In this document: piece after piece, positions 1-50,870 of the stretch
Numbering within the stretch: position 1 is the first letter of the stretch
Layout: the number at the start of each line of letters is the position of its first letter
NCBI GenBank assembly: GCA_016937855.1
Contig: JAFGVU010000086.1
Span: 1 to 50,870 of the forward strand
DNA: 50,870 bases
From: Bacteroidales bacterium
Lineage (GTDB): Bacteria; Bacteroidota; Bacteroidia; Bacteroidales; ML635J-15
Reading direction: 5' to 3'
The notes under the pieces: model-generated
The model's database searches: none
Seen by the model: only the letters and a program-made list of their open reading frames with translations
What the model was told of the DNA's origin: nothing
Position numbers and translations under genes: made by a program

Positions 1-12
1 CAAAATAAACAT

Positions 13-47
13 AACGGTTTGTCAATCAATGACTTACCGTTTTTTTT
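13..47 (+). terminator. Hairpin plus T-tract, terminator-like
   Basis: Seen directly: arms AACGGT (13-18) and ACCGTT (36-41) pair perfectly. An inner stem GTCA (21-24)/TGAC (30-33) follows after a TT/TT internal mismatch, with a 5-nt loop, and eight T residues (40-47) follow the stem. This is the shape of a Rho-independent terminator for a plus-strand gene lying left of the window. It conflicts with the receptor reading frame that runs straight through it, so either the hairpin is fortuitous or the receptor's 5' end is disturbed. Confidence 0.45.
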
Positions 48-3037
48 GTTGTTTTACAAAAGTGTACATTTGGTTTTATGCCCCTCAATTTGGAGACAAT
101 CAAGCTTTGCCATATGCAGCTGTTTTTATTGAAAACACATCATATGGCACAACCACAAATGAAAAAGGTTACTTTGAAATAAAAGATATCCCACAATCAA
201 ATTACACGATAATTATTTCTTTTATTGGTTATGATTTATACTCAAAAGAAATAGATATTACAAACACCCCTATAATTGATTTGGGAACAATTGAGCTAGG
301 TAATGGAAGCATAACTTTAAATGAAGTTGTGATAAAGGGTAGTATGAAAAACAGCGAGGCCAAGGCAATAAATATGACAAAAATGTCCCCACAGATTGTT
401 AATATTATTGCAGCCGATGGCGTGGGCAAACTTCCCGATAGAAATGCAGCAGAAGCAGTACAGCGAGTACCTGCAATCATTACAGAGAAAGATCACGGAG
501 AAGGAAGGTATGTTTCTGTTAGAGGAACTCCTCGCGATTGGGCATCATCGCTAATTAATGGAAATAGAATGCCAGTAGCAGATGAAAACGGAGACTCAAG
601 AACTCTTGCTTTTGATGTTTTTCCTTCCGAACTAATAGAATATATTGTTGTAGCAAAAGCATTGACTCCCGATATTGAGGGTGATGCTATTGGCGGAAGC
701 ATAAATTTTATTACTAGAACGGCTCCACAAGAAAAGAAACTTGATATAAATCTTGCCACTGGGTATAATAATCAGGCTCAAAAACCACTTTACTCAGGGT
801 CAATTTTATACGGAGATAGATTGTTTAACGACAAGTTTGGTTATTTGATAAGCGCATCGCTTTGGCATAGAAATTATGGAACTGACAATTACCAGGTATT
901 TTATGGCAATTCGCCAGAATATCATGCACTTACAAGATACGAACTTCGAGATTATTCCGGCATAAGAAGCACTGCAGGTTTAAATATTTCTGCGGAATAC
1001 AAACTTTCTGATGAATCTGTGGTCTATGGTAAATTTATATATGGTGGAATGAAAGACGACGAAACAAATCGAAAAATGCAATACTGGTGGGCTCGTGGCT
1101 CGGGCATGGCTGTTTCGGTGCAAAACATACATAATATAATGAACTCTCGTTTGATAGGTGGAGAATTTGGTGCAGATTTAAAAATTAATCAAAAACTAAA
1201 GCTCAACTTTAAAATCTGCACTTACGACAATAAATTTGCTTATGGGAATGTCCCATATAAGAAAGACAACCAAAATCTATTAGACGCAATATTGCCTTCA
1301 AATTCAATTGACGATAGAAACGGATATTTCGTTGTTCAATTTGATAAAGACCCTGTAATATATCAGGATTTTACCTTCCTCGACTCTTCTGGCAATACTG
1401 TACCCTACATAATAGATACAACAAGTGGCTGGCAATTTCCTCAATCAAGTTTCGACGACAAATTTAGATTTTTGGGAATAGATCACCCCGAAGGATTAGG
1501 CGACAATGGAGATAATATATATCCATTACTAAGCGAACCACTTTTAAACCATGATTTTTATCTGGCAAAAGTTTATAGTGAATTAAATACTACTTGGGAA
1601 AAAGATCCGCTTGTCAGTCAACTCGACATAAATTATAAACATAATGCTCTGTTAACAATTAAAACCGGAGCTAAAATAAGATTAAAAGAAGGATATAGGC
1701 ATGTTAGCAGATACGATTGGGTTCAAGATTTTTCAGTATCATCAAATCAAATAAATTACGAAGACTTTGACCTACATGAATTAAACGCAAATGGAGGTTT
1801 TTTAAATGAACTTAATGGAAATCATAATGACTTATTTGTTTCATTTCTTAGCCCTACCCAACTTGACAATTTCCTTGATGTAATGGGTGATACTCTTAAA
1901 GGAAAAGAAATGGATGAGAAACATGATGAATATTCATTTTACGCAGGATCTCAATATCACTATAACGAAAATGCCGGGGCAGCATATATTATGGGAACAT
2001 ACCAGTTAAATGAGAATTTACAAATTTATGGTGGTGTTAGAGGTGAGAATACGATTTTAAAAATATCATCAATGGGGATGGATAAAGACAGTGTGATTAT
2101 TCTTATTGACACAACTGATAATGGGATAGTAACTACACAGCTTCCTTACATCTATCCTGTTGACACTACAATTTCATATAGTGCGATATTACCATCTATT
2201 CATCTAAAATATCAACCAAACGACAAAACAAATCTACGTTTGGCAATAACCAGAACCTATAGACGACCAAATTTTAATGAAATAAAACCCGGAACCCCAA
2301 TATATAATGAAACATCACAAGAGTTCATAAGTGGAAACATAAATCTTAGACCAACAATGTCGTGGAATTTTGATATAATGGCCGAGAGTTTTTTCGGCAG
2401 TATTGGTATGCTTTCGGCTGGTCTTTTTTATAAACACATTGATAATCATATCTTCCAGACCACACAATTATTACAACAATGGTCGGGTAATTTTAGCTTT
2501 AAAGACTTTCAAAACTCAACTGAAAAAACCTATGTTGCAGGAGTTGAGGTTTCGGCAAACCGCAGATTTGACTTTTTGCCAGGCTTTTTTAAAGGATTTG
2601 GCGTAAATGCAAACTATACTCATAGCAAATCAGAAATGCGAGTTCCCGGAAGAGAAGTTAAACAACCACTACCCCGACAAGCAAAACATGTTGCTAATTT
2701 AGCAATATATTACGAAAATAAAAAAATAACTACTCGACTTGCATTAAACTACAAAAGCGATTATTTACTGCAACTCGATTTAACCGGAGAACCGGACGAA
2801 AACGGAGATTTTGCTCTAATGCACAAAGATATGGATTTCGACATCTTTGTAGGACCACAGCTTAGCTTAGATTATAGCTTGCAAATTAGAATAAATAAAA
2901 ACCTAAACGCTTTTTTGGACATAAACAATATTCTAAACACTCCATTAAGAATTTACAAAGGATCTATTGATAGACCTATAAAAACAGAATTCTACTCATT
3001 TAAGGGTTTCATTGGTATTAAATATTCAATAAATTAA
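29..3037 (+). CDS. TonB-dependent receptor, 5' end abnormal or incomplete
   Basis: Outer-membrane TonB-dependent transporter that would import a large or scarce ligand using proton-motive force. Residues ~25-95 resemble a carboxypeptidase-D regulatory-like domain (NQALPYAAVFIENT, then NEKGYFEIKDIP). A plug domain follows (NAAEAVQRVPAI, YVSVRGTPRDW, GDAIGGSINFITR), then a long beta-barrel ending in an aromatic strand (IGIKYSIN). The plug resembles the TIGR01782 (TonB-Xanth-Caul) type rather than SusC. The frame is open to the window edge, so ATG 29 is only the first ATG. No convincing signal peptide is visible, and the usual GxVxD opening of the regulatory domain is absent. The frame also crosses a terminator-like hairpin. 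It is followed after 14 bp by a secreted phosphodiesterase-like gene, so an organophosphate-derived ligand is plausible but unproven. Confidence 0.85.
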   Translation: MTYRFFCCFTKVYIWFYAPQFGDNQALPYAAVFIENTSYGTTTNEKGYFEIKDIPQSNYTIIISFIGYDLYSKEIDITNTPIIDLGTIELGNGSITLNEVVIKGSMKNSEAKAINMTKMSPQIVNIIAADGVGKLPDRNAAEAVQRVPAIITEKDHGEGRYVSVRGTPRDWASSLINGNRMPVADENGDSRTLAFDVFPSELIEYIVVAKALTPDIEGDAIGGSINFITRTAPQEKKLDINLATGYNNQAQKPLYSGSILYGDRLFNDKFGYLISASLWHRNYGTDNYQVFYGNSPEYHALTRYELRDYSGIRSTAGLNISAEYKLSDESVVYGKFIYGGMKDDETNRKMQYWWARGSGMAVSVQNIHNIMNSRLIGGEFGADLKINQKLKLNFKICTYDNKFAYGNVPYKKDNQNLLDAILPSNSIDDRNGYFVVQFDKDPVIYQDFTFLDSSGNTVPYIIDTTSGWQFPQSSFDDKFRFLGIDHPEGLGDNGDNIYPLLSEPLLNHDFYLAKVYSELNTTWEKDPLVSQLDINYKHNALLTIKTGAKIRLKEGYRHVSRYDWVQDFSVSSNQINYEDFDLHELNANGGFLNELNGNHNDLFVSFLSPTQLDNFLDVMGDTLKGKEMDEKHDEYSFYAGSQYHYNENAGAAYIMGTYQLNENLQIYGGVRGENTILKISSMGMDKDSVIILIDTTDNGIVTTQLPYIYPVDTTISYSAILPSIHLKYQPNDKTNLRLAITRTYRRPNFNEIKPGTPIYNETSQEFISGNINLRPTMSWNFDIMAESFFGSIGMLSAGLFYKHIDNHIFQTTQLLQQWSGNFSFKDFQNSTEKTYVAGVEVSANRRFDFLPGFFKGFGVNANYTHSKSEMRVPGREVKQPLPRQAKHVANLAIYYENKKITTRLALNYKSDYLLQLDLTGEPDENGDFALMHKDMDFDIFVGPQLSLDYSLQIRINKNLNAFLDINNILNTPLRIYKGSIDRPIKTEFYSFKGFIGIKYSIN

Positions 3038-3051
3038 TTAAAAACAAAAAT

Positions 3052-4239
3052 ATGAAAAAGTCAATTACACAAATTATGCTTTCGATTCTAGTGCTACTCA
3101 TTTCTATCTCAATTTCGGCACAGGAAAAAGAAAATAAAGTTCTAATTATTGGTTGGGACGGAGTTCGTTCTGACTGTCTTGAACTTGCCAATACTCCAAA
3201 CATGGACAATCTTTTCTCGCAAGGGATATCCACAACTTGGGCACATAATCAAAATGTTACAGTTAGTGGACCAACGTGGTCAACAATATTAACAGGTGTT
3301 TGGCAAATAAAACATGGAGTTTCAAATAATTCATATACGAACTCACAATTTAACACTTACCCGTATTTTCCGACAAGAGCAAAGTCAGAAAACTCAGATT
3401 TGTATTGTGTGCATATTTGCTCGTGGTCTCCAATGACAGAGAATGTTTACAATCATGGATTTGACAATATGATTGTCCCGACATTTGGTGATGAGTATTG
3501 TAGTCTTGCAGCCCAAGCTCAGTTGGCTAATCCTGATTTAGATGTTTTATTTGTCCATTTTGATCAACCCGACGGTGCAGGACATCAATATATGTTTTCA
3601 CCTACGGCATCAGGGTATATTGACGCAATTGAAAATTGTGATTACTGGACTGGTCAATTACTTCAAGCATTATATAGCAGACCAACTTATGACCAAGAAA
3701 ACTGGCTAATAATTTCAATGACAGATCATGGAGGAATTGGATTTTCACATGGTGGCGTTACAGTTGATGAAACAAGGGTTTGGATATCATTTGCCAATCC
3801 AAGATTTCCTAATTTGGATATCCCTGGCATAGGCGGTTCTCACGCATCAGATACCTTGCCGATGCTTGTTGATATTGCAGTAACTGCTTTAGATCATCTT
3901 GACATTGATATTAAATCTGAATGGGATCTTGATGGAAGATCAATGTATGATTTATATGAAAGTCATTTGCTTAATAACATTGACAGCAAGGAAGTCTCGA
4001 ACTTAATAAACATCTATCCAAACCCTGCTAATGATATATTATTTGTAGAATCGAATTTAACTGAAGTTAAAAATTCTAACATTCAAATAATGGACATAAG
4101 CGGAAAAATAATCAAATCTATTATAACTGATAAACGAGAAACAAACATAGATGTCTCTGATATTTCAGAAGGATTATACTTGTTAAAGTTTGACAATGGA
4201 AAACAAGTGAAAACAAAGAAAATTCAAATCGTTAAATAA
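3052..4239 (+). CDS. Secreted type I phosphodiesterase/nucleotide pyrophosphatase-like enzyme, T9SS cargo
   Basis: Alkaline-phosphatase-superfamily hydrolase (type I phosphodiesterase/nucleotide pyrophosphatase, PF01663-like), expected to cleave phosphate mono- or diesters at the cell surface. After a Sec signal peptide (cleavage near ISAQ, residue 24) the family motifs appear in order: metal-binding GWDGVRSD with Asp36, a nucleophile region SGPTWSTILTG around residues 73-82, FDQPDGAGH (Asp171, His178), MTDHGG (Asp225, His226) and a further His near 233. Residues ~318-395 form a T9SS type A sorting domain starting IYPNPANDILF. Gaps of 14 and 17 bp to its neighbours indicate one operon with the TonB receptor and the LamG protein. 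Substrate specificity cannot be read from sequence. Confidence 0.85.
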   Translation: MKKSITQIMLSILVLLISISISAQEKENKVLIIGWDGVRSDCLELANTPNMDNLFSQGISTTWAHNQNVTVSGPTWSTILTGVWQIKHGVSNNSYTNSQFNTYPYFPTRAKSENSDLYCVHICSWSPMTENVYNHGFDNMIVPTFGDEYCSLAAQAQLANPDLDVLFVHFDQPDGAGHQYMFSPTASGYIDAIENCDYWTGQLLQALYSRPTYDQENWLIISMTDHGGIGFSHGGVTVDETRVWISFANPRFPNLDIPGIGGSHASDTLPMLVDIAVTALDHLDIDIKSEWDLDGRSMYDLYESHLLNNIDSKEVSNLINIYPNPANDILFVESNLTEVKNSNIQIMDISGKIIKSIITDKRETNIDVSDISEGLYLLKFDNGKQVKTKKIQIVK

Positions 4240-4256
4240 CACTTAAATATATTCAG

Positions 4257-6206
4257 ATGAAAAGCTCTATATTAGTTTTGATTTTTGCATTATCATTTAC
4301 TCCAAGTTTAATTTTTTCGCAATCAAAAGGAAATGCTGTTAAACTAAATGGAACTAATGGAATAATTGATTGTGGTGACATAGATGAACTGGATAATGCA
4401 TCCGAATTTACAATTGAATTTTGGTTTTATTTAAACTCATGGACAAATTTCTCCGACCTACTCAATAAAGGGAATAATATTATGATAATACAGGGAAATC
4501 AAACCGGAAAAATTGGTATTGTATTAGGGACACTGAGTCAGACCTACATCGAAGATAAAATAGTTTTAAACGAATGGACTCATATAGCCCTATCATACGA
4601 TGGGACAAAAGAGAATTTATGCGAAAGAGTTGATATTTTCATAAATGGAAATAAAGCTAATATATCAGATTCAGAATGTGATATCGCATCTGAAACACCA
4701 TCGTCTGACCTATCATTAAGAATAGGTAGCGGACACCATGCGCCGGAAAGCAATGACATTATAATTGATGAAGTTAAAGTTTGGAAAACTTCTCACAGCC
4801 AAGAACAGATAAGAGAATATATGTGCCAAAAACCAAACACAAATGACGAAGATTTGATAGCATATTACAACTTTGATGAGATTACCGACTTTACTGCTCC
4901 TGATTTAAGTCTAAACTCTTACAATGCAAGCCTGATTAATGTTGAGGAAGATGATATTATCTATTCAGATGCCCCGGTTGGAGATATGTCGGAATACATT
5001 TACCTTAACGAATGGATAGGTGAAGAAGTTTGTCTTGATGCAGGTGAATATGGCAAAATATGTGTCAACAATATTTCTTTTGGGATTGAAGCAGTATATC
5101 TATACCAAATAAACTCTGTTCCTTTCAACTCAGAAGGATTGCTTCCAGCACAGAATAATGATTCGTTTTGGGGAGTATATCTATCTCCAAAACCCGGAGC
5201 GAGTGCACCAAAAATGTATTCAATTTCATTCGACTATACAAATCACCAAAGTTTACTTACGAATGAAAACGATCTTATTCTTGCAAGCAGAGCAAGTTCA
5301 AGCGTAATAGATTGGTCAGCAATTGATGCTATTATTGACACAGAAGCAAACACTATTATTACCGATTCTATTTGCTTCAACAATCCAGAGTTCTTTCCAG
5401 CAATTTTAAATCAAACCTGTGAAAAGCCTCTAAATATAAACTACCAAATAAACAATGATGATGTTTCTTTTACTTGGACATCAAGCAACTCAAATTGGGA
5501 GGTCGAATACGGAATATCAGGCTTTGATCTAGGAACAGGAAATAGAGAAACAGTAAGCCAAAACCAAATAGAAATTACTCCTGAAGCCAATACTCTATAC
5601 GACTTTTATATTCGTTCAAATTGCACCAGCGAAAACAGCATTTGGACTGGCCCATATATATTTTATGGAAATAGATGTTCCGAAATATCAGGTATAACTG
5701 TCAGTCAAATTCAAAACAATTCAATTGGAATAGAGTTCGAGGGAGGAAATGCAGATTTGTACAACTTAAAATGGGGACTTTATCCTGTTAATTTAGATTG
5801 GGCAATACTTACATCAAATATAAGCCAAAACCCATATACAATAAACGGTGTATTAATTGATAGAACCTATGAATTCTACGTGCAATCTGTATGTGAAGAA
5901 TTATTTAGTTCATGGGTAGGACCTTTCAGCTATACTACAGCTGCTAGTAATATATTTTCACCTCTTACTGATAATATTGATATTTTCCCAAATCCATTTT
6001 CAGAATCATTTACAATTTACAATCTACCATCAAAAAGTGATTATATTGAGTTAATTTCCTCAACAGGCCAAAAATTACTAGTTTTGAAAGTAGATAATGA
6101 TCAAAATAGTATTGACATTAATATTTCAAACTTTGAAAAAGGTATTTATTTTGCAAAAATTTTAACTGAAAACCAAAATATTGTAAAAAGAATTATAAAA
6201 TTATAG
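4257..6206 (+). CDS. Secreted LamG/concanavalin-like protein with fibronectin-like domains, T9SS cargo
   Basis: Surface protein, probably a binding module or adhesin rather than an enzyme. A signal peptide (to about IFSQ, residue 22) is followed by a concanavalin A/LamG-type jelly roll at ~25-215 (FTIEFWFYLNSW, EWTHIALSYDG, IIIDEVKVWKTSHS). Two fibronectin-III-like segments lie at ~390-560 (WEVEYGISGFDLGTG; YNLKWGLYPVN). The last ~80 residues are a T9SS type A sorting domain (IDIFPNPFSESF). No catalytic signature was recognised. Its place between a secreted phosphodiesterase and a PHP phosphatase suggests it holds a substrate or the cell to a surface, but that is inference from position only. 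Confidence 0.75.
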   Translation: MKSSILVLIFALSFTPSLIFSQSKGNAVKLNGTNGIIDCGDIDELDNASEFTIEFWFYLNSWTNFSDLLNKGNNIMIIQGNQTGKIGIVLGTLSQTYIEDKIVLNEWTHIALSYDGTKENLCERVDIFINGNKANISDSECDIASETPSSDLSLRIGSGHHAPESNDIIIDEVKVWKTSHSQEQIREYMCQKPNTNDEDLIAYYNFDEITDFTAPDLSLNSYNASLINVEEDDIIYSDAPVGDMSEYIYLNEWIGEEVCLDAGEYGKICVNNISFGIEAVYLYQINSVPFNSEGLLPAQNNDSFWGVYLSPKPGASAPKMYSISFDYTNHQSLLTNENDLILASRASSSVIDWSAIDAIIDTEANTIITDSICFNNPEFFPAILNQTCEKPLNINYQINNDDVSFTWTSSNSNWEVEYGISGFDLGTGNRETVSQNQIEITPEANTLYDFYIRSNCTSENSIWTGPYIFYGNRCSEISGITVSQIQNNSIGIEFEGGNADLYNLKWGLYPVNLDWAILTSNISQNPYTINGVLIDRTYEFYVQSVCEELFSSWVGPFSYTTAASNIFSPLTDNIDIFPNPFSESFTIYNLPSKSDYIELISSTGQKLLVLKVDNDQNSIDINISNFEKGIYFAKILTENQNIVKRIIKL

Positions 6207-6214
6207 CTCAAATA

Positions 6215-7039
6215 ATGAGGAATTATCCATTTAATTTACACTCACATACAAATTTTAGTGATGGATCTAACCCACCTGACGACTATATAAAAGCTGCTAT
6301 AAAAACCGGACTAGAAATTTATGGGTTTTCTGACCATGCACCAATTCCGAAAATTAAATGCAATTGGTGTATTAAAAAGGATATGCTTAAGGACTATTTT
6401 AGACAAATCCGAAAAATTCAGAAAGAAAATAAGCATAAAATCAAGATTCTTGTTGGTTTAGAAGTTGATTATATCCCAGAAATTATTAAACCTTCCGATT
6501 TTCATGTTTATAAACCTGATTACATAATAGGCAGCGTACATTTTTTAAAACTTAAAGATAAAAACTCTTTGGTCGAGATCGACAGTGGTTTTAAAAAGTT
6601 TGAAGATGGCATGAAAAAACATTTTAACGGCAACATTGAACAAATAACAAAGTATTATTATTCTCAAATAATTGATTTAATAAAGTCCGGTGGATTTCAA
6701 ATCTTGGGACATGTTGACAAAATAAGGGTATGGATTGAAAGAATTAATCCCGAAGTGTTAAAATCTGATTGGTACAATGAACTAATAAAAGAGGTCGCAG
6801 AAGAATCGTTTAAAAGTGGCATATACGTTGAGATAAACACCCGAGGGATGTACAAGGGTGTAACAAATGAACCTTATCCTTCATGGGACTTTATAAAAAT
6901 ACTGGATTCGTATAATGTGAAAATGATTTTGAATGCCGACACTCATCGACCAGATGGCGTTGATTCATATTATGGAGTAACATTATTAAAGCTTGAAATA
7001 ATGGATGTGAAAAACTTGGTTGTTTATATTCATAAGTAA
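6215..7039 (+). CDS. PHP-domain phosphatase, histidinol-phosphatase (HisJ/HisK) family
   Basis: Cytosolic metal-dependent phosphatase of the PHP family; no signal peptide. The metal motifs are HSH at residues 9-11, SDH at 39-41, GLEVDY near 86, GSVHF, LGHVDK and a late NADTHRP. Length (274 aa) and motif layout fit the histidinol-phosphatase HisJ branch. No histidine biosynthesis genes lie nearby. It starts 8 bp after a secreted LamG gene, in an operon with a TonB receptor and a phosphodiesterase. A role as an intracellular phosphatase for an imported phosphorylated metabolite is therefore at least as likely as histidine synthesis. Family assignment is firm; the substrate is not. Confidence 0.8.
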   Translation: MRNYPFNLHSHTNFSDGSNPPDDYIKAAIKTGLEIYGFSDHAPIPKIKCNWCIKKDMLKDYFRQIRKIQKENKHKIKILVGLEVDYIPEIIKPSDFHVYKPDYIIGSVHFLKLKDKNSLVEIDSGFKKFEDGMKKHFNGNIEQITKYYYSQIIDLIKSGGFQILGHVDKIRVWIERINPEVLKSDWYNELIKEVAEESFKSGIYVEINTRGMYKGVTNEPYPSWDFIKILDSYNVKMILNADTHRPDGVDSYYGVTLLKLEIMDVKNLVVYIHK

Positions 7040-7051
7040 TTAAAATTTTGC

Positions 7052-7059
7052 TAATTTTG
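7052..7059 (+). promoter_or_regulatory. Candidate Bacteroidota -7 element
   Basis: TAATTTTG matches the Bacteroidota primary-sigma -7 consensus TAnnTTTG and lies 18 bp before the ATG at 7078, in the 38-bp gap after the PHP gene. No good 11-bp-spaced repeat precedes it. The next gene may thus be transcribed separately from the receptor operon. Confidence 0.4.
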
Positions 7060-7077
7060 ATATAATAATGTTCTGCC

Positions 7078-8784
7078 ATGAAAACATGTATTCTTTTTTT
7101 TGCATTGATATTTACTTTTAATTCATTGTCAGCACAAATTGTAGGTTGTACAGACCCTTTAGCAAATAACTACAATTCTGCAGCTGAGATAAATGATGGA
7201 AGTTGTACCTATAACAATGCTTCAGTAAGTGTTTCAGACTCATGGATTTTACCGGCAGCTATGATGGAAACTTCGGGATTAATATATTTTGACAATAGTA
7301 TTTGGACGCATAATGATGATACGGATAATAATTTATATCGCATAAATCCAGATAATGTTAATGATTATCAAGCTTATGAACTTACCGGAGCTATCAATTC
7401 CGATATGGAAGATATTGCACAAGATGAAAACTATATTTATGTTGGTGATTTTGGAAATAATGTTAACGGAAATCGCACTGATTTACATATATTGAGGATT
7501 GAGAAAAACTCCCTATTAAACAGTGCTGCACAAATTGATACTATTTGGTTTTCTTATTCGCTTCAGTCAGATTTTAGTGCAACCGGCTCAAATAATACCG
7601 ACTTTGATTGTGAAGCGTTGATTGCCTCATCGGACAGTTTGTACTTGTTTACCAAGGAGTGGGTAAGCGAAAAAACAAGTTTATATGTGCTGCCTAAAAC
7701 CCCCGGAACTCACATCGCAGGTTTTCGTGCAAATTTAAACGTAAACGGACTAATTACCGGTGCAGAATACCTAGAAGATAAACGACTGATTGTTATGTCT
7801 GGATATAGCTCATTAGTGCAGCCATTTATTTATTTGTTATACGATTTTCAATCTGACAATTTCTTTTCTGCCAACAAACGTAAAATTTCGTTAAATTCAG
7901 CATTTCATCAAGTTGAGGGGATCACCACAAACGATGGATTAAATTATTACATTTCAAATGAAAAACTTGTGCAATTGATAACTATTAATCAGAAGCTACA
8001 CACTTTAAATTTGTCAAACTATCTCGAAGATTATATAAATTCCATTTGTGATTTACCCGAACAAGCTGGAACAATTAATGGTAATGGCAGTGTTTGTCAA
8101 GGTGATGAGAATGTCCTTTACCAGATAGAACCTATACTAAATGCTAATGAGTATTTATGGGTTTTGCCAAATGGAGTTCAAGGAATTAGCTCAACAAATG
8201 AGATTTTGTTAAACTTTGAATCAGATGCTCAATCAGGTGAAATTATTGTTAGCGGAATTAATGATTGTGGTGAAGGGGAATCATCGAGTTTATATGTTGA
8301 AATTAATCAAAAACCAGAAACACCTCAAATATATTTTGATGGCGAATCTTTAATTAGTAACGCATTGGAGGGTAATCAATGGTACAACGAAAATGGAGAA
8401 ATTGATGGAGCAAATATGCCTACTCTAAACATTACAGAAGATGCTTACTATTTTTGTATCGTTAGCATAAATGGATGTTTGTCCGACACTTCCAATATTG
8501 AACATGTAGTTTTATCGTGGAATGATAGATTTGGGAGCATAAGAGAAAAAGTTTCAATTTTTCCAAATCCGGCTTCGGAAAATATTTATTTACAAATCAT
8601 TGATAATCAATTCCAAAGTGCTAAAATCGAGGTATTAAATCTTCAATCCAAGACAATTCTATCGAAAATCATTGTATCAGACTCTGAAAGAATCAATATT
8701 ACACATTTGCCTGTGGGATTCTATATATTACGAATTGACTTCGATAATACAATAATTAGTTTCAAGTTTATGGTTAAGCGATAA
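7078..8784 (+). CDS. Secreted beta-propeller-like protein with a GCTDPxAxNY repeat, T9SS cargo
   Basis: Exported protein of unknown activity. The signal peptide ends near LSAQ (residue 20). A single Cys-paired module of the GCTDPLANNYN...DGSC type, common in marine Bacteroidota surface proteins, spans residues ~23-43. Residues ~60-310 have repeated short strands (NNLYRINPD, DMEDIAQDENYIYVGDFG, DCEALIASSDSLYLF) that look like a beta-propeller. They loosely recall the esterase-like/phytase-like propeller family, which would suit the locus, but I cannot confirm that. A PKD/Ig-like Cys domain follows (~325-405), then a type A T9SS domain (SIFPNPASENIYL). Its stop lies 3 bp from the stop of the convergent flavoenzyme gene. 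Confidence 0.6.
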   Translation: MKTCILFFALIFTFNSLSAQIVGCTDPLANNYNSAAEINDGSCTYNNASVSVSDSWILPAAMMETSGLIYFDNSIWTHNDDTDNNLYRINPDNVNDYQAYELTGAINSDMEDIAQDENYIYVGDFGNNVNGNRTDLHILRIEKNSLLNSAAQIDTIWFSYSLQSDFSATGSNNTDFDCEALIASSDSLYLFTKEWVSEKTSLYVLPKTPGTHIAGFRANLNVNGLITGAEYLEDKRLIVMSGYSSLVQPFIYLLYDFQSDNFFSANKRKISLNSAFHQVEGITTNDGLNYYISNEKLVQLITINQKLHTLNLSNYLEDYINSICDLPEQAGTINGNGSVCQGDENVLYQIEPILNANEYLWVLPNGVQGISSTNEILLNFESDAQSGEIIVSGINDCGEGESSSLYVEINQKPETPQIYFDGESLISNALEGNQWYNENGEIDGANMPTLNITEDAYYFCIVSINGCLSDTSNIEHVVLSWNDRFGSIREKVSIFPNPASENIYLQIIDNQFQSAKIEVLNLQSKTILSKIIVSDSERINITHLPVGFYILRIDFDNTIISFKFMVKR

Positions 8785-8787
8785 ATT

Positions 8788-10329
8788 TCACAAATACGAA
8801 GCATTTCCCTTCATGATTTTGCCTCCACTAATCATATCTGCAATTTGCAATCCTGCTTGCATCGAAGGCCAAATCCCATGACTAAATTTTGCGATGTAAA
8901 GATTATTTATTGGAGTACGGGACTTTAATCTGTTTTTACCAAAATTTTCAGGAACAGGCATCATATCAAAATTTGCTCCATCAGGTGAACCAATATACCG
9001 AGAATAAGTTGCCGGAGTTGACACATCCACTATCTTAATGTGGTTTCGTAGTTTTGGAATTAGGTATTTTTCGGTTAAATCAATATAAAAATCGGCAATT
9101 TTATTTTTCTCCAATAAATATTTCTCATGATCTTGTTTTTTAAGTTTTATCCACTTCTCCGAAGGAACAGGTACTACATGCAAAATTAGAGTTTGCTTTC
9201 CGCCTATTGTTGCTGAAGGTGATATTACACCAAAATGAAATTCTTTTTCGGATTTATAGTGAAACCCTTGCTCCCACTCATCAAAAAGTTTTTCGTGTGT
9301 TGCTCGCCCAGTAGTAATTACATTATATCCTGTATCTAATCCAAAAGATTTTAAATCAATTATATCATCAAGTCCAATATGAATTGCTATTGCCGAAGGC
9401 GACATTTTAACATTCTTCACTTTTTCGGCATACTTTTTATTTGCAGATTTAAGAATATCAAGACCAGTCATATCAACAAAAGTATTTCGCGTATCTGCTG
9501 TTGAAACAACTATTTCAGATTTTATTTGTCTCCCGTCAGAAAGAATAACTCCTTTAACTGTGTTATTTTCAGTGATTATCTGCTTAACTTCAGTATTAGT
9601 AAGTACTTCGCCACCCAAGTCTATAAATTTATTTCTAAAAAGATGAGGAAAAGTAATAAAGCCCTTTTTAGGACGATAGCTCCCCTTTAATGTTGTAACC
9701 ATCGCACACGCAGTCAGTAATGCTGCACACCTATTACCTGATAATCCACTGAAAGAGGAAAATACATCAAGTACTTCGTAAACTTCAGAATTCTTAAACT
9801 TGAATTTTTTTAGAAAAGCTTTGTAAGTTGTAGATGAATTGTACAGGATTTTTGGACATTTAATAAGAATTTTAGCAATGTCAAGTATTTTAGGCTCGGT
9901 TTTCAGAAATTTTAATTCGCTATGCATTCGATTACAATATCTAAAAAACCTTTTAATCTTTTTTGCATCACTTGGATATCTTATGCACAGGAAATCCTGA
10001 AAATTAATCTCATCGGCAGCAATAGGAATAGTTTCAATAGATTCCGTTTCACTATTTACCAAATACAAATTTGCATAATTGTGATCAAACTTTACCAAAT
10101 CTGTACTTATATCAAAAAATTTCAGCAAGTTTTTAACATCCGGAATAATCTGAACTGTATCGAAACGATACGAATCGCGCGCAAAAGTAGTAACACACCC
10201 ACCAACAGTTTTCTGTTTTTCGATTATTAAAGCAGGGGTTTCCTTTAAGTTATATAATTTAGAAAATGCTAATCCTGTGCTTAATCCTGAAATTCCGCCA
10301 CCAATAATTATTATTTTATAATCTCTCAT
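8788..10329 (-). CDS. Phytoene-desaturase/retinol-saturase-like FAD oxidoreductase
   Basis: FAD-dependent amine-oxidase/CrtI-superfamily enzyme acting on a hydrophobic polyene or similar substrate. The N-terminus has the dinucleotide-binding motif IIIIGGGISGLSTG followed by an acidic strand end (IIEKQKTVGG). The C-terminus has the second FAD motif region (NNLYIAKFSHGIWPSMQAG). About 513 aa is normal for the family. I chose ATG 10329; a TTG six codons upstream lies only 3 bp from the preceding stop. The gene follows the metallophosphoesterase on the same strand closely and may be co-transcribed. It is a distant paralogue of the flavoenzyme at 16135-17622. No carotenoid genes are nearby, so the substrate is unknown. 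Confidence 0.75.
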   Translation of the reverse strand: MRDYKIIIIGGGISGLSTGLAFSKLYNLKETPALIIEKQKTVGGCVTTFARDSYRFDTVQIIPDVKNLLKFFDISTDLVKFDHNYANLYLVNSETESIETIPIAADEINFQDFLCIRYPSDAKKIKRFFRYCNRMHSELKFLKTEPKILDIAKILIKCPKILYNSSTTYKAFLKKFKFKNSEVYEVLDVFSSFSGLSGNRCAALLTACAMVTTLKGSYRPKKGFITFPHLFRNKFIDLGGEVLTNTEVKQIITENNTVKGVILSDGRQIKSEIVVSTADTRNTFVDMTGLDILKSANKKYAEKVKNVKMSPSAIAIHIGLDDIIDLKSFGLDTGYNVITTGRATHEKLFDEWEQGFHYKSEKEFHFGVISPSATIGGKQTLILHVVPVPSEKWIKLKKQDHEKYLLEKNKIADFYIDLTEKYLIPKLRNHIKIVDVSTPATYSRYIGSPDGANFDMMPVPENFGKNRLKSRTPINNLYIAKFSHGIWPSMQAGLQIADMISGGKIMKGNASYL

Positions 10330-10349
10330 CCCTGAACTAAAATGCAATT

Positions 10350-13271
10350 TTAAATTTTTACTATTGATCGAGAATAATTGAATTGAGAGTTTTTTAACTC
10401 AATAATATATGTCCCGGCAGGAAAGTTAGAGAAGTCAATCATAATAGTACTGTCAAAAATGGGTTTAACAAACTGTTGCAATAGAACCTTACTCTCAACA
10501 TTATAAACAACAACTAATGTTTTTTCCTTAGAATACCTTGAATTTATGTTTATACTCACTACACTTTCAACTGGATTAGGATAAGTACTAAAACAAGGTT
10601 CATTGGTATTATTTATAAATGTTGACATTTCAGAAGTTAATATTACAGTTTCCGACTCAAAAGTAACACCATCATCATCAGTGGCAACAGCTTTTAAATC
10701 GAAGCTCCCATAATATGGCACAGTCCAAATTTGCTCGTAAGGATAGTCATGATCTACACCGATAAGTTCGTTTGCACTGGTATAAAAACTAACAGAAACA
10801 ACGTTTCCGTATTGATCGTCAGCAAATGTTCTTAAGTTTATTTCTGGCAACCCATAAGCAATTGTATCAGAGGCAGGACTTGTTAATTCTACAAAAGGAG
10901 GAGTGGTTGCTTTAAAACTTTTTGTTTCCGAAAAAGCTTCTCCGCCATTATTATCAACAGCTTTTGCATAAACTTCATATTGTTGATATGCAGGAATCAA
11001 ATAGTCTATAGTAAATTCTGATGTCAGCGAGTTAAGTGTTTGTATTAACTGATTATTGATGTAAAATTCCACATAACTAATTTCACCATCAAAGTCGCTT
11101 GCAATTGCAGCTATCGGAATACTAATAAGTTCCGTGTAAACTTCTTGGTTTGCGGGAGAAACTAATTCAATTTGTGGTGCAACATTAACAGTATATTCAA
11201 CATTTAAAACAACATTTGAGGCATTTGCTGTTCTTCTGCCTTCGCCGCTAATAACAAAAGCTAAACTGTTAAAAATCTGCCAATTATCTTGATTTACAAT
11301 TTCGCTAATAATTTGACTTAAATCCGGAGTTTGTTGGTTAATCCCAATTTCATTATCGATAGTCCAATCAACTGGAGTCCAACTAACTGAAGCTTGTGTT
11401 AAAGTACGATTCGACACATTGTTTGATGAATTTGCGAATTGTGATGCATTTGGACTTAGCTCCCCTTTAATTAAAAGATTACAAGGATTGTCGTTGTTGG
11501 TTTCGTCAGTTTTAAATTGGATATATGCATTTTGAATTATTGCCCCCTGAGGGATGTTGATATCATTAAACCTAACTCCCACAATTTGATCAAACTCGTT
11601 TAATCCCATCCACCCTGATTCTCTAATTAATTCGAGGTCTCCACTTTCGGTATCAACATCACCATTACTTGCTCGCTCTTCGGCATAATCGCTAATATTA
11701 AACGAAACATTATTAGTTAAATCTCCACAACCTACACTAACTATAGGACACATATCACTTTGTACTCCTTGATTATTTGTTGCCAAAGCTGAGAAATAGT
11801 ATAGTCCTTCGTATGTTAATTCATATTGAAGTGCATAAGGTTCCTCATAAATCGAAGCAATAAATTCGCCATTAACATAAAAGTCAACTTTTTCGATGCC
11901 ATAAGGGTCACTAGCTTCTGCGTTAATAAAAATCGGTTGAGGATTCTCGAAATGTGCGCCATTTTCCGGAGAAACAATATTACACTCTGGCACAGACCAT
12001 TTTTGAATAATTATTACAGAACCGTTCGATGGCTCCCACAAGCTAATACCTTGAGGCATAGAAAATATATCATCTCCATCTTGCAAAGGTTCTACATTAT
12101 CAACAAAATCAGTAAGAACAGTTCTAATTTCAATTGTATCCTGACGTACAAAAATCCATTTAAACTGATTAACTTTTGCCATATCTCGAGTCCAGTTTTT
12201 AGCATCATCTGCATCTCTAAGAGGAGCTCCCCATCCACCTTCACCAATATAAACAGTTCCATTAAAATCATCTCGAATAAATCCTTCATCACTACCTGAA
12301 GCACTAGATTTCCTTATGGGCCAGGTTTGTTTACAAAGATGTGCATCGTTTTCGTGAACAAAAGCAAAACGATATTGGTCAAAAAGTGGAACCCACTCAT
12401 TATATTGTTTACTGCCTTCAACTTTATCCTCATTATGAGGACGCACAGGACTATGAAATTGAGCTGCAAGCCAGGTAAAGGTGTTTGCATTTTGAGCTAA
12501 ATCGTTTTCAAGCCAATCGGTTTGATCACCAAAACTAGTTGCCACAGGATACTCCGAATCTAAGGAATAAATTCGCAGTAGATTACCACCAAAATCCATG
12601 GTAAAATAATGATCTTCTCCTCCTGAAGTATCAAAAAGTTTGTCAACAACATCATTTCCACTTGGAAAATTAGTCCAGATTAATTCATGATTCCCTTGAG
12701 TAGCAATAATTGGTGTACACCTACCATCTTCTGCAATTGTCAATTGCCAGTCATCAAACCACTGTGCCCATTCTGAATTGGTTCCATCATCAACATAATC
12801 CCCACCAAAAATTATTGCTTGGGAACGAAGTTTAGCAACCATTTTATTTGCATTTTGACGATTAGTCTGGTTACTTCTTGAGTCACCACCAAAAATAATA
12901 GATAAAGGGATTGATGAATCGTCATGAATTGTCTCAAAATACATTCTATCGCTTATAAAGTTGTCGTTACAAACAACAAAGTAATATCTTGTATTTGGTG
13001 CTAATCCTGAAAGTCGTGCAAAAGTATTATTCATTCCTTTAACATTTTCGACTCTGTCTGGATATTTCATAAACGCATAAGCGGAAGTATCCTGTCCATA
13101 ATCAACAACATCATAATAAACCCGATGTTGACTCCCTCCAATATTATTCCATGCTACAACGATAGAATTTGATGGATTATCCCGTAAACACAAACGATAC
13201 TTATCTGATTGAGACATTAAAGACAAAATCGAAAACAATATCAAAAAGACAACAAAAAAAAACTTCTTCAT
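10350..13271 (-). CDS. Secreted purple-acid-type metallophosphoesterase with Ig-like tail, T9SS cargo
   Basis: Large surface phosphatase of the calcineurin-like fold. The signal peptide ends near residue 20. A fibronectin-like N-domain (~23-115, LAPNTRYYFVV) is of the type preceding purple acid phosphatases. The metallophosphoesterase motifs follow: GGDSR (128-132), GGDYVDD (156-162), GNHE (193-196), a QFHSP His and a late HENDAH segment replacing the usual GHxH. Further on come Ig-like modules, a DNRLRE-like beta-sandwich (~545-735; WTPVDWTIDNEIG), two more Ig-like domains and a type A T9SS domain (TYPNPVESVV). It is a paralogue of the enzyme at 35070 (shared VYIGEG.WGAP) with different accessory domains. 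A Pho-box-like array lies directly upstream, supporting phosphate-starvation control. Confidence 0.85.
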   Translation of the reverse strand: MKKFFFVVFLILFSILSLMSQSDKYRLCLRDNPSNSIVVAWNNIGGSQHRVYYDVVDYGQDTSAYAFMKYPDRVENVKGMNNTFARLSGLAPNTRYYFVVCNDNFISDRMYFETIHDDSSIPLSIIFGGDSRSNQTNRQNANKMVAKLRSQAIIFGGDYVDDGTNSEWAQWFDDWQLTIAEDGRCTPIIATQGNHELIWTNFPSGNDVVDKLFDTSGGEDHYFTMDFGGNLLRIYSLDSEYPVATSFGDQTDWLENDLAQNANTFTWLAAQFHSPVRPHNEDKVEGSKQYNEWVPLFDQYRFAFVHENDAHLCKQTWPIRKSSASGSDEGFIRDDFNGTVYIGEGGWGAPLRDADDAKNWTRDMAKVNQFKWIFVRQDTIEIRTVLTDFVDNVEPLQDGDDIFSMPQGISLWEPSNGSVIIIQKWSVPECNIVSPENGAHFENPQPIFINAEASDPYGIEKVDFYVNGEFIASIYEEPYALQYELTYEGLYYFSALATNNQGVQSDMCPIVSVGCGDLTNNVSFNISDYAEERASNGDVDTESGDLELIRESGWMGLNEFDQIVGVRFNDINIPQGAIIQNAYIQFKTDETNNDNPCNLLIKGELSPNASQFANSSNNVSNRTLTQASVSWTPVDWTIDNEIGINQQTPDLSQIISEIVNQDNWQIFNSLAFVISGEGRRTANASNVVLNVEYTVNVAPQIELVSPANQEVYTELISIPIAAIASDFDGEISYVEFYINNQLIQTLNSLTSEFTIDYLIPAYQQYEVYAKAVDNNGGEAFSETKSFKATTPPFVELTSPASDTIAYGLPEINLRTFADDQYGNVVSVSFYTSANELIGVDHDYPYEQIWTVPYYGSFDLKAVATDDDGVTFESETVILTSEMSTFINNTNEPCFSTYPNPVESVVSININSRYSKEKTLVVVYNVESKVLLQQFVKPIFDSTIMIDFSNFPAGTYIIELKNSQFNYSRSIVKI

Positions 13272-13290
13272 AACAGATGATTTAAAAGTG

Positions 13291-13335
13291 CATAATTAGC
13301 CCTTTAGTGTTATAGAAACATTACTCTATCGTTAA
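13291..13335 (-). promoter_or_regulatory. Pho-box-like triple repeat with -7 element, metallophosphoesterase promoter
   Basis: Read on the minus strand: TTAACG (13335-13330), GTAATG (13324-13319) and ATAACA (13313-13308) at exact 11-bp spacing, then TAATTATG (13298-13291), one mismatch from TAnnTTTG. The last half-site starts 15 bp before the -7 element, the same distance as in the porin promoter at 33484-33528. Against TTAACA the three half-sites match 13 of 18 positions. The ATG follows 20 bp after the -7 element. Confidence 0.55.
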
Positions 13336-13399
13336 GAATAAATTAAAATTGATTTAATGGTTTATTATCTGATTGATTTAATAATTTATGTTTTTGTTT

Positions 13400-14335
13400 T
13401 TAGCTCATAGTAACCACAACACCTCCTTTTTTATGACCTGCTTCGACGTATTTGTGAGCTTCAATTATTTGTTCGATGGCAAAAGCTTTGTCTAAAATAA
13501 CTTTAAGTTTAGACTCCTCAATTAACTTAATAATTTCTAAAAGACTGTCAATATGTATTTTAGGATTTCCATCATCAACCGAGATAAATTTACCGTCTTT
13601 ATTTAAAACTTTCCTATACTGCAAATTTGCACTATACTTTTTACCTACAGCATCGAAAATTACATCAAATAATTCATTGCTTTTTGTAAAGTCTTCTTTT
13701 GTGTAATCTATTACTTTGTCAGCACCTAGCGACTTAACTAATTCGAGATTAGATGTACTACAGACTGCGATTACATTTGCCCCAAAGTATTTTGCTAATT
13801 GTACTGCAAAAGTTCCAACTCCACCGGAAGCACCAAAAACAAGAACTTTTTGCCCTTTGCGGATATTTGCTTGTTGAAGATAATGCAAAGCTAAAGTTGC
13901 TCTTGTAGGTATTGCTGCAGCTTCGTTCCAGTTGATAATCTCCGGTTTTTCGATTATAACACTTTCTGTAGGAATAAAAGTTCCATTCACAGGAAGACAA
14001 ACATATTCGGCATAAGCACCAAACTTTTTACCTGTAAACGCAATAATTTTGTCGCCGGGCTTAAATCTTGTAACATCACTTCCAATTATTTCAATTTCGC
14101 CAGCCAATTCTAAACCTAAAACAGAATTTCTCGGTCGTTTAAATCCCACAAAAATTCTCATGGGAAGCCACAGCCAAAAACTAACTCTTCCACTTCTAAC
14201 AATACAGTCAGAGATTGAAACATTTGCAGCATGAATTTTAATCAACACTTCGTTGTTTTTTGGAGTAGGTTTTTTTACTTTTTTAATCAGTAAAACATTA
14301 GGGTTTCCATAGTTAGTGCATATTGCAGCTTTCAT
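13400..14335 (-). CDS. Medium-chain (zinc-type family) NAD(P)H quinone-reductase-like oxidoreductase
   Basis: MDR-superfamily reductase of the quinone oxidoreductase/enoyl reductase branch. The GroES-like N-domain (EVLIKIHAANVSISDC) is followed by a nucleotide-binding fold with GASGGVGTFAVQLAKYFGANV at ~168-188 and a C-terminal KKGGVVV strand. The structural and catalytic zinc cysteines of true alcohol dehydrogenases are missing, pointing to NADPH-dependent reduction of a quinone or alpha,beta-unsaturated carbonyl. Length is 311 aa, slightly short but complete. It is the last gene of a minus-strand operon, 4 bp after the GNAT gene, with flavodoxin-like and FAD partners. The substrate is unknown. 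Confidence 0.8.
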   Translation of the reverse strand: MKAAICTNYGNPNVLLIKKVKKPTPKNNEVLIKIHAANVSISDCIVRSGRVSFWLWLPMRIFVGFKRPRNSVLGLELAGEIEIIGSDVTRFKPGDKIIAFTGKKFGAYAEYVCLPVNGTFIPTESVIIEKPEIINWNEAAAIPTRATLALHYLQQANIRKGQKVLVFGASGGVGTFAVQLAKYFGANVIAVCSTSNLELVKSLGADKVIDYTKEDFTKSNELFDVIFDAVGKKYSANLQYRKVLNKDGKFISVDDGNPKIHIDSLLEIIKLIEESKLKVILDKAFAIEQIIEAHKYVEAGHKKGGVVVTMS

Positions 14336-14339
14336 ATAA

Positions 14340-15119
14340 TTATGATTTTATTTCTTTTCTCATAATGTTCTCGAATCGGGTGTTACTAACCGGATGATGA
14401 CTGATGATTTTTCCGTAATAAATTATGCCAAAAGTGCCAAACGGACAAGGTGAGTTTTGAATAAAATCAATATTTTTCATGTCAATTAATTCAACTGTTA
14501 AATTCATTTTTTTTGCACTTTCCATTATTGCATTCACATTTTTTTCAGTATATGGACATTGAGCCGAACGAAAAATTGTCAGCCCTTTTTTGTATTCTTC
14601 TAAGTTCTCATGATTTTTGATTTTGAAATATGGATTTTGTGATGTTTCATTAAACTTTAGTGCCAATAAATTAAAGTCCGGTTTTGCATTATCCACTATC
14701 TGAAAGCCCATTTTTAGAAAAATATCATTATCAGCCATAAAAGAACCTTTTCGTGTTACAACTGCCACTCCTAGCATTTTACAATTTTTTGCTTCCTCAA
14801 TACACACATCAAGAAGTGCTGTGGCTAATCCTTTTCCCTTAAATTCTTTTTTAAAACCTACAAAAAGGCAATGAATAAACATGTATCCGTCTGCCTCAAC
14901 GGGACGATGAGCATATTTGCCGGGAATATATTCCAGCATTCCTTGATAGCCGCCTTTTTCGGAGATGACTGCCTTAATTCTCAATCCTTTCGGATAGAAT
15001 TCTTTAACCCATTCAATTTTATTTCTCAACTCAAGATGTTTATTCACGTCTTTATATCCGCAAACTCCGTAATTTGAGATATTATCCGGTGTTAGATCAA
15101 TAATTTTAATGTCTTCCAT
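14340..15119 (-). CDS. GNAT acetyltransferase with C-terminal YoaP-like domain
   Basis: Two-domain cytosolic protein. Residues ~1-150 are a GNAT N-acetyltransferase fold with the acetyl-CoA motif FKGKGLATALLDVC. Residues ~165-259 match the YoaP-like domain (PF14268 type), including a thioredoxin-like strand with the Cys-Pro pair SAQCPYTEKN. Stand-alone and fused versions occur in Firmicutes and Bacteroidota beside small-molecule modification genes; the acyl acceptor is not known. It sits 4 bp before the MDR gene and 21 bp after a flavodoxin-like gene in the same operon. Confidence 0.75.
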   Translation of the reverse strand: MEDIKIIDLTPDNISNYGVCGYKDVNKHLELRNKIEWVKEFYPKGLRIKAVISEKGGYQGMLEYIPGKYAHRPVEADGYMFIHCLFVGFKKEFKGKGLATALLDVCIEEAKNCKMLGVAVVTRKGSFMADNDIFLKMGFQIVDNAKPDFNLLALKFNETSQNPYFKIKNHENLEEYKKGLTIFRSAQCPYTEKNVNAIMESAKKMNLTVELIDMKNIDFIQNSPCPFGTFGIIYYGKIISHHPVSNTRFENIMRKEIKS

Positions 15120-15140
15120 GTAATGGTTGTAGATACTATA

Positions 15141-15680
15141 TTATTTTTTATTGTCTGTAAATTTATTAATAAATTTATCATAAACATCCACTATCTCGCC
15201 CTTAAAGTTTTCACTATTCAAATGAGTTTTCATAAATGCGCTGGAATCATCTCTAAGTTCTACGGGTAAGACTAAAACTATTGGAAATGCTTCGCAATGA
15301 TTGCATTTTTCGCCGGCAAGTTCTTTTACTTGATTAAAAACAAGATTGTGTCCAAACTTCTTGTCTTTTCCTTCAAAAGTACTTCCACAACAAGTAACGA
15401 AAACCAAATTATTGATTTTATCGATATGTTTTTTAATAAAATTCTTTAAAGGGACAATAAGTTTTCCCATCCAAATTGGACCACACAGAATTATCCTATC
15501 GTAATCCTCACAATTTGATTTAAGTTTTCTATTTCCCAAATTAATGCCCATCATCATTAACATATGAGCATTTAATCGTGGTTTTATCTCTTCGATTTCG
15601 CAATTCAAATCATTTGCAATTCTATTTGCTAAAAATCGGTTACTTCCTTTGTTTGAGTAAAAATAGACTTTAGTTTTCAT
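15141..15680 (-). CDS. Flavodoxin-like protein
   Basis: Small FMN-binding electron carrier or quinone reductase. The N-terminal phosphate-loop region reads VYFYSNKGSNRFLANRIA, and the middle contains RIILCGPIWMGKLIVP, typical of flavodoxin-fold strands 3-4. At 179 aa it fits the flavodoxin/WrbA size range. The CxGSTFEG stretch near residue 97 is shared with flavodoxin-domain proteins in Bacteroidota redox operons. It overlaps the upstream membrane-protein gene by 4 bp, so the two are probably translationally coupled. A likely role is to pass electrons to the FAD oxidoreductase two genes upstream, inferred only from the operon. Confidence 0.75.
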   Translation of the reverse strand: MKTKVYFYSNKGSNRFLANRIANDLNCEIEEIKPRLNAHMLMMMGINLGNRKLKSNCEDYDRIILCGPIWMGKLIVPLKNFIKKHIDKINNLVFVTCCGSTFEGKDKKFGHNLVFNQVKELAGEKCNHCEAFPIVLVLPVELRDDSSAFMKTHLNSENFKGEIVDVYDKFINKFTDNKK

Positions 15681-16129
15681 AATTTAAACAATTGTCGGGT
15701 TTTGGGCAATATTGCCAAGCAAACTAATAAAATTCCTAAAGAAGAATAAACAGTATGAATAATATCAACAGCATTAAAAATTAGAGTTTGTACATTTATC
15801 CAAATTATAAGGGCAAAACCTAAATAAACTGAAAATGTCCAAGAGAAATGATAATCGTAGAAAAGGTTTATCTTTTGAAAAAAGTTGCTTTCAGGTTTTT
15901 TTATTAATGCATAAATTACATAAATAGGAAACAAACCGAAAGTTACAAGAAGAATAATTCCGGGTATTAGAAAGTCTTTAAATGGTGAATTACTCAAAAG
16001 ATCTGTAGGCATTTCGAAAAACGAACCGTCGGGATAAATGCTTAATGCCAATCCGCCATAAATTGCTCCAAGAGAAAGAAATCCAAGTAAAAATATCAAT
16101 AGATTTCCAGTAAATTTTAATTTTTGCAT
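15677..16129 (-). CDS. Small integral membrane protein, function unknown
   Basis: A 150-residue protein with four predicted membrane segments (about 10-30, 52-74, 94-113 and 122-141) and short charged loops. No family motif was recognised. It lies 5 bp after the FAD oxidoreductase gene and overlaps the flavodoxin-like gene by 4 bp (ATGA-type junction), so it belongs firmly to this redox operon. A membrane anchor for the flavoprotein pair, or handling of a lipid substrate, would fit, but this is inference. Confidence 0.6.
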   Translation of the reverse strand: MQKLKFTGNLLIFLLGFLSLGAIYGGLALSIYPDGSFFEMPTDLLSNSPFKDFLIPGIILLVTFGLFPIYVIYALIKKPESNFFQKINLFYDYHFSWTFSVYLGFALIIWINVQTLIFNAVDIIHTVYSSLGILLVCLAILPKTRQLFKL

Positions 16130-16134
16130 GTTTT

Positions 16135-17622
16135 TTATTTTGTTGTAATAAATTTTGTTTTCTCTTTTTTACATATAAGTTGAACCACCCATTTGCCTGT
16201 TTGAGCTGAAGGAGGGAGACCACCGCCGGGGAATAGCCATTGCCCTGCCATATAAAAGTGTTGCAGTTTGGGAAGCGTCATATCGAGTGTTTTCATCATG
16301 TTTTCTTTTGTTGGCATAAAACCTTCGTAAGCGCCGTTTTTTACACCTGTAAATCTAACATCGGTTTTAGGTGTTGCAACATCAACTACATCAACAAAAG
16401 CAGAAATTCCGGGATACACAGTTTCTAAACACGAAATCGCGTCTTTTTCAATTTGTATTTTTTCGTTTTTGTAATCATCTCCTTCTAAATTCTCCCATAT
16501 CTTCCATGGACTTTCATATCTCATCACAATTGTTGTTTTCCCATCAGGAGACATAGTGTTGTCGTAAGAGTAGTTCATAATTGAATATCCATTTTCAAGT
16601 CTTGTTCTACCAATTTTCAAGTCTTTTGAAGTATTAATAATAATTGGCGATTCGGATTTAACAATTTTGTTAACACCAAACGAAACTTGAACCAACGAAG
16701 TAAATAACTCCCAATTTTTATAGGCGTAATCTACTTTTTTTGAAACATATTTGCCTTCAAGCATTTTATAAATTGTGGTGTAACCATCGGCAGTACTAAT
16801 TACATAATCAGATAGCATTCGAGTTCCATTAGTTAAAACAACACCCACGGCTTTATTGTTTTCAACAATGATTTTTTCTGCTTTCTTATTATAAGATATG
16901 TTCCCTCCTACATCTTTGAACTTTTCAAGCATTCTTTGGGCTAACGGGAATGAACCACCTTTAATATAACCGGCATTATTCTGATTGAACCAGGCGAGCA
17001 TAAAAATAAATGCTAAAGCCGAAAAGTTTCTTTCACCATACATGGCATTAAAAGCCCATCTTATTTTTTCACTTTTAAAGTTTAGCTTATCAAAATACTC
17101 TTTGCATGTTAAACGACCAAATTTTCTAATTAGGTTAAAAATTGGCAACATCACCGGAATAATGCGGATATAATCAAGCGGCTTACGCAATTCGGGCGGG
17201 AGAGCAAATGGCTCAAGCAACCCACTTTTTCGCATATCATTACACATTTTTTTTATTTTCTTCTCATCTTCAGGAGCAATGCCAATCAGGTATTGTTCCC
17301 ATCGGTCGATATTCGAATAAATAATAAACTCTTTCCCATCATTATCAACTATTCGAGAATGAATCTCATGGTCAATAATTTCGGTGCCTCGGTTTATTAC
17401 ATTGGTTTCTTTCCAAATATCGTGGAATGCACCTTTTGATGTTCCCACTAGCCAATGCAAACAGTAATCAAACCGGAAGCCTTTTCTATCCCATGCAGTA
17501 CATTGCCCTCCGGCAACAGTGTGCATCTCGATAATTTCGGTATCGAAACCATTCATAGCTGAGTAAATACCAGCTGACATTCCGGCGACACCGCCACCAA
17601 TAATTAACACTTTCTTTGCCAT
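16135..17622 (-). CDS. Phytoene-desaturase-like NAD(P)/FAD oxidoreductase
   Basis: FAD enzyme of the CrtI/retinol-saturase group. The first motif is KVLIIGGGVAGMSAGIYSAM with the ribose-binding Glu in IIEMHTVAGGQC. A CrtI-like signature FRFDYCLHWLVG follows, and the C-terminal FAD contact reads HFYMAGQWLFPGGGLPPSA. The 495-aa length is typical. Bacteroidota homologues often sit, as here, with a flavodoxin-like gene and a small membrane protein, which suggests reduction or saturation of a membrane-soluble substrate rather than carotenoid synthesis. The operon neighbours upstream (methyltransferase) and downstream (membrane protein) are 21 and 5 bp away. The substrate is undetermined. Confidence 0.8.
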   Translation of the reverse strand: MAKKVLIIGGGVAGMSAGIYSAMNGFDTEIIEMHTVAGGQCTAWDRKGFRFDYCLHWLVGTSKGAFHDIWKETNVINRGTEIIDHEIHSRIVDNDGKEFIIYSNIDRWEQYLIGIAPEDEKKIKKMCNDMRKSGLLEPFALPPELRKPLDYIRIIPVMLPIFNLIRKFGRLTCKEYFDKLNFKSEKIRWAFNAMYGERNFSALAFIFMLAWFNQNNAGYIKGGSFPLAQRMLEKFKDVGGNISYNKKAEKIIVENNKAVGVVLTNGTRMLSDYVISTADGYTTIYKMLEGKYVSKKVDYAYKNWELFTSLVQVSFGVNKIVKSESPIIINTSKDLKIGRTRLENGYSIMNYSYDNTMSPDGKTTIVMRYESPWKIWENLEGDDYKNEKIQIEKDAISCLETVYPGISAFVDVVDVATPKTDVRFTGVKNGAYEGFMPTKENMMKTLDMTLPKLQHFYMAGQWLFPGGGLPPSAQTGKWVVQLICKKEKTKFITTK

Positions 17623-17643
17623 TGTTTTACATTTTAGAATGTT

Positions 17644-18222
17644 CTATTTTAAGTTCTTTTTCAACATCGTGTTGTTAGGCTTTAATAAAACAGCTCTACT
17701 TAAAAATATTGTGGGTTTTAAAATAATTTCAAACCCTTCTTTCTCAAGAACACCCAACATATTGTTATAAACTTTTTTAGATATATGAAAATTGGGCTCC
17801 ACAATTAAGATTTTCCCATCAGGATTTAAGATACTTCTTAGCTCTGCAAATAAATTATCCCTATTGATTTCGTGAACAACGTAAAATGCTAGAATAAAGT
17901 CAACTTTATTCGAAAAATTCAAATTATCAAATTCTGCCTTATGCAAATAGACAATTTCCTGATACTCTGATCCCTTAATTTTTTCAGCTACCAATTCTAA
18001 CATTCCTTGCTGAACATCAACTGCAAATACTTTACCGGTGTTTCTAACAATTTTTGCCATTTCTACAGTAAAAAACCCGGGCCCGCAACCCAAATCCATA
18101 ACAATTTCTCCTTCTGAAACATATGGTTCGATGATTTTTTTTGGATTTTGAATAGATCTTCTAAAAATGCTATCTAATATTCCTGCTTTTTCTACGGGAC
18201 AAATATGTTCTGTTTGTTTCAT
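17644..18222 (-). CDS. Class I SAM-dependent methyltransferase
   Basis: Rossmann-fold methyltransferase of the Methyltransf_11/25 type. Motif I is MDLGCGPGFFTVEMA near residue 45, the acidic motif II FAVDVQQGML follows, and motif III is VDFILAFYVVHEI. At 192 aa it is about the size of the UbiE-like small-molecule group; a CPVEKAG stretch near the N-terminus recurs in bacterial methyltransferases of this group. ATG 18222 was preferred to the GTG one codon upstream. It is the first gene of the six-gene redox operon running to 13400. No clear TAnnTTTG was found upstream, but a 9-bp inverted repeat lies at 18285-18309. The acceptor is unknown. Confidence 0.75.
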   Translation of the reverse strand: MKQTEHICPVEKAGILDSIFRRSIQNPKKIIEPYVSEGEIVMDLGCGPGFFTVEMAKIVRNTGKVFAVDVQQGMLELVAEKIKGSEYQEIVYLHKAEFDNLNFSNKVDFILAFYVVHEINRDNLFAELRSILNPDGKILIVEPNFHISKKVYNNMLGVLEKEGFEIILKPTIFLSRAVLLKPNNTMLKKNLK

Positions 18223-18284
18223 CACAGTTAAATTACTGACTTATATTTTTAAACAATATTGCATCTAAACAAATTACAACAGAG

Positions 18285-18309
18285 AGTTTAATTTACTTAT
18301 AATTAAACT
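18285..18309. repeat. 9-bp perfect inverted repeat
   Basis: AGTTTAATT (18285-18293) and AATTAAACT (18301-18309) are perfect inverted copies around a 7-nt spacer. The element lies 63 bp upstream of the methyltransferase start and 35 bp beyond the stop of the upstream flavodoxin-fold gene. It could be an operator or a weak terminator; no T-run follows on the minus strand. Confidence 0.35.
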
Positions 18310-18343
18310 TATTCTATGACATCAATTAACTCCAACTTTAAAT

Positions 18344-19027
18344 TTACTTTGTTTCGGTTGCTATACTTATCTCATAAGGTCTGTCGTATCTTTTCTCAAA
18401 AGCCTCATTCTTTTTTAAATTCATATTCCAATAAAAATTCGTAAAGCCAAGCGATTTGAATAACTTGAAAAACAAAATTCTAACATAAGACATTTTATAT
18501 GGTTTTGCAAGTTTTGCTTTTATTTTTGGCGAAAACTCTTGGTGATTAGCAAAATACTCTCCAAGCATTTCAAAGTTTTTGTAAAGTTTTTTTGTCATTA
18601 TTGGGGGCATAATCTTAATACCTTCTACCCCTCCTTTAATTACTGTTCCTAAATAATCGCAATTGAGACGATTTACAAGTTTTTGCAAATATTTTTCGAT
18701 CCAAATAGAATGAATTATCTCTGGAAAACCTGATTGTACAATAAAACCTATCTTTTTTGACTGATATATTTTTCGTTCGCAAATTTTTTCGAAAAACTCT
18801 TTAACCACACCCGGCATGCAATCGGTATATAAAGGGAAAATTATTAAAACATATTCCGCACTATCAAAAGCCTCTAAATTATCATTTATCCTCTTAGTAT
18901 CAGCGACATAATGGATTGTTGGAGAATAATCAGAAAATCTGTTAAAACCATCAACAAAATGCTCTACTAAAACTGTAGAATTACTATTTTTTCGCCGCGG
19001 AGATCCGTTAAATATTGCAAGTTTCAT
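18344..19027 (-). CDS. NADPH-dependent FMN reductase/flavodoxin-fold protein
   Basis: Flavodoxin-fold oxidoreductase. It opens with the FMN phosphate-loop motif IFNGSPRRKNSNSTVLVEHF and carries VLIFPLYTDCMPGVVKEFFE, matching the multimeric flavodoxin/NAD(P)H reductase family. At 227 aa it is longer than a simple flavodoxin, with a C-terminal extension (~165-227) rich in basic and aromatic residues. Its start overlaps the end of the adjacent flavodoxin-fold gene by 20 bp, so the two are co-expressed and may form a heteromer. Electron donor and acceptor are unknown. Confidence 0.75.
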   Translation of the reverse strand: MKLAIFNGSPRRKNSNSTVLVEHFVDGFNRFSDYSPTIHYVADTKRINDNLEAFDSAEYVLIIFPLYTDCMPGVVKEFFEKICERKIYQSKKIGFIVQSGFPEIIHSIWIEKYLQKLVNRLNCDYLGTVIKGGVEGIKIMPPIMTKKLYKNFEMLGEYFANHQEFSPKIKAKLAKPYKMSYVRILFFKLFKSLGFTNFYWNMNLKKNEAFEKRYDRPYEISIATETK

Positions 19028-19559
19028 GTATTATTTCCTCCATAGTATTGGTTTCTAAAATCTTTACATAACAAAGTTTCGAGTGAAAGTTTATTGCAAA
19101 GCGTTTATAAATATCTGTAATAATTTTAATGTCCTCGCTATCGGTTTCATTTTCTCTTTGTAAAATCAATCCGATTTTGGGGTAATTATCGTATCTTTTC
19201 TTATGATGTGTTTCTTTTTGAATTATTTCGATATAAGGATGTAAAAGCACAATTAGTCTGTCTGTTATTTTCTTTAATAATGAGCCTGTAAAACCGGCAT
19301 ATATTGGAGATGCGAATACCACAAACTCAGAGTTAATAACTGATTTAAAGATTTTTTCTGCATCATCGTTAATAGCACATTTACCTGGAGTTTTCCACCA
19401 GCACGACCAGCAACCGGTACAATAATGCAAATTCATTTCATTTAATTTGAATTGCTCAACAACATTATTCTCAGATACTTTTAAAATAAACTCATTTATA
19501 AGTCTTTCAAACTCAATATTTTCCTGAGTCATGTTTCCATTTAGAACTGTAATTTTCAT
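19008..19559 (-). CDS. Flavodoxin family protein (NAD(P)H:FMN oxidoreductase type) with a Cys motif
   Basis: Second flavodoxin-fold gene of the pair. The start at ATG 19559 gives MKITVLNGNM, the proper first strand and phosphate loop; the frame extends 13 codons further to an unlikely upstream start. The CTGCWSCWWKTPGKC stretch near residue 46 resembles the CxxC..C motif of iron-sulfur flavoproteins. It is followed by EFVVFASPIYAGFTGSLLKK, the flavin-binding strand 4 signature. The gene overlaps the next one by 20 bp. A one-mismatch -7 element (TTTCTTTG) lies about 37 bp upstream. Confidence 0.75.
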   Translation of the reverse strand: MKITVLNGNMTQENIEFERLINEFILKVSENNVVEQFKLNEMNLHYCTGCWSCWWKTPGKCAINDDAEKIFKSVINSEFVVFASPIYAGFTGSLLKKITDRLIVLLHPYIEIIQKETHHKKRYDNYPKIGLILQRENETDSEDIKIITDIYKRFAINFHSKLCYVKILETNTMEEIIHETCNI

Positions 19560-19600
19560 TCTGACTAAAATAAGGTAATAAACAAGGTTATTACGCAAAG

Positions 19601-19630
19601 AAAACCATTTTTCATTTCATAAAACCATTT
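19601..19630. repeat. Short direct repeat in an intergenic region
   Basis: The 10-mer AAAACCATTT occurs at 19601-19610 and 19621-19630, separated by 10 bp, in the 184-bp gap between the flavodoxin pair and phnW. Significance is uncertain in AT-rich DNA. The rest of this gap holds no gene; a weak AAGTTA/TAACTT hairpin near 19655-19670 could end the phn transcript. Confidence 0.3.
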
Positions 19631-19743
19631 ATTATCAGAAATATAGAAGCTTTAAGTTAGATTTAACTTTAAATTAATATTAGTGAATTAATAAAATTCC
19701 CAAAGATTTTAGATAATGAGATTAATTGACAAAAGCATTATAA

Positions 19744-20835
19744 CTAAAACTCTTTCATTTCATTTGTAACAGTTTCTATTGCTGCAAGAAGTGCTTTGAC
19801 ATCTTCGGGAAATATTTGCCCGATATTCCCGATTCTAAAACAATCGGCATCACTAAGTTTTCCAGGATAAATAACAAAACCTCGCTCGTTTAGTTTATTG
19901 TAAAAAACTTTAAAGTCAAACCAAAATTGATTAGGATATACAAACGATGAGATTATATATCCTTGATATTCAGGATTTAAGTATAATTCAAATCCAAGTT
20001 TACTCATCCCATCAATCAATATTTGATTGTTTTGTTGGTATCTTTTTGATCGAGCTTTTATGCCACCTTCATTCTTTAACAGCTCAAGAGCTTTACGAAA
20101 AGCAACAATTGCATGTACCGGAGGGGTAAATCTAAACTGTCCGTCTTTTTCTAATCCTTTCCATTGGTCGTATAAATCGAGGCTTAAAGTTTTCGATTTC
20201 CCTTTTGCATATTGCAATAAGACATTAGAAATAATTGTAAAAGAGAAACCTGGCACCCCCTCAATACATTTATTTGATGAAGAAACTAATGCACTTATAG
20301 CGCATTCATTGAAATTGATTGGCACTGCACCAAAACTACTCATAGCATCAACTAAAAAGAAAATATCTTCTTGTTCGCAAAGTTCACCAACGCTTTCGAT
20401 GTCGTTAATTATTCCTGTTGTTGTTTCACAATGCACTATAGTACAATGAGTAAAACTATGTTGATACATCAAATGAGCTATTTTCTCGGCAGTAATCTCC
20501 TCATTTTCAGGAAATTCGCACACCAAATGCTTAACCCCATGTATTTCTGCCATACGCTGAAACCTACGACCATAAGCACCATTTATTAAAATTAGTAAAT
20601 AGTCATCTTTATCAAAAACAGATGAAACTAAAGATTCTAATCCAAATGTTCCAGCTCCCTGCATTAATACAACAGAGTATTTCTCCTTTTCAAGCTCGGC
20701 TATTTTCAACAACTCTGAACGAACCTCTGCAATCAAATTTATAAAATAAGCGTCTCTTGAACCATAATCCTCAAGCATTACTTGTTTGGTTTCGGCACTT
20801 GTAGTTAAAGGTCCGGGTGTAAATAGTTTTTTCAT
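19744..20835 (-). CDS. phnW: 2-aminoethylphosphonate--pyruvate transaminase
   Basis: PLP enzyme converting 2-aminoethylphosphonate plus pyruvate to phosphonoacetaldehyde plus alanine, the first step of ciliatine degradation in the cytosol. At 363 aa it has family length. Features: the N-terminal LFTPGPLTTS, MQGAGTFGLES (cofactor phosphate region), the cofactor-binding Asp163 in FLVDAMSSFGAVP, and the Schiff-base Lys189 in SSSNKCIEGVPG. It is the last gene of the operon, 15 bp after phnX, which makes the next enzyme. The two together form a complete 2-AEP route to phosphate. A neighbour encoding an OPA-like transporter is the probable importer. Confidence 0.93.
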   Translation of the reverse strand: MKKLFTPGPLTTSAETKQVMLEDYGSRDAYFINLIAEVRSELLKIAELEKEKYSVVLMQGAGTFGLESLVSSVFDKDDYLLILINGAYGRRFQRMAEIHGVKHLVCEFPENEEITAEKIAHLMYQHSFTHCTIVHCETTTGIINDIESVGELCEQEDIFFLVDAMSSFGAVPINFNECAISALVSSSNKCIEGVPGFSFTIISNVLLQYAKGKSKTLSLDLYDQWKGLEKDGQFRFTPPVHAIVAFRKALELLKNEGGIKARSKRYQQNNQILIDGMSKLGFELYLNPEYQGYIISSFVYPNQFWFDFKVFYNKLNERGFVIYPGKLSDADCFRIGNIGQIFPEDVKALLAAIETVTNEMKEF

Positions 20836-20850
20836 TATAAATTATTTTAA

Positions 20851-21681
20851 TTATTCAACAGTATAATGGTTTGGACAAATTCCTTTAGCAATTAAATTAT
20901 CTACTTCTATCAAAATCTCGTTCACATCCCAAATACCATCACATATAAAATGAGCTCCAGCATTTTTAAACTTTGCATAGGCATTATCCCTAATTTCACG
21001 AATTTGTGAGTCTGTACAATGCTCAAGTTCTTCTTTGGTTAAGCCGCACTCATTACCACTAAGGGTGAATGCAACTACCCACATTCCAGCATTTAATCCT
21101 TCAGCAATATCAGCGACAGTATCACCAAGCTTAAGCATTTTATTTGCAGGATAAATATTTAAACGTTTCATGTTTTCATACACCATAAATGGTGCAGGAC
21201 GCCCAACATTATCAACATCAGTTGGACAAACCACACAATCGGGATTAAAACCATTATCAAGAGCAGCAGGTATAAGAACATCCATCATATCCTTAACATA
21301 TCCAGTTGTTGAACCCAATTTAATTCCATTTTGCTTGAGTATATCTGTAAAATCGAATACTCCCGGAATAACATCTGCATGATTATGTAAAATTTCGATC
21401 AATTTACTATTCATTTTCCCAAACAACATCTCCAGATCCTCCTCCCCGGGAATTCTTCCATAAAGCTCTATCCATTGATTTTGGACTTCCTGAGAAAAAA
21501 GAATATTCCGAACATGTAATTTTTTTTCCATGCCCATAAACTTTCGGGCTAAATCAATACTAATTATTATTTTACTATCGGCAAATAACTCTATTAGCAC
21601 CTTGGTTGGAGCCATACTGCCAAAATCTACCATTGTTCCTGCCCAGTCTGTAATGACAGCTTTAATGTTTTTCAATTCCAT
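20851..21681 (-). CDS. phnX: Phosphonoacetaldehyde hydrolase (phosphonatase)
   Basis: HAD-superfamily enzyme that cleaves the C-P bond of phosphonoacetaldehyde to acetaldehyde and phosphate. The nucleophile Asp12 lies in the diagnostic ITDWAGTMVDFG (the usual Thr after GT is Met here). The cap helix MGMEKKLHVRNIL carries the Lys that forms the Schiff base in this family (about residue 53). The later HAD motifs appear as GSTTGYVKDMM and LKLGDTVADIAEG. The 276-aa length is normal. It sits 4 bp after the secreted PhoD gene and 15 bp before phnW in the same operon. Confidence 0.93.
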   Translation of the reverse strand: MELKNIKAVITDWAGTMVDFGSMAPTKVLIELFADSKIIISIDLARKFMGMEKKLHVRNILFSQEVQNQWIELYGRIPGEEDLEMLFGKMNSKLIEILHNHADVIPGVFDFTDILKQNGIKLGSTTGYVKDMMDVLIPAALDNGFNPDCVVCPTDVDNVGRPAPFMVYENMKRLNIYPANKMLKLGDTVADIAEGLNAGMWVVAFTLSGNECGLTKEELEHCTDSQIREIRDNAYAKFKNAGAHFICDGIWDVNEILIEVDNLIAKGICPNHYTVE

Positions 21682-21685
21682 AATA

Positions 21686-23614
21686 TCAGTTCTTTATAAT
21701 TTTTATTGTTCTAATTTCTTCTTTTACTAAAATATTAACAAAGTACATTCCTGAGGTTAGATTACTAAAATCAAGCTCATAAACAAAGTTCCCTGATTTC
21801 ATCTTTCCAACAAATATCTCGTTTATAAGTTTGTTTTCAACATCAGTTAAAAATATTCTACAATCACACTGCTTTTCTGTAACAACATTTAAGAAACAAG
21901 TTTGCGAAACAGGATTAGGATAACAACTTAATACAATTGGCGATAAGGTTTCATTTGTGATATCAGTATAGATATCATACTCTGGGATATCAGGTTGATA
22001 AGGTTTTGGTGGGGATGGTTGGTTACCTGTACTAAGTTTATTATCATTAAAATTTGTAAGTCTTATTCCATGTAAATACTCATTAAAATTCTCGGGGTCT
22101 TGTATATTCTCCATGAACCAAAACTCCGCTTGAGCTCTTTCTTGTGTTATATCAAAAAGAATATAGCCATGACCTTCGAGCTCTATTAATCTCATGTGTG
22201 CATTCGAAGCTGTTATTAATCCTACAGCAACATCTGCGGAACCAAGTCCGTAATCATTACCTTCATCAAAATTATCGGAACTTAAGCTTGGTGAAATAAA
22301 CTCTACTGCCAAAGAGCCATTTCCGTTAATTGGATTATAATCTAAAATATTGTAAGGATTTTTTGGAACATTGTTAGCGAAAGCACAATGAAAATCTCCA
22401 CTCAGAAAAACGACATTATTGATATTGTTATCTTTAATATGATCTAAAATTTGATTTCTTTCGTAAGGATAACCATCCCAATTTTCCATAACTAAAGGAT
22501 AGCCAAGTGCTTTAAAATGAGTAAACATTAGCCCGTTAACAATAATTTTCCATTTACTCTGGCTTTCCAATAAATTTTGTTTTATCCAATTTAATTGTTC
22601 TGGTCCAATAATTTTAGCATCCTCTGAGTTATACTCAGGTGAGAAAATATTTTCTGCCCACATATCTCTATCGTAAAGACGCACGTCGAGAGTAAATAAG
22701 TCGAGAAGGCTACCATAAGAAAAGTGCCACCAATTTTTGTAAAAATCGTTCTCATCAATAACTTCGGGGTCACGACAGGGAATCCATTCGCGAAATGCTT
22801 TTATAGCTGCATATTTTCGAGCTGAATAAAGTCCAAGAGAGGGATTATGTCGAAATGAGGTATCGCGCAGTGCATCAACTACAATATCATGGTCATCCCA
22901 AATAACTACCCACGGATACAATTGATGACATCTCTGTAAATTTGGATCTAAACGATATTGTGACAAACGATTCCGATAATCTTGCAACAAATATATCTCT
23001 GCCGCTGGATAATGCTCTCTGGTAATTTCACCAAGATTACCGTGTTCGTAAATATAATCGCCTGTATGAATAACTAAGTCGATGTCATTTCGCTCCGAAA
23101 TTTTCTCTAGTGCAGTATAAAAGCCTTTTGTGTAATCTGAGCCTGATAAAACTGCAAATTTTATATTTGGCACATCATTATCGGGAGCTGTTTTTGTGCG
23201 ACCAATATGTGAATAGACATAATTACTACTGAAACGATAAAAATAGTATGTATCTGGTTCTAAATCAGTAATATCTATCTTCACAGTAAAGTCTCGATCT
23301 GCGTTTGTTATAAAACTACCCTGCGTAACAATTTGATTAAAATCAATAGTTGTACTAACTTCATAAAACACCTCTATTTCTGTTTGAAAATCATCAGGAG
23401 TAATTCTTGTCCAAATAATTACTGCACTGCTTGTCGGATCACCGCTAGCTACACTATGATAAAATGGAGCAAAATCAGGATTTATGTATATATCTTTTTC
23501 TGAATTATTTCTTCGTTGCATAGACTGATTTTGTGAAAATGCAGAACTAATTGAAAATAGTAATACAATAATTACCAACATTGATTTATCAAATATTCTA
23601 ATTCGTTTTTCCAT
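21686..23614 (-). CDS. Secreted PhoD-like phosphodiesterase/alkaline phosphatase, T9SS cargo
   Basis: PhoD-family metalloenzyme, expected to hydrolyse phosphate esters outside the cell. Unlike Tat-exported PhoD of other phyla it has a Sec signal peptide without twin Arg (cleavage near AFSQ, residue 28) and a type A T9SS domain (CYPNPVSQTCFL). Domain order is the PhoD N-domain (FAPFYHSVASGDP, VIIWTRITP) and the metallophosphatase (HTGDYIYEHG 183-192; WDDHD 239-243; VFLSGDFH). Two deviations stand out: the usual SCQ motif with an iron-binding Cys reads SGSDY (157-161), and the DDHExANN segment reads DDHDIVVDA. It overlaps the transporter gene by 17 bp and precedes phnX by 4 bp, so it is part of the phosphonate operon. 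Confidence 0.85.
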   Translation of the reverse strand: MEKRIRIFDKSMLVIIVLLFSISSAFSQNQSMQRRNNSEKDIYINPDFAPFYHSVASGDPTSSAVIIWTRITPDDFQTEIEVFYEVSTTIDFNQIVTQGSFITNADRDFTVKIDITDLEPDTYYFYRFSSNYVYSHIGRTKTAPDNDVPNIKFAVLSGSDYTKGFYTALEKISERNDIDLVIHTGDYIYEHGNLGEITREHYPAAEIYLLQDYRNRLSQYRLDPNLQRCHQLYPWVVIWDDHDIVVDALRDTSFRHNPSLGLYSARKYAAIKAFREWIPCRDPEVIDENDFYKNWWHFSYGSLLDLFTLDVRLYDRDMWAENIFSPEYNSEDAKIIGPEQLNWIKQNLLESQSKWKIIVNGLMFTHFKALGYPLVMENWDGYPYERNQILDHIKDNNINNVVFLSGDFHCAFANNVPKNPYNILDYNPINGNGSLAVEFISPSLSSDNFDEGNDYGLGSADVAVGLITASNAHMRLIELEGHGYILFDITQERAQAEFWFMENIQDPENFNEYLHGIRLTNFNDNKLSTGNQPSPPKPYQPDIPEYDIYTDITNETLSPIVLSCYPNPVSQTCFLNVVTEKQCDCRIFLTDVENKLINEIFVGKMKSGNFVYELDFSNLTSGMYFVNILVKEEIRTIKIIKN

Positions 23615-24893
23615 TTATTTGATTCTTAAGTTTAATATTAAAATAAATATATGTAATAATGCCTAATGATACACCAATAATTGAGAACCACAATGAACTT
23701 TGATTAAAAAAATTTAACCAACTGATATCACTGCTAAAAAAGTTTCTATAAAAGTAAACTCCAATTGACCCCAAATATCCAAAAGCATCAGCAATATAAA
23801 TTAGAAATGATACTGTCCCCACATACTTAAATGCTGCAAGTAAACGTTCAAAAAGGATAGCATTAAAAGGGACATATCCCATATAAAGCCCTGCTCCCAT
23901 TAAAACCATCCACATAAAAGGACTAATTGCGTTAAAGTCAAATAATAATCCGGCAACACCTGTTAAAATAAATCCGGAAATTACCATTATTAAAATAACT
24001 TTAAATGCAGTTTCATTGTTTTTAAAAAACATCACGAGCCCTGTTAAAACCAATACAAATATCGAAATTGGTATTTCTGCTGTTGTGAGTACACCAGAAG
24101 CATCTTTTATTCCTAAATCCGACCATAATTCGACTGCAAAATTATCTCTTAGATCACGAAAAACCGTTAGCATAATATAAATTACTGTTAAAATAACTAT
24201 CCCAAAAGAAAGTTTTGACAATAATTGTTTCCTTTGATTTTTATTCATTGGTTTGCGTTCGGTTCTTAGCTCTATATCTTCTTTATCCGGCGGAGGGAGC
24301 TGATTTAATATATAAACAAAGAAGATTAATGGGATAAAAAATACTAATGCAGTAATAAAAGGCATCCAAAACTCACTTACATTAAATGTTTCGACCATAA
24401 TTAAGCCAACCGATTTAACGAATCCTGAAGAAAAAATAAAACTAACACAAAGTACAGCTCCGAGCACCTCTGTTTGTTTACGTCCTTCAAGATAGCTAAA
24501 AACCAGCCCCCAAATCATCCCAAGAGGAATTCCGTTTACAAACATAAAAATCATATTATAAGGAGGCTTCACTAAGGCAAAACCTAAAAGTGCCAACCCT
24601 GCCAATCCTGTAAGTAATATGATTGCTTTAGCACGTTTATGTAGTTTTATTTCGGGTACAAACTTAATTCCTATGAATTTTGATAAAGTATAACCAATTA
24701 TTTGCGCAGTCAATAGCAATATTTTATAATCGACCCCCCAAAAAGAATCAGAAGAATAACTTAATGCAGTAAAAGGTTTTCGAAAAGCATACATACAGCT
24801 ATATGTTGCAAAAGCAGCCAATGAGGCAATAATAATAAACCATACTTTATTATTTCTTGCTAAAAATTGTTGGAGACCGCTCTTGTGCTGCAT
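23598..24893 (-). CDS. DUF5690/OPA-like MFS transporter, candidate 2-aminoethylphosphonate importer
   Basis: Polytopic inner-membrane protein with about 12 hydrophobic segments over 431 aa. The N-terminal YSCMYAFRKPFTALSY followed by IIGYTLSKFIGI resembles the organophosphate:phosphate antiporter (GlpT/UhpT/UhpC) branch of the MFS, as in the DUF5690 family of Bacteroidota. The start at ATG 24893 was chosen because the longer TTG form would contain the promoter -7 element. It is first in the operon with phoD-like, phnX and phnW genes, and no PhnCDE or PhnSTUV-type transporter is present. It is therefore the best candidate for moving 2-AEP or a related organophosphonate into the cytosol (inference). 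Confidence 0.75.
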   Translation of the reverse strand: MQHKSGLQQFLARNNKVWFIIIASLAAFATYSCMYAFRKPFTALSYSSDSFWGVDYKILLLTAQIIGYTLSKFIGIKFVPEIKLHKRAKAIILLTGLAGLALLGFALVKPPYNMIFMFVNGIPLGMIWGLVFSYLEGRKQTEVLGAVLCVSFIFSSGFVKSVGLIMVETFNVSEFWMPFITALVFFIPLIFFVYILNQLPPPDKEDIELRTERKPMNKNQRKQLLSKLSFGIVILTVIYIMLTVFRDLRDNFAVELWSDLGIKDASGVLTTAEIPISIFVLVLTGLVMFFKNNETAFKVILIMVISGFILTGVAGLLFDFNAISPFMWMVLMGAGLYMGYVPFNAILFERLLAAFKYVGTVSFLIYIADAFGYLGSIGVYFYRNFFSSDISWLNFFNQSSLWFSIIGVSLGIITYIYFNIKLKNQINGKTN

Positions 24894-24904
24894 TATTTTT
24901 TTGG

Positions 24905-24949
24905 CAAAACTACATGACAATCATTAAGTCAATGTAAAATAAACTGAAA
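24905..24949 (-). promoter_or_regulatory. Phosphonate operon promoter with weak Pho-box-like repeats
   Basis: On the minus strand TAGTTTTG (24912-24905) is identical to the porin -7 element. Upstream, at 11-bp steps, are TTTCAG (24949-24944), TTTACA (24938-24933) and TTAATG (24927-24922), the last starting 15 bp before the -7 element. Only the two proximal half-sites are good (total 11 of 18 against TTAACA, against 6-9 at other promoters here). The -7 call is firmer than the operator call. Confidence 0.4.
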
Positions 24950-24966
24950 TTAAACATTAATTGATT

Positions 24967-26187
24967 TTACTTTGTAACAACTACTTTTATTGTAACAATG
25001 GTTTTATCAGTAAGTTCGACAATGATTGTATAATCGCCGGCCGCCCACATATCTGTTGACAATTGAATTTGTTTATTGTAATTACTTATTTGTTGGTTTT
25101 GATAAAATACTTTACCTAGGTTATTTACTATTTTAATATTATTGATTTCCTTATTAAATTGATTATAATCAATATTTAGATAATTATCTGTTGGATTTGG
25201 GTAAACATTTATATTAGGTTCACTCTTAGTACATAGGTTTCCGGTTGTAGTTTGATCAAAAAAAACAGGCTGGGTCCAAGCATATTTGTTGCCCATGCCT
25301 AAAAACCCAGTCTTTGTCAATTCGATTCTGACAAAATCATGAGAATCAAGTGTAAAAGAAGCAAATGATTCGCTTACCTCAAATAAAACTTGATGATTTG
25401 GTCCCCAAAAGGCAATTTTATCAGCATTATTACTTTCAATATTAATTATTTTGTGAGTACCGTAATCTATTACTTCATAATTTGATATTTCAACTCCGGT
25501 AGAAGCATAAAAATTGCCATTTAATAGCGATTCATAAACATTTATAGCACAAAGGCTATCGAGCCAAATCATATTCCAACCTTTATTAAACTCAAGTGCC
25601 TCGCTAACAGAAGGATGAAAATCGTCGGTTGCACTACCCCAAATTACAGAACCTGCTGTAAGGATTGCATCCCATATTGATTTATCATCATGGGTTTGAA
25701 TTGTTTCGGTACCAGTATTCCAAATCTCGAGCATGTTGGGCAATAAAGGCCAACTTAAAATCTCATCAGCGGAAACTGCCCAAGAATCTTCGGTAAATAA
25801 TCCTTCACAATAATGGTTTAGCATTATTAATGCATCTTGTTCAATTACGTCATTTATTGCCATTTCACAAGAATAATCATCAGCTTCCGGTAAAATTACA
25901 TTATTTAAAAAGAATGCATTCATATGGCGAGAAAATGTAATTTCTTCAGACTGAATTACAAGCATTCCAGGGACGTTAACCTCAGCCTCATGAGTCATAT
26001 AATTATGATCGGTTATCATAATAACTTCATAACCTGCATCAAAATACTTTTGTGCCAAATCCTGTGGAGAATAACCTCCATCACTATTTGTTGTATGACA
26101 GTGCATTTGTGCTTTGTAGTATCGGGGTTGAGCGAAACCAAATACAAAAATCATTAATAAAAATAAAGTAGTAACTATAAATTTCAT
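24967..26187 (-). CDS. Secreted PHP-domain phosphoesterase, T9SS cargo
   Basis: Extracellular member of the PHP metal-dependent phosphoesterase family. The signal peptide ends at FAQ (residue 20). The PHP motifs follow: MHCHTTNSDGG with HCH at 29-31, ITDHNY at 59-63, QSEEITF near 80, a LNHYCEG His, and SATDDFHPS. An Ig-like segment precedes the type A T9SS sorting domain (NVYPNPTDNYL). PHP proteins are usually cytosolic, so a surface-displayed form is notable. It lies 73 bp upstream of the phosphonate operon on the same strand and diverges from a T9SS gene pair. Its substrate is unknown, but extracellular phosphate release fits the neighbourhood. Confidence 0.8.
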   Translation of the reverse strand: MKFIVTTLFLLMIFVFGFAQPRYYKAQMHCHTTNSDGGYSPQDLAQKYFDAGYEVIMITDHNYMTHEAEVNVPGMLVIQSEEITFSRHMNAFFLNNVILPEADDYSCEMAINDVIEQDALIMLNHYCEGLFTEDSWAVSADEILSWPLLPNMLEIWNTGTETIQTHDDKSIWDAILTAGSVIWGSATDDFHPSVSEALEFNKGWNMIWLDSLCAINVYESLLNGNFYASTGVEISNYEVIDYGTHKIINIESNNADKIAFWGPNHQVLFEVSESFASFTLDSHDFVRIELTKTGFLGMGNKYAWTQPVFFDQTTTGNLCTKSEPNINVYPNPTDNYLNIDYNQFNKEINNIKIVNNLGKVFYQNQQISNYNKQIQLSTDMWAAGDYTIIVELTDKTIVTIKVVVTK

Positions 26188-26201
26188 AATAAAATAAGTT
26201 T

Positions 26202-26220
26202 GTTTATTTCACAAATAAAC
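26202..26220. repeat. 8-bp perfect inverted repeat upstream of the secreted PHP gene
   Basis: GTTTATTT (26202-26209) and AAATAAAC (26213-26220) are perfect inverted arms around CAC, 15 bp upstream of the PHP start. It overlaps the only -7-like element (TTTATTTG on the minus strand, one mismatch), so it could be an operator. It could also be chance in AT-rich DNA. Confidence 0.35.
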
Positions 26221-26256
26221 TACCCATAAGTTATTCTAATTGAAAATAAATAATAA
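26212..26256 (-). promoter_or_regulatory. Weak candidate promoter and Pho-like repeats of the secreted PHP gene
   Basis: Minus strand: TTATTA, TTTCAA and ATAACT at 11-bp steps (5' ends 26256, 26245, 26234), then TTTATTTG (26219-26212) 15 bp after the last. This is 11 of 18 matches to TTAACA and a one-mismatch -7 element; suggestive only because of the shared geometry. Confidence 0.22.
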
Positions 26257-26330
26257 ATAAACAATAAGAATACGTTAAGAGACCATTAGGGAAAACCCAA
26301 CACAACAACTTACATAAACTTAATATTAAT

Positions 26331-26375
26331 TTTACAATAAAATAGCATATAAAAAACATAAGAACATTAGGTTTG
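26331..26375 (+). promoter_or_regulatory. Promoter of the secreted YCF48-like gene with candidate Pho-like repeats
   Basis: TAGGTTTG (26368-26375) fits TAnnTTTG exactly and lies 27 bp before ATG 26403. At 15, 26 and 37 bp upstream of it are AAAACA, ATAGCA and TTTACA (26353, 26342, 26331), matching TTAACA at 13 of 18 positions with 11-bp spacing. The -7 element is credible; the operator is tentative. The 215-bp divergent gap otherwise holds no gene. Confidence 0.4.
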
Positions 26376-26402
26376 CACTTAAATAAACAAAGGCTATTAC
26401 TC

Positions 26403-27629
26403 ATGAGAATAATAATCATAATGATACTATTATGTGCAAATTCCTTAACCATATTTGCACAAGATTGGCAATTATATCTTGCTCCAAAAATACGTCAGCT
26501 CCACGACATCTCATTCCAAACTCGCGAAAAAGTAGTTGTGGTTGGAGGACACCCATTTAACGACTCTATTACATATATGGGATACTCTAACACCTCTGGT
26601 AAAAACTGGTCATTAGTTTTAGATTTATATCCAGGAAAAATACAGAAGGCAGTTTTATTCACTTCTGAAATATCCGGAATTTCAGCAGGTGTAAATGAGT
26701 CGCTTTACAAAACCAGCGATGGAGGACAAACTTGGGTAGCTGATGTTTACGCAATTGAACTAAATAATAGAAATACAAACACGCTTTTTAAAGGAAATGG
26801 CTCTACAGTATTTGCTGCGGGAGGACTTGATAATGAAAATGGTTTTATCCTAAAATCTAATGATAACGGGAATATGTGGGAAACACTTTATGAGTGGACA
26901 AACAATGAGGTTTACGCAGGATATTATTTCACTTCAGATCACATTGCTGTTTGCGGACCTAACAATTTTATTCAAACTTCTACAGACAATGGTTTAACTT
27001 GGAGCACACCACAAATAGAATCAGTGGAGTATACTCCGGTTTTAAACGAGATTGTTTTTGTCGACGCTAATGTTGGTTATTGCGCTGGAGGAAAAACTGG
27101 TGTGGATTCGTTAGCTTTAATTCTTAGAACAACTGATGGTGGATTAAACTGGAATATTGTTTATAATGAAATAAATCCATGCCTCAATGCAATAGAAAAA
27201 GTTACAGAAAATATTTTATACGCTGCAGGAGATTATGGACTAATCTTAAAATCTGAAGATGCAGGATTGACTTGGATTAAGCAAGACATTGATGCAAGTG
27301 CAGGTCAAGATATTTTTGCAATCGATTTTTTTAATGAACATGTTGGGGGGTTCGCTGGAAGATGGGGAAATGTGCTTATTTACAACGATGGATATTATGA
27401 CAATATTGAGCACAACAATATAAAAGAAACAAATTATTACCCAAATCCGGCAACAGATTTTGTTTATTTCGAAGAGGAATTGTCAAATCCTACAATTATT
27501 GACACTAACGGAAGTACAATAATCAAAATTTCAGGTAAAGTTAATTACATCTCAGTTAGTGAACTAATTAAAGGTAATTACTTTATAATTTCCGACAATT
27601 TGAAAACCGTTAAAATTACCGTACAATGA
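26403..27629 (+). CDS. Secreted YCF48/BNR-repeat beta-propeller protein, T9SS cargo
   Basis: Exported protein with repeated sialidase/YCF48-like blades: LYKTSDGGQTWVADV, ILKSNDNGNMWETL, QTSTDNGLTWSTP, ILRTTDGGLNWNIV and ILKSEDAGLTWIK. Together these give about six blades across residues 30-320. A signal peptide (to IFAQ) starts at ATG 26403; the frame's earlier TTG lies inside the promoter -7 element and is rejected. The C-terminus is a type A T9SS domain (YYPNPATDFVYF). Such propellers act as binding scaffolds, and no enzymatic motif is visible. Its stop overlaps the next gene's start (ATGA), so the two are translationally coupled. Confidence 0.7.
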   Translation: MRIIIIMILLCANSLTIFAQDWQLYLAPKIRQLHDISFQTREKVVVVGGHPFNDSITYMGYSNTSGKNWSLVLDLYPGKIQKAVLFTSEISGISAGVNESLYKTSDGGQTWVADVYAIELNNRNTNTLFKGNGSTVFAAGGLDNENGFILKSNDNGNMWETLYEWTNNEVYAGYYFTSDHIAVCGPNNFIQTSTDNGLTWSTPQIESVEYTPVLNEIVFVDANVGYCAGGKTGVDSLALILRTTDGGLNWNIVYNEINPCLNAIEKVTENILYAAGDYGLILKSEDAGLTWIKQDIDASAGQDIFAIDFFNEHVGGFAGRWGNVLIYNDGYYDNIEHNNIKETNYYPNPATDFVYFEEELSNPTIIDTNGSTIIKISGKVNYISVSELIKGNYFIISDNLKTVKITVQ

Positions 27630-30600
27630 AAAAACTATTAATAATAACGACAATATTTCTAATTAGCTTAATAAGTCAATTAAACCTATTTTCTCAAAAT
27701 ATTTCTATAAATGTTGACATTGATAATCTCTACTCTGGAGAATGTGGAGATCAATGGGGAACTCCAGATTATAGATATTATAATAAACTTTACGTCAATG
27801 GTTCTGATGCAGCAAATTGGAATCCTTCTTGGGACGATCATTCTAATTGTAATTGGATTGGAGAAAACAATCTTTCATTTTATGACAATTCTAACATTTC
27901 ACCCTACACATACATAAATCTAAACTATAGAGCTTTTGAAGAAGACGATCCATGGACTGATGATGGTGTTTGTTCAGGTTACGAAAGTGCAAATGGGAAT
28001 ATAACAGTTAGAGATTATTCTGCAGGTAGCTGGCATTATTTTACTGATTATCGCAATTGTTGTGGCGGAGATCATTGCATTGAGTGGGGTGTACAATACA
28101 GCTTTTATTGGAATTACGTTACCGTAAATACACCTTCAGCCCCAACTGTAAGCAACGACAATTCGTGCAACCCAACATTAAATGCAGTAAGCTCCACTCA
28201 GAGCTATGTTACATGGTATTGGCAAACATCACCAACTGGCACGAGCACTGCAAATGTTTCAACCAATCCGCCGGCAGTTCCAGTTGGTACAACAACCTTT
28301 TATCTTCGTGCTCGAGGAGATTTAAACGGGGTTTGGAGTGCTGCATCATCAGTAACTGTTACTCGAAAATCAGAGTCAATTACTGCAACAAGCATTTCGG
28401 GTTCGTCAACAATTTGCACAGGCGATGCAACTACACTTACTGTTGTTGGAGGATTCTTAGGAACAGGAGCTAACTGGCGTTGGTATGCAAATAGTTGCGG
28501 AGGAACTCTCGTAGGAACAGGACTATCAATTAGCGTTAATCCTGCTGCAACAACAACTTATTATGTAAGAGCTGAAGGCGATTGTAATACGACCTCTTGT
28601 GTTAGTTTAACAGTTACAGTAGGTAGTAATCCGCAATCAATCACAACCACCACAGTTTCCGGTTTATCGGTTAGTACAAATCCTAGCCCTTATGGTGCAT
28701 CTCTTGGCGAATCGGGAGGATTAACACTTACCTACACAAATGCTTCGTGGCCGGCATGTTCAAATTTTGGTGTAACAACAACTCTTGCCGCAGCAAATTT
28801 AAACAATTTGGCTGCACCAAATGGAGCATGTTCTTTTAATAACCTCACTTACGATGCATTTAACGCCGAGACAAACCTTGCAAACGGAAAAGTTTGTTTT
28901 ACAGGTACACAATCATATTACTGTATCAACACAAGTGGCACATGGTCAACAAAATCGGTAAGCGTAAGATTAAGAATGATTGTAACAAAAATCGATGGAA
29001 CTACTCCAAAGCCACTTTCTCATGTTAATTCTTACATAACTTCTCAAGCAAACGAAAATTTTATTGTTAAAGTTTACATAGAAGCAAATGTCTCAACACT
29101 AGATAATTGCAGATGGGCAGGCACAAATTATTACACTTCAGGGGGCTGGCATGGCGTTGTTGACGTTTTCGATGCCTTACATACCGATCCAAACCGAAGT
29201 GTTTGTACCGGATTTGACTATAACTGGTATAATATAACTAGTAATACTACAAGTGCATTAGCGTCAACAAACTTAATTTGTCCTGGTAGTGATGTGGGAT
29301 TAGTTGGTAACAGCACAATGGGTAATTGTTATACTCAAGTTTGGACTGGGCCTAATGGGTTTAGCACAACAACAGACAATCCTACTGTAACAAACTTCCA
29401 ATCTGCAAATCTTGGAACTTATCAACTTTTAATTACCGATAACAGATCGTGTTTTGGAATGAGTACTTTAGCAATTAGCGATTTATATTCTGATGGCGAC
29501 TGGGTTGGTAATGCAATGGATGGGAATTGGCATACATCTTCAAATTGGTGCGGTGGTATTCCTACGGTATCAGATGATGCAAATATCTTAACCGAGGCGC
29601 TAAGCATGCCTGTTGTTCTTGATCAAAATGCCGATGTTTGTGGAATTACTATTGAGCCCGGTTCTAGTCTTACCATTGCAAATGACAGAAACCTAAATAT
29701 TTATTGTAGTTTTTACAATTATGGTGATTTCTTTGCCGGATCGGGTAGCGAATCGGTTACAATTAAAGGGAATAATTGCAATGTTTTAAGTGGTGGGGAT
29801 AATTTTAACAATTTTGTTATTGATGGTGCTGCTGCCTCGGCAATAATGAATGACAACTTCAACATTAAAAAGAATTTCCTTATAAATGATGGACAAATCA
29901 ACACTAGCACTTACACAATTACGTTTAATGGCTCCGACCAACAGGATATTAAAACAAATTCTCAAACACTCAACAGTGTGATTTTTAATAACACTAGCGC
30001 CGACAATCTGGGAATTATTCTTACTGACAACTTAACAGCAAGTTCAAATGCTACTTTTACAAGCGGAATAGTAAAGGCCGGCACTAATAAACTAATATTA
30101 TTAAATGGAGCTACATTTAATGTCGGCAATCTAAACAGTTTCCTCGATGGCGAAATTCAGGTAAGCGAATCAGGTTCTTTCACTCTTCCTTTGGGTGATT
30201 ATATTAATCGTGATCTAGGAAATGGAAATACCAATTACAAGATTTGGGCACCAATAAATATTATTAGTTCAAATCTCACAACAGTTAATGCATCTTACCA
30301 TTTCTCAAACGATGTCATGCCCGATTGGTGGTCACATGGAGGAAATATGGATGCAACATTACATCATGTCAGCGACCGCGAATACTGGTTGGTTAGTGCT
30401 GATCAAAATCTCGACAAGGTTACACTTTACTGGAACGACAATGCTCATGCAGATGGAGATATTTGCACTCACGGTTTAGATTATGGCTTTGCAGCTGAAT
30501 ATGCTCCAACAGATTTAAGTGTTGCATATTGGTCGGGTACAGCTTGGAGAGATGCAGGAGGCACAGCTATCGGAGATCACGACAACGGCTCAATAACCTC

Positions 30601-31228
30601 ATCATTAAGTGTCCCTCTAGGCGCAAAATCACAAACATTTATAACTCTTGCCTCCAAAGAAAACATCAACCCTTTGCCGGTAGAACTTACAAGTTTTTCA
30701 TGCAATTGCAATAATGACAATGTAGAAATAGTTTGGCAAACTGCCTCCGAAATAAACAACCACTTCTTCGTGATTCAAAAATCTGATGATTTAATAAATT
30801 TCGAAGATATTAAACAAATTTCCGGAAATGGAAACAGCAACAGCATTATTAATTATCAATATACAGATAACAATACACACTCCGGCACAACCTACTACAG
30901 ATTGAAACAAGTAGATTTCGATGGTACAACTAGTTATAGTGATATTGTTTCTACTAATTGTTTTAATGAAGCGCATGAACCAAAGATTATTGTTTATCCA
31001 AATCCTTTTAATAATGATTTAAATATTACAACTGAAGGAATATCTGAGATAACAAAAATTGAAATTATCGATGGGCTTGGAAAAATGGTATATGCCAAAG
31101 AAATAGTCATTTCTGACAATACCGACTTTATTCAATTATCAAACATAAATAAAATAGCTCCGGGAACATACTGCCTAAAAATTATTACAGAAACAAATGT
31201 GTTTACTAAAATAATTGTTAAGCAATGA
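27626..31228 (+). CDS. Giant secreted Ig-like repeat protein, T9SS cargo
   Basis: A 1,200-aa surface protein with no recognised catalytic domain. Order: signal peptide (to LFSQ, ~24); an unusual Trp/Cys-rich N-domain (~25-170, with NCNWIGENN and NCCGGDHCIEW); Ig-like modules typical of Bacteroidota surface proteins (~175-340; ICTGDATTLTV, TTYYVRAEGDC); a second Cys-bearing region; a DGDWVG...NW region (~630-720); and a C-terminal NPLPVELTSF...YRLKQVDFDG module. A type A T9SS domain (IVYPNPFNNDL) ends it. It is coupled to the preceding YCF48-like gene. A role as an adhesin or surface-layer component is likely, but no ligand can be inferred. Confidence 0.7.
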   Translation: MKKLLIITTIFLISLISQLNLFSQNISINVDIDNLYSGECGDQWGTPDYRYYNKLYVNGSDAANWNPSWDDHSNCNWIGENNLSFYDNSNISPYTYINLNYRAFEEDDPWTDDGVCSGYESANGNITVRDYSAGSWHYFTDYRNCCGGDHCIEWGVQYSFYWNYVTVNTPSAPTVSNDNSCNPTLNAVSSTQSYVTWYWQTSPTGTSTANVSTNPPAVPVGTTTFYLRARGDLNGVWSAASSVTVTRKSESITATSISGSSTICTGDATTLTVVGGFLGTGANWRWYANSCGGTLVGTGLSISVNPAATTTYYVRAEGDCNTTSCVSLTVTVGSNPQSITTTTVSGLSVSTNPSPYGASLGESGGLTLTYTNASWPACSNFGVTTTLAAANLNNLAAPNGACSFNNLTYDAFNAETNLANGKVCFTGTQSYYCINTSGTWSTKSVSVRLRMIVTKIDGTTPKPLSHVNSYITSQANENFIVKVYIEANVSTLDNCRWAGTNYYTSGGWHGVVDVFDALHTDPNRSVCTGFDYNWYNITSNTTSALASTNLICPGSDVGLVGNSTMGNCYTQVWTGPNGFSTTTDNPTVTNFQSANLGTYQLLITDNRSCFGMSTLAISDLYSDGDWVGNAMDGNWHTSSNWCGGIPTVSDDANILTEALSMPVVLDQNADVCGITIEPGSSLTIANDRNLNIYCSFYNYGDFFAGSGSESVTIKGNNCNVLSGGDNFNNFVIDGAAASAIMNDNFNIKKNFLINDGQINTSTYTITFNGSDQQDIKTNSQTLNSVIFNNTSADNLGIILTDNLTASSNATFTSGIVKAGTNKLILLNGATFNVGNLNSFLDGEIQVSESGSFTLPLGDYINRDLGNGNTNYKIWAPINIISSNLTTVNASYHFSNDVMPDWWSHGGNMDATLHHVSDREYWLVSADQNLDKVTLYWNDNAHADGDICTHGLDYGFAAEYAPTDLSVAYWSGTAWRDAGGTAIGDHDNGSITSSLSVPLGAKSQTFITLASKENINPLPVELTSFSCNCNNDNVEIVWQTASEINNHFFVIQKSDDLINFEDIKQISGNGNSNSIINYQYTDNNTHSGTTYYRLKQVDFDGTTSYSDIVSTNCFNEAHEPKIIVYPNPFNNDLNITTEGISEITKIEIIDGLGKMVYAKEIVISDNTDFIQLSNINKIAPGTYCLKIITETNVFTKIIVKQ

Positions 31229-31243
31229 TAATCGAAAAATGAT

Positions 31244-31251
31244 TAAATTTG
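31244..31251 (+). promoter_or_regulatory. Candidate -7 element of the PHP/glycosyltransferase-like gene
   Basis: TAAATTTG matches TAnnTTTG and lies 27 bp before ATG 31279. Its position argues against the TTG at 31249 as start. Half-sites at the Pho geometry (TAAAAT, TTAAGC, TAATCG) are poor (10 of 18), so I do not claim an operator here. Confidence 0.4.
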
Positions 31252-31278
31252 CAAAACAAACAAATTAGTATTGTTTTA

Positions 31279-33441
31279 ATGAAAAGTATTTCCAGTAGCA
31301 CAAGCCTTTATTCTTCTCTAAAAGATGAGGTTTACAATGAACTCCAAGATTTTATCGAGGAATCTCACACTATAGAGAAATCAACAAATCGCATAAAAAT
31401 CGACTTACATTGCCATGATTATAATAGCAATGTGCCGGATGAATTAATAGGAAGAATACTTAATGTGCCGGAGACTTGGACAAAATCAAAAACATTGTTT
31501 AAAAATCTGGACAAAAATAATGTAAATGCCTATACAATAACAAATCATAACAATACTCGATCTTGTTACGAAATGATTGATAAAGGCTATGATGTATTGA
31601 TTGGCGCAGAGTTCAGTTGCATGGTGCCTGATTACAAAACCGGCATACATGTTTTAACTTATGGATTTGACAAAAAACAAGAAGAAGAACTTCAAAGACT
31701 TCGAAACAATATTTATGATTTTCAGAGATTCACATGCCAAGAAAACATTCCAACAATTTGGGCACATCCGTTATATCACTATAAATCGAGTAAAGCCCTT
31801 CCTCCTATTGAATTCTTCGAAAAGTTAGCATTGATTTTTGAAAGATTTGAAGTAATTAATGGTCAAAGAGACAGTCGCCAAAACATGCTTGTTAAAGCTT
31901 GGTTGGATACATTAACAATCGAAAAATTAGATTTGTTTGCCAATAAGCACAAAATAAACTTTAATGATTATTGCAGATTAGGCTACAAAAAAGTAATGAC
32001 AGGTGGATCAGACTCACACATGGGGCTCTTTGCAGGTCAAAGTGGTGTATATTTACCTGTGGATAATCTAAAAACCGAACTTACGACCAAAAAGTCATCA
32101 GAAATTGCTCTTGAAGCAATTCGTACAGGAAACATTATCCCTTTTGGGACACATAATGATTCAACAAAACTAATTGTTGCACTATTAGATTATGTTTGTC
32201 AAATTGCTATAAACCGAAATGATCCGGGCTTAATGAGAATTGTACTACATAAAGGTTCCTATAGAGATAAATTAGTTGCTGTTTTAGCATCAAATGCTTT
32301 TGCCGAATTGCAACATCATAAAACAACAATGAGAATTATTGAGCTTATTCATAATAGCATAATGGGTAAAAAACCAAAGCTTTTTGATAGTTGGCTAATT
32401 CCTAACGATTATAAATATGTTTTTAACAAAGCCGTAAAGCTTTCGGAACTTGCCTCTCAAAACTACTCCGAATCACAAGAATACAGCAATGTTATCTATG
32501 ACATGTACTATCATCTAAACACTTTGCTTTTTAAACGATTAGATAACAAACTTGCAAAAATAAATTTTGACTCACAAGAAAACGACATAAATAAAATACT
32601 CAATAAAATAGAATTACCTTCAGACATTAGAGAATATTTACCAAAAAAAGATAAAGAAAACAAATCAAAATCGGAGTTTAACATTACTGATTTCTTGGAT
32701 GGATTGTCTTTCCCATTTCTATCTGCCGGTTTGCTGTTAGCAGCTAATTTTACCGGTGTAAAAGCAATGTATAACAACCGTAAACTATTAGATTTCTTTT
32801 CTAATTCGATTAATAAATTTAAACAAAATAAGAAAATACTTTGGCTAATTGATGAGCCATCCGAAAAGACTGATTTTGATAAAATGATTAATTATATTGC
32901 ATTTTATTCCAGGAATACTAATCTCCCTATTGAGTTTATAACTTGCAGTAACAAAACTCAAGAACAGAATAATCTTTTAGTAATAAGTCCGGTTATTAGC
33001 ATTAATAATCCAATCAAACAAATGAGCAAAATACTATTACCGGTTTTTCTCGAAGCTCAAAGAATTTTTGAACAACGAGAATACTCCCAAATAATTTGCT
33101 CATCCAATGGAATTTTGGGAGTTTTAGCCTTATACCTCAAATCAGCATTTTCTGTTCCGGCAGCTTTTGTAATTAATGATGAATACTCTCTCGATTTTGC
33201 AAAAAAACTACAATTAGATGCTGCAAATGAAAAGAGACTAATAAGATTATTAAGATTCTATTATAGCTCATTCGACAAAATTATTACTACAAACCAAGAA
33301 TCAACCAAATGGATTAATAGCAAGAAAATGGCAATCCCTTCAAAAAAAATTATAGAATTAGATATTACAAATCAACAAATTAAAACTAATCAAACAAAAA
33401 CAAACAATCAAATTTCAACTTTAATTGCTTGTTTAGACTAA
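31279..33441 (+). CDS. PHP phosphoesterase fused to a partial GT4-like glycosyltransferase domain
   Basis: Cytosolic 720-aa fusion without a signal peptide. Residues ~38-290 are a PHP domain with the metal ligands visible: DLHCHD (HCH 44-46), ITNHNN (H90), GAEF (E111), WAHP (H163) and GGSDSHMG (242-249). A helical linker (~300-470) and a short hydrophobic stretch (~477-495) follow. From ~518 a Rossmann-like half resembles the N-lobe of GT4 glycosyltransferases (KILWLIDEPSE, IICSSNGILGVLALYL, FDKIITTNQESTKWI). The protein then ends about 40 residues later, so the donor-binding C-lobe is missing. It lies between T9SS genes and the Pho-box porin operon. A membrane-lipid or phosphosugar role under phosphate limitation is conceivable but unproven. 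Confidence 0.6.
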   Translation: MKSISSSTSLYSSLKDEVYNELQDFIEESHTIEKSTNRIKIDLHCHDYNSNVPDELIGRILNVPETWTKSKTLFKNLDKNNVNAYTITNHNNTRSCYEMIDKGYDVLIGAEFSCMVPDYKTGIHVLTYGFDKKQEEELQRLRNNIYDFQRFTCQENIPTIWAHPLYHYKSSKALPPIEFFEKLALIFERFEVINGQRDSRQNMLVKAWLDTLTIEKLDLFANKHKINFNDYCRLGYKKVMTGGSDSHMGLFAGQSGVYLPVDNLKTELTTKKSSEIALEAIRTGNIIPFGTHNDSTKLIVALLDYVCQIAINRNDPGLMRIVLHKGSYRDKLVAVLASNAFAELQHHKTTMRIIELIHNSIMGKKPKLFDSWLIPNDYKYVFNKAVKLSELASQNYSESQEYSNVIYDMYYHLNTLLFKRLDNKLAKINFDSQENDINKILNKIELPSDIREYLPKKDKENKSKSEFNITDFLDGLSFPFLSAGLLLAANFTGVKAMYNNRKLLDFFSNSINKFKQNKKILWLIDEPSEKTDFDKMINYIAFYSRNTNLPIEFITCSNKTQEQNNLLVISPVISINNPIKQMSKILLPVFLEAQRIFEQREYSQIICSSNGILGVLALYLKSAFSVPAAFVINDEYSLDFAKKLQLDAANEKRLIRLLRFYYSSFDKIITTNQESTKWINSKKMAIPSKKIIELDITNQQIKTNQTKTNNQISTLIACLD

Positions 33442-33483
33442 AATTTCAAATCACCATAAATATACACCTAATTTATTAATCAC

Positions 33484-33528
33484 TTAACACCTGCTTAACA
33501 ATTTCTTAACCTATCTAAAATAGTTTTG
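33484..33528 (+). promoter_or_regulatory. Pho-box-like triple direct repeat and -7 element of the porin/phosphatase operon
   Basis: TTAACA (33484-33489), TTAACA (33495-33500) and TTAACC (33506-33511) recur at exactly 11 bp, one helical turn, followed by TAGTTTTG (33521-33528, a match to TAnnTTTG) and ATG 33554. The half-site equals the TTAACA consensus of Bacillus PhoP boxes and the core of cyanobacterial PhoB boxes. The array takes the place of a -33 element, as expected for an activator. The remaining ~40 bp of this gap (33442-33483) shows nothing else. Confidence 0.75.
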
Positions 33529-33553
33529 AATGTTATAATTTAATCCATAAAAT

Positions 33554-35050
33554 ATGAAAAGAATTTCTACTATTTTCCTTCTAGCATCTATGATTTTTAC
33601 TGTTTCTCAGTCAGTTTTAAAAGCTCAAGAAAACGATGAAAAAATAAAAATATCGGGTTATATTCAAACTCAATATCAACAATTTTTTGTGCCCGATACA
33701 ATTGGTGGAACGACAAAGTACTTTTCTAACTTTAGTGGTGGTTCATTTACAAACGATTTAACATATAATCGTTTTCAGGTAAGGAGAGGAAGACTCTCTT
33801 TTACTCATGAAAACAAGCTTACAAACGCTAAATTATCATTCGATTTTACCGAAAAAGGATTTCATGTAAAAGACTTATATCTATCAGCAAAAGATCCTTA
33901 CTTAAAATCTTTTGAGATTACAGCCGGTCTTTTTAATCGCCCATTTGGATACGAAATAGAAAGATCGTCACAATATAGAGAAACTCCTGAAAGATCGAGA
34001 GTTGTGCAAACATTATTTCCCGGTGAAAGAGATCTAGGCTTAAAATTAAAATTCCGTTTACCCGAAGACTCTAACCTAAATTTCTTTGAAATATCCGCAG
34101 CGATTATAAATGGTAATGGATCAGCTATCGAAACAGATAATTATAAAGACATTATTGGTAATTTAAGGCTTTTTACTCCTTCGGACATGGAAAACTTTAA
34201 AGCATCAGCAGGATTCTCATACTACACCGGCAAGTTTCAACACGTTTACGAACCGGTTGACACATTGGCATCAAATGTAAACACAAAATACTACATATAT
34301 TATTTCGGAGAACTTGTTGATACAGCCGGAATTGCATATAAAGGTTTTTATATCGATTCGGCTCAAACATTAGCTTCGGGAACAACAGGAATTGGTGTTG
34401 CAAGAAAATATTACGGCATTGATGGACAACTCGAATTTCAGTCTCCATTTGGCAAAACCGAAATAGCCGCCGAATATATATGGGGCACACAACCTGCAGC
34501 AGTTAACAACAATAACATAGAAAAAGATTATGTAATTTACAATGACTTAAACACATATTCATCCACAGGGCCTTCTGTTGGAATGGCATGGCCTCTTCAT
34601 GATCAGCCTCAACCATATAACCCAACTATGGCAAAACTTACCAGCAAAAACCACTCAACAATGGTTAGAAACTTTAGTGGAGGTTACATTTGTGTTGTTC
34701 AAAACATAATGGACACAAAACATCAGATAGTAATTAAATACGATTGGTACGATCCAAACACTGATATTGCAGGAAAAGACATTGACCTACTTTATTACAA
34801 CGACACACTTGAAGTTGGCAAAACCTTTCTCTCTCCTGCTGATGTAAAATTCTCCACTATCGGAATCGGATGGAACTGGCAACTTAGCGAAAACCTAAAA
34901 CTTTCAGCATACTACGAAAATGTTACCAACGAAATTACATCTATCGAAAATTATATTGGCGATTTGAGATTAGGTAGAAGATCATCTCCAGGCTTTGATA
35001 GAGATATAAAAGACGATGTCTTTACCGTAAGATTACAATACAAATTTTAA
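33554..35050 (+). CDS. Phosphate-selective-type outer-membrane porin (OprO/OprP family)
   Basis: Outer-membrane beta-barrel of the porin O/P family (PF07396 type), 498 aa with a signal peptide ending near KAQ. Family features include the N-terminal ISGYIQTQYQQFF, FQVRRGRLSFTHENKLT, FEITAGLFNRPFGYE and PGERDLGLKLKF. The C-terminus ends in a beta-signal (FTVRLQYKF). In Pseudomonas this family passes phosphate and polyphosphate; Bacteroidota homologues are common in phosphate-starvation loci. It heads an operon of surface phosphoesterases and follows a Pho-box-like array, so it very likely admits the phosphate they release. A role for other anions cannot be excluded by sequence. Confidence 0.8.
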   Translation: MKRISTIFLLASMIFTVSQSVLKAQENDEKIKISGYIQTQYQQFFVPDTIGGTTKYFSNFSGGSFTNDLTYNRFQVRRGRLSFTHENKLTNAKLSFDFTEKGFHVKDLYLSAKDPYLKSFEITAGLFNRPFGYEIERSSQYRETPERSRVVQTLFPGERDLGLKLKFRLPEDSNLNFFEISAAIINGNGSAIETDNYKDIIGNLRLFTPSDMENFKASAGFSYYTGKFQHVYEPVDTLASNVNTKYYIYYFGELVDTAGIAYKGFYIDSAQTLASGTTGIGVARKYYGIDGQLEFQSPFGKTEIAAEYIWGTQPAAVNNNNIEKDYVIYNDLNTYSSTGPSVGMAWPLHDQPQPYNPTMAKLTSKNHSTMVRNFSGGYICVVQNIMDTKHQIVIKYDWYDPNTDIAGKDIDLLYYNDTLEVGKTFLSPADVKFSTIGIGWNWQLSENLKLSAYYENVTNEITSIENYIGDLRLGRRSSPGFDRDIKDDVFTVRLQYKF

Positions 35051-35069
35051 AAAGTAAAAAAATAGAAAT

Positions 35070-37748
35070 ATGAAAAAATACATTTTATTAATTGCATCCA
35101 TTTTTATTTCAGGAATTATTCTTGCCGGCACACAATATTACAGAGCATCATATCGTGACGATCCAACAACTACGATAGTTATTGGTTGGTGTGATAACGG
35201 AACATCAACAAACGCAACTGTTTATTACGGAACCGAAGATTATAGTACTGTTTGGAGCGCATACCCAATGACACATACAGTTGACAGAACAGTTAGTCAT
35301 CGTGGAAAAACAAATCGTTTTGCAAGATTAACAGGTTTAACTCCAAATACTGTTTATTATTTTGTAATTAAAGACGATCAGGGCACAAGTTCACGTATGT
35401 CTTTTAAAACTCTTCCAGACGACCCCAATATTCCTATTATGTTTATAAATGGAGGTGATACAAGAACAGGAGCATCCGGTTTTGAGTTTGAGACAGATTT
35501 ATGTGTACCTCGTCGTCAAAAAGGATTCGATTTGGTTGCTAAAATTCGTCCTGATTTTGTGGCATTTTCCGGTGATTATATTTTTGCCGAAAATTTCCTT
35601 GTCGGTGGTGATCAATTATGGAGCAACTGGCTCTCTGATTGGCAAAGGACTATTGGAGGTCCTGAAACAAAAGGACGCTTAATCCCGATTGTTGGAGTTT
35701 ATGGAAATCATGAAGATAATGGCGATCTTTACAATTTGTTCGACATACCTAACAGCAGTAATTATTACTCTTTTAGCGCAGGTAAACTATTTAGATTCTA
35801 TTGCCTTAACACGGATTTAGAATGTGATCAAACTCAGCTCGATTGGTTTACAAACGATTTAGACACATATACAGATAACGAAAACGAACCCTATTGGAAA
35901 TTTATTCAATATCACATTCCTCTTGCACCTCATGGTGAGTATAGTGTGTTACCTAGCTTAATTAACTGTTGGGCCACATTATTTGCCGATCATAATATCA
36001 GACTTAGTATGGATGGGCACTCGCATGTTATGAAAATAACAAATCCAATTTCTCCGGGCTCAGGTGCTGGTAGCGACAACGGATTTATTACTGATAATGA
36101 AACCGGGTGTGTTTACATTGGCGAAGGAAGCTGGGGGGCACCGATGAGAAATGTTTATACTGACGCAGGTGGAAAAGCATATAATTGGACTTATGATCAA
36201 GGAAAATTCCCTGGTTTCAATATTATTACAGTCCATAAACAAAAGTATGAGATTAGATCAGTTAATTTCGACAACACAAATCTGGCAAGTGTTCAGCAAG
36301 TTTCTCAAGACGATCCAGTGGGAACAATCCCGAGTGGTCTTGACTTATGGGTTATGAGTGGCAATAATGTTTTTACACTTTATAATAATGCTTTTGTTTT
36401 TAGTGATGATGCGAAACTTGTACAACTTTATACAAGTTCAGGAAGTTTAGTGCCAAACTTTTCTGCAACTACATATAATTACGAAGTTGAATTAGCTCCT
36501 GGAACAACAACAGTTCCCACAACCTTTGCTGTTCCAAATCATGCGGGAGCAACAGTGCAAATAACCAATGCTCAGAACACAACAGGAAGCGAATCAGAAA
36601 GAACAACTACAATTCTTGTAACAGCAGAAAACCAAACAAATACACAGGAATACACCATAGTTTTCTCAACACAAATTGCAGCAGATGCTACTCTATCTAA
36701 CTTAACAACAAGTCTAGGAGAATTAGCTCCATCATTTAGCCCAACAACTTATAATTACACTGTCGATTTGCCATCTGGTACAACAACAATACCTACTGTT
36801 ACTGCAACACCAAATGATCCTAGTGCTAATGTTCAAACTAACCAAGCTGCATCAACAGACGGAACAGCAACTGTGGTTGTAACATCTGCAGATTTAAGTC
36901 AAACAAATACATACACTGTCGATTTTGTAGTAGCCGCAGCTGATGCAAAAATGATTACTTCTTTTTCTGTTCCCGGCGAAATTCAAGCTGCAACAATAAA
37001 TCAAGCAGAATTTACAATAGTCTTACACATGTCAACCGGTACAAATGTTACAAATCTAATTCCCACAATAACTTATATCGGGCAATCAATTTCTCCATTA
37101 TCAGGAGTTGCACAAGATTTTACAAATCCTGTAACATACACTGTAACAGCTGCGGATTTAAGCACAGTTGAGTATTCTGTTTCTGTAAGTTTTGAAGATG
37201 TTATCTCTAACAACGCAAACCTAGCTAGCTTATCTGTTTCTCCGGAAGAGCTTACTCCTACATTTAATGCAGATGTACTTCATTATGATGTTACATTAGA
37301 CGTTGGAACAGAAAATGTCAACATTTTGGCTACTGCTGCTGACCCAAATGCCGAAGTTAAGATTTTTCCACCTTTCGACTTAATGGGTAGCACTGCTCAA
37401 AGAACAGGAAATGTAATCGTTATCGCACAAGATGAAACAACAAATAAAATTTATTCAATTGTTTTCAATGGAGCAAATAGTATAACTAGCGAAAAATCAT
37501 CAGGAAAATACTCATCAGTTTATCCAAATCCTGTAACAAATGAAATTAATATTGCAATCAACGAACAATTTGGAGATTGTAAAATTAAAATTCACAATGG
37601 ATTTGGTCAAAACATCTATGAGAAAGAAGTTTCAAAAGGTCAGGAAGAAATCAAATTTGATTTATCATCTTATCCTTCCGGAACTTACTTTGTTGTAATT
37701 ATAAACAATGAAAAATCAGATTTACATAGAATTATTAAAATAAAATAA
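35070..37748 (+). CDS. Secreted purple-acid-type metallophosphoesterase with cadherin-like repeats, T9SS cargo
   Basis: Surface phosphatase, 892 aa. The signal peptide ends at about residue 20. A purple-acid-phosphatase-type fibronectin domain (~22-115) precedes a calcineurin-like catalytic domain with GGDTR (128-132), SGDYIF (167-172), GNHED (212-216), YHIPLAPHG and DGHSH (315-319). It keeps the final GHxH that its paralogue at 10350 has altered. Three cadherin-like beta-sandwich modules (NLTTSLGELAPSFSPTTYNY is one) and one DUF5018-like module lie at ~450-800. A type A T9SS domain (VYPNPVTNEI) ends it. It starts 19 bp after the porin gene and 1 bp before the PhoD gene, so it is part of the Pho-box operon. 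Confidence 0.87.
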   Translation: MKKYILLIASIFISGIILAGTQYYRASYRDDPTTTIVIGWCDNGTSTNATVYYGTEDYSTVWSAYPMTHTVDRTVSHRGKTNRFARLTGLTPNTVYYFVIKDDQGTSSRMSFKTLPDDPNIPIMFINGGDTRTGASGFEFETDLCVPRRQKGFDLVAKIRPDFVAFSGDYIFAENFLVGGDQLWSNWLSDWQRTIGGPETKGRLIPIVGVYGNHEDNGDLYNLFDIPNSSNYYSFSAGKLFRFYCLNTDLECDQTQLDWFTNDLDTYTDNENEPYWKFIQYHIPLAPHGEYSVLPSLINCWATLFADHNIRLSMDGHSHVMKITNPISPGSGAGSDNGFITDNETGCVYIGEGSWGAPMRNVYTDAGGKAYNWTYDQGKFPGFNIITVHKQKYEIRSVNFDNTNLASVQQVSQDDPVGTIPSGLDLWVMSGNNVFTLYNNAFVFSDDAKLVQLYTSSGSLVPNFSATTYNYEVELAPGTTTVPTTFAVPNHAGATVQITNAQNTTGSESERTTTILVTAENQTNTQEYTIVFSTQIAADATLSNLTTSLGELAPSFSPTTYNYTVDLPSGTTTIPTVTATPNDPSANVQTNQAASTDGTATVVVTSADLSQTNTYTVDFVVAAADAKMITSFSVPGEIQAATINQAEFTIVLHMSTGTNVTNLIPTITYIGQSISPLSGVAQDFTNPVTYTVTAADLSTVEYSVSVSFEDVISNNANLASLSVSPEELTPTFNADVLHYDVTLDVGTENVNILATAADPNAEVKIFPPFDLMGSTAQRTGNVIVIAQDETTNKIYSIVFNGANSITSEKSSGKYSSVYPNPVTNEINIAINEQFGDCKIKIHNGFGQNIYEKEVSKGQEEIKFDLSSYPSGTYFVVIINNEKSDLHRIIKIK

Positions 37749-37749
37749 A

Positions 37750-39645
37750 ATGAAAATCACATTTGTCATAAGCCTTTTGCTTATCAGTATTTCGACACTA
37801 CTTGCTCAGCCATTAACCTCACAGTGTGGCAGACTTGAAAGCACTTTTGACCCCGATTTTGCTCCATTTTACCATGGCGTTGCTTCGGGTGATGCTCTTA
37901 GCGACAGAGTAATAATATGGACAAGAGTAACACCGGTTAATTATACTGAAAGCATTGATGTTGAGTGGTTTATGGCAGAGGATTCTCTTTTTGAGAATAT
38001 AGTTACTCAAGGAACCTTTACCACAGTTGAAGATATCGATTGGACAGTTAAAGTCGATGTAACCGGTTTAGAACCCGACACTTGGTATTTCTACTATTTT
38101 CGAGCCTTGGATTTAAACTCAATAATTGGTCGAACCAAAACAACCCCGGTTGGAGACACTGATAGTTTAAGGATTGCAACAATATCCGGCTCAAATTACA
38201 ACAACGGCTATTATAATGTATGTCATCAAATTGCAGTTCGTAATGATGTTGATTATATTCTGCATACGGGCGATTATATTTATGAATATGGCACCGACGA
38301 GTATGGTAATCACTCAGAGAGATCTCTACAACCGGGACATGAAGTTACAACTCTGTCAGATTACAGAATGCGATATTCACATTATCGTCTCGACCCCGAT
38401 TTAAGATACTCGCATCAGCAATTTGGATGGTATATTATTTATGATGACCACGAAACTGCAAATAACTCCTGGAAAGATGGAGCTGAAAATCATGATAGCG
38501 GTTCTGAGGGTGACTGGCAAACACGTAAGGAAAATGCCTTACAAGCTTATTTTGAATGGATACCAATGCGAGAAATTAATGATCCTGAACATCCCGAAAA
38601 TAAAATACACCATACTGTTACTTTCGGTGATCTTGCAGCTTCAATAATGTTAGACACCCGACTCGAAGCTCGCGACGAACAAGGAGGCTTAGCAAACGAT
38701 AACAATCAAAAGCGATTGTTAGGCGATGCTCAATTCGATTGGTTAAAAATGGAATTATATAATTACGAATACACAACACCTATTAAATGGAAACTTATCA
38801 CACAACAAGTTATGATGGCTCCATTAAAAGTTGCAGGAATAGTTGTTAACAACGATCAGTGGGATGGATATCAATTTGAACGCCAACGTGTGCTAGATTG
38901 GATTTATGGAATGTCGATTAAAAACACTGTTGTTCTTACCGGCGACATACACACATCCTGGGCAAACGATGTTCCAAATCCTACAATTGGCGAATATGGT
39001 AGCAACGGGCAAGGTAGTGGAACTGTAGAATTTGTAACTCCATCTGTTACCAGCCCAAGTACAAATAGTTTTTTTGGTGGTATTGGATCGGGAGCTATTC
39101 AACTTGCAAATCCACACATGAAATGGGTTAACTTAGATGCAAGAGGATATTATATTTTAGATGTTAATAAAACAAGATGTCAAGCAGATTGGTATTTTAT
39201 TAATAATATAAACGACAGGAATTATGTTGAGTCATGGGCGGCATCATGGTATGTAAACGATCAGGAGAGCTTTTTACGCCAAGCCTCTATTCCTTCTATT
39301 AGAATGACACCAAACCCCGGACTTGCACCTGAATATCCAAACCAACTTGTAGAAGTAAATCAACTTTATTCAGACATTACTAACGAATTGGTAATTATTG
39401 GAGCATACCCAAATCCTGTTGAAGATAAAGTTTTTATTCAGTTTTTCATAAAAGATAGTCAAGAGATAAAATTAAATTTTACAAATAATTTAGGACAAAT
39501 AATGTTCTCAAAAACTTTTGTTTCTAAATGCTCAGATCTTAACTATTACGAATTAGACCTAAGCAATTATTCATCCGGTAATTACTTTGTAACAATAACC
39601 ACAGAATCAGGACTTTCAAAAACAAAACAAATAATAAAAAAATAA
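37750..39645 (+). CDS. Secreted PhoD-like phosphodiesterase/alkaline phosphatase, T9SS cargo
   Basis: PhoD-family enzyme in the porin operon. Sec signal peptide to LLAQ (20), no twin Arg. The PhoD N-domain (FAPFYHGVASGDA, VIIWTRVTP) precedes a metallophosphatase core: HTGDYIYEYG (172-181), YDDHETANNSW (231-241) and LTGDIHTSW. The DDHE..NN segment is canonical, unlike the paralogue at 21686, but the SCQ site is again changed, to SGSNY (146-150). A type A T9SS domain (AYPNPVEDKVF) directs it to the surface. One bp separates it from each neighbouring gene, an extremely compact operon. It should complement the metallophosphoesterase by covering other phosphate esters. Confidence 0.87.
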   Translation: MKITFVISLLLISISTLLAQPLTSQCGRLESTFDPDFAPFYHGVASGDALSDRVIIWTRVTPVNYTESIDVEWFMAEDSLFENIVTQGTFTTVEDIDWTVKVDVTGLEPDTWYFYYFRALDLNSIIGRTKTTPVGDTDSLRIATISGSNYNNGYYNVCHQIAVRNDVDYILHTGDYIYEYGTDEYGNHSERSLQPGHEVTTLSDYRMRYSHYRLDPDLRYSHQQFGWYIIYDDHETANNSWKDGAENHDSGSEGDWQTRKENALQAYFEWIPMREINDPEHPENKIHHTVTFGDLAASIMLDTRLEARDEQGGLANDNNQKRLLGDAQFDWLKMELYNYEYTTPIKWKLITQQVMMAPLKVAGIVVNNDQWDGYQFERQRVLDWIYGMSIKNTVVLTGDIHTSWANDVPNPTIGEYGSNGQGSGTVEFVTPSVTSPSTNSFFGGIGSGAIQLANPHMKWVNLDARGYYILDVNKTRCQADWYFINNINDRNYVESWAASWYVNDQESFLRQASIPSIRMTPNPGLAPEYPNQLVEVNQLYSDITNELVIIGAYPNPVEDKVFIQFFIKDSQEIKLNFTNNLGQIMFSKTFVSKCSDLNYYELDLSNYSSGNYFVTITTESGLSKTKQIIKK

Positions 39646-39646
39646 C

Positions 39647-41842
39647 ATGAAAAGTATTAGTATTTTCATTTTCGCAGTAATATTTACAATAACTGCTTAT
39701 GCTCAACATTTTAGCATCGATCCGTCAAACGGCTGCGGAAGTGCCGAAGTAAGTTTTACCAATCTACATCCTAGCGAAGGTTATACCCCACAAATGTTTA
39801 TAACAACAGGTTTTAATTACCAATGGGATTTTGGGAACGGAAACACATCAACTTCTGAAAACCCTGCACCAGAAATGTTTGATGGCCCCGGAGAATACCA
39901 AATACAATACACAGTAACTATCGACACAATTGGCTTCGAACTCAGCAAAATCGTTTTGGATGGTTATCTTGGCTGCACGGACCCGGAAGTTTTAGGAATT
40001 GGCGGTGATGTAGATGTATATATTGAATTGTATGATAACAATAGCAATTTATTAATTAGCACCGAAGACGACGCTGATAGCTATCAGGTTGATCCCGAAG
40101 AAAACAATCAACTCGAGTTTTCTCTGGGCTCATTAAATATTGGTTCTTCAATTCCTTTATGGCTAAAAATCATGGATAGTGACTCGGCTGACGCGGATGA
40201 CAATTGCATTGATGATGGAGAAGGTGATGGAACAATGATTGCTATTCAATTACCACCAAATAATGCCGATGGTTTTTTTGAAACAACAAAAGTTATTGAA
40301 ACAACAACTCCAAATGGTGATTTGACCATTACAGCATACTTCAACAAACCTGTATTAATCTTGTCACAAACACTAACAGTCGATGTTTTTCCTCTTCCCG
40401 GAGCACCATCGGTGGACAATCAAAATCTTAATCTTTGTGTAGGCTCTGAAATGCCGGTAATCGAAGCCAGTGGAGATAATATTGAGTGGTATGACGATGA
40501 AGAATTAGCAAATTTAATACATTCTGGGAACGACTTTACCCCAAACTTAGAGACTGAAGACAGCATTTATACTTTTTATGTAACACAAACCGACAATATA
40601 AACTCCTGTACTAGCGCAGCGACTGTAGTGACAATAGATTACGGCACAATGGCTTCGCCAACAATGGAAAACTATGCTTCTAGTTACTGCTATGGACAAA
40701 TAATGCCTGATTTTGTGGCTATTGGTGAAAACATAAATTGGTACTCTGACGAAAACCTAGAAAATTTAATAAATAGTGGCAACACATTAGAAGTTAGCAA
40801 TTACGATGTTGGTGAACATACATATTATTTTACACAATCAAATAGCGAACAAACTTGTGTTAGCGAAACTGCCGAATTATCTTTTACAGTTATTGATGCA
40901 ATACAAGCCAATATTACAAGTACTGATGTTTCATGTTTTGGTGGATCAGACGGAACCGCAAGTGTAGAAATAATTGCCGGAGATGAGCCATTTGCGTTTA
41001 ATTGGTCAGATGGTAGCACTAGTCAAAATTTAACAAACGCAGAAGCCGGAGATTATACTGTTACAATCAGAGACAATAACTTTTGCCTACTTGTGCTTGA
41101 TGCTGTTATTGGCAGTCCCAACGAATTAAACATAGTAACAACAGTAGAATCGGGTTTTTGTCCATATCACGAAGTTGGTAGAGTAACTGCAATTGTTACC
41201 GGTGGTACTGGAAATTATTCTTACCAATGGTCTAACGGCTCACAAGATGACTTTGCAGATACATTAACTGAAACATTTTACACTCTAACTGTAACAGATG
41301 AAAACTCGTGTCAAAAAACTGCCGAAGTTGAGATTGAACAAACAGAAGATTTTGTTATCAGTAAAATAATTACAAAAGCTTCATGTCCCGACAACAGCGA
41401 TGGTGTTATTTCCATAAGCACAACAGGTGGAACAGCTCCTTATGAATTTTATTGGGAAAATGGAGTTACAGATACTATTGTTGAGAATTTATCAGCTGGA
41501 ACTTATTCAATAACAATAACCGACTTCAAAGGATGTACACATACCGAAAACATAGATATTGACAACACATACAGTATATGTCTAGTGCCGGCAAGCGTTT
41601 TAACTCCAAATAACGATGGCAAAAATGACTATTGGAAAATTATGTTTATCGAAATGCACCCGCAAGCTGAGGTATTTGTTTATTCGAGAGCAGGACAGTT
41701 AGTTTTTAATTCAACAGGATACAATTCTGATTGGGATGGAACAAATAACGGCAAAGTATTACCAACCGGATCATATTTGTACATCATAGATTTAAAGGAC
41801 AATTCCGATCCAATGAGAGGCTATATTGATATTATCAGATAA
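39647..41842 (+). CDS. SprB-repeat/PKD surface protein with type B T9SS (CHU_C) domain
   Basis: A 731-aa exported protein, signal peptide to AYAQ (~20). A PKD-like segment (~35-110; YQWDFGNGNTSTSENP) comes first, then two Ig-like Cys modules (~250-420; CVGSEMPVIEASGDNIEWYD) and three SprB-type repeats (~425-640; SCFGGSDGTASVEI, FAFNWSDGSTSQNL). The end is the gliding-motility-associated C-terminal domain: VLTPNNDGKNDYWKI, YSRAGQLVFNS, LPTGSYLYII. That type B signal generally works with a neighbouring PorP/SprF protein, and one follows 3 bp downstream. Placed behind three phosphate-uptake genes, it may anchor the phosphatases or bind particulate organic phosphorus, which is inference. Confidence 0.8.
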   Translation: MKSISIFIFAVIFTITAYAQHFSIDPSNGCGSAEVSFTNLHPSEGYTPQMFITTGFNYQWDFGNGNTSTSENPAPEMFDGPGEYQIQYTVTIDTIGFELSKIVLDGYLGCTDPEVLGIGGDVDVYIELYDNNSNLLISTEDDADSYQVDPEENNQLEFSLGSLNIGSSIPLWLKIMDSDSADADDNCIDDGEGDGTMIAIQLPPNNADGFFETTKVIETTTPNGDLTITAYFNKPVLILSQTLTVDVFPLPGAPSVDNQNLNLCVGSEMPVIEASGDNIEWYDDEELANLIHSGNDFTPNLETEDSIYTFYVTQTDNINSCTSAATVVTIDYGTMASPTMENYASSYCYGQIMPDFVAIGENINWYSDENLENLINSGNTLEVSNYDVGEHTYYFTQSNSEQTCVSETAELSFTVIDAIQANITSTDVSCFGGSDGTASVEIIAGDEPFAFNWSDGSTSQNLTNAEAGDYTVTIRDNNFCLLVLDAVIGSPNELNIVTTVESGFCPYHEVGRVTAIVTGGTGNYSYQWSNGSQDDFADTLTETFYTLTVTDENSCQKTAEVEIEQTEDFVISKIITKASCPDNSDGVISISTTGGTAPYEFYWENGVTDTIVENLSAGTYSITITDFKGCTHTENIDIDNTYSICLVPASVLTPNNDGKNDYWKIMFIEMHPQAEVFVYSRAGQLVFNSTGYNSDWDGTNNGKVLPTGSYLYIIDLKDNSDPMRGYIDIIR

Positions 41843-41845
41843 AAA

Positions 41846-42754
41846 ATGAAAAACGAAATGAAAAAAATAATAGTAGTATTAAGTGTGATTCTGTTCGCAG
41901 TAAACCTATTTGCCCAAAACGAACCAGTTTTTAGCAATTATTTAACAGAAAAAACAATAATAAATCCGGCAGCTGCAGGTACAAACCCAAACACAAAAAT
42001 AAATCTATTAGCTAAAAATTACTTTTTGGGATTTGCCGAAAAAAATCCCGGAACTCAAGTACTTAGCTTAAGCACTAAAAAAGACTATTACGGCATTGGA
42101 TTAATCTTAAGCAACGATTATTTTGGCAATACTCGAAGCACTGTTTTTAATTTGGCTTACGCATATCACCTAAAACTCAATGATATCGGGTATGTTTCGA
42201 TATCGTTAGCTCCAAAATTTAGACAATTTGCACTCAATCAGTCCGAATATCAATATTTTGACAATGATGACCCCGCGATTAGTGGGACAACTGAAAGCAA
42301 AATAGTTTTTGATGCAGATTTTGGGGCTGCTATTTATTCTGATTCATATTATGCTGCTATAGGCGTAAAAAACCTATTAGAGCCAAATGTTAGCTTAGGA
42401 GGAAACACATCTGAGGAAAACAAAATACTTCGAGTTTTTAATCTTAATGCAGATTACAAATTTATGTTTAACGATGATTTTCATTTAGAACCTTCGCTTT
42501 ATTTTGCTTATTCGAGTGCCGATTTGTTTTATGACATTAATGCACGTGCAATAATTAAAAACCTAATATGGGCAGGAGCGTCTTACAAAAGCACGAAAAG
42601 TATTTCGGTAATGTTTGGTGTTATGTACAAAAATATACATTTTGGCTATGCTTACGATCATTCATTTGCAAAAATATCTAGTTTTAGCAATGGTTCGCAC
42701 GAAATTGTACTTGGTTATGAGTTTGTTAAACCGGAATCAAAGGCGAAAATGTAA
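41846..42754 (+). CDS. PorP/SprF family type IX secretion-associated outer-membrane protein
   Basis: Outer-membrane barrel protein of the PorP/SprF family, 302 aa. The signal peptide ends near LFAQ. The family opening NEPVFSNYLTEKTIINPAAAGT matches its conserved asparagine-proline-alanine-rich start. Repeating amphipathic strands follow, with a C-terminal HEIVLGYEF strand. Members export or anchor a partner carrying a type B T9SS domain, here the product of the preceding gene 3 bp away. A second in-frame ATG lies 12 bp downstream of the chosen start. This dedicated pair closes the Pho-box operon. Confidence 0.85.
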   Translation: MKNEMKKIIVVLSVILFAVNLFAQNEPVFSNYLTEKTIINPAAAGTNPNTKINLLAKNYFLGFAEKNPGTQVLSLSTKKDYYGIGLILSNDYFGNTRSTVFNLAYAYHLKLNDIGYVSISLAPKFRQFALNQSEYQYFDNDDPAISGTTESKIVFDADFGAAIYSDSYYAAIGVKNLLEPNVSLGGNTSEENKILRVFNLNADYKFMFNDDFHLEPSLYFAYSSADLFYDINARAIIKNLIWAGASYKSTKSISVMFGVMYKNIHFGYAYDHSFAKISSFSNGSHEIVLGYEFVKPESKAKM

Positions 42755-42787
42755 CAAATTAAAGTTCACTATAAAAAGATAGACAAT

Positions 42788-43996
42788 TTATCCTAACATA
42801 GTTCTAATCGACTCTGCTAAACGTTTTACTCCTTCTTCAATTTGTTCGTGAGTTGGGAACGAAAAGTTTAATCGCATAGTATTTATGCCACTACCATCGC
42901 AATGAAAAACTTTTCCGATAACAAAAGCTACATCTTTTTCTATTGCAATCTTAAACAATTCTTCGCTGTCCATACCCTCAGGTAAATATAAGAAAAGAAA
43001 TAATCCGCCTTCTGGCTCTGTCCATGTAATTTCTTTAGGCATATATTTTTTAAAACATGATAGCATCAAATCTCTTTTAATGCGATACATATCAATGGTT
43101 TTTTCAAGATTGAGCTTCAACATACCCTTTTCCATGTATTTTGCAACCGCCATTTGTAATATTGCCGGAGTACACAAATCGACAGCTTGTTTTGCGGTAA
43201 TAAACTTTTCGATTATTTTTTTGTGAGCCACCACCCATCCTATTCTAAAACCTGGAGCCAAAATCTTTGAAAAAGTCCCAAGAACTACAACTCGATCAGA
43301 CTTGTCGAGTTCAAACATCATTTTTTGTTCTTTTCCGTCAAATCTCAATTCACGATATGGACTATCTTCGATAACCAGCAAATTATATTTGTCTGCAATT
43401 GCTAAAAGCTCTAATCGTCGCGATTCAGGATAAGTAATTCCGGCAGGATTCTGAAAATCAGGGATTAGGTACAAAAACTTTGGCAAATCATCCTCTTGTT
43501 GCATTTTAGCGAGTGTATTTTCCAATTCAATAGGACACATACCTTCTTTATCAAACTTAATCCCAACAGGTATTCCTCCATAGGATCTAAAAGCAGATAA
43601 TCCACCGAGATATGATGGTAATCCACAAATAATTTTATCACCGGGATTGATAAATATTTTACCGGTTAAATCTAAACCTTGCTGTGAGGCGGTTGTAATC
43701 ATTATATTATTAATGCCTATCTCAACTCCTTGAGATTTATAGTGATTCACAAGTTGCTCACGCAACTCATTACAGCCTTCGGTTGTTCCGTACTGCAAGG
43801 CTTTTGTCCCTGCAGTTTCGAGAACCTCGTTCATACAAATTTTAATATCATCAACCGGAAATGACTTTTCGGCAGGTAATCCGCCGGCAAATGAAATAAT
43901 TTCAGGTTTTTGAGTAAGTTTTAAAATTTCACGAATAGCCGAACGCTTTGCAGCAGCCATATTCTTCGACAATAATGAATCTAAATTATCTAACAT
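42788..43996 (-). CDS. PLP-dependent aminotransferase, 2-aminoadipate/MocR-like class I/II
   Basis: Fold-type I aminotransferase, cytosolic, 402 aa. The N-terminal ISFAGGLPAEKSFP is typical of the 2-aminoadipate/alpha-aminotransferase (LysN-like) group. QNPAG (182-186), EDSPYREL (210-217) and the Schiff-base Lys244 in TFSKILAPGFRIGW are intact. No DNA-binding domain is fused, so it is an enzyme rather than a MocR regulator. The 82-bp gap upstream carries a -7 element and the terminator-like hairpin of recR. The exact amino acid pair is not resolvable. It is probably general metabolism, unrelated to phosphorus. Confidence 0.85.
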   Translation of the reverse strand: MLDNLDSLLSKNMAAAKRSAIREILKLTQKPEIISFAGGLPAEKSFPVDDIKICMNEVLETAGTKALQYGTTEGCNELREQLVNHYKSQGVEIGINNIMITTASQQGLDLTGKIFINPGDKIICGLPSYLGGLSAFRSYGGIPVGIKFDKEGMCPIELENTLAKMQQEDDLPKFLYLIPDFQNPAGITYPESRRLELLAIADKYNLLVIEDSPYRELRFDGKEQKMMFELDKSDRVVVLGTFSKILAPGFRIGWVVAHKKIIEKFITAKQAVDLCTPAILQMAVAKYMEKGMLKLNLEKTIDMYRIKRDLMLSCFKKYMPKEITWTEPEGGLFLFLYLPEGMDSEELFKIAIEKDVAFVIGKVFHCDGSGINTMRLNFSFPTHEQIEEGVKRLAESIRTMLG

Positions 43997-44016
43997 GTCT
44001 GTAATTTTTGGTTGAA

Positions 44017-44024
44017 CAAAATTA
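44017..44024 (-). promoter_or_regulatory. Candidate -7 element of the aminotransferase gene
   Basis: On the minus strand TAATTTTG matches TAnnTTTG and lies 20 bp before the ATG at 43996. No Pho-like repeat precedes it. Confidence 0.4.
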
Positions 44025-44034
44025 AAAAATATTC

Positions 44035-44064
44035 AAAACACATCACAATTTATTAATGTGTTTT
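44035..44064 (-). terminator. Hairpin with T-rich trail, probable recR terminator
   Basis: Perfect 9-bp arms (AAAACACAT 44035-44043; ATGTGTTTT 44056-44064) enclose a 12-nt loop. On the minus strand the stem ends in four T and is followed by GAATATTTTTT. It lies 14 bp beyond the recR stop, so Rho-independent termination of the recR transcript is likely. Confidence 0.45.
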
Positions 44065-44078
44065 ACAATATTTATTGA

Positions 44079-44693
44079 TTATACTGCAAAAGGTTTACGA
44101 TTCAGAATTGATTGTCCTAGGGTTATTTCGTCAGTATATTGCAGCTCATCGCCTATTGCAACCCCTCTTGCCAGAATGCTTACAGAAACATTAGTATTAG
44201 CAATTTTTCGATTCAAATAAAAATTTGTAGTGTCCCCTTCCATTGTTGTGGGTAAGGCGAGAATTATTTCGGAAACATTACCAGTATTAATTCTCTCGAT
44301 TAGATTAGCAATGTTTAACTCTCCTGGACCAATCCCATCCATAGGGGAAATTATTCCTCCCAAAACATGATATAGCCCATTATATTGAGAAGTTGACTCA
44401 ATTGCCATCACGTCGTGAATTCCCTCAACTACACAAACCAAGGACTTGTCCCTAGAATTATCGGAACAGATTGCACAGACATCACTATCTGAAATATTAT
44501 TACAGATTTTACAAAACTGAGTTTCCTGCTTCATTTTAGAAATCGCTCTAACAAAATTTTCGACATCAGATTCGCTTTTTCTTAATAAGTATAAAGCAAA
44601 TCGAGTTGCAGTTTTTTTCCCTATTCCCGGCAAGCTCGAAAACTGTGAAATTGCATCATCCAAAAGCTTACTTGATCTTCCGCTGTAATTCAT
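44079..44693 (-). CDS. recR: Recombination mediator RecR
   Basis: DNA-repair protein that, with RecF and RecO, helps load RecA onto single-stranded DNA bound by SSB. At 204 aa it has the classic layout: helix-hairpin-helix [17 protein letters not shown] (21-37), the four-Cys zinc site CKIC...CAIC (61, 64, 73, 76), then a TOPRIM domain ([14 protein letters not shown] near 87, with Glu90, and YHVLGG) and a C-terminal Walker-like segment. It starts 5 bp after the esterase stop and is probably co-transcribed with it. Housekeeping gene, marking the edge of the phosphorus region. Confidence 0.95.
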
Positions 44694-44698
44694 CCTAA

Positions 44699-46351
44699 CT
44701 AAAATTCATAAACATCATAAAAACCTGCACCATCGCTATAAGAACCAGAAACAACCAGCTTATGTTTAATGGCATCTTTAAACCAAATTACTTTAATTAG
44801 ATTTCCCTTGTTCCCAGTAATAATTCCGCCTTCAATACCCCAATAAATATCTCGATAATCATCACAAGAAATTTTATAATAAGGCATAGCCCTGTTAAAT
44901 GGTGTTGCAGGGTGACTTACAATCTTGCATTCATCTTTAATAACTTCTTGATAAAGAAAATCTCTGACTTTTTCACTTATAAAATTAAAATTCTCATTAA
45001 GATTATCGTCAACATCAACATGAGGACTATGTCCTGCTGCTTCGAAGATATGTAATTCTTCGCGTAATCCTAGCTTTTTTGCCTCGATATGAATTACCAG
45101 AGAGCCATACATTTTGTTTAAAATTACTGAACTAAAGTTGCCTTTAATATCTTTAAATGGATAATCATGATTTATTGGCACAACATCGTCAGCATCACCA
45201 TGAAATGAGATAATTGAAGCATTGGAATTTTTCAAAAGTGCCAAGTCATTAACTGCTCCCCACATATTTATAACAGCATCAATCTCAAAATTATCCTTTA
45301 AGTTGTTTGTAGAACTCTCAATATCACCTTGGTCGTCATAGAGTAAAGAGTTTCGTGTAGTTTCCGGACGATTTTTGTTACGCATAAAGGCAAGATTTAA
45401 AGAGGTAACTCCTCCGGCGCTTGATCCGCCGACAAATAACAAATCTTTGTTTATCCCATATTTCTCACTATTATGAACTAGAAATCTCATTGCTGCATGA
45501 GCATCTTGCAATGCTCTGTAACCTGCTCTCTCAACAGAAGGACCAATTAGCTTATACCCTAAACGATAGTTTATTGAGGCAGTAACATATCCCAAAGATG
45601 CAAAATACTTACACCATTCAACCATTGCTTCGGTTTTTTTATCGCCAATATAAAAACCCCCACCATGAATAAACATAATTAGTGGTCTGGATTTTAGAGT
45701 ATCTCCTCGTGGCAAATAAATATCCATTCTTAAATCCAAATCACGTTTACTTACAGTGGACAACACTCCCTTTTCAATAATTTTTAGATAACTTTCGTTT
45801 TCGGCTTCATAAGAATCCATATAACCTCGCGCCTTGCCATAAACCACATCATTTAATACATCAACCTCGAAAACAGGTTTCTGATAACGGGCAGGATAAA
45901 CAATTAAAGACTCTTGCTCGTATTTTTTAAATTCTACATAATTACTCCATTTGTAGTTTTTGAAAATCTTGAGAAATTTTTCATTTACTCCATATTTCCC
46001 AATTATTGAATTTTCTTTAAAAAGAAAATCGGGTCTTACTTCGAGAGTTTCGTTCTCGAGTTCTAAGATATAAGATTTGCGTTTTTCATAGAGCTTAAAT
46101 TTATGAGTTTGTGCAAAAATATTCTTATCATCTACAAAATAAAATCCTTCGGCATTTTTACCATTAACAGATTCAAACTTTACATAGTAAACACTGTCAT
46201 TAATCTTACCAAAATAATATGCATCTGTATCTATTTTATCAAGACTAAAAAGCAATCCAGGAGATATGGATTTTGTTTGTTGAGCTGTTGAGTAGAAAGT
46301 AAAACTTACTAAACTCACTACTATCAATGTAAAGATTAAAAACTTCCTCAT
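44699..46351 (-). CDS. Exported alpha/beta-hydrolase (carboxylesterase/lipase-like)
   Basis: Secreted or periplasmic esterase, 550 aa from ATG 46351, which gives a proper signal peptide ([12 protein letters not shown], cleavage near TAQ); the longer frame would place a 23-residue leader before it. A novel-looking N-domain (~25-190) precedes an alpha/beta-hydrolase fold with oxyanion HGGG (229-232), nucleophile elbow GGSSAGG (Ser near 311), an Asp in HGDADDVVP and a His in AAGHSPH. The C-terminal ~70 residues resemble a small beta-rich add-on. It carries no T9SS domain. Substrate unknown; lipids and acetylated sugars are candidates. Confidence 0.75.
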
Positions 46352-46471
46352 AGCATAAAATTTTTGTAAAAATAACTCAAAACAATACATTTCAACAATA
46401 ATATTATGAAAACTTTTCAAGAATATGCTTGGACAAGAAAAAAAAACTTGTGATAATTACAAAAAAAAGAA

Positions 46472-47911
46472 ATGAGTCCTCTACTAATTTTAGCAATCGT
46501 CTTATCTTACTTCGGAGTGCTGTTAGTTATTTCATTTTTTACATCAAAAAACGTAAATAACGAAGGTTTTTTTCTAGGCAATAGGAAATCGAAATGGTAT
46601 ATTGTTGCAATAGGAATGTTAGGCTCTTCTATTTCGGGTGTTACTTTTATTTCTGTTCCGGGTTGGGTGCAAACAACTCAAATGACTTACATGCAAATGG
46701 TTTTGGGTTTTGTTCTAGGCTATATTGTTGTTGCAAATGTTTTACTTCCTCTCTATTACCGTCTAAATCTAACTTCGATATATACTTATTTAGAAAATCG
46801 TTTTGGCATTGCCTCATACAAAACCGGAGCATCTTTCTTTTTATTATCGCGGACAATTGGCTCAGCAGCAAGACTTTATGTTGTTGCTAACGTACTTCAG
46901 GTTAGTATTTTTCAACAACTAAATGTTCCTTTTTGGACAACAGTTATAATCACAATAATGTTAATATGGTTATACACCTACAAAGGAGGAATTAAAACTA
47001 TTATTTGGACTGATACTTTGCAAACCATTTTTCTTTTTACAGCTCTTATTGCCACAATAATAATTGTAACAAAAGAACTAAACTATACATTTTCCGAGAG
47101 TGTGTCTGCAATAACCAATAGTCCAATGTCAAAAATATTTGAATTTTCCGATTGGGGATCATCACGACACTTCGTAAAACAGTTTATTAGTGGAGCCCTT
47201 ATAACAATTGTTATGACAGGTTTAGATCAAGATATGATGCAAAAAAATTTAAGTTGTAAAAACATAAAAGAAGCAAAAAGAAACGTACTTAGCTATGGTT
47301 TTGCTTTTATTCCGGCAAACATACTTTTTTTATCATTAGGTGTTTTGTTGATGATTTTTGCAAACCAATCGGGCATTAATGCTAACTTAATTCAGGCGGA
47401 CAACCTATTCCCTTATATAGCAACCCATTCGCTCGGTTCAGTTATTCTTATTTTGTTTCTAATTGGATTAATGGCTTCGGCATACTCGAGTGCCGATTCT
47501 GCCCTAACGGCTTTAACAACCTCGTTTACTGTTGATATTGTTGGGATAAAAAACAAAAGCGAAAATCAGGTAAAAAGAATACGAAAACGCACTCATATTT
47601 CTTTTTCTATTATTATGGCAATAATGATTATTTTATTTGATATTCTTAACGAAAAAAGCATCATCGACACAATATATGCAATCGCCGGCTATACTTACGG
47701 ACCTTTGTTGGGATTATATGCTTTTGGATTATTTACAAAACGTCAAATTTACGATAAAGCAACACCTTATATTGCAATTTTAAGCCCTTTACTATGCTTT
47801 GCTATTAGCTATTTGCTTAAAACACAATTTGAATATTCAATGGGGTACGAACTTTTACTGCTAAATGGTCTTATCACTTTTGTTGGACTATCTTTCTTTA
47901 CAAAAAAGTAA
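46472..47911 (+). CDS. Sodium:solute symporter (SSS) family transporter
   Basis: Inner-membrane Na+-coupled symporter, 479 aa with about 13 hydrophobic segments. Family features include GNRKSKWYIVAIGMLGSSIS near residue 38, SRTIGSAARLYVVANVLQ, a sodium-site region in LMASAYSSADSALTALTTS and GLDQDMMQKNLSCKNIKEA, the SSS signature segment. The substrate (sugar, amino acid, sialic acid or other) is not predictable. The start was taken at ATG 46472 because the segment after it is the first membrane helix. A one-mismatch -7 element (TATGCTTG, 46424-46431) lies about 40 bp upstream. It diverges from the esterase gene. Confidence 0.87.
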   Translation: MSPLLILAIVLSYFGVLLVISFFTSKNVNNEGFFLGNRKSKWYIVAIGMLGSSISGVTFISVPGWVQTTQMTYMQMVLGFVLGYIVVANVLLPLYYRLNLTSIYTYLENRFGIASYKTGASFFLLSRTIGSAARLYVVANVLQVSIFQQLNVPFWTTVIITIMLIWLYTYKGGIKTIIWTDTLQTIFLFTALIATIIIVTKELNYTFSESVSAITNSPMSKIFEFSDWGSSRHFVKQFISGALITIVMTGLDQDMMQKNLSCKNIKEAKRNVLSYGFAFIPANILFLSLGVLLMIFANQSGINANLIQADNLFPYIATHSLGSVILILFLIGLMASAYSSADSALTALTTSFTVDIVGIKNKSENQVKRIRKRTHISFSIIMAIMIILFDILNEKSIIDTIYAIAGYTYGPLLGLYAFGLFTKRQIYDKATPYIAILSPLLCFAISYLLKTQFEYSMGYELLLLNGLITFVGLSFFTKK

Positions 47912-47971
47912 CATTTTATCTACCTTCGTATAATTTAATTGAACATCCAAAAGTTATAATTTTATTTTCGC

Positions 47972-47979
47972 TATATTTG
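47972..47979 (+). promoter_or_regulatory. Candidate -7 element of the FG-GAP protein gene
   Basis: TATATTTG matches TAnnTTTG and would give a leader of about 100 nt before ATG 48090. The 178-bp gap contains no gene and no Pho-like array (9 of 18 at the equivalent positions). Confidence 0.4.
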
Positions 47980-48089
47980 TTGCAAACACATAATTTTAGA
48001 ATTAATCAAATTTAATATTTTATTAAACTGAGATATTAAAAAATGGTATAGTTTTAGTATGGAGTCAAAAAAAACAAAATGTTGATATT

Positions 48090-50870
48090 ATGAAAAAATC
48101 ACTTACCCTACTTTTTTTATTATGCAGTATTGCCTTAATCTCACAACCTGTTCAGGAAACAATTTTAACTGACAATTTTACAGATCCATATACTCTAAAA
48201 ACAGAAGATATGGACAATAATACTCACCCCGATATTATCGCATGTGGTGTTGGGGGTATTGTTTGGTTCAGTAACGAAGATGGCACTAATTTTACAAAAA
48301 ATGTATTGCTCGACTCTCTCTCCGTTGTTTCAGATATTGAAGTTTTAGACTATAATGCGGATACACATCTTGATATTATTGGCATAAACACCTCAACCGG
48401 AAAAATCTTTTGGCTTGAGAATGATGGAAGTATGAATTTTACACATCACCTTATTACTGATACAATCGTTGATTTGCGCAAAATGAGTGCAGCTGATATG
48501 GATAATGACGGAGATATTGATATAATGTTTTCGGTTTACAGTGGAGGCTTTTACGACATATATTTGTACGAAAATATTGGGTTAGGCTTTACCTCTACTA
48601 AAGTTGACAGAGTTGATTTTAATGACATCTATATATTCGATTACAATAATGATGGGTATATAGATTTTCTTACAAAAACAAATTACAGCCCTTTTACAAC
48701 TGAGGAGTTAGCAATTATGATTAACGACGGAAGCAATACTTTTATAGAAACTCAAATATATGAAAAATCCGGTTCAATAGACATTACCGATGCCTACTTT
48801 GTGGATCTGACCGGGAATGGAGTCGGCGATTTAATAATTGCCGATAATGTGCAAAACACACTATTTTGGCTATGGAATTCAATTTCTCCCAGAACAATTC
48901 TAGCATCTGCAGATCCCACAAATGTTATGGTTGGCGATTTTAATAATGACGGAATTTATGACATCGTTTATAAGGACGAAGACTCCGGCGATAATGATTT
49001 TAAAGTACTTCAAGGTGCTAACCCCGGCACATCAATGACTTTTTCTCAAGAATATGTTTTTGATTTAGATGCTACTTCATCAGGATTAATTTGTCTGGAT
49101 GTTAATTCCGACAACTTACCCGAATTTGCATATACTTCAGCTGCTAGAGACGAAGTTGCTTACTTTAAAAATAACGATAGCTTCTCCTTTACATTAAAAA
49201 AGCTATCTACAAATGTATCTCAACCTGAATCCTTAAATCTTGTTGACCTCGATCAGGATGGAGATTTAGATATAGTTTGTATTACAAGTAATGAGGAAAT
49301 GTCATGGTTTGACCAACAAGCAGACGGTACATACAAGCAGGTTATTATTACCAGCGACCTTAACAATCCTATCGAGGTAAAAGTAAATGACGTAGATGAT
49401 GACGGCGACCTTGATATTATTTCTGCTTCAACCGGTGATGCGGATTTTTCGATTTGGTACAATGATGGGAATGAAAATTTTACAGAATTTCAACTAACAA
49501 GCACTTCATCTCAAATATCAAATCCTTCATTTTTCGAAATTACCGATCTGGATAATGATGGCGATAAAGACTTTGTTATTGTAGGTTCATCAATATCATC
49601 CACATATCCAAAGGGAGTATTTTGGATTCGAAATGAGGGTGGTGGTGTTTACAGTTCCCCAATTGCAATTAAAACAAATGTTAACCTTATGGGTCAGGTT
49701 GCAGTTTACGACTTTGATGGAGACGGAAACAAGGACATTATTGTTTCAAATGATGAGTATGGATCTACAGGTTTATTCATTTTTAAAAACAATGCATCTG
49801 CTTCGTTTTTTACATTAGTTAGCACCTTTACAAGTTTTAGAGCTGTTAGAGTAGAATTAGGTGATATTGACGGAGATGGACTTATGGATTTTGTTACACG
49901 AAACGATGATGATAACGATTTAGTTTGGTTTAAAGGTAACGGTGATTTAACTTTTACTCCCAATACAATTACAATGAGCGAATTCAGAGATGTAAAGTTT
50001 GCCTTAGTGGATGATAACAATGATGGTGATACCGATATTTTCTTCTACACATTTTACTATGGATTTACTAATGGAGCAGAGTTTAATGCCGGTATTTTAA
50101 ATAACGATGGAAATGAAAACTTTACTCAAACATATTTTTTGGAAAATGTAAACAATATGCTTAGCGCCATTCCTCTTGATATTGACTATGATTCAGATAT
50201 CGACTTTTTTGTTGGTATGGATGTCCAAGACAAAATTTCTTTTTACGAAAATATGGCAATCGACTTAATCGACCCTACGGTTTCAGCATGGCCGACAACA
50301 ACAGCTATCATATACGGAGATGCTTTAAGCAGCTCTGTACTCTCCGGTGGTACAGCATCTGTTCCTGGAATTTTCGAGTTTCAGACCCCATCAATGACAC
50401 CAAACGCAGGTATATACTCTGCAACTGTTAAATTTATTCCTGATGATGCTGCAACTTACTCTGTAGTTTTAGGCAATGTCGATGTCACAGTTCATAAGGC
50501 TGATCCTGTAATTACAACATGGCCAGCTGCCAGCGATATTGAGTACAGTCAGGCATTAAGTACATCTGTTCTTTCAGGTGGTGTTGCTTCAGTAAGCGGA
50601 ACTTTCACATTTGATAATCCTACTACAACTCCGTCACTAGGAGTTTATACCGCTGATGTAACTTTCACTCCTGACAATGTTTCAAATTATAATACTGCTA
50701 GTGGAACTGTTGATGTAAATGTTATCCAGGCCAATCCAACAATAAATTCATGGCCAACTGCATCAGATATTACTTATGGAGAAGCACTAAGTGCTTCCAT
50801 TTTAACCGGTGGTGCTGCTTCTGTTCCAGGTACGTTTACTTTCGACAATCCTACAACAATTCCTAATGCA
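48090..50870 (+). CDS. FG-GAP/VCBS-repeat secreted protein with MBG-type repeats, cut by the window end
   Basis: The frame from ATG 48090 stays open for 927 codons to the window end, so the gene is partial. Signal peptide MKKSLTLLFLLCSIALIS. Residues ~30-715 hold many calcium-binding FG-GAP/VCBS blades of the pattern DxDxDGDxDI (DMDNDGDIDIMF, DLDQDGDLDIVC, DVDDDGDLDIIS, DFDGDGNKDIIV, DIDGDGLMDFVT), forming a beta-propeller. From residue 728 on, MBG-type Ig-like repeats of exactly 77 aa begin (ITTWPAASDIEYSQALS and equivalents). Adhesive surface proteins of this type in Bacteroidota usually end in a T9SS domain, which would lie outside the window. Confidence 0.8.
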   Translation, partial: MKKSLTLLFLLCSIALISQPVQETILTDNFTDPYTLKTEDMDNNTHPDIIACGVGGIVWFSNEDGTNFTKNVLLDSLSVVSDIEVLDYNADTHLDIIGINTSTGKIFWLENDGSMNFTHHLITDTIVDLRKMSAADMDNDGDIDIMFSVYSGGFYDIYLYENIGLGFTSTKVDRVDFNDIYIFDYNNDGYIDFLTKTNYSPFTTEELAIMINDGSNTFIETQIYEKSGSIDITDAYFVDLTGNGVGDLIIADNVQNTLFWLWNSISPRTILASADPTNVMVGDFNNDGIYDIVYKDEDSGDNDFKVLQGANPGTSMTFSQEYVFDLDATSSGLICLDVNSDNLPEFAYTSAARDEVAYFKNNDSFSFTLKKLSTNVSQPESLNLVDLDQDGDLDIVCITSNEEMSWFDQQADGTYKQVIITSDLNNPIEVKVNDVDDDGDLDIISASTGDADFSIWYNDGNENFTEFQLTSTSSQISNPSFFEITDLDNDGDKDFVIVGSSISSTYPKGVFWIRNEGGGVYSSPIAIKTNVNLMGQVAVYDFDGDGNKDIIVSNDEYGSTGLFIFKNNASASFFTLVSTFTSFRAVRVELGDIDGDGLMDFVTRNDDDNDLVWFKGNGDLTFTPNTITMSEFRDVKFALVDDNNDGDTDIFFYTFYYGFTNGAEFNAGILNNDGNENFTQTYFLENVNNMLSAIPLDIDYDSDIDFFVGMDVQDKISFYENMAIDLIDPTVSAWPTTTAIIYGDALSSSVLSGGTASVPGIFEFQTPSMTPNAGIYSATVKFIPDDAATYSVVLGNVDVTVHKADPVITTWPAASDIEYSQALSTSVLSGGVASVSGTFTFDNPTTTPSLGVYTADVTFTPDNVSNYNTASGTVDVNVIQANPTINSWPTASDITYGEALSASILTGGAASVPGTFTFDNPTTIPNA
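50271..50870 (+). repeat. Tandem 231-bp coding repeats (MBG-type)
   Basis: Units begin at 50271, 50502 and 50733, each 231 bp (77 codons) and opening with a (D/N)PT(V/I)..WP or DPVITTWP pattern. The third unit is cut by the window edge. Units 2 and 3 share long near-identical runs such as GTFTFDNPTT, pointing to recent duplication. Confidence 0.75.

Follow-up and report, generated by a model that had tools for sequence, protein, structure and literature searches.

Is the repeat array that precedes a porin-phosphatase gene cluster in this Bacteroidales genome a control site for phosphate starvation, and how would such a site be fitted to a Bacteroidota promoter? The window, by which we mean the whole stretch of 50,870 nucleotides that was analyzed, has a GC content of 0.34. 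A preliminary description had singled out in it a PhoB/PhoP-type operator made of three TTAAC(A/C) half-sites at exact 11-bp steps. Reading the letters, we find the half-sites as described, starting at 33484, 33495 and 33506 (TTAACA-CCTGC-TTAACA-ATTTC-TTAACC, 33484-33511), and 17 of the 18 positions agree with the consensus (TTAACA)x3, as had been claimed. The distance of 15 bp given to the -7 element is correct when counted from the start of half-site 3; from its end, the distance is 9 nt. In F. psychrophilum, the TAnnTTTG element is placed at -12 to -5 (PMC9723704), and the approximate promoter positions below assume the same placement:

33473..33478, + strand: TTATTA, a weak fourth half-site 11 bp 5' of half-site 1
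33484..33489, + strand: half-site 1, TTAACA, about -49 to -44
33495..33500, + strand: half-site 2, TTAACA, about -38 to -33
33506..33511, + strand: half-site 3, TTAACC, about -27 to -22, promoter-proximal
33512..33520, + strand: 9 nt between half-site 3 and the -7 element, a spacing that is enriched among pstS promoters
33521..33528, + strand: TAGTTTTG, matching the -7 consensus TAnnTTTG of Bacteroidota (sequence and placement as in PMC9723704)

With this placement, transcription would start at about 33533. The porin ATG at 33554 lies 25 nt past the end of TAGTTTTG. A Pho box is expected to contain at least two direct half-sites at 11-bp steps, to lie just 5' of the -10 or -7 element, some 10 bp away in E. 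coli, and to precede phosphate-acquisition genes. The array offers three exact half-sites and a weak fourth, and 9 nt separate it from TAGTTTTG. Downstream lie five genes, with intergenic gaps of 19, 1, 1 and 3 nt, that form a putative operon:

33554..35050, + strand: Porin_O_P-like outer-membrane porin, first gene (Pfam PF07396, weak, E 8.9e-6)
35070..37748, + strand: purple-acid-type metallophosphatase with a T9SS tail (PF16656, PF00149, PF18962)
37750..39645, + strand: PhoD-like phosphatase with a T9SS tail (PF09423, E 6.1e-96; PF16655, PF18962)
39647..41842, + strand: large secreted protein with a CHU_C (type B) signal and SprB repeats (PF13585, PF13573)
41846..42754, + strand: PorP/SprF-like protein, last gene (PF11751, E 2.4e-58)

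The two phosphatases, the type B cargo and the PorP protein named in the preliminary description are clear by Pfam, but the porin match is weak; phosphate acquisition is thus represented by the two phosphatases together with that weak Porin_O_P match. A relative, Bacteroidales bacterium SZUA-560 (L109), has five ORFs of similar size in the same order, and the two identities measured for this operon (L109/G003) are those of the PhoD protein (73%) and the porin (76%, G003).

If the array is an operator, it should be traceable at the same promoter in relatives, and absence from orthologous porin promoters had been named beforehand as an observation that would speak against it. Close orthologues of the porin are found in three of 25 congeners (G003, G004 and G015). 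A MAFFT alignment of the four porin upstream regions misplaced two rows, and the register was instead taken from the -7 box. Counted back from this box in 11-bp steps, the half-sites read ATAATA TTAACA TTAATC in G003, TTAACA TTATGA TTAAGA in G004, and TTAACA TTACGA TTAATG in G015. In all four promoters, that of the window included, a 9-nt gap then leads to TAGTTTTG or TATGTTTG. The register and the gap are therefore kept, with half-sites that are degenerate in the orthologues. Because the G004 and G015 upstream regions are much alike, the two together add little beyond a single comparison. The porin orthologue of G015 (L052) also carries one in-frame TAA near its N-terminus, which may reflect a broken gene, a sequencing error or a different start.

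The same arrangement recurs at phosphate-uptake genes of the class. We scored 73 pstS upstream regions (strong TIGR02136 matches; 73 of 74 loci, with L230 left out because its upstream region is too short) for a TTAAC-TTAAC pair followed by TAnnTTTG, requiring at least 14 of 16 positions, over steps of 7-16 and gaps of 0-30, or 310 settings, and counting related genomes unweighted. The step of 11 and the gap of 9 were fixed by the window, whereas the gap of 20 had already been seen at pstS and C71 loci when the counting began, so that tests including gap 20 are not fully a priori. The top two settings (step, gap) were (11,9) and (11,20), with 12 loci each, six of them common to both; (11,7) came third with 6 loci, the mean over settings was 0.37, and the best antisense setting reached 4. 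Exclusion of the six loci that had been examined previously, themselves or as copies in their genomes, left 67, of which 10 fit (11,20) and 9 fit (11,9), with a mean of 0.33. A score of 14/16 or higher with a gap of 9 or 20 is reached by 18 of 73 pstS upstream regions, from 13 families, as compared with 2 of 273 control upstream regions (20 stretches from 20 of the same genomes); the scores of 55 of the 73 fall below 14/16. For gap 9 alone, again with the previously examined loci excluded, the counts are 9/67 for pstS and 1/273 for controls. Distances between TTAAC pairs (9/10 positions) at pstS peak at 11, with 27/73 in sense, 17/73 in antisense and 8/273 in the controls. The antisense pairs perhaps belong to arrays of divergent genes.

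At PHO4 genes, (11,31) with 13 and (11,20) with 12 of 40 upstream regions of relatives come out on top among 360 settings, whose mean is 0.46; the best antisense setting reached 4. These 40 remain from 47 long-type genes among the matches listed (chosen by eye; one of 651 aa) after removal of three with exact triples and of four others. The signal is weaker at PhoX, where 29 of 30 loci across the phylum were kept (L199 was left out): (11,20) with 7 and (11,9) with 6 lead at a laxer threshold of at least 13 (mean 0.54), but at the threshold of at least 14 the counts are thin, with 3 each for (10,20) and (11,20) and 2 for (11,9). One PhoX upstream region, L189 of G116, displays near-perfect 11-bp repeats of GTAAYCTTTCN, a variant half-site.

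One 11-bp step separates each of the gaps of 9, 20 and 31 nt from the next, which means that the array stays in phase with the -7 box. Because a gap can look longer than it is when the last half-site is degenerate, the phase rule is firmer than any claim about true distance. On balance, we lean towards a single Pho box throughout the Bacteroidia, composed of tandem TTAACA at 11-bp steps with a gap to TAnnTTTG of 9 + 11k nt (9, 20, 31). If this is true, the regulator would act adjacent to the -7 element or one or two DNA turns upstream, and the preferred k would vary by gene type, being 0 and 1 at pstS and 1 and 2 at PHO4. A Na/Pi-cotransporter-type gene on contig C126 of the window's genome (L111) has TTTACA-N5-TTAACA and TAAATTTG at gap 7 (15/16), off this phase; together with the third place of (11,7) at pstS, this pair suggests that gap 7 may be a variant.

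To rank the site within its genome, we used a profile, R1, of 56 positions built from 17 pstS promoters of families other than its own, one of 18 sites having been dropped because it was aligned one step off. As the pstS sites were picked by the very score that R1 encodes, the profile is independent of the window's genome, not of the motif idea. R1 scored 150 of 4097 candidates in that genome and returned 29 matches at E up to 10. Best of the 150 scored was the window site (21.6 bits, E 0.0012), followed by an array at C71:6601-6644 (18.5 bits, E 0.013). Eleven further matches were examined (L280-L290): one precedes a TonB receptor and another a secreted protein with fn3 and Pur_ac_phosph_N domains, each with a 9-nt gap, and the remaining ones have no evident phosphate link. 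In G084, which lies outside the R1 training set, the R1 sites on the top three promoters stand ahead of PhoU_div/PHO4, a PBP_like_2 (PstS-type) protein and a PhoB-like regulator, the triples there having been known before this search. The G003 porin site is sixth of seven R1 matches (E 0.22). The G003 counterpart of the C71 array is absent from the matches at E up to 0.3, as are the porin sites of G004 and G015, in which the best R1 site precedes a phosphate acetyl/butyryl transferase-type gene. Arylsulfotransferase-like genes of two genomes have their starts beside TTAAC arrays, G000:C141:8786-8833 (L281) and G003:C87:79844-79880 (L416), in differing orientations.

Which regulator would occupy the array? 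The window's genome encodes five OmpR-family regulators, two of them PhoB-like:

L130 1407-2090: PhoB-like regulator on contig C71
L132 1458-2153: PhoB-like regulator on contig C171

The two are 56% identical and have the same recognition-helix sequence (GDRTIDVHIRKLREK). Both score below the cut-offs of the PhoB models TIGR02154 (189.5 and 207.7; cut-off 296.2) and NF053854 (187.5 and 209.9; cut-off 270). Besides the regulator, the 9963-base C71 contig contains a lipoprotein-like ORF in divergent orientation and a TonB receptor; no kinase-like ORF was seen on it. Two arrays in phase lie at this PhoB-like locus, and both promoters keep the same phase in G003. By description, the layout resembles that in F. 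johnsoniae, where a lipoprotein and a TonB receptor are linked to phoBR (PMC8115612). The end of the C71 contig (L130 1-426) is a low-complexity tandem repeat, SWKLEVGSGKLEVGS-like when translated. The C171 regulator is followed by a kinase-like ORF and adjoins a MoxR-like ORF (both named by eye). With identical recognition helices, the two regulators may share, or compete for, the same sites. PstS, PhoX and PHO4 have no match in this genome (95% complete), which contains secreted phosphatases as well as two genes that match a PhoU domain.

The pair of regulators also gives rise to the best-surviving alternative, which we nevertheless consider unlikely: that a different regulator of the OmpR family, chiefly one of the PhoP-like C171 type, reads this half-site, and that the operon answers to envelope or redox signals, not to phosphate. 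The kinship of C171 with C71 and their common helix sequence are compatible with it. So is the DAP-seq motif of Riemerella PhoP, whose core TTTAACA is called highly similar to that of ArcA by the authors, in a paper whose main text lacks words starting with 'pst' or 'phosphatase' (PMC9603813); this core suggests that the half-site may be common to PhoB-like paralogues. Against this alternative, arrays of the same step and phase are enriched at pstS and PHO4 and, more weakly, at PhoX, and the intergenic region between the MoxR-like ORF and the C171 regulator holds but a moderate array (best 12/15), on the strand towards MoxR. Moreover, cross-binding would not exclude phosphate control; phoPR of Riemerella is itself raised in phosphate starvation (PMC9603813). 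We regard the window array as very probably a Pho box adapted to the TAnnTTTG promoter of Bacteroidota, and thus a putative phosphate-starvation control site, because like repeats at the same promoter distance precede many phosphate-uptake genes in relatives. As a predicted operator, the PhoB/PhoP-type site first proposed draws support from phasing, orthologue register and profile rank alike.

Could the array instead be a chance run of TTAAC in an AT-rich intergenic region? The letters of the triple, taken by themselves, give this reading some room. The exact triple occurs once in the 4,441,848-base genome (reversed pattern, 0) and in none of the 25 congeners (G001-G025); in 100 genomes, this one included, there are 19 exact triples and 11 reversed controls, an excess that only modestly surpasses chance and makes the triple weak evidence when taken alone. 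We rejected such counting as proof. With up to two mismatches, triples number 46 in the window's genome as compared with 88 for the reversed pattern and are thus not in excess. Within the window, the loose triple has 4 matches, two of them overlapping at the site, where 0.57 are expected, and none of 100 shuffles reaches 4. A pair plus -7 element with up to three mismatches has 5 matches (2.70 expected; 15 of 100 shuffles reach 5), and the sole perfect one is at 33495-33528. Three TTAAC at 11-bp steps place a TAA in every frame of both strands; the triple hence cannot fall inside an ORF, its intergenic position is forced, and we rejected that location as support. A one-mismatch site of the same genome, C91:16480, was set aside: its flanking ORFs (TusA/YeeE-like and CRP-like, named by eye) are not phosphate genes.

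Eighteen exact triples lie outside the window's genome, and 15 of them are followed within 350 bp by the start of a same-strand ORF of 80 aa or more. By Pfam, a PHO4 phosphate transporter lies downstream of three of the 18, PhoU_div followed by PHO4 of one, and Hsp90 of one; one more precedes a PhoB-like response regulator that shares 58% identity with that of C171, and another a homologue of the C71 lipoprotein (41% over 341 aa). Eight of the 15 ORFs are without a Pfam match. The promoter of the PhoB-like regulator in G084 reads TTAACA TTAACT TTAACA, 20 nt, TAATTTTG. Random occurrence of triples elsewhere had been named as evidence against an operator, and here the excess of exact triples is mild (19 and 11), but 4 of the 18 outside triples precede phosphate-transport genes. 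What weighs most against random occurrence is the strong enrichment, at pstS and PHO4, of arrays phased to the -7 element. The case for a Pho box rests on this phasing, the exact triple being weak evidence. Together with the register kept in the orthologues, the step and gap statistics, and the top rank under a profile trained elsewhere (150 of 4097 candidates scored), it makes a chance run very improbable. Less probable still is a structured RNA leader or other repeat element in the array interval, since the window yields no Rfam match at or above the gathering score, TRF finds no tandem array, and the array lies 5' of the predicted transcription start.

The window operator is foreshadowed by known Pho boxes. 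The PhoP box of Bacillus subtilis contains TTAACA-like repeats, similar in half-site and repeat arrangement, and sits at a Gram-positive promoter; Riemerella anatipestifer belongs to the same phylum as the window's organism. The E. coli PhoB box likewise consists of direct repeats with an 11-bp period; the protein binds them head to tail, and they lie about 10 bp 5' of the -10 box (PMC1906773, PMC4415409). Here, by contrast, the half-site is TTAAC(A/C) and not CTGTCAT, there are three repeats, the array is fitted to TAnnTTTG, and the gap is 9, 20 or 31 nt. The half-site had also been equated with the core of cyanobacterial boxes, rightly so: the SphR box is given as CTTAACCT, 8-bp repeats with a 3-bp linker in at least three copies (PMC1906773), and has in common with the window array the TTAAC core, the 11-bp period and three copies. 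It differs in phylum and promoter, the array here being locked to the Bacteroidota -7 element. The R. anatipestifer PhoP motif shares the half-site core TTTAACA, but the text reporting it gives no 11-bp array, -7 spacing, or pst or phosphatase target (PMC9603813). Bacteroides fragilis PhoB (BF1576) is comparable in being needed for pstC expression in low phosphate; a term search of that paper returned no box sequence (PMC3547664). Pho boxes have been predicted at plcP clusters of marine bacteria, in a report whose passages on them give no sequences (PMC4796936). Bacteroidota phosphate-starvation genes are already catalogued (e.g. PMC8115612). Among the matches listed from PMC main texts, none describes for Bacteroidota a TTAAC box of 11-bp period together with its spacing to the -7 element. 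The view that such a box is little described therefore stands with regard to a promoter spacing, within those matches, and has to yield with regard to the half-site, as the TTTAACA core is in print (PMC9603813). The class-wide spacing rule appears to be new.

The arrangement suggests how the site may work. When phosphate is short, a PhoB-type response regulator of the OmpR family would bind head to tail to the three (weakly four) TTAAC(A/C) direct repeats. Because the last repeat ends 9 nt before TAnnTTTG, the bound regulator would occupy the place of the -33 contact. From there it may recruit RNA polymerase, leading to transcription of the porin-phosphatase-phosphatase-cargo-PorP operon. A defined box with a spacing rule would make Pho regulons predictable across the class, and would render the action of a PhoB-type activator at the unusual TAnnTTTG promoter testable.
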